Assembly: GCA_031265015.1 (NCBI GenBank)
Contig: JAISDG010000074.1
Coordinates: forward strand, 1-33,204
Reading direction: 5' to 3'
Source of the DNA: Spirochaetaceae bacterium
Lineage (GTDB): Bacteria > Spirochaetota > Spirochaetia > Treponematales > Breznakiellaceae
Length of the DNA: 33,204 bases
Shown: positions 1 through 33,204 of the stretch, one piece after another
How the letters are laid out: each line of letters starts with the position of its first letter
Numbering within the stretch: the first letter of the stretch is position 1
Translations under genes and position numbers: made by a program
The notes under the pieces: generated by a model
What the model saw: only the letters and a program-made list of their open reading frames with translations
Databases searched by the model: none
What the model was told of the DNA's origin: nothing

Positions 1-9
1 AACTCCGCA

Positions 10-38
10 TTGACTTCCATCCCTGAATATCCTATTGT
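10..38 (+). promoter_or_regulatory. Sigma70-like promoter upstream of the Rrf2 pair: TTGACT (10-15), 17 bp spacer, TATTGT (33-38)
   Basis: Read directly; 17 bp spacing; about 20 bp before the ATG at 59. Confidence 0.5.
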
Positions 39-49
39 TTACCTAGGAT
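29..49. promoter_or_regulatory. Palindromic operator candidate ATCCTA-N9-TAGGAT overlapping the -10 element
   Basis: Perfect 6-bp inverted repeat with 9-bp spacer, just upstream of the first rrf2 gene. Confidence 0.5.
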
Positions 50-58
50 TAAAAAGAA

Positions 59-493
59 ATGAGAATATCAACCAAAGGCCGCTATTCCCTGGAAGCCGTT
101 TTGTACATGAGCCTGCTTCCCAGGGACGAATACAGCAGTACCAGGGCGATCGCGGAAAATACGGACATTTCGGAGGGGTACCTGGAACAGCTCTTCATTC
201 CCCTGCGGAAGGCCGGTATCGTCAAGGGCATCCGGGGGCCCCAGGGGGGGTATCTGCCGGCAAAATCCCTGAAAAAAATCACCGTAGGGGAAATTCTCCG
301 GGCGGTGGAGGGCCCCCTGGAACCGGTGGCCTGCGCCGTCAAGAACAATTTCTGCGCCAAGGAAAACAAGTGCCTGTCCCGGACCATCTGGAAGGAGCTC
401 CATAAGGAAATAAGCCGCTGCGTGGATTCGATCACCATGGCCGACCTGGTCAAGGCCTATACCATCATGGACAATCCGGAGTACCAGATATGA
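59..493 (+). CDS. Rrf2-family transcriptional regulator with candidate Fe-S cysteine motif (C-x6-C-x5-C)
   Basis: MRISTKGRYSLEAVLYM N-terminus and GPQGGY wing typical of Rrf2; CAVKNNFCAKENKC followed by LSRTIWKEL as in IscR/NsrR-like proteins. Confidence 0.9.
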   Translation: MRISTKGRYSLEAVLYMSLLPRDEYSSTRAIAENTDISEGYLEQLFIPLRKAGIVKGIRGPQGGYLPAKSLKKITVGEILRAVEGPLEPVACAVKNNFCAKENKCLSRTIWKELHKEISRCVDSITMADLVKAYTIMDNPEYQI

Positions 494-918
494 AGATTTC
501 CACCAGGGGACGCTACGGTACCAGGCTTCTCATCGATCTGGCGGAACATCTGGATGAAAGCCACGTTTCCCTGGCTTCGGCGGCCGAACGGCAGGGCATA
601 TCCCTCCGGTATCTTGAACAGCTTGCGGTGATCCTTAAACGGGCGGGATTTATCCGTTCGGTTAAGGGCGCCTCCGGGGGCTATGTGCTGGCCAGGCCCC
701 CGGAAGAAATCGTTCTGGGAGACGTGCTCCGGGTTTTGGAGGGCGATATGCTGGTGGCGGACCCGGCCGAAAACGGCGCGAAAGAAACCAAACTGCAGCG
801 CTGTATCAGGCTGCTGGTGCTGGATAAACTTAATTCCAAAATCGCCCAGGTTATTGAAAACAAAACCCTCGCGTCCGTGGCCGGGGCCGGTCACGAGACC
901 TATATGTATTATATCTAG
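490..918 (+). CDS. Rrf2-family transcriptional regulator lacking the cysteine triad
   Basis: MKISTRGRYGTRLLIDLAEH, YLEQLAVILKRAGFIRSVKGASGGY; overlaps the previous stop (ATGA). Confidence 0.9.
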   Translation: MKISTRGRYGTRLLIDLAEHLDESHVSLASAAERQGISLRYLEQLAVILKRAGFIRSVKGASGGYVLARPPEEIVLGDVLRVLEGDMLVADPAENGAKETKLQRCIRLLVLDKLNSKIAQVIENKTLASVAGAGHETYMYYI

Positions 919-935
919 GTATTTTTCCCGTTTTG

Positions 936-944
936 TGATATAGT
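936..944 (+). promoter_or_regulatory. Extended -10 promoter candidate TGATATAGT immediately upstream of the FIST gene
   Basis: TGnTATAGT at 936-944, ATG at 951, no Shine-Dalgarno between. Confidence 0.4.
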
Positions 945-950
945 TTTCTC

Positions 951-2114
951 ATGATAAGGATTCTTTCTGCCCATACGTCCGAAATTGACGATGTGCAAGC
1001 CGCTGTGGCCGGTATTACGGCGCAGCTTGACGCCGGACAGAGGACGCTCAAAAATTCCGTTGGCCTTGTCAGCTGTTATGCCGAATTTGTCGAATCCGGG
1101 GTTGTAGCCGCCCTGGCCGGGGCTCTGCCTTTTCCCATTGCGGGGATTACTACGATTGCCGCGGCTTCCAACAGCGGGCAGGGGGAAATGCTCCTTTTCC
1201 TGACCGTCCTCAGTTCGGATGATGTGGAATTTGTCCTGGGAATAACGGATCCCATTTCCGGGGAGGATGAAGCGCCCCTCCGCGCCGCCTGGAAAAAGAC
1301 CGGGGCAGGGCGGCCTGATAAGGCTGCCCTGATGCTGAGTTTTTGTCCCCTTCTTTTTAACGTGTCCGGTGATTTTATTGTCGACGCGTGGTCGGCAATT
1401 ACCGGTAATGTGCCGAACTTCGGGACCCTGGCGGTGGATCATAACCGGGACTACCACGAAGCCCGGACCATTCTGAACGGCGAAGCCTACAGGGACCGGT
1501 ATGTATTTGTTCTGCTCTATGGCAGCATAGAGCCCCGGTTTTTTATCGCCGGTATCCGGGAAGAAAAGGCCTTCCGGGAAAAAGGGGTAGTTACCGCTTC
1601 CCAGGGGAACCAGCTCCAGGGAGTAAACGGCATTTCCGTGGCGGATTATCTTTCCGGCCTGGGGCTGGCCAGGGATGAAGAAGGCAAAATCAAGGGAATT
1701 AATGCCTATCCCTTTATTCTTGATTATAATGACGGCACCCAGCCGGTTATCAGGGTGATGTTCGCCGTCACTCCCGGCGGTTCGGCGGTCTGTGGCGGCA
1801 AAATACCTGTGGGGGCGACATTGACGGTGGGGATCATCGACGGGGACGAGGTGCTTGCCACCTCCGCGGCAATCCTTAACCGGGCGGCGGCCGCCGCGGA
1901 CGCGGAAAAGGGCGCGCTTATTTTCTCCTGCATAGGCCGGTTTCTTTCCCAGGGTTATGAAAGCGCCAGGGAAATGGAGAAGGCCCGGGAGACGCTGGAA
2001 AAGATTCCCTTCCATTTGTGCTATTCGGGGGGCGAATTATGCCCTGTGTACGGCAGGGACGGAACCCTGACAAACCGGAGCCATAACGATACCATGGTGA
2101 TATGTGTGCTGTGA
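951..2114 (+). CDS. FIST N/C domain sensory protein (NosP-like candidate)
   Basis: 387 aa; [10 protein letters not shown] region and the FIST_C-type end ([12 protein letters not shown]...[13 protein letters not shown]). Confidence 0.8.
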
Positions 2115-3790
2115 ACGGCGGGGAACAGCTTGAACAGGAATTAGTTCAGGCCCGGTTAACCATCAAAAAACTGCAGAGGGAACTGAACCGGGCTCATGTG
2201 TTAATAGAGCGGAACAAGGTTACCGCCGAGGCAAAGGACAATTTAAGCCGCGTTGTTTCCCAAAAAAAATCGGAGCTGGAACATTACATGAGCCTGCTCC
2301 TGCAAAATTCCCCCGATATTATTCTGGTTTTTGACCGTGAAGAAAAACTGTTGCACTGTACCGATGCCTTTCTTAAGATAACCCATACCGCCGGTTTCGG
2401 GCTTGTCGCGGGAGTTACCTGCCGGCAGATACTGGCCAAATACACGGATCGGGCTTTTTTTAAACAGGCGGGTGAAGCCTACGACCGTGCCCAGAGCAGC
2501 GCCTCTGTGGCGCATCTAACCGGAACCATCGACTTCGGGCAGGAGGGTAATTTCCGGGAATACAGCATACAGATAACTTCCATGCAGGATGATGCCGGCA
2601 GCAACATGGGGGTTATCATGCTTTTTTTTGATACCACGGAACTGCTGCAGGCCCAGAAAGAAGCGGAAAAAGCAAACAAAGCCAAGTCCGATTTTCTTGC
2701 TACGGTGTCCCATGAAATCCGTACCCCCATGAACGCCATTATCGGCATTTCGCAGATGCTGGGGGCAACGGAACTGACCGAACGGCAGCGGGGGTATCTG
2801 AAAAATATCCAGGGTTCTTCCACCGTGCTGCTGAACCTGATTAACGATATCCTGGATTTTTCCAAGATTGAGGCGGGCAAACTGGAACTGATCCGCGACT
2901 ACTTTAAACTGCCGGTCCTGCTGGGCAGGGTTAAAACCATATTTACCCTGTTGTTTGATGATAAGGCCCTTGCCTTCGACTGCGAATTTTCCCGGGAGCT
3001 TCCCGAGGTGGTATACGGTGACGAAAACCGGCTGAGTCAAATCCTGTCCAACCTGCTTTCCAATGCCCTTAAATATACCAGCTCGGGCGGGGTTGTGCTG
3101 AGGGTGTTTCCCGAAGGGGACCGTATCGTTATCGAAGTGGAAGATACGGGGATTGGCATCAAGACGGAAGCCCTTTCAAAGCTCTTCACCGCCTTTCAAC
3201 AGCTTGATCAGGTAAGGAACAAGCAGGTTCAGGGAACGGGGCTGGGCCTGGTAATTACCAGGCGGCTCTGTGAGATGATGGATGGCTCCATTTCGGTACG
3301 CAGTGAATACAACAAGGGATCGATATTTATCATCCGGCTTCTTTTGCCCCGGGGGACCGAATCCGATCTGCCGAAAGAAAAAGAGCGGATCGCCTTTGTC
3401 GCGCCGGGCGCCCGGGTATTGCTGGTGGATGACATTGACATCAACCTGGAAATAGCCGCCTTCGTGCTGTCCGCCTACCGGATACAGCCGGATTTGGCAA
3501 AGAGCGGCAAGGAGGCGCTGGAAAAGGTGGCGAACGGTGAATACGATCTTATCCTGATGGACCACATGATGCCCGAAATGGACGGAGTGGAAGCCGTCAA
3601 AGCCATCCGGGCCATGGGAGGAAACAACGCGGGAATACCCATCCTGGCCCTGACGGCAAATGCCGTAAGCGGAGCCAGGGAAATGTTTCTGGCCAACGGC
3701 TTTAACGGACTTCTTCCCAAACCCATGGACAACGCGGTCCTGGCGGACGCGCTTTTGAAATGGCTCCCCAAAGAACTGATTCTTCATTAA
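2102..3790 (+). CDS. Soluble PAS hybrid histidine kinase (coiled coil-PAS-HisKA-HATPase-REC)
   Basis: H-box [14 protein letters not shown]-box [11 protein letters not shown]-boxes DTGIGI/GTGLGL, receiver VLLVDD...[13 protein letters not shown]; no transmembrane segment apparent; overlaps the FIST stop by 13 bp. Confidence 0.93.
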
Positions 3791-3836
3791 AAAACGCACC
3801 TTTAACCGAATGACCCGCATTTAACCGAGATGCGCC

Positions 3837-4565
3837 TTACACAAGACTGCCCGAAGCGCAGGCAGCGAGGATGCGCCGCTTGACGGCGCCGGAATTGTCC
3901 GTTAAACCGGCAAGTTTTTTCCGCATCTCCCGCCGCCCGGAATTGGTCCCGTAAGGGCAGGTACAGGCCGCTTTTAGGATGCCCTGTTCTTCGGCGCAGG
4001 CGATGATCTGCCGTTCTTCGATGTAGGCCAGGGGCCGGATCAGGGTAACGGGATATTTGCGGTAGGCAAGCTTGACCGGCATGGCGGACAGCTCTCCCCT
4101 GGCGCAGAGGTTCATAAAAAAGGTTTCGACGATGTCGTCCAAATGGTGGCCCAGGGCGATTTTGGTAAATCCCCTGTCCACGGCGTACTTTAACAGTTCC
4201 GTCCTGCGCTGGGTGGAACACCAATAGCAGTTCATCTTTCTGCCCGCTTTAAGCCGGCCGATGACGGGTACAAAAAGATCGGTAAAGGGAACGGCCCAGC
4301 TTTCCAGTTTTTGGGAGAGGATTGATTTTTTGCAGCAGGCGCAGAAGTCACTGGAGATATGGAGGGCTTCCAGCTCGTAGTTTCGTTTAAGGGCGGATTT
4401 AAGGGAAGAAAGAACCCAGGCCATGACGGTGGAATCCTTGCCCCCGGAAGCGGCAATAAGAATACGGTCCCCTTCACGGATCAGTTCCCGTTCCAGTACG
4501 GCCTTGGCGCAGAGCTTTCGGACGATTTCGCCGGCGGCGGCCCGGCGGAGAAAGCGGTCAGCCAT
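3837..4565 (-). CDS. ttcA: TtcA-like tRNA 2-thiocytidine synthetase / PP-loop ATPase
   Basis: SGGKDS PP-loop, CYWCSTQRR and C-terminal CTCPYGTNSGRREMRKKL motifs typical of TtcA/TtuA-like thiolases. Confidence 0.8.
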   Translation of the reverse strand: MADRFLRRAAAGEIVRKLCAKAVLERELIREGDRILIAASGGKDSTVMAWVLSSLKSALKRNYELEALHISSDFCACCKKSILSQKLESWAVPFTDLFVPVIGRLKAGRKMNCYWCSTQRRTELLKYAVDRGFTKIALGHHLDDIVETFFMNLCARGELSAMPVKLAYRKYPVTLIRPLAYIEERQIIACAEEQGILKAACTCPYGTNSGRREMRKKLAGLTDNSGAVKRRILAACASGSLV

Positions 4566-5439
4566 GCCGGGCCGCCGGTTCCTTTGCCCGGCGGATAACG
4601 TCGTTTATTACCAGGCTTGCCAGAATCATCCCCGCCGCGGCGGTGACCGTAACGATGCTGCCGTTGATCACCTTTTTGGAAGAACACCACCCGTCCCCGG
4701 CGGAACAAAAGCACCGGGGGGTTCCGCAGAAACTTTCGGACCCTTCGGCCCGGCCCGGCGGTTCATCACTGTATACCACGGTAAGCTTTCCGGTAAAGCC
4801 CCGTTTTTTAAGGCCCTGCCGTACCAGCCGGGCCAGGGGGCAGCCCCTGGTATCCCAAATGTCCGCGGTCCTTATCCGGGCCGGGTCCAGCCGGGAGGCC
4901 ATTCCCATGCAGGAAAAAAGCTGCGGACCCGCCGGGCCGTTCCGCGTAACCGGAGGCTCCGATCCGGCGCAGAGTTCTATCAAGTCCAGCTTGCCGGTCA
5001 GGCTGTCGATGGCGTCGATCACATAGCCGGCCCCGCCGATTTCAAAAAGCGGCGCGGTATCCCGGGAAAAAATTTTGTTGAATGCCCGTACTTCGCAGCG
5101 GGGATTGATGTCCAGAAGCCGCTTCATCAGTACCGCTGCCTTGGGAAGCCCCACCGTTCCGGGCAGGGCCTGGATCTGGCGGTTGATGTTGGTAACACAG
5201 ACAGAGTCGGAGTCAACGACGGTAACCCGCCCTATGCCGGAACGGACCAGCGCTTCCGCCGCCCAGCTTCCCACGCCCCCCAGGCCGAAGACAATCACCC
5301 CGGTCCGTTCCAGCGCGGCCAGGGCTTCCCTCCCCGCCAGCAGGCTCAGACGGTGAAACTGGGGCGCTTCCCCGCCGGGCGCCTGGCCGTGCGGGGAAAC
5401 GGTGGAATGATCCTGTCTGCCGGGAAATGGCGTGTCCAT
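4558..5439 (-). CDS. tcdA: ThiF/MoeB-family E1-like protein, probable tRNA threonylcarbamoyladenosine dehydratase TcdA
   Basis: VIVFGLGGVGSWAAEALVRSGIGRVTVVDSDSVCVTNINRQ adenylation/Rossmann motif; start placed at internal M (5439) rather than the longest ORF start (5526). Confidence 0.8.
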   Translation of the reverse strand: MDTPFPGRQDHSTVSPHGQAPGGEAPQFHRLSLLAGREALAALERTGVIVFGLGGVGSWAAEALVRSGIGRVTVVDSDSVCVTNINRQIQALPGTVGLPKAAVLMKRLLDINPRCEVRAFNKIFSRDTAPLFEIGGAGYVIDAIDSLTGKLDLIELCAGSEPPVTRNGPAGPQLFSCMGMASRLDPARIRTADIWDTRGCPLARLVRQGLKKRGFTGKLTVVYSDEPPGRAEGSESFCGTPRCFCSAGDGWCSSKKVINGSIVTVTAAAGMILASLVINDVIRRAKEPAARHG

Positions 5440-5564
5440 GGGAATCCTCACCCTGTTACTATAGGTCCCGGACAATAATTTTTCAATGACGTGCCTTGTC
5501 CGCGCAGTAATTCCAAATTCAACCATGGATCACATTGATAGGTGCGGACCTTATGAAGAAATTT

Positions 5565-5647
5565 ACCACGGACCACACGGACAGACACGGACTTTTGGTT
5601 CCAAGTTCTTGCTTTTGTCCGTGTTGGTCCGTGTCTGTCCGCGGTTA
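5565..5647. repeat. Inverted repeat whose arms each carry three degenerate ACACGGAC-type units
   Basis: Left arm ACCACGGACCACACGGACAGACACGGAC (5565-5592); right arm GTCCGTGTTGGTCCGTGTCTGTCCGCGGTTA (5617-5647). Confidence 0.8.
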
Positions 5648-5705
5648 TTTTGAATTCGGAATTACTGGCTTTTAACAAGGGTTGATCCGGTGTTTTGACT
5701 GAAAT

Positions 5706-5796
5706 CATCCTTAGCGGATTATTATAATACCATCCTGTAGATGTTTGATATTTTGTCAATCAAAAAGGATGATATTTTTATTATCCACTAAGGACG
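5706..5796. repeat. Long imperfect inverted repeat (31-nt arms, 25/31 matching) in the promoter region of the XRE regulator
   Basis: Arms 5706-5736 and 5766-5796 aligned by hand; left arm contains TATAAT (5723-5728). Confidence 0.7.
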
Positions 5797-5800
5797 GGAT

Positions 5801-6169
5801 ATGGGGGGCGATAGAGTAAGGTCCATTCTGGCGGGAAATCTCAAGTTGTACCGGAGCCGCCGGAATTGGTCGCAAGCTGATTTGGCGGAAAAATCGGATC
5901 TTTCCGTTGTATATCTCAGCGATATAGAACGGGGTAATAAGTGGCCTTATCTTGATACGCTGGTCAAGCTGGCGGAAGCCCTTGAAATGGAAGTTTTTGA
6001 ACTGCTCAAACCGCAGGATGCCTTATCTGCCGCTACTGCTTCGATTGTGACAAAATTTAGCGAAGAAACGACCGCTATTATTGAAAAATCACTGGAAACT
6101 ATGAGAAAAAATACTCTCCAATCTTTGACGAACCTTAAAGACCAATACTGCGAACGCAGGGGTGCCTGA
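5801..6169 (+). CDS. XRE-family helix-turn-helix transcriptional regulator
   Basis: NLKLYRSRRNWSQADLAEKSDLSVVYLSDIERGNKWPYLDTLVKLAEAL is a canonical HTH_3 domain. Confidence 0.9.
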   Translation: MGGDRVRSILAGNLKLYRSRRNWSQADLAEKSDLSVVYLSDIERGNKWPYLDTLVKLAEALEMEVFELLKPQDALSAATASIVTKFSEETTAIIEKSLETMRKNTLQSLTNLKDQYCERRGA

Positions 6170-6193
6170 TACCGTTTCATAAGCGCAAGGCCG

Positions 6194-6240
6194 GCGGCGC
6201 ATAAAAAAACCCGCCCCCAGGGGCGGGCTTTTTTATGCCG
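6194..6240. terminator. Bidirectional intrinsic terminator between the XRE gene and groL
   Basis: CCCGCCCC-CA-GGGGCGGG stem flanked by A-run on one side and T-run on the other. Confidence 0.85.
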
Positions 6241-6323
6241 CGGACAGCGGAGGGATTCCCCGCTTCGGAGCCGGTTTCAAACCCTCGGGGCTTTTCAACC
6301 GGCTGTATCTGTGCGGTTGGGGT

Positions 6324-7982
<1,659 letters not shown>

Positions 7983-8045
7983 TTAAGTAAGTACCAGAAA
8001 TGGTATAGTATGAATGGATTGAGTTCCCTGTATGGAACCGCTTAT

Positions 8046-8075
8046 AAGATAGCAAAAAGTGCTTTAAAAAGTCAA
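8046..8075 (-). promoter_or_regulatory. Sigma70-like promoter for groL: TTGACT - 18 bp - TATCTT (minus strand)
   Basis: AGTCAA at 8070-8075 and AAGATA at 8046-8051 on the + strand. Confidence 0.5.
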
Positions 8076-8092
8076 GAGGAGGAGCATGGATA

Positions 8093-9094
8093 ATGAATAA
8101 ACTGCGTTTAGGCGTCCTGGGTACGTCGGGACATTACAGCCTGCGGGTAGCGGCCCCCTTAAAGGAATCCCTGCTGGTCGAGCCCTATGGGATCGCTTCC
8201 CGGAACAGGGAAAAGGCCGAAGGATACGCCAAAAAATGGGGCTTCCAGCGGGCCTACGGCTCCTATGGGGAGCTTTTGGCGGACCCGGAGATCGATTTTG
8301 TATACTGCCCCCTGCCCAATCATCTTCACCTGGAGTATATCAAAAAGGCCGCAGACGCCGGAAAACCCATTCTCTGCGAAAAGCCCCTGGGGATGAACGC
8401 CAAAGAAGCGGTGGAAGCCGCGGAGTACTGCGCGAAAAAGGGGGTTCTGGTGATGGAGGCCTTTATGTACCGCTTTCACCCCCAGTGGATCCGGGCGGCG
8501 GAGATCGTCAAAACCGGGGAACTGGGGGAAGTTATGGCCACCGCCGGGATATTTTCCTACGACCTCAAGGACGGCGGCAATATCCGCAACATTGCCGAAG
8601 CCGGCGGCGGCGGCATCTACGACATCGGCTGTTATACCGTGTCCACCGCCCGGCTCCTGATGCAGGCCGAGCCTTCCCGGGTGGTTTGTACCCTTAAGCG
8701 GGATTCGGCCTTTAAAACCGATATTCTGGCCTCGGCGATCCTTGATTTTGGGGAGGGCAGATATTCCACCTTTACCATCGGTACCCAGGTGTACCCCTGG
8801 CAGCGGGTCCGGGCGCTGGGAACCGGCGGCACCCTGGCGGTGGAAGTGCCCTTTAATATGTACGGCGATGTCCCGGGCCGGCTCCACGTTACTACCGGGG
8901 TAGGGGAGCGGATCGTCGAAACCGAAATTGCCGACCAGTACCTGCTGGAATTCGACGCCTTTGCCCAGGCGGCGGCGGACAAGCGGACCGAAGCTCCCAC
9001 TCCCGTTTCCGACGCTGTGGCCAATATGGCGGTCCTGGACGCCCTTTTTGCCTCCGCCGCGTCGGGGGGCTGGGAGCCTGTGGCCCGGTATTAG
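8093..9094 (+). CDS. Gfo/Idh/MocA-family oxidoreductase
   Basis: N-terminal Rossmann segment, DFVYCPLPNHLHLEYIKKAADAGKPILCEKPLGMN; Shine-Dalgarno gaggagg upstream. Confidence 0.92.
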   Translation: MNKLRLGVLGTSGHYSLRVAAPLKESLLVEPYGIASRNREKAEGYAKKWGFQRAYGSYGELLADPEIDFVYCPLPNHLHLEYIKKAADAGKPILCEKPLGMNAKEAVEAAEYCAKKGVLVMEAFMYRFHPQWIRAAEIVKTGELGEVMATAGIFSYDLKDGGNIRNIAEAGGGGIYDIGCYTVSTARLLMQAEPSRVVCTLKRDSAFKTDILASAILDFGEGRYSTFTIGTQVYPWQRVRALGTGGTLAVEVPFNMYGDVPGRLHVTTGVGERIVETEIADQYLLEFDAFAQAAADKRTEAPTPVSDAVANMAVLDALFASAASGGWEPVARY

Positions 9095-9098
9095 AACG

Positions 9099-9163
9099 GT
9101 GCGGGTAAAGGGGTAAAGGGGTAAAAGGGTAAACCCTTTGGGTTTTATCCCTTTACCCGTACC
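9099..9163. repeat. Four 8-bp tandem units (GGGTAAAn) with an inverted copy forming a long hairpin
   Basis: GGGTAAAG GGGTAAAG GGGTAAAA GGGTAAAC at 9103/9111/9119/9127; inverse TTTTATCCCTTTACCCGTACC at 9143-9163. Confidence 0.75.
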
Positions 9164-9192
9164 CGGCGCCTCTGCTTTGCTGCCGGCATCGT

Positions 9193-9459
9193 TTAAGATA
9201 CCGGAAAGCCCCCCGGGTTTTTAGTATAGGCCAGGAGTTCCCCGGCGCTCATCAGTTCCAGAAAATGGAAAGTTTCGCTGCCGCCCTTGTTTTCGCTGGT
9301 AGTAATCCGGGCTACCCGAAAAACAATCATTTTATTAGTCGGGAGAGGCCCCTTGAGGACGCGGCCGTTCATATCCACCAGAGCGTTAAAGGGTAAGCGT
9401 CCCGGTACCTCCTGGACATCCCCCTCGGGGAAAACGATGTAAAATTCCTCCATAAACAT
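9193..9459 (-). CDS. Small hypothetical protein (88 aa)
   Basis: Intact ORF in an otherwise unfilled gap; no family recognised. Confidence 0.6.
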   Translation of the reverse strand: MFMEEFYIVFPEGDVQEVPGRLPFNALVDMNGRVLKGPLPTNKMIVFRVARITTSENKGGSETFHFLELMSAGELLAYTKNPGGFPVS

Positions 9460-9613
9460 AGGATTTCAGCATACCAGGAGGACATATTCCGGGCAAGATC
9501 GGAAAAATCCCGTCACTGCTATACAAATGTTAAGAAAAACTCAAAAATAATTACTATTGATAATACTTTTTCTGCTAAACGGGATTGACGGGTGGGATAA
9601 AATCCGTAAATAA

Positions 9614-9658
9614 TGGGAGAAAGTGGGATATTTTAGGATAAAGTAGGATAAAGTGTTA
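9614..9658 (+). promoter_or_regulatory. MraZ box array: TGGGA/TAGGA-type units at 10-bp period upstream of mraZ
   Basis: TGGGAGAAAG (9614), TGGGATATTT (9624), TAGGATAAAG (9634), TAGGATAAAG (9644), TG (9654) running into the ATG at 9658. Confidence 0.75.
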
Positions 9659-10104
9659 TGGTATTATTCAGCGGGGATTATCCCGCTACCCTGGACGACA
9701 AGGGCCGTATAAGTATCCCCGCCAAATTCAGGGAACGAATTCCCGGGAATACGCTGGTTCTTACCAAGGGAATGATAGAACACTGCGTCTGGGCTTTTAC
9801 TCCCGAAGACTGGGACAGGGTATCGTCCAAGATAAAAAACGAGGTGAACCTGCCTGCCCGGAAGGCCGATATGCTTTACCACAGGCTGTTATTTTCTACC
9901 TATGAAGTGGAAATCGACAGGGCGGGCCGTATTGCCGTGCCCCAGAAGCTCCGGGATTTTGCCGGCCTTACCAAGGATTGTTCGGTAACCAGCGACGGAT
10001 CCCGCATAGAGATCTGGGATGCCGGGCGCTACCGGTCTTACGAACAGGAAATTGACGAACAGTTGGGGGATGTCCTGAAGGAGACGTCCTTGAACATGTA
10101 TTAA
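9658..10104 (+). CDS. mraZ: Transcriptional regulator MraZ
   Basis: DDKGRISIPAKFR and DRAGRIAVPQKLRDFAGL duplicated AbrB-like motifs; first gene of dcw cluster. Confidence 0.97.
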   Translation: MVLFSGDYPATLDDKGRISIPAKFRERIPGNTLVLTKGMIEHCVWAFTPEDWDRVSSKIKNEVNLPARKADMLYHRLLFSTYEVEIDRAGRIAVPQKLRDFAGLTKDCSVTSDGSRIEIWDAGRYRSYEQEIDEQLGDVLKETSLNMY

Positions 10105-10124
10105 AAAATACCGATGGAGGGGAT

Positions 10125-11072
10125 GTGAACGTAGTCCATAGTCCGGTACTGCTGGAAGAAACAATACGGTACCTCGCGCCCCGGGAGGAGGGGGAACTTA
10201 TGATAGACGCGACCCTGGGGGAAGGGGGACACAGTTTCGCTTTTTTAAGCCGTTTTCCCGGCCTGCGGATTGCCGGCATCGACGCCGATCGGGAGATTCA
10301 GGCAAAAGCCAGGGAACGGCTCAAGGACTTCCCGGACCGGATACGTTTCTATACCTGCTGGTCCCAGGAATTTTTTGCCGCCTATCCCGAAGATCTGGAA
10401 AGGCCCGATACGATTCTTTTTGATTTGGGGATAAGCCTCTACCACTATGAAGAATCCCGCCGGGGTTTCAGCTTCCGGAAAGACGAATACCTGGATATGC
10501 GCCTTGATACTTCCCGGGGAAAAACCGCTGCCGAGCTTATCAGCTCCCTGCCGGAAAAGGATTTGGCGGATCTGCTGTATACCTATGCGGACGAACGGTT
10601 TTCCCGCCGCATCGCCAGGGCGGTTAAAAAAGCCTCCGTTCCTGTCACCACCACCGGCGCCCTGGCCGGCCTGGTGGCCGCTTCGGTCCCCGCGCCGTAC
10701 CGCCGGGGTCCCGTTCATCCTGCGACCCGGACCTTCCAGGCCCTGCGGATGGCGGTAAACCGGGAAGTAAGCGGCCTGCCTCCGCTGCTGGAGAACGCCC
10801 TGAAGGCCCTTAAAACCGGGGGGCGCATGGGGGTTATCAGCTTCCATTCGGGAGAAGACCGGACGGTAAAGCGGTTTTTCCGGGATAAAAACAGGGACTG
10901 TACCTGCCCCCCGGAAGCGCCGATATGTAGATGTGGGGGATTCCGCACCGTTACTATCCTGACCCGCCGGGCGGTGAGCGCCGGGAAAGCGGAACGCCTC
11001 AGCAATCCCTCTTCCCGGAGCGCGAAACTCCGGGCGGCGGAGAAAATTCATGAATCCGGGGTGCTTCCATGA
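10125..11072 (+). CDS. rsmH: 16S rRNA (cytosine(1402)-N(4))-methyltransferase RsmH (GTG start)
   Basis: HSPVLLEETIRYL, DATLGEGGHS, RTFQALRMAVNREV, GVISFHSGEDRTVKRFF. Confidence 0.97.
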   Translation: MNVVHSPVLLEETIRYLAPREEGELMIDATLGEGGHSFAFLSRFPGLRIAGIDADREIQAKARERLKDFPDRIRFYTCWSQEFFAAYPEDLERPDTILFDLGISLYHYEESRRGFSFRKDEYLDMRLDTSRGKTAAELISSLPEKDLADLLYTYADERFSRRIARAVKKASVPVTTTGALAGLVAASVPAPYRRGPVHPATRTFQALRMAVNREVSGLPPLLENALKALKTGGRMGVISFHSGEDRTVKRFFRDKNRDCTCPPEAPICRCGGFRTVTILTRRAVSAGKAERLSNPSSRSAKLRAAEKIHESGVLP

Positions 11073-11380
11073 AGGGCCGATTTTTTTTCTATATGATGGC
11101 TGCTTCCGTTCCCCTGCTGATGGGCTTGTCGGCCTGGCAGTCCTCCCGGTACGGGGATTTGGAACGGGAACTGAAACAGCTGGAAAAAATCCAGGAAGAA
11201 TGGGTTGAAAACAACAAGCGGCTTATCGCGGGGATCGCTTTTCTTTCGTCCCCCGACAGGATAGAGCATATTGCCCGGGATGAACTGGGGCTGCGGAAAA
11301 AACAGCCCGAAGAGGTACTCCAGATTTCCATCACCGGAGCTTCCGGGGAAGAGGACCGGGACGGAACGCCGGATGAATAG
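11069..11380 (+). CDS. ftsL: FtsL/DivIC-like cell-division protein
   Basis: Short TM + coiled coil + RIEHIARDELGLRKKQPEEV; position between rsmH and murF. Confidence 0.75.
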   Translation: MKGRFFFYMMAASVPLLMGLSAWQSSRYGDLERELKQLEKIQEEWVENNKRLIAGIAFLSSPDRIEHIARDELGLRKKQPEEVLQISITGASGEEDRDGTPDE

Positions 11381-12785
11381 GGGCTTTTTGATGGATCACC
11401 GCGGCGCCGCCCGGGCCCTGGGAGCCGTTCTCTTTCCCCCGGATGCGGAAGGGGGATTCGGCTCGGTGGCGATAGATTCCCGCAAGGTAACAAAGGGGGC
11501 CCTTTTCGTTGCCCTCCGGGGGCTTCAGGACGACGGCCACCGGTTTATTTCCCCGGCTTTTGAAGCGGGGGCCGCCGCCGCTCTGGTAAGCCGGCGGGGG
11601 ATGGAAGAGGCGGGTTTTGATCCCGGGTCCCTTCCGCCCGGCGCCGCGCTGATTGTGGTGGAAGATACCCTTAAGGGCCTGCAGGATCTGGCCGCGGCCT
11701 ATCTGGACCGTTTTCCCCGGCTGCTCCGCATCGGGATTACCGGTTCTTCGGGAAAAACGACCACCAAGGAAATAGCCGCCGCCATGATAGGCAGGGAGAA
11801 ACAGGTAGTGATGAATCCGGGAAACCTTAATTCCGAGACGGGACTGCCCCTGTCGGCTTTCGGGGTCCGGGACCATCACGAAGTGGGAATTTTTGAAGCG
11901 GGGATGAACAGGAAAGGAGAGATTGCCGAGCTCGCCGGGGTTCTAAAGCCCCAGATTTCTTTGATCACCAATATAGGGCAGGCTCATATCGGGATGCTGG
12001 GGAGCATCGAAGCTGTGGCGGAAGAAAAAAAGGAACTTGTTTCTCGGTTTACCGGCAAAGAAACCCTCCTGCTGCCCGAGGATGATCCCTTCAGGGATTA
12101 TCTGGCCCGGGACGTAAAGGGGAAGGTTGTTTTTTACGGAGAGAAAACGCTTGAGGCATCGGGAAAGCTTACCGCGATCCATGACCGGGGCCTGGGGGGG
12201 ACGGAAATTGTCTGGGAGGGGGTTCCCGCCGGTTTCGGCCTTCCCGGCCGGCACAATGTTAAAAACGCCCTGGCCGCCGCGTCCCTGGCCCTGGAGGCCG
12301 GCGCCGGGGCGGAGGCTATCCGGGAAGGCCTTGCTTCCATCAGGGGGCTTTTCGGCCGGGGCGAGATACTGCGGGCCGGGACCACGGTGATTCGGGACTG
12401 TTATAACAGCAACCCCGATTCGGCCGCGGAAGTTCTGTCTTTCTGCGACAGCCTTAAATGGCCCGGCCGGCGGGTCTACATTATGGGAGCCATGAAAGAA
12501 CTGGGGGACCATGAAAAAGCGGCCCATGAAAAGCTGGGGGAACTGCTGGCCGCGTCCAGGGCGGACATGATCTTTCTTTACGGAAGGGAGATGATGAACG
12601 CCGCCATGGTGCTGGAAGAAAAGCGGGTGTCGTTTTTTTATACCGACGCCATGGAAGAACTGGAAACCGCCGCGGGTAAGAATATCCGTTCCGGGGATCT
12701 GGTGCTGCTTAAAGGATCCCGGGGCTGCGCCCTGGAACAGTTAACCGGAACGGTACTGATTGGAGGAAAGGCCGATGCTCCTTGA
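11373..12785 (+). CDS. murF: UDP-N-acetylmuramoyl-tripeptide--D-alanyl-D-alanine ligase MurF
   Basis: GITGSSGKTTTKEI, MNPGNLNSETGLPLS, DCYNSNPDS; start set at internal ATG 11373. Confidence 0.95.
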   Translation: MNRGFLMDHRGAARALGAVLFPPDAEGGFGSVAIDSRKVTKGALFVALRGLQDDGHRFISPAFEAGAAAALVSRRGMEEAGFDPGSLPPGAALIVVEDTLKGLQDLAAAYLDRFPRLLRIGITGSSGKTTTKEIAAAMIGREKQVVMNPGNLNSETGLPLSAFGVRDHHEVGIFEAGMNRKGEIAELAGVLKPQISLITNIGQAHIGMLGSIEAVAEEKKELVSRFTGKETLLLPEDDPFRDYLARDVKGKVVFYGEKTLEASGKLTAIHDRGLGGTEIVWEGVPAGFGLPGRHNVKNALAAASLALEAGAGAEAIREGLASIRGLFGRGEILRAGTTVIRDCYNSNPDSAAEVLSFCDSLKWPGRRVYIMGAMKELGDHEKAAHEKLGELLAASRADMIFLYGREMMNAAMVLEEKRVSFFYTDAMEELETAAGKNIRSGDLVLLKGSRGCALEQLTGTVLIGGKADAP

Positions 12786-13854
12786 ATTTTTGTATCCCCT
12801 GGTCCGCTATTTTACCCCCTTTAACGTATTCCAGTACCTGACTTTTCGGGGGGCCTACGCGGCGCTGACGACCCTGCTCCTCTGCTACCTGTTCGGCCCG
12901 CCGATTATTGAAGCCCTGCGGAAGATGAGGGTGGGCCAGTCCATCCGGGACGACGGCCCCCGGACCCACCTTAAAAAAAGCGGAACGCCGACCATGGGCG
13001 GGGTGATGATCATCCTTTCCATCGTACTTTCCGCCCTGCTCTGGCAGGATCTGGGTAATTTTAAAATATGGCTTTGTACCGGAACGCTTTTAGCCTTCGG
13101 CGTTATCGGCTATGTAGACGATTACCTCAAGGTATCCTGGAAAAATTCCGACGGCCTGCCGGGGCCCGTTAAATTCGGCGCCCAGATAGTGGTGGCCCTG
13201 GCGGTGGCGCTGATCCTGTACTTTTCCGGCGGAGAGGAAATCACCTATCTCTACGTGCCCTTTTTTAAGAATCCCGTAATAAATCTGGGGGTGTTCTGGA
13301 TTCCCTTTGCGGTACTCCTCATGGTGGGGGAATCCAACGCGGTCAATTTAACCGACGGTTTGGACGGCCTTGCCACGGGGCTCCTGATCTGGGTATTCAT
13401 TACCCTGGGGATTCTGAGCTATCTTTCGGGCCGGGCTGATTTTTCCGCGTACCTGGGAATTCCCCATATCGAAGGGGCGGGGGAGCTTACCGTATTCTGC
13501 CTGGCCGCCGTGGGAGCATGCGTCGGCTTTCTGTGGTTTAACAGCTATCCCGCGGACGTTTTTATGGGAGACGTGGGCAGCCTTTCCCTGGGAGGGGTTA
13601 TCGCCGCGGTTTCCCTGATTATCAAGAAAGAAATCTTAATTCTTATTATCGGCGGGGTTTTCGTACTGGAAGCGGCGTCGGTGATCCTGCAGGTTCTGTT
13701 CTATAAGCTGAGGAAACGCAGGCTCTTCAAAATGGCGCCCCTGCATCACCATTTTGAACTTTCCGGCTGGGTGGAAACCAAAGTGGTTGTCCGTTTCTGG
13801 ATTCTGGGCGGGCTTTTTGCGATTATTGCCCTTTCTACATTAAAAATACAGTAG
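12775..13854 (+). CDS. mraY: Phospho-N-acetylmuramoyl-pentapeptide-transferase MraY
   Basis: KKSGTPTMGGVMII, VGYVDDYLK-like, NAVNLTDGLDGLATG, LHHHFELSGW. Confidence 0.97.
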   Translation: MLLEFLYPLVRYFTPFNVFQYLTFRGAYAALTTLLLCYLFGPPIIEALRKMRVGQSIRDDGPRTHLKKSGTPTMGGVMIILSIVLSALLWQDLGNFKIWLCTGTLLAFGVIGYVDDYLKVSWKNSDGLPGPVKFGAQIVVALAVALILYFSGGEEITYLYVPFFKNPVINLGVFWIPFAVLLMVGESNAVNLTDGLDGLATGLLIWVFITLGILSYLSGRADFSAYLGIPHIEGAGELTVFCLAAVGACVGFLWFNSYPADVFMGDVGSLSLGGVIAAVSLIIKKEILILIIGGVFVLEAASVILQVLFYKLRKRRLFKMAPLHHHFELSGWVETKVVVRFWILGGLFAIIALSTLKIQ

Positions 13855-13861
13855 GAAAACG

Positions 13862-14989
13862 ATGAACCTGCAGCCAGTTATGGAAAGGGCCGGATACAAA
13901 AATCCCGCGGATCATCTTTTAACCGCCTCCATTTTGCTCCTTACCGGGATTGGGCTGGTAACCCTTTATTCCGCGTCCTACGCCTTCGCGGATCGCTTCT
14001 TCGGAAACAGCCTGTACTTTATTTCCCGTCAGGCCGTACTGGCGGCCCTGGGACTTGTGCTTTTCTTTATGGTTTCCCGGGTGAATATGGAACTGCTCCG
14101 CGACTGGATACGGCCCATTGTTATCGGTTCCGCGGTACTCTGCGTTTTAACCTTTATTCCCGGCATCGGCGTTATGAAGAACGGCGCTACCCGGTGGATC
14201 CGGCTGGGGGCTTCCACCTATCAGCCCTCGGAGCTGGTTAAACTGGCGCTGCCCTTTTATCTGGCCCATATTTTTGATAAAAAGAGCGACCACCTTGATT
14301 CCTTTACCGCGGGAGTACTGCCCCCGGCGATGATCACGGTGCTGTTTTTTATCCTTATCTATTTACAGAACAATTTTTCCACCGCCTTTTTTGTCCTGCT
14401 GAACGCTCTGGCCATATTTTATCTGGCGGGGCTGCGGCTGCGGTATTTTTTCGGGGCGGCGATGATCTTTCTGCCCCTGTCGGCTTTTTTCGTCCTGACC
14501 CGGGAACACCGGCTGCGGCGTTTTATCAGCTTCCTCTGGCCCGAATGGGATCCCCTGGGAGCGGGCTACCAGGTGCGGGCCAGCATCGTTACCATCAGTT
14601 CCGGCGGCTTTTGGGGCAAGGGCATAGGCCAGGGTACCCGGAAGATCGCCAGCGTGCCGGAAATTCATTCGGATTTTATTTTTGCCTCCTTTGCGGAAGA
14701 GACGGGATTTATCGGGGTATTCTTAATCTTTATCCTCTTTGCCCTGTTTGCCTTTGCGGCGTACCGCGGGGCGGTAAAAAGCGGTACGATGTTCGGGCGG
14801 CTTCTCGGTTTCGGCCTGGGGACGATGATCCTGTCCCAGATTATGCTGAATACTGCGGTGGTTGCCGGGGCCCTTCCGGCGACGGGGATACCGCTGCCCT
14901 TTTTTTCCGCCGGAGGATCTTCCCTGGCCACCACCCTGGTGATGTGCGGACTGCTGGTGAATAATTCCCGGGGGGCGGACCATGTCTAG
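13862..14989 (+). CDS. ftsW: Cell division protein FtsW (SEDS family)
   Basis: GATRWIRLGASTYQPSELVKLALPFYLA, GIGQGTRKIASVPEIHSDFIFASFAEETGFIG, TGIPLPFFSAGGSSL. Confidence 0.95.
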   Translation: MNLQPVMERAGYKNPADHLLTASILLLTGIGLVTLYSASYAFADRFFGNSLYFISRQAVLAALGLVLFFMVSRVNMELLRDWIRPIVIGSAVLCVLTFIPGIGVMKNGATRWIRLGASTYQPSELVKLALPFYLAHIFDKKSDHLDSFTAGVLPPAMITVLFFILIYLQNNFSTAFFVLLNALAIFYLAGLRLRYFFGAAMIFLPLSAFFVLTREHRLRRFISFLWPEWDPLGAGYQVRASIVTISSGGFWGKGIGQGTRKIASVPEIHSDFIFASFAEETGFIGVFLIFILFALFAFAAYRGAVKSGTMFGRLLGFGLGTMILSQIMLNTAVVAGALPATGIPLPFFSAGGSSLATTLVMCGLLVNNSRGADHV

Positions 14990-15809
14990 CGGATACCTCT
15001 ACGGGGCCCCGGAGCGGCCCTATGCTCGTCCGGCGGCAAAGGCCCGTTCCGTCAGCGACAAAAGTTTAAAGCGTATTCTGGCGCTGATAATTGTGATCCT
15101 CAGCGGGGAGCTTGTCTGGTTTTTCGGCGTCAGCCCCTGCATGCCCTTTTCCAGGATTACCGTATCGGGAATTCCCGGAATCGAGGAATCCGCGGTCCTT
15201 GCCCTGGCGGGAATCGGGGAACATTCATCGTTTATGACGGTGAATGTTCCCGCCGCGGAGCAGGCCCTGCTGGCCCTGCCCGCGGTCCGTTCCGCCAGGG
15301 TCCTTAAGCATTTCCCCGGGGGGGTAGAAATTGTCCTGGAACCCCGGCGGGCCGCGGCCATGGCTTTTGTTGAGGAAGGGGGGAGGATCTTCCCCGCCCT
15401 TATCGGCGGCGACGGCATGATCTTCAGCCTGGGCAGGGAAGGGTTCCGGAAAGACGAGGTGCTGCCGGTAGTTTCGGGACTGGCGCTGGAAACGGTTTTT
15501 CCCGGGATGAAGCTGCCCCGGATATACCATTCCCTCTTTGCCGAACTGGAAACCCTTTCCCGGGAAGCGCCGGAACTGCTGGCCGCCATCTCGGAGATCA
15601 GGATCAATCCGAAGGATTATAACGGTTACGACTTAACCCTGTATCCCGCCTACCGGGGGGTCCGGGTCCGGGTGGGTCATGACATTAACGAAGAGACCCT
15701 CCGGTACATACTGTTGATGCTGGATGTTCTTTCGGCAAAATCCCGCAGTATCAGGGAAATTGACTTTAGAACCGGAACCGCTTCGTACAAGGAGGCTTAT
15801 TCTGGCTAG
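14982..15809 (+). CDS. ftsQ: FtsQ/DivIB-type POTRA-domain division protein
   Basis: Single TM then POTRA-like segment; located between ftsW and ftsA; overlaps ftsW stop. Confidence 0.85.
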   Translation: MSSGYLYGAPERPYARPAAKARSVSDKSLKRILALIIVILSGELVWFFGVSPCMPFSRITVSGIPGIEESAVLALAGIGEHSSFMTVNVPAAEQALLALPAVRSARVLKHFPGGVEIVLEPRRAAAMAFVEEGGRIFPALIGGDGMIFSLGREGFRKDEVLPVVSGLALETVFPGMKLPRIYHSLFAELETLSREAPELLAAISEIRINPKDYNGYDLTLYPAYRGVRVRVGHDINEETLRYILLMLDVLSAKSRSIREIDFRTGTASYKEAYSG

Positions 15810-17043
15810 CGATGGTTTGGTTGTCGGCCTGGATATAGGTACGACCAAGGTATGCGCCGTCATCGGCGAAAAAAACGATAACGGGACTCTGGAAATAACC
15901 GGTGTGGGAACCAGTCCTTCCACGGGACTGCGCAAGGGAGTGGTGGTCAATATCGAGGCGACCCTCCAGGCCGCCGCTTCCGCCATAGAAGCCGCGGAAA
16001 TGATGAGCGGCCGGGAAGTGTACAATGTCTGGACGGGAATAGGCGGAAGCCACATTGACGGAATCAATTCCCGGGGGGTAGTGGCGGTCACCGGAAAAAA
16101 CCGGGAAATAACCGATGAGGACGTGCTGCGGGTCCTGGAAGCGGCCCGGGCGGTGGTGATCCCCATGGACCGGCAGGTGCTGGAGCTGATACCCCAAAGT
16201 TATATTGTGGATGATCAGAAGGGGATCCGGAATCCCCTGAATATGATTGGCGTCCGGCTGGAAGCGGAAATACACATTATTACCTGCTCGGTAACCAGCG
16301 CCCAGAATTTGATAAAATGCGTTAACCGGGCGGGGTTCCACGCCCAGGGACTGGTACTCCAGTCCCTGGCCGCGGGCCGGGCGGTGCTGACGGAAGAGGA
16401 AAAGGAACTGGGGGTTGCCCTGGTCGATATGGGCGGGGGAACTACCGATCTCCTGGTCTATTCCGAAGGGGCGCCCTATTCAACCACCACCATACCCGCG
16501 GGGGGAACCCAGGTAACCAGCGATATTTCCATCATAAAAAATATTTCCGCCGACACCGCGGAGAAGATCAAGCTGGAAGCGGGAAGCTGCTGGGAAGGGG
16601 CCTGTGGAGGGGGCGAGGATATTCTTGTTCCCGGTGTGGGCGGAAGGCCACCGCTTTCCATTCCCCGCGGCCAGATCGAAGAAATTATCCGGCCCCGGCT
16701 GGAGGAAATTTTTTGCATGCTCAGGGGAACGCTGGACAAGCTTGTCCTTTCCCGTCCTTTGGGGGGGGGCGTGGTCCTGACCGGCGGCGGTTCCCAGCTG
16801 CTGGGGGCCGCGGAACTGGCGTCGGAAATCTTCAGGCTTCCCGTCCGGGTGGGGGCTCCCCTGCCGGTGGGAGGGCTGGTGGAAGAATACCAGAGTCCGG
16901 CCTTTGCCACCGCGGTGGGGCTGGTGCTGGAAGGATGTGACCGGGAACTGCAGAGTGGGATGGAACGGAGCGGCAAAGCCCGGGAAAGGGGAATGCCCCT
17001 TTTCGGACGGCTGACGGAATGGTTAAAACGGGAATTCTTTTAG
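15802..17043 (+). CDS. ftsA: Cell division protein FtsA (start uncertain: CTG 15802, ATT 15799 or TTG 15817)
   Basis: VVGLDIGTTKVCAVIG, ALVDMGGGTTDLLVY, VVLTGGGSQLLG, C-terminal amphipathic GRLTEWLKREFF. Confidence 0.95.
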   Translation: MASDGLVVGLDIGTTKVCAVIGEKNDNGTLEITGVGTSPSTGLRKGVVVNIEATLQAAASAIEAAEMMSGREVYNVWTGIGGSHIDGINSRGVVAVTGKNREITDEDVLRVLEAARAVVIPMDRQVLELIPQSYIVDDQKGIRNPLNMIGVRLEAEIHIITCSVTSAQNLIKCVNRAGFHAQGLVLQSLAAGRAVLTEEEKELGVALVDMGGGTTDLLVYSEGAPYSTTTIPAGGTQVTSDISIIKNISADTAEKIKLEAGSCWEGACGGGEDILVPGVGGRPPLSIPRGQIEEIIRPRLEEIFCMLRGTLDKLVLSRPLGGGVVLTGGGSQLLGAAELASEIFRLPVRVGAPLPVGGLVEEYQSPAFATAVGLVLEGCDRELQSGMERSGKARERGMPLFGRLTEWLKREFF

Positions 17044-17082
17044 GTTTCCGGTAAATACAGTATTACAATATATGGGGGGGAT

Positions 17083-18273
17083 ATGAACATTCAGGTTTTA
17101 GAAGAACGCGGGCGGTCCAGGCCCCGGGCAACCGTGATCAAGGTAATCGGAGTCGGCGGGGGCGGATCCAGCGCCGTGAACCGCATGCTTGAGTGCGGCC
17201 TTGAGGGTATTACGTTTATTGCCGCCAATACGGACCTTCAGGCGTTAAACGAGAACAGGGCGGAAATCAAACTTCCCATCGGTTCGAAACTCACTTCCGG
17301 CCTGGGCGCCGGAGGCAGGCCGGAGGTGGGCGAAAAAGCCGCCCTGGAAGACAGGGACATGATTGCCAACACCCTGAAAGGGGCGGATATGGTCTTTGTT
17401 ACCGCGGGCATGGGAGGAGGTACCGGTACCGGCGCGGCCCCGGTTATCGCCCAGGTGGCCCGGGAATGCGGCGCGTTAACCGTGGGGGTGGTGACCAAAC
17501 CCTTTGGCTTTGAGGGACGCTTTAAAATGCGCCTGGCCGAAGAGGGCATTGCCAAAATGCGGGAAGCGGTGGATACCCTTATTGTCATCCAAAACCAGCA
17601 GCTTCTTTCCCTGGTAGAAAAAAGAACCCCCATCAAAGACGCTTTCCGCAAGGTGGACGATATACTCCGCCATGGCATTCAGGGGATTTCCGATCTGATC
17701 CTGAAAGTAGGACTGATTAACATTGATTTTGCGGATGTCAAAAGCACCATGGGCGGGCAGGGAGACGCCCTGATGGGGATAGGCCTGGCCTCGGGGGACA
17801 ACCGCGCCAGGGAAGCGGCGCTCCAGGCGGTGGAAAATCCCCTGCTGGAAGACACTACCATCGTGGGCGCCCGGCGGCTGTTGATCAACGTTTCCGGCGG
17901 TGAAAGCCTGGCCCTTTCGGAGCTGGAGGAAGTGGTGGCAATTATCTCTGAAAAGGCGGATCCCGAGGTTGAGACCATTAGCGGGGCAGTGCAGAACAAC
18001 GAACTCGGGGACAAGCTCCAGGTTACGGTCATTGCCACGGGGTTTCAGCGCAGGACCGTCGCCATAGGGACCGCGTCCCCCGGGGACGCTTCTTCCGGAG
18101 AGGCGCCGGCCCGGGAACGGGATGTGGTGGGTTTTGAGGAATGGAATACCTTTACCAGCCGCAGTACCCGGATCAGGCCCGATTATCTTGCCCTCCGCAA
18201 TTACCAGCACGAAGATCTGGACGTTCCCACCATTATGCGTTTTCCGCAGGAAGCGGGAAAAGAGGAAAAATGA
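17083..18273 (+). CDS. ftsZ: Cell division protein FtsZ
   Basis: [27 protein letters not shown]7-loop [10 protein letters not shown]-terminal peptide DLDVPTIMR. Confidence 0.99.
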
Positions 18274-19202
18274 AGGACCTGCTTTCCGGTTTCCGTTCCA
18301 GGCTTATCGCTTTGGAGCGCCGTTCGATCCTGACCGCCGATACCTACGAGGGGGAGATCCGCTGTTTCCTTGCCTGGCTGGAGGGCTTCCGCGGTTCCGG
18401 AACTTCCGGTTCCGCCGCCCCGCCGGATGCCTTTTTGGAAGAGGCCCTGGCCGGGGCGGATATAACGGTTTTGACGGCCTACCTGGAGGAACGGCGGAAG
18501 AGCATCAGTTCCCGGTCCGCGGCAAAGGCCGTATCGGCCCTGCGATCCTTTTTCAGGTACCTGATTGACCGGGGGCTGCGGAAAGATAATCCCGCGCTGA
18601 TCCTGGAAATGCCCCGGCGGAGTTTCCGCCTGCCCGCGGTACTGTCCCGGCAAAAAATCGAAACCCTCCTGGAAGCGGCGGACATTACAAAACCGCTGGG
18701 TATACGGAACCGGGCGCTCTATGAACTGATCTATTCGGCGGGCCTGCGGGTTTCCGAGGCGGTCCGGCTGAATATGAACGACCTCTTCTTTGGCGAGGGA
18801 CTACTCCGCCTTAAGGGTAAGGGAAACAGGGAGCGGATGGCGGTTTTTGGCGCGGAAGCGGCCCGGTGGCTTAAACAGTACATTGAAGAAGTCCGGCCTG
18901 TGCTGGCGGGCAGCGCCCATCCCAGAGCCCTGTTTATCAGCCGGCGGGGCAGAAGGCTTTCGCGAAAGGGGATGTGGAAGAATTACGCCCTCCTGGCTGT
19001 GGCGGCGGGAACCGGTTCCCGCCTGCATACCCTGCGGCACAGCTTTGCCACCGAGCTTTTGGCCGGGGGCGCGGGTTTAAGGCAGGTTCAGGAACTGCTG
19101 GGCCACGCGGATCTCGCCACTACCCAAATCTATACCCATGTGGATGTTTCCCGCCTGCGGGAAAGCCACCGTAAGTATCTGCCCAAACTGGGGGTGTCAT
19201 GA
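18270..19202 (+). CDS. XerC/XerD-type tyrosine recombinase (first of two)
   Basis: [46 protein letters not shown] overlap with ftsZ. Confidence 0.93.
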
Positions 19203-19936
19203 TGGCTCAGAAAAAAATGGGAAAATCCGTCGTTGTTCTGATTGTCCTGGCCGCGGCCCTGGCCGCGCTCTTCGTGGGCAGGAAAATAGCAGCCCGCCAT
19301 TCCCTGGCTGCCCAGATTGCCGCCCTGAGCCCCCGGGGGGCTCCTCCCCAGACCATCGAGGATCTGCGTAAAGCCATATCCCTCTACGAGGCAAAAATCG
19401 AAGGGCATGTTAAAGACGCGGCCCAGACCGGGGTATACTGGAAGATTCTGGGTTCCCGGCTTCTGGACAAAAAGCTTTACGGCGAAGCTCTGGAAGCCCT
19501 GGAAGAAGCGGCCCGGTATTATCCGGAGGATGAAACAATTCAGTATCTTATAGGGGTGTCCGCGGGAAACCTGGCCCCCTCGGAGTACTTTTCTCCCGGG
19601 GAGCAGGAAGAACATTACCGGGTTTCCGAGCAGGCGTACCTGCGGGCCATAGCTGTTGACGGGCGCTACAGCAAGGCCCTCTACGGCCTTTCAGTGCTCT
19701 ACGTGTTTAATCTGAACCGCCCCGCGGATGCGGTTCCGTATATGGAACGGTTTCTGGAGATTAACAAAAACGATACCGACGGAATGTTTGTCCTGGCCGC
19801 GGCCTGCTACATGACGGAACAGTACCAGGCTTCGGTGGAGCTCTACGACCGGATCCTGGGGATCACCAGGGACGCTCAGGTTAAAGAACAGGCGGAACGG
19901 AATAAGCAGCAGGCGATGGATGCGTGGTATGGTTAA
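19202..19936 (+). CDS. Membrane-anchored TPR protein
   Basis: N-terminal TM (VVVLIVLAAALAALFVG) then TPR-like repeats (YGEALEALEEAARYYPEDETIQYLIG...). Confidence 0.8.
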   Translation: MAQKKMGKSVVVLIVLAAALAALFVGRKIAARHSLAAQIAALSPRGAPPQTIEDLRKAISLYEAKIEGHVKDAAQTGVYWKILGSRLLDKKLYGEALEALEEAARYYPEDETIQYLIGVSAGNLAPSEYFSPGEQEEHYRVSEQAYLRAIAVDGRYSKALYGLSVLYVFNLNRPADAVPYMERFLEINKNDTDGMFVLAAACYMTEQYQASVELYDRILGITRDAQVKEQAERNKQQAMDAWYG

Positions 19937-19939
19937 TAT

Positions 19940-20794
19940 ATGAACAGCGCGGGCATGGAAAAATTGTTAGGCATAGTCAGGGTGGAACGGAATACTTCCC
20001 TCTATCCGCCCCTTCTGGGGGAGATCTTCGATCCTCCGGCGGTTCTCTATGTCCGGGGGACCCTGCCCAACCCGGAGCGTCCCGCGGTTGCCCTGGTGGG
20101 CACCCGGTCTCCCAGCCCCGCCGCATGCCGCGAGGCCCTGCGCCTGGGCAGGGAATTTGCCCGCCGGGGAATTACCGTTGTTTCCGGCCTTGCCCTGGGA
20201 ATTGACGCCCTGGCCCACCGGGGTTGTCTGGACGGGGGCGGCTCCACCGTCGCGGTGCTGGGTTCCTCGGTGGACGAGGTCTACCCCGCGTCAAACCGGT
20301 CCCTGGCCCGGCGTATTCTGGAAAACGGCGGCGCCCTTGTCAGCGAGTACCCCTGCGGAACCAAGCCCCGCAAGTGGTTCTTCCCCCAGCGGAACCGGAT
20401 CATTTCCGGTTTCGCCCGGGGTACGGTGATTGTGGAGGCCCCCGCTTCTTCCGGCGCCCTGTATACCGGGCAGTTTGCCCTGGAACAGGGGCGGGATTTG
20501 TTTGTAGCCTCCTCGGGGGTTTCTTCCCCCCTGGGGGAAGGAACCAGGCGGCTGGCCGCGGAGGGCTGCCGGATTATTTCCGCCGCGGAGGAAGTGTTGA
20601 TCGAGTGGAATATGTCCAAAGCGGATCAGGCCGGGCCGCCGCCGGAGTACGATGCGGCCTGCCCGGGCGCGGTTCGGGAAGCGGTTCTTTCCGGACACGG
20701 GACCTCGGGCGCTGTTCGGACAGCGGCCTCTGGATACGCCGGCGCGGTTCAGACAGGGCTGGCGGATTCACTGCGGCAGGAATTGGGGCTTTAA
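19940..20794 (+). CDS. dprA: DNA-processing protein DprA (Smf)
   Basis: ALVGTRSPS, VSGLALGIDALAHRGCL, SEYPCGTKPRKWFFPQRNRIISG. Confidence 0.95.
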   Translation: MNSAGMEKLLGIVRVERNTSLYPPLLGEIFDPPAVLYVRGTLPNPERPAVALVGTRSPSPAACREALRLGREFARRGITVVSGLALGIDALAHRGCLDGGGSTVAVLGSSVDEVYPASNRSLARRILENGGALVSEYPCGTKPRKWFFPQRNRIISGFARGTVIVEAPASSGALYTGQFALEQGRDLFVASSGVSSPLGEGTRRLAAEGCRIISAAEEVLIEWNMSKADQAGPPPEYDAACPGAVREAVLSGHGTSGAVRTAASGYAGAVQTGLADSLRQELGL

Positions 20795-20805
20795 CGCAAG
20801 AGGTA

Positions 20806-23091
20806 ATGATGAAAACAGCAAAGAAGCCGGTAGAAGAAAAGAAAGAGGCCATAACGAAAACCGCAACGAAAACCGCCGCCGGCCGTAAGGGGGCCGCAAA
20901 AAAAACCGTCGAAAAGACCCGGAAAATTCTCGTCATCGTCGAATCTCCCGCCAAGGCCAAAACGATTGAAAAATACCTGGGCCCCGCCTACAGCGTCAAG
21001 GCTTCCATGGGACATCTTATTGATCTTCCAAAGTCCCGGACCGCCATTGACGTGGACCATGAATTTGAGCCCGAGTACATTACCGTCCGGGGCAGGGCAA
21101 AACTTTTGAAGGGACTTCAGGGGGACGCGAAAAAATCGGATGAAGTTCTCCTGGCCAGTGATAATGACCGGGAGGGGGAAGCCATTGCCTGGCACCTGCG
21201 AAACGCGATCAGCGCCAAGACAAGCAAGGTTCCCATTAAACGGATTACTTTTAACGAGATTACTCCCCAGGCCATTAAGGATGCGGTGAATAATCCGGCG
21301 GATATTGACGAGGCCAAGGTCAACGCCCAAAAGGCCCGGCGGGTTTTGGATCGCCTGGTGGGGTACAACCTTTCGCCCCTGCTCTGGAAAAAGGTCAAGA
21401 ACGGCCTTTCCGCGGGAAGGGTCCAGTCGGTGGCCCTCAGGCTTATCTGTGAACGGGAAAAGGAAGCGGAATCCTTTATCCCCGAAGAATACTGGACCCT
21501 GGAGGCGGACTTTAAATCCGAAAACCGCCAGTCGGTCTTTACCGCCCAGCTGGTATCCTGGCAGGGTAAAAAGCCGGAACTTCCCGGCGAGGAAGCGGTA
21601 AACAAACTTGTGGCCGCCCTCTCGAATTCCGAATGTTCCGTGGCGGATATCCGGGAAACGGAAAAAACCGTCAGGCCCCGGCCCCCTTTTACCACCTCCC
21701 AGCTGCAGCAGACCGCCGCGAACCGCCTGGGCTATACCAGCAAAAAAACCATGCAGATTGCCCAGCAGCTGTACGAAGGGGTCAATATAGGCGAAGGCCG
21801 GGTGGGGCTTATCACCTATATGCGGACCGATTCGGTCCGGGTTTCCCGGCTTGCCCTCGACGAAGTCCGGGAGTGGATCGGTGATAATTATCCGGATGAT
21901 TTGCCGCCGGAAGCGGTGGAATATTCGGTGGGAAAGAAAGCCCAGGACGCCCATGAGGCAATCCGGCCCACCTATGTGTCCTATACGCCCGATTCGATCA
22001 AGGATTCCCTTTCCAGGGATCAGCTGCGGCTCTACACAATCATCTGGGAACGCTTTGTGGCCTGCCAGATGAAAAACGCCAGGACCAAAACGGTGAGCAT
22101 TGATATTGCCGCGGCCGTTCCCCGGGAAGCCGGAGGAGGGGAGGGGATCTTCCGGGTATCGGGAACCAGGATAACCGAACGGGGCTTTTACCAGGTGATA
22201 AAACTCCTGGCTTCCAAGGAAGAGAAGGGGAGTCCCGTGCCTTTGCTAAAAAAGGGGGAAAAGCTAAGGGCGGAAAAATTCTATCCCGAACAGCACTTTA
22301 CCCAGGGCCCCCCCCGGTATACCGACGCCTCCATTGTCAAGATCCTGGAAGAAAAAGGTATAGGCCGGCCCTCTACCTATGCTCCCATCATTTCTGTTTT
22401 GCTGGACCGGTACTATGTTACCCGGTCCAACAAACAGCTGGTTCCCACCCTGCTGGGCAGGATGATCAGCGATATGCTCAGCGAATACTTTCCCCACGTG
22501 GTGGACACCGCCTTTACTGCGTCCATGGAAACCAAACTGGACGAGGTGGAGGAAAACCGGATCCGCTGGCCTGACATGATCAGGGAATTCTGGGATCCCT
22601 TCAAGGACCGGGTGGACGAAGTGGGCAAGACCCTGGAATCCTACAAGGGAACCCTGGACGAACCCACCGATTACGTGTGCGAAAAATGCGGTAAGCCCAT
22701 GGTGAAAAAACTGGGGCGCTTTGGTTTCTTCCTGGCCTGCTCCGGTTTTCCCGATTGTAAAAATACCCGGTCCATACCCCTGGCGGTGTGCCCTAAATGC
22801 GGGGGCGATGTCGTGGCCCGCAAGACCAGGGGCAGGGGCAAGGAATTTTACGGCTGCGCCAATTATCCCGAATGTGATTTTATCAGCCACTACAAGCCCC
22901 TTAACCAGAATTGTCCCAAATGCGGCCGGTTTCTGGTGGAAAAATACGACAAACGGAACGGAAGCCACAAGGCCTGCATTAACCCGGACTGTGATTATCT
23001 TCACAGCGCCGAGGACGAAGAAACGCCCGCCGTAAACGCCGCCTCGGAAACCGGCGCGGCGGCCCCGGAAAAGGAAGGATCCCGTGGTTAG
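20806..23091 (+). CDS. topA: DNA topoisomerase I with lysine-rich N-terminal tail and three C-terminal zinc ribbons
   Basis: ILVIVESPAKAKTIEKYLG, DNDREGEAIAWHL, GLITYMRTDS, CEKCGKPM/CPKCGGDV/CPKCGRFL ribbons. Confidence 0.97.
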   Translation: MMKTAKKPVEEKKEAITKTATKTAAGRKGAAKKTVEKTRKILVIVESPAKAKTIEKYLGPAYSVKASMGHLIDLPKSRTAIDVDHEFEPEYITVRGRAKLLKGLQGDAKKSDEVLLASDNDREGEAIAWHLRNAISAKTSKVPIKRITFNEITPQAIKDAVNNPADIDEAKVNAQKARRVLDRLVGYNLSPLLWKKVKNGLSAGRVQSVALRLICEREKEAESFIPEEYWTLEADFKSENRQSVFTAQLVSWQGKKPELPGEEAVNKLVAALSNSECSVADIRETEKTVRPRPPFTTSQLQQTAANRLGYTSKKTMQIAQQLYEGVNIGEGRVGLITYMRTDSVRVSRLALDEVREWIGDNYPDDLPPEAVEYSVGKKAQDAHEAIRPTYVSYTPDSIKDSLSRDQLRLYTIIWERFVACQMKNARTKTVSIDIAAAVPREAGGGEGIFRVSGTRITERGFYQVIKLLASKEEKGSPVPLLKKGEKLRAEKFYPEQHFTQGPPRYTDASIVKILEEKGIGRPSTYAPIISVLLDRYYVTRSNKQLVPTLLGRMISDMLSEYFPHVVDTAFTASMETKLDEVEENRIRWPDMIREFWDPFKDRVDEVGKTLESYKGTLDEPTDYVCEKCGKPMVKKLGRFGFFLACSGFPDCKNTRSIPLAVCPKCGGDVVARKTRGRGKEFYGCANYPECDFISHYKPLNQNCPKCGRFLVEKYDKRNGSHKACINPDCDYLHSAEDEETPAVNAASETGAAAPEKEGSRG

Positions 23092-24109
23092 GCGGAACCG
23101 CCCCGTTCCGGGAACCGGCGCGTCCGCCGGAAACGGCGCTCCGGCCGTTCAGGACAGCGTAAAGGGCGCCGGTGAAACTTTGGATTCCGCCTCCGTGGAC
23201 GCCGTGAACGGCGCGGCCATACAGCGGTATCTGGGCTATCTTAAGGCCGTGCGGAATGTTTCCGGCCGGACTCTGGCCTCCTACGGAACGGACCTGGCCC
23301 GGTTTGCCGCGTACTGCGGCAACTGGGGCATTGCGGCGGAACACGCGGACGGCCGGGCGGTGGAGCATTTTATCGCCGACCTGAGCGCCGAAGGGATTTC
23401 TTCGGTCAGCGTTAACCGGTCTCTTTCTTCGATCCGGGGATTTTACCGCTGGCTTATCCGCACGGGAAAGCGGACGGACGATCCCGCGGCGGCTGTCCGG
23501 AACCTGAAGACCCCCAAAACGCTTCCCGCGTTTTTGTGGGAGGGGGAGATGGCGGCCTTTGCGGAACTTCCCGAAAAGGAAGGGATTTTATGGCCCCTCC
23601 GGGACAAGGCCCTGATTCTGGCCATGTATTCGGCGGGCCTGCGAATTTCGGAACTGGTGTCCCTGTCGGTCGGAGATCTGGAAGCGGACTGCCTGTCCGC
23701 CAAAGTACTGGGCAAAGGCGGCCGGGAACGGTACGTGTTTTTTTCGGATGAAGCGGCCGGGGCCCTGAAGGAATACCTGCCGGCCAGGAGCGGCCGGATA
23801 AAGGCGGAAGCCTCTACGGACAGGCTCTTTATCAACCGCCGGGGGGGGCCGATTTCGGTTCCCGGGGTCCGGTGGATTATCGCCCGTTACGGGGACCGGT
23901 CGGGGCTGGGAAAGCATATCCATCCCCATGCCCTGCGCCACAGTTTTGCCACCCACCTGGTTAATTCGGGCTGTGACGTCCGGCTGGTCCAGGAAATGCT
24001 GGGACACGCCAGCATTTCCACCACCCAGCGCTATACCCACGTGGATATGGAACGGCTGCGGCAGGTTTACATGAAAGCCCACCCCCATGCCGGGGCGGTC
24101 CGCAAATGA
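23084..24109 (+). CDS. XerC/XerD-type tyrosine recombinase (second; GTG start)
   Basis: SAGLRISELVSLS, HPHALRHSFATHLVNSGCDVRLVQEMLGHASISTTQRYTHVD. Confidence 0.94.
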   Translation: MVRRNRPVPGTGASAGNGAPAVQDSVKGAGETLDSASVDAVNGAAIQRYLGYLKAVRNVSGRTLASYGTDLARFAAYCGNWGIAAEHADGRAVEHFIADLSAEGISSVSVNRSLSSIRGFYRWLIRTGKRTDDPAAAVRNLKTPKTLPAFLWEGEMAAFAELPEKEGILWPLRDKALILAMYSAGLRISELVSLSVGDLEADCLSAKVLGKGGRERYVFFSDEAAGALKEYLPARSGRIKAEASTDRLFINRRGGPISVPGVRWIIARYGDRSGLGKHIHPHALRHSFATHLVNSGCDVRLVQEMLGHASISTTQRYTHVDMERLRQVYMKAHPHAGAVRK

Positions 24110-24130
24110 ACGGGTTACGGGAGTAAAATT

Positions 24131-24679
24131 ATGAGGGAAGTGAAGATCCTGTCCACCACCGTACTGGCGGTACGGCGGAACGGAAATGTGGCAATGGCCG
24201 GCGACGGCCAGGTAACGTTAGGCGAAACGGTGGTAAAGAACAACGCCCGCAAGGTCCGCCGGCTCTGGGACGGCAAAGTCCTCTGCGGGTTTGCGGGGGC
24301 CACCGCCGACGCCTTTACCCTTTTTGACCGCTTTGAAAGCAAGCTGAAGGAATATTCCGGGGACCTGGCCCGGTCGGCGGTGGAGCTGGCCAAGGACTGG
24401 CGGACCGACAGGGCCCTGCGCCGGCTGGAGGCGATGCTCCTGACCGCGGATTTAAGCAAGACCCTGCTTGTTTCCGGCACCGGCGACGTGATAGAACCCG
24501 CGGGGGATGTGCTGGCCATCGGTTCCGGGGGAAACTACGCTTATGCCGCGGCCCTGGCCTACTTAAACGGCAGCGATCTTGATGCGGCGGAGATAGCAAA
24601 ACGGAGCCTTGAAATTGCGGGGGATATCTGCATTTATACCAACAATGTGATCACACTGGAAGAATTAAAGGGGGCTTGA
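24131..24679 (+). CDS. hslV: ATP-dependent protease subunit HslV
   Basis: [37 protein letters not shown]; paired with hslU. Confidence 0.97.
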
Positions 24680-24681
24680 CC

Positions 24682-26277
24682 ATGAATACTGCGGATAAAA
24701 ATCTGGACCGCCTGACCCCAAAGGAAATTGTGGCGGAACTGGATAAATATATTGTGGGCCAGAAGAAGGCCAAACGGGCGGTGGCGGTGGCCCTGCGGAA
24801 CCGGATCCGGCGGATCAAACTGGACCCGGAAATGAGGGAAGACATCGCTCCCAAAAACATCCTCATGATAGGGCCTACGGGGGTGGGAAAAACCGAAATA
24901 GCCCGGCGGCTTGCCAGGCTTGTCAATTCTCCCTTTATCAAAGTAGAGGCCACCAAATATACCGAAGTGGGCTATGTGGGCCGGGATGTGGAATCCATGA
25001 TCCGGGACCTGATGTCCGCGGGAATCCAGATGGTCAAGAGCGAAATGCAGCAGTCGGTGAACGCCGAGGCGGAACGGCGGGCGGAAGAAGCGCTGCTGGA
25101 TCTTCTGGTACCCCGGCCCGCCAAAAAAAAGGACAAGGCTTCCGCTTTTAGTGGAGGCCAGGATACCGCCTTTAGCGGAAACCAGGGTTCCAAAGCTCCG
25201 CCGGGGCCGGTGATCCGGCCCGTGGGCGCGTTTTCTTTTAACGGCGACAACGGCCAGGGAATTATGGGTACCGCCATACAAGTGGGCATACCCCTGGTCC
25301 GGCAATCCGGCGCGAAAGAGCCTTCTGACGGCGTGTCCGGACCGGAACCCTCCGCCGGGGCGGCGATCCCCGGGGCGCCGGAAAAACCCCCGGTGGATCA
25401 TACCAGGGAAAAATTCCGGGCCTGGCTGCGGGAAGGCAAACTGGAAGACGGAACCGTGGAACTTGACGTAAGCCAGGCTCCCCAGTTTCCCGTCTTCGAA
25501 ATGACCGGCGGAGGCATGGAAGACATTATGTCCAGCATTTCCGGGGGCCTGGCGGGAATGATGGACGGCAATAAAAAGAAAAGGGTGGTAACCGTTAAAC
25601 GGGCCAGGGAAATCCTGATTGCCGAAGAAACGGAAAAGCTTATCGACCGGGACCGGGTCAGCGACGAAGCCCGGAAACGGGTGGAAGAAACGGGAATCGT
25701 ATTTATCGATGAAATCGACAAGATCGCCGTCCGGGGAGACCGGGGCGGAGGCCCCGACGTATCCCGGGAAGGGGTGCAGCGGGACATTCTTCCCATTGTG
25801 GAGGGGGCCACGGTCAGTACCAAGTGGGGGACGGTGGATACCAGCCATATCCTCTTTATCGCCGCGGGAGCCTTTAACGTGAGCAAGCCTTCGGACCTGA
25901 TTCCCGAACTCCAGGGCCGTTTTCCCCTGCGGGTGGAACTGGATTCCCTGGGAAAGGAAGAATTTTTGCGGATCCTGACGGAGCCGAAAAACGCCCTGAC
26001 CCGGCAGTACCGGGATTTGCTTGCCACGGAAAACGTGGAAATCGATTTTACCGGGGAAGCCGTACAGCGTCTGGCGGCCCTGGCGGCGGAGGTAAACGCC
26101 AGGCTGGAAAATATCGGCGCCCGGCGGCTCCATACGATCATGGAAGCCCTGCTGGAAGAGCTGTCCTTTGACGCGCCGGACATAGCCCCCGCGAAGGTAC
26201 GCATCACCGGGGACTATGTCAATGAAAAACTTGCCGATTTGGCCATGGATCAGGATCTGGGCCGCTATATCCTGTAA
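24682..26277 (+). CDS. hslU: ATP-dependent protease ATPase subunit HslU with expanded I-domain
   Basis: LTPKEIVAELDKYIVGQKKAKRAVAVALRNR, GPTGVGKTEIARRLA, GIVFIDEIDKIA. Confidence 0.97.
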   Translation: MNTADKNLDRLTPKEIVAELDKYIVGQKKAKRAVAVALRNRIRRIKLDPEMREDIAPKNILMIGPTGVGKTEIARRLARLVNSPFIKVEATKYTEVGYVGRDVESMIRDLMSAGIQMVKSEMQQSVNAEAERRAEEALLDLLVPRPAKKKDKASAFSGGQDTAFSGNQGSKAPPGPVIRPVGAFSFNGDNGQGIMGTAIQVGIPLVRQSGAKEPSDGVSGPEPSAGAAIPGAPEKPPVDHTREKFRAWLREGKLEDGTVELDVSQAPQFPVFEMTGGGMEDIMSSISGGLAGMMDGNKKKRVVTVKRAREILIAEETEKLIDRDRVSDEARKRVEETGIVFIDEIDKIAVRGDRGGGPDVSREGVQRDILPIVEGATVSTKWGTVDTSHILFIAAGAFNVSKPSDLIPELQGRFPLRVELDSLGKEEFLRILTEPKNALTRQYRDLLATENVEIDFTGEAVQRLAALAAEVNARLENIGARRLHTIMEALLEELSFDAPDIAPAKVRITGDYVNEKLADLAMDQDLGRYIL

Positions 26278-26324
26278 AGCGAAAACAGGAAAAGGCCGAT
26301 GATAACAAGAGAGGTGGGAATAGG

Positions 26325-26738
26325 ATGAATAATTTTTCACGGACCCTGGATTTGCTGAACAAGGCCATGGACGTGGGGGTTTTAAGGGATTCGGTTTATG
26401 CCGATAACCTGGCCAACAAGGATATACCCAACTGGAAACGGACGGAAGTCAACTTTGAATCGGAACTGAAAAAGGCAATCCGGTCGGAGGACTATAAGCC
26501 CCAGTTCGAAATGGCCCGCGGCGATCCCCGGCACGTGTCCAACTGGACCCGGATGGATTACGGGAATGTCCAGCCCCGGCGGGTGCTGGATTATCTTTCC
26601 ACCTACAACAACAACGGAAACAACGTGGATCCGGACGAAGAGTTTACCAAAATTCTGAAGAACCAGCTCCAGTACACCATATACGCCCACGCGGCGGCGT
26701 TTGAATACGGCCAGGTAAGCCTGGTATTAAGGGCATAA
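26325..26738 (+). CDS. flgB: Flagellar basal-body rod protein FlgB
   Basis: YADNLANKDIPNWKRTEVNFESEL; gene order. Confidence 0.95.
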   Translation: MNNFSRTLDLLNKAMDVGVLRDSVYADNLANKDIPNWKRTEVNFESELKKAIRSEDYKPQFEMARGDPRHVSNWTRMDYGNVQPRRVLDYLSTYNNNGNNVDPDEEFTKILKNQLQYTIYAHAAAFEYGQVSLVLRA

Positions 26739-26750
26739 TAAGGACATACC

Positions 26751-27215
26751 ATGGGACTTTTTTCATCGATTAACATTGCGTCCACCGGCATGAGCGCCCA
26801 GCGGGCCAGGCTTGACGTGATTGCCGACAATATGGCAAACGTCAATACCACCAGTACCAACGAAGGGGGCCCCTACAGAAGAACCAGGGTGATCATGAAG
26901 CCCAGGGTGGAACAGCCCTACTGGCGTTCCCCCTTTCTTCCCCAAATGCTGGACAACGGACCGGGCCGGGGAGTCCGGGTGACGGGCATGGAAAAAGATT
27001 TTTCCACGGAGCTCCGCAAGGTCTACGATCCAACCCATCCCCACGCGATAGTGGCGGAAGGTCCCGACCAGGGGTATGTGTACTATCCCAACGTGAACGT
27101 GATCAACGAAATGGCGGACATGATCGAAGCGGGCCGGATGTACGAGGCCAACGCCCAGGTGGTGGAAGGCTATAAGTCGATGTTTCAGAAAGCCCTGGAA
27201 ATAGGGGGGAGGTAG
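26751..27215 (+). CDS. flgC: Flagellar basal-body rod protein FlgC
   Basis: STGMSAQRARLDVIADNMANVNTT ... YEANAQVVEGYKSMFQKALEIG. Confidence 0.96.
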   Translation: MGLFSSINIASTGMSAQRARLDVIADNMANVNTTSTNEGGPYRRTRVIMKPRVEQPYWRSPFLPQMLDNGPGRGVRVTGMEKDFSTELRKVYDPTHPHAIVAEGPDQGYVYYPNVNVINEMADMIEAGRMYEANAQVVEGYKSMFQKALEIGGR

Positions 27216-27220
27216 AATAG

Positions 27221-27604
27221 ATGACCATTCAGCCGCAGTATTTTAGCCCGGTACCCATGCCCCGGGTTCCCGCTTCCCTGCCCGACATGAGGCCCAGGGT
27301 GCTTAACGGGGAATTGTACAACGGATCCGGCGAAGGCATCGCCCGCCTGGGCCAGGCCCTGGGCGCGGAGGGCGTGATGCGGGACGGCCTGTTCGGCGAC
27401 ACCATGCTTAAGGCCCTGGACAAGGTAAGCGATTACCAGATGCAGGCGGAGTACATCCACCAGCAGGCGATCATCGATCCCGAATCCGTGGACGTTCATC
27501 AGATCACCGATGCCGAGGCCCGGGCAAGCATGTCGCTGAATATTACCCGGACCATTCTGAACCGCATTGTTCAGTCCTGGAAGGACATTATTAATACGCG
27601 ATAA
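27221..27604 (+). CDS. fliE: Flagellar hook-basal body protein FliE
   Basis: C-terminal VDVHQITDAEARASMSLNITRTILNRIVQSWKDI; between flgC and fliF. Confidence 0.9.
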   Translation: MTIQPQYFSPVPMPRVPASLPDMRPRVLNGELYNGSGEGIARLGQALGAEGVMRDGLFGDTMLKALDKVSDYQMQAEYIHQQAIIDPESVDVHQITDAEARASMSLNITRTILNRIVQSWKDIINTR

Positions 27605-27626
27605 TCCAGCTATATAGGGGGGGGAC

Positions 27627-29330
27627 ATGGAATTTTTACAACGCATTCTTGAACAGGTTAAAGGTCTCTGGGGAAAGTGGAGCCTGGTACAGAAACTGGT
27701 GCTGGGGGGCATTGCCGTTATCCTGGTGGCGGGGATTGCCGCCCTGGTGTCGGTCTCTTCGTCCCCCAGCATGGTGCCGGTGATCGACGCTCCCATTACC
27801 GACGAGGGCGCCCGGGACCGGATCATTACCCGGATCAACCAGGAGGGGTATCAAACCTCCGTCGGCGCCAACGGTATCGTCATGGTCCGGGACGAAGCAA
27901 CGGCAAAAAAGATGCGGGGCATCCTGATCCGGGAAGACCTTATCCCCCGGAATACCGATCCCTGGAGTATCTTCGACAGGGAACGGTGGACCATTACCGA
28001 CTTTGAGCGGAATATCAACTTCCTCCGGGCCCAGACCCAGATGGTCGAGGATCATATTAAGGCCCTGGAGGGAGTGGACGACGCGGTGGTGAATATTGTT
28101 ATTCCCAAAGACACCCTCTTCCTTCAGGATCAGAATCCGGTTACCGCGAGCGTTACCCTTATTCCCACGCCGGGCAGCGACATCGGTGAAAACCGCAAAA
28201 AAATCGAAGGTATCCAGAAGATCCTGCAATACGCCGTGGAAGGCTTAAAGGACGAGAATATCGTTATCACCGATCAAAGCGGCCGGGAACTCAATGATTT
28301 TGAGGGAACCAAGGACTGGGACGAACAGTCCCTGGTGGAACGGCAGCAAAAGTACCAGCTTGAGATGGAAAACAGGTACCGGAAGATTATTCTCGCCAGC
28401 TTGCAGAATACCTTTTCCCTGGACCGGGTCCGGGATATCAACATCAAATTTGACATTGACTGGTCAAAAAAATCGATCAGCAGAACGGAAAATCTTGCCA
28501 CCACCGTCAAGTCCAGAACCCCGGGGCTTGCCTACGACGATTCGGTAATCGTGGAATCGATCCCCCTTTCCGAATCGAAGTATGAAACGGAATTTACCGG
28601 TACGGGCTTTAATCCCGAAGGCCCCCCGGGGGTGGAACCTAACGTCATGCCCGCGATGAAGGATATGTCCAATATCCAGGGTACGGTGAAACAGAAAGTG
28701 GACCAGACAAACTATTCCATCGGCAACGAAATCACCGAAGAGGAACGGAAACCCCGGATAGAACGGGCCACGGTGGCGGTCAATATTGACGGGGAATGGA
28801 AACTCAAATACGATGAAAAGGGCAACCCGGTGATCCTGCCCGACAAGTCTCTTGACCGGGAGTATACCCCGGTGGATCCGGTGGTGCTCAGGGACGCGGA
28901 GTCCCTGGTGCAGGACGCCGTCGGCTTCAGCGCTGCCCGGGGGGATTCGGTCACGGTAACGAACATAGCCTATGACCGGACAAGCCAGTTTGCCAACGAG
29001 GACGCCGCCTTTTTCAGGAAACAGAACATACAAAATACGGTGCTGGTCTTCCTGGCAGGGCTGGCGATCCTGCTGGTCGCGTTTGTGGTTTTCCGGCTGG
29101 TAACCAAGGCCATTGAGCGGCAGCGGCTGGCCGCGGAAGAAGCCCTGGCCCGGGAACGGCAGGCTGCCCGGGAACGGGCCCTGCTGGAAGCGGAACAGGA
29201 GGGGGTGGAAGTGTCCATGTCCGTGGAGGAACGGAAACGCATGGAACTCCAGGAAAACGTAATCAGCCTGGCCAAGGATCATCCGGAAGACGCCGCCCAG
29301 CTGATCAGAACGTGGCTTTTGGAGGACTAA
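27627..29330 (+). CDS. fliF: Flagellar M-ring protein FliF
   Basis: Two TM segments, PITDEGARDRIITRINQEG, VIVDQSGRELN-like segment; gene order. Confidence 0.96.
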   Translation: MEFLQRILEQVKGLWGKWSLVQKLVLGGIAVILVAGIAALVSVSSSPSMVPVIDAPITDEGARDRIITRINQEGYQTSVGANGIVMVRDEATAKKMRGILIREDLIPRNTDPWSIFDRERWTITDFERNINFLRAQTQMVEDHIKALEGVDDAVVNIVIPKDTLFLQDQNPVTASVTLIPTPGSDIGENRKKIEGIQKILQYAVEGLKDENIVITDQSGRELNDFEGTKDWDEQSLVERQQKYQLEMENRYRKIILASLQNTFSLDRVRDINIKFDIDWSKKSISRTENLATTVKSRTPGLAYDDSVIVESIPLSESKYETEFTGTGFNPEGPPGVEPNVMPAMKDMSNIQGTVKQKVDQTNYSIGNEITEEERKPRIERATVAVNIDGEWKLKYDEKGNPVILPDKSLDREYTPVDPVVLRDAESLVQDAVGFSAARGDSVTVTNIAYDRTSQFANEDAAFFRKQNIQNTVLVFLAGLAILLVAFVVFRLVTKAIERQRLAAEEALARERQAARERALLEAEQEGVEVSMSVEERKRMELQENVISLAKDHPEDAAQLIRTWLLED

Positions 29331-29331
29331 G

Positions 29332-30384
29332 ATGGCCCAGACAGCAAGTTCCGGTTCCCCCGCTTCTTCCAAAAAAAAGGGGAACAAGGAATTTACAGGA
29401 CGCCAGAAAGCGGCCATATTCCTGGTCAGCATAGGATCGGAAATTTCCTCGGAGATATTCAAGTACCTCCGGGAAGATGAAATAGAAACCCTCACTTTTG
29501 AAATCGCCCGGCTTGAAACCATCGAGCCTGAACAGAAAGACGCCATCCTTATGGAGTTCCAGGAACTCATGATGGCCAACCAGTTTATTACCACCGGCGG
29601 CATCGATTATGCCCGGGAACTCCTGGAAAAATCTTTGGGCAGCCAGAAGGCCATCGACATCATCAACCGCCTTACTTCCAGCCTGCAGGTGCGGCCCTTC
29701 GACTTTATCCGGCGCACCGATCCGGCCCATCTTCTGAACTTTATCCAGCAGGAACACCCCCAGACCATCGCCCTGATCCTGGCGTACCTGGAGCCGAACA
29801 AGGCTTCGATTATACTCCAGAACCTTCCCCACGAAGTGCAGAGCGACGTGGCCCGGCGCATTGCTACCATGGACCGGACTTCTCCCGAAGTTTTGCGGGA
29901 AGTGGAGCGGGTTCTGGAAAAGAAACTTTCCACCCTGTCCAGCGAAGACTATACCGCGGCGGGGGGCGTGGAAAGCATCGTGGAGATTCTGAACCTGGTT
30001 GACCGGTCCTCGGAAAAGCAGATCATCGAAGCCCTGGAAGACGAGGATCCGGAACTGGCGGAAGAAATCAAGAAGCGGATGTTCGTGTTCGAAGATATCG
30101 TCATGCTCGACGACCGGGCCATCCAGAAGGTTATGCGGGAAGTCGATTCCCAGGAGCTGGCCAAGGCTTTAAAGAGCGTGGATACGGAAGTGCAGGACAA
30201 AATTTTCCGCAATATGTCGAAGCGGGCCGCGTCGATGCTTAAGGAAGATATGGAATACATGGGCCCCGTCCGCCTGAAGGACGTGGAAGAAGCCCAGCAG
30301 AAGATCGTTTCCATCATCCGCCATCTGGAAGATACCGGTGAAATCGTCGTTGCCCGTTCCGGGGAGGACGAATTAGTAGTTTAG
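29332..30384 (+). CDS. fliG: Flagellar motor switch protein FliG
   Basis: HPQTIALILAYLEPNKASIILQNLP, MFVFEDIVMLDDRAIQKVMREVDSQELAKALK. Confidence 0.97.
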   Translation: MAQTASSGSPASSKKKGNKEFTGRQKAAIFLVSIGSEISSEIFKYLREDEIETLTFEIARLETIEPEQKDAILMEFQELMMANQFITTGGIDYARELLEKSLGSQKAIDIINRLTSSLQVRPFDFIRRTDPAHLLNFIQQEHPQTIALILAYLEPNKASIILQNLPHEVQSDVARRIATMDRTSPEVLREVERVLEKKLSTLSSEDYTAAGGVESIVEILNLVDRSSEKQIIEALEDEDPELAEEIKKRMFVFEDIVMLDDRAIQKVMREVDSQELAKALKSVDTEVQDKIFRNMSKRAASMLKEDMEYMGPVRLKDVEEAQQKIVSIIRHLEDTGEIVVARSGEDELVV

Positions 30385-30461
30385 CTGACGCAAAACTACG
30401 AATTGATTAGTAGTTTTGCCGGCGCAAAACCGCTCATTCCGGAGTTTGCGGGGCAGACTCC
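30369..30461. repeat. Duplicated fliG 3'-end segment plus two hairpins in the fliG-fliH gap
   Basis: GCAAAACTAC-GAATTGATTA-GTAGTTTTGC (30390-30419); GGAGTTTGC-GGG-GCAGACTCC (30441-30461); direct repeat of GACGAATTAGTAGTTT...CGCAAAAC. Confidence 0.75.
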
Positions 30462-30495
30462 AAAAACGCGCCGCGGCGGGTAAAAGGATAGTGTC

Positions 30496-31455
30496 ATGGC
30501 AAAGGCAGTTTTCAGGTCCGGGGAAGTCACCCTGGTTGACAGCAAGGTGGTTCTTGAACCTCCCGGCCCCCTGGCGGGAATAGACCCTGTCCCCATGGAC
30601 GGGGAACTTGAAGAAATTGAAGAAGCCGGCGGGGCCGAGGAATATACGGGGCCTACCGCGGACGAGCTGCGCCGGGAAGCGGAAATCTTTAAACAGCAGT
30701 GGGAACAGGAACGGGAAGCGCTGATCCGTTCCGCCAAGGTGGAAGCCGATACCATCATAAAAAACGCCGAACAGGCGGCTTTTCAGGAAGTAAAGCGGAA
30801 AACCGATCAGGCCCAGTCCCAGAAACGGGAAGCCGGAGACGAGGCGGAAAAAATTATCGCCGATGCCCGGGACAAAGCCAGGCAGATAGAAAACGATTCC
30901 CTGGCGGCCTTTGAAAACGAGCGGAAAGACGCGGAAGAACGGGGCCGGCTGGCGGGCCGGGAAGCGGGCTTTGCCGAAGGCAGGGATGAGGTGGTCCGGC
31001 TGGTGGAGCGGACCCGGACCGTTCTTGAGCGGGCCCAGGATAAGCGGGCGGAGATCCTTTCGGATACGGAACAGCAGATCATCGACCTGGTGCTGCTTAT
31101 TTCCCGGAAGGTCATCAAGATTATTTCGGAAAACCAGCGGAACGTGGTGATCTCCAACGTGGTCCAGGCCCTGCGCAAAGTCAAGGGCCGGGGGAACATC
31201 ATTATCAAGGTGAACATGCTGGACATAAAGCTGACCACGGAGCATAAAAAGGAATTTATAGAGCTGGTGGAAGGGGCAAAGTCGATACAGATTATCGAGG
31301 ATTCTACGGTTGATCCCGGGGGCTGTGTTATCGAAACCGACTTTGGCGAAATCGACGCCCGTATTTCCAGCCAGCTGGCGGAGCTGGAGCAGAAGATCCT
31401 GGAAATTGCTCCCATCAAAAGCAGGGCAAAAACCGGTTCTGTGGAAGGGGTCTAG
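30496..31455 (+). CDS. fliH: Flagellar assembly protein FliH
   Basis: Long coiled coil with C-terminal DPGGCVIETDFGEIDARISSQLAEL; order fliG-fliH-fliI. Confidence 0.93.
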   Translation: MAKAVFRSGEVTLVDSKVVLEPPGPLAGIDPVPMDGELEEIEEAGGAEEYTGPTADELRREAEIFKQQWEQEREALIRSAKVEADTIIKNAEQAAFQEVKRKTDQAQSQKREAGDEAEKIIADARDKARQIENDSLAAFENERKDAEERGRLAGREAGFAEGRDEVVRLVERTRTVLERAQDKRAEILSDTEQQIIDLVLLISRKVIKIISENQRNVVISNVVQALRKVKGRGNIIIKVNMLDIKLTTEHKKEFIELVEGAKSIQIIEDSTVDPGGCVIETDFGEIDARISSQLAELEQKILEIAPIKSRAKTGSVEGV

Positions 31456-31456
31456 C

Positions 31457-32950
31457 ATGACGGCCTTTCCCTCGATCATAGACAAATATCTGGAAACCGC
31501 GGAACAGGTGGACCCCATAAAATGCGTGGGCCATGTCGTAAAAGTCCAGGGCCTTTTAATCGAAAGCTCCGGCCCCCAGGCGGTTATCGGGGAACTGTGC
31601 CGCATTGAGGTCCCCAGGGGGAAGGGCGTTATTCAGGCGGAAGTAGTGGGCCTCCGGAAAGAGGTTGTGCAGCTTATGCCCTACGGCGATACCGCGGGCA
31701 TAGAAGTAGGCAGCCGGGTGATTGCTTCCGGTCGCCGCCTCGAAGTGCCGGTATCGAAAAAACTTCTGGGCCGGGTGCTGGACTGTATGGGCCGTCCCCT
31801 GGACGGTAAGGGGGAAATTGCCTCCCGGGTCCGGTATCCCGCGGCGGCCCCTCCCCCGGATCCCCTTAAGCGGAAGCGGATAACCCAGCGTATCGCCACC
31901 GGGGTCAGGGCCATCGACGGCCTCCTGGCGGTGGGCAGGGGCCAGCGGGTAGGTATTTTTGCCGGTTCCGGGGTGGGCAAGTCCACCCTGCTGGGGATGA
32001 TAGCCCGGAACACCAATGCCGACGTGAACGTGGTTGCCCTGGTAGGGGAACGGGGCCGGGAAGTGAACGACTTTATCGCCAATGATCTGGGGCCGGAAGG
32101 GCTGGCCAGATCGGTACTGGTGGTGGCTACCAGCGACGAATCCCCCATGGCCCGGCTCCGGGGAGCTTACACCGCCACCGCGGTGGCGGAGTACTTTCGG
32201 GATCAGGGGTTGGACGTGATGCTGCTCTTTGACGCGGTAACCCGCTTTGCCCGGGCCCAGCGTGAAATCGGCCTTGCCATGGGCGAACCCCCCGCTACCC
32301 GGGGCTATACGCCCAGCATGTTCGATTCCATGCCCAAGCTGCTGGAACGGAGCGGCGCCTCCGACAAGGGCACCATTACGGGGTTTTATACGATCCTGGT
32401 GGACGGGGACGATATGGATGAACCGGTGTCGGACACGGTCCGGGGAATTTTGGACGGCCACATCGTCCTTTCCCGGCGGCTCGCGGAAGCCGGCCATTAT
32501 CCGGCGGTGGACGTGCTGGGAAGCATTTCCCGGAAGGCCCAGGCGGTATCGGGCCCCGTTACCCGGGAGGCGGCGGGGTATATCCGGCGGCTTATCGCGG
32601 TGTACAACGAAGCGGAGGACCTTATCAACGTAGGAGCCTACCACCAGGGAACCAATCCGGCGATTGATGAGGCTATCGCCAAAAAGAAGGGCATCGACGA
32701 TTTCCTGGTCCAGGGGGTGGACGAAAAATCTTCGGTGGTGGAGACCCTGCAGGTTATGGGAGAAATCGCGGGGGTGGAAATCCCCGTGGAAGAAATGCAG
32801 TCCTATCAAAAGGGAACCTTTGTCCTGCCCGATGATTCCTACCAGGACGCGGCGGGTGAAGATCGCCCCGACGCGCTGGAGGAAGCGGCGGAACAGGCTG
32901 ATACTGCCGGGCAGCCCGCCGCGGACGGCGGTCCGGAAGGCGTTCCTTGA
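31457..32950 (+). CDS. fliI: Flagellum-specific ATPase FliI
   Basis: GIFAGSGVGKSTLLGMIARN, LVGERGREVNDFI, EIGLAMGEPPATRGYTPSMF; start set at internal ATG 31457. Confidence 0.97.
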   Translation: MTAFPSIIDKYLETAEQVDPIKCVGHVVKVQGLLIESSGPQAVIGELCRIEVPRGKGVIQAEVVGLRKEVVQLMPYGDTAGIEVGSRVIASGRRLEVPVSKKLLGRVLDCMGRPLDGKGEIASRVRYPAAAPPPDPLKRKRITQRIATGVRAIDGLLAVGRGQRVGIFAGSGVGKSTLLGMIARNTNADVNVVALVGERGREVNDFIANDLGPEGLARSVLVVATSDESPMARLRGAYTATAVAEYFRDQGLDVMLLFDAVTRFARAQREIGLAMGEPPATRGYTPSMFDSMPKLLERSGASDKGTITGFYTILVDGDDMDEPVSDTVRGILDGHIVLSRRLAEAGHYPAVDVLGSISRKAQAVSGPVTREAAGYIRRLIAVYNEAEDLINVGAYHQGTNPAIDEAIAKKKGIDDFLVQGVDEKSSVVETLQVMGEIAGVEIPVEEMQSYQKGTFVLPDDSYQDAAGEDRPDALEEAAEQADTAGQPAADGGPEGVP

Positions 32951-33204
32951 AGCGTTTTGTCTTTAAACTGGAAAAAATTCTGGCCCTAAGGCTGAACAGG
33001 GAGCGGGAAACGGAGGTGGAGCTGGGCCGGGCCGTCGGAGCCCTTTCCGCCCTGGAGAACCGGATAAAAAGGGTGGCGGAAGAAAAGGTTCTGGCCGCGG
33101 AAAACCGGTTTGACAAAACCCACGGCGCCGGAGATATCCGCAGTTATGAAAACTATATCCTGCGGCTTGATAAAACCAGGGACACCCTGCTTACCGCCGC
33201 CGCG
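32947..33204 (+). CDS. fliJ: FliJ-like flagellar export chaperone (partial, truncated by window edge; TTG start)
   Basis: TTGA overlap with fliI stop; MKRFVFKLEKILALRLNRERETEVELGRAVGALSALENR read from the DNA. Confidence 0.8.
   Translation, partial: MKRFVFKLEKILALRLNRERETEVELGRAVGALSALENRIKRVAEEKVLAAENRFDKTHGAGDIRSYENYILRLDKTRDTLLTAAA

Follow-up and report, generated by a model that had tools for sequence, protein, structure and literature searches.

The locus at the start of this contig raises the question of whether two Rrf2 regulators, a FIST-domain protein and a soluble hybrid histidine kinase (HHK) form one nitric oxide (NO) and redox sensing cassette, as a preliminary description had proposed, or separate systems. 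The window, i.e. the whole stretch of DNA analyzed, is the entire contig C187 (33,204 nt). Only 58 nt upstream of the first gene are included and the source genome is incomplete (2.09 Mb, 68.7% complete). The best explanation, which we regard as probable, is that the locus joins, one behind the other, two modules that are each conserved on their own, with FIST-HHK placed behind sulfur-operator control. That there are two modules and that the Rrf2 pair is of the sulfur type is held with good confidence.

Organization of the locus

All four genes lie on the + strand (59-493, 490-918, 951-2114 and 2102-3790), with overlaps of 4 nt between genes 1 and 2 and of 13 nt between genes 3 and 4. This co-directional arrangement had been pointed out in the preliminary description and is confirmed by the ORF coordinates and Pfam domains. 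The interpretation given there is partly supported, for the partnership of FIST and kinase but not for NO. A candidate promoter and a palindromic operator upstream of gene 1, absent from that description, complete the unit:

10..38, + strand: candidate sigma-70-type promoter TTGACT-17-TATTGT, 9/12 consensus matches, kept in the sister species (G001)
28..50, + strand: palindromic operator TATCCTATTGTTTACCTAGGATT, consensus TATCCTA-N9-TAGGATA, overlapping the -10 hexamer, PWM score 30.5
59..493, + strand: Rrf2A, IscR/CymR-like regulator, Pfam Rrf2 E=9e-36, C92-x6-C99-x5-C105 and Arg8
490..918, + strand: Rrf2B, CymR-like regulator without cluster cysteines, Pfam Rrf2 E=2e-30, 4-nt overlap with Rrf2A
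951..2114, + strand: FIST_N + FIST_C protein of 387 aa, Pfam FIST N 4e-15 and FIST C 2e-16
2102..3790, + strand: soluble HHK with PAS-like region, HisKA (H204), HATPase_c and receiver (D487)

The same four-gene unit is present with 91-99% identity in a sister genome of the same genus. The locus given with it, L032, comes from a 'Treponema sp.' metagenome assembly.

The Rrf2 pair and its operator

Rrf2A-like genes were found in 164 of 200 genomes of the family (E<=1e-15). Forty regions were fetched around the best Rrf2A orthologues, and in nearly all of the orthologue regions examined Rrf2B comes directly after Rrf2A. Both proteins pass the Rrf2 superfamily model TIGR00738 (124 bits for Rrf2A and 108 for Rrf2B, cut-off 73.3 bits). 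The cut-offs of the NsrR equivalog NF008240 (61 and 47 bits, cut-off 182 bits), of IscR TIGR02010 (114 bits for Rrf2A, cut-off 207.55 bits) and of CymR NF047409 (107 bits for Rrf2A and 118 for Rrf2B, cut-off 195 bits) are all missed, and the pair is therefore called IscR/CymR-like, neither name being assigned. Rrf2A resembles IscR by its three cluster cysteines C92, C99 and C105 (kept in 43/43 orthologues), its KGRY N-terminus and an operator of the IscR/CymR motif class, but no isc/suf genes adjoin Rrf2A in the regions examined. Rrf2B lacks cluster-type cysteines and is best matched to CymR of the Bacillales, from which the system differs in having two tandem Rrf2 proteins and in the sub-threshold score of Rrf2B. 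In CymR, CysK acts as a partner that modulates binding to DNA. The likeness of NsrR to Rrf2A consists of an Rrf2 fold with three cysteines. In ScNsrR, the residue Asp8 is a cluster ligand (PMC5411485), whereas the position of this fourth ligand is occupied by Arg8 in 43/43 Rrf2A orthologues. NO-detoxification genes, another point of difference from NsrR, were not found at the loci examined.

The genomic context of the pair points to sulfur metabolism. In at least 20 of the 40 regions it lies directly behind one or two genes for PF01053 Cys/Met PLP enzymes of ~400 aa. The nearest NCBIfam models are those of cystathionine beta-lyase, cystathionine gamma-lyase/homocysteine desulfhydrase and a methionine-biosynthesis PLP protein, every score being below the equivalog cut-off. 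The palindrome TATCCTA-N9-TAGGATA was found upstream of the Cys/Met operon in 19/23 relatives and directly before Rrf2A in 13/17 loci without Cys/Met enzymes, the latter count being partly by construction since 12 sites upstream of Rrf2A went into the PWM, and the former independent of the PWM. Altogether, 32 of the 40 relatives that were scored have the operator before the pair or the operon, against a background of ~1.8% for 330-nt stretches taken at random from these loci, a figure that itself includes true sites. The site at 28-50 is the best PWM match in the window (runner-up 13.2), and its overlap with the predicted -10 hexamer is the position expected of a repressor site.

The regulon was examined by an operator pattern search of five genomes. 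Nine sites were recovered with <=2 mismatches, seven before assigned targets and two without an assigned target. Three are Rrf2A promoters (source genome, sister and G020), one belongs to the Cys/Met operon of G168, and two precede cysteine synthases (L200, L202), the one at L202 scoring 441 bits and thereby passing the CysK threshold of 351 bits. The last precedes the gene of a family-2A encapsulin shell protein (489 vs 380 bits). Family-2A encapsulins are induced by sulfur starvation and their cargo is a cysteine desulfurase (PMC8049743). The encapsulin site is located at L198:1501-1523 in the relative G030 and has 1 mismatch. Weaker sites lie before amino-acid ABC transporter genes, but genome-wide counts with 3 mismatches are close to those of a reversed-pattern control, so that single weak sites prove little.

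CymR regulons have a matching gene content, and the motif of IscR is similar to that of CymR (PMC3828012). The likeness to CymR extends to the cysteine synthases, amino-acid transport and Cys/Met enzymes of the regulon, and to a palindromic operator located, on computational grounds, at cysteine/sulfur genes. Taken together, the Cys/Met-operon context and the presence of the operator at the Rrf2 pair, at cysteine synthases and at the encapsulin gene indicate a sulfur regulon of the IscR/CymR type and not of the NsrR type. The NsrR-like, NO-sensing Rrf2 regulator that had been proposed is not supported: this regulon, the cysteine/sulfur operon and Arg8 in place of Asp8 speak against it. Rrf2A and Rrf2B would instead be an autoregulated repressor pair that binds TATCCTA-N9-TAGGATA, responds to cysteine or Fe-S supply and governs a cysteine/sulfur regulon.

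The FIST protein and its kinase

The FIST protein has the FIST_N and FIST_C domains of NosP and is encoded, as NosP is, beside a kinase. It differs from NosP systems in having no NosP-model match, in its extra conserved cysteines and in the haem-synthesis genes missing from relatives. The NCBIfam NosP model NF041558 (equivalog cut-off 450 bits) does not match it up to E=10, and membership of NosP is rejected on this model; NosP-like FISTs of the same order score about 210 bits. Ferrochelatase was found in 0/59 relatives by a search positive in 8/14 controls, and HemB in 2/59, being absent from 57, by a search positive in 11/14 controls. The relatives may scavenge haem. The missing NosP match and the scarcity of these enzymes speak against NO as the signal. 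A plasmid tblastn search for named FIST/NosP comparators gave no match, and a PDB sequence search with the FIST protein returned nothing relevant. Its AlphaFold model (pLDDT 79, pTM 0.83) is closest in fold to the FIST domain of FBXO22 and then, more distantly, to cyanuric acid hydrolase; these matches gave no ligand clue.

In the alignment of the FIST subfamily (50 rows, one duplicated), five cysteines are near-invariant: C42 (47/50), C281 (42/50), C327 (50/50), C364 (45/50) and C385 (49/50). H378 is kept in 47/50 rows. Ten other FISTs have only C327 in common with them, apart from one C281; the remaining four cysteines are missing, or almost so, in NosP-like FISTs. This cysteine-rich FIST subfamily is new, and so are the operator and regulon of sulfur type that go with the Rrf2 pair. 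FIST domains are presumed to be binders of small ligands (PMC4398556). The leading idea is that the protein is a candidate for thiol- or metal-based sensing, although sensing through the cysteines themselves is advanced with much reserve.

The HHK has all the elements of a hybrid histidine kinase, namely HisKA with H204 (1e-21), HATPase_c (2e-28) with N and G boxes, and a Response_reg receiver (7e-20) with D487. A PAS_4 match stays slightly under its cut-off (21.7 vs 23.1 bits) and the N-terminus appears coiled-coil-like. The maximum 19-residue Kyte-Doolittle mean of 1.55 bears out the earlier statement that the kinase has no transmembrane segment. A kinase adjoins the FIST gene in 45 of 48 loci examined, which supports the FIST-soluble hybrid kinase partnership proposed previously. 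The three exceptions are a Synergistaceae locus, a contig end that bears FIST genes in tandem and a locus with a REC-AraC regulator. FIST would be the cytosolic sensor setting HHK activity through a predicted interaction. The tandem arrangement comprises two FIST genes at L184:5178-7157.

FIST proteins of this type are present in three copies in the source genome and in up to seven in a relative. The type is nearly confined to the family (14/393 genomes sampled across the phylum, of which 12 belong to the family), and the orthologous group (E<=1e-115) occurs in 22/394 genomes of the order. Close relatives are also found in Synergistaceae and Coriobacteriia assemblies (L043:6001-7170 and L046:772-1932), a distribution suggestive of horizontal transfer; no kinase adjoins the Synergistaceae copy.

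The preliminary description saw no HPt or output gene. None indeed lies next to the HHK gene, but six Hpt matches occur elsewhere in the genome, one of them, below cut-off, within a kinase beside another FIST on C180. A REC-HD-GYP regulator is encoded near four FIST-HHK loci, including the C180 locus of the source genome, and directly after the kinase at the G034 orthologue. The NosR protein of Burkholderia is a REC-HD-GYP regulator (PMC12570481) and VpsS acts via a separate Hpt protein (PMC4398556). The Hpt matches, the REC-HD-GYP neighbors and these parallels make a phosphorelay to a c-di-GMP output the most likely route, and such an end of the relay is plausible for the HHK. The system thus resembles NosP-NosK/NahK(-NosR) in its stand-alone FIST beside a soluble (hybrid) kinase and in the REC-HD-GYP genes near paralogous loci. 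In contrast to NosP-NahK, the HHK scores far below the cut-offs of the NahK model NF041831 (147 vs 1500 bits) and of the near-NosP model NF041832 (198 vs 400 bits). VpsV-VpsS of Vibrio cholerae (PMC4398556) likewise has a FIST gene adjoining a cytoplasmic hybrid kinase with a separate Hpt, but belongs to another lineage, has LuxU/LuxO quorum sensing as its known output and is described without Rrf2 genes in the text examined.

NosP-like FISTs were also met at L007, L008, L011 and L012 (near 1339-2535), each followed by a gene for ~280 aa (near 2532-3396). That of L011 encodes a soluble MCP-signalling protein, which suggests a FIST input to chemotaxis.

Joining of the two modules

The Rrf2 pair and FIST-HHK are adjacent in four genomes: the source, its sister G001, G020 and L045, i.e. 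3/22 family genomes with a FIST orthologue plus one outside genome. Neighborhood conservation, proposed earlier as a check, holds for each pair by itself and for the four-gene unit only in these four genomes, so that the single NO/redox cassette is not conserved as such. The L045 locus reads Cys/Met enzyme, Rrf2A, Rrf2B, FIST, HHK; its genes are linked, yet no operator was detected there. In the FIST tree, linked loci occupy two or more positions that non-linked relatives separate, and the linkage may possibly have one old origin followed by losses or have been gained several times. In the window, Rrf2B and FIST are separated by about 33 nt (918-951) without any terminator-like sequence, which makes read-through from the sulfur-controlled promoter likely. 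The candidate promoter at 10-38 probably drives Rrf2A and the whole four-gene unit, and co-transcription of the modules in this lineage is a fairly probable prediction.

The two modules could be incidental neighbors, both functional but unrelated and brought together by local rearrangement. The narrow scope of the linkage within the family agrees with this, as do at least 13 other FIST orthologue loci whose upstream genes are varied and different; no operator was found before FIST at the non-linked orthologue loci examined. We consider this explanation unlikely, though not negligibly so: order, strand and short spacing are the same in three genera or lineages (source/G001, G020 and L045), a terminator is absent between the modules, and the tree permits one old origin with losses as well as repeated gains.

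A dual NO cassette, in which a haem-binding NosP-like FIST, a NahK-like kinase and an NsrR-like Rrf2 act together, is very improbable. The FIST protein does contain C364-P365, and other proteins use such a Cys-Pro dipeptide as a haem-regulatory motif. The two genes are laid out as in NosP/NosK, where the kinase is soluble (PMC12570481). Three cysteines of the cluster type are present in Rrf2A, and REC-HD-GYP neighbors recall NosR. Against these stand the absence of a NosP match at E=10, the low kinase scores, the absence of ferrochelatase and near absence of HemB from relatives, Arg8 instead of Asp8 in Rrf2A, and a regulon of sulfur genes rather than NO-detoxification genes. It was also considered whether FIST senses a metabolite of sulfur or metal-cofactor metabolism (cysteine, polysulfide, a molybdenum-cofactor or pterin intermediate), the kinase adjusting cofactor metabolism. 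The Rrf2 sulfur regulators adjoining FIST in the window, its conserved cysteines and the small-ligand binding presumed of FIST domains (PMC4398556) are consistent with such sensing. In one genus (L159, L160, L163, also L035, L036 and L047), a moeA-mogA-moaC-moaA-MOSC operon overlaps the end of FIST-HHK. The molybdenum link is however restricted to this genus, and other orthologues have unrelated neighbors (alcohol dehydrogenase, PpiC-type isomerase, MCP, ParA), which leaves metabolite sensing of this kind doubtful. As a general partner of FIST-HHK, molybdenum cofactor is rejected. A Sir2-family gene lies beyond the operon in the L159, L160 and L163 group.

Under the preferred reading of two conserved modules in tandem, transcription of FIST-HHK would start at the operator-controlled promoter, and both proteins would be produced once cysteine or Fe-S supply falls. 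FIST would then bind a small ligand or react via its conserved cysteines, and the kinase would pass phosphate from H204 to D487 and on to an Hpt protein encoded elsewhere, the relay most likely ending at a REC-HD-GYP (c-di-GMP) regulator. FIST-HHK could even represent a class of FIST sensors that work without haem and through cysteines (thiol, Fe-S or metal), placed here under a sulfur-responsive Rrf2 operator, so that sulfur status sets the signal of a c-di-GMP phosphorelay as well as its amount; this last proposal is speculative and rather unlikely to hold in full. FIST domains are widespread, and the only ligands reported in the literature examined are NO/haem (NosP) and haem (CdpA). If bacteria that apparently cannot synthesize haem have a cysteine-conserved FIST subfamily, a FIST gene next to a kinase should not be taken to mean NO sensing. 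The operator and its regulon constitute a directly testable sulfur-control circuit in mostly uncultured spirochaetes.

Further genes of the window deserve mention. At 3837-5526 on the - strand, convergent with the kinase gene, a TtcA-like PP-loop protein and a TcdA/ThiF-like enzyme are encoded, both related to sulfur or tRNA modification and below equivalog cut-offs. The genes mraZ-mraW (9658-11072) mark the start of a cell-division gene cluster, and the runner-up operator-like match (13.2) beside them, at 9657, is probably due to chance.
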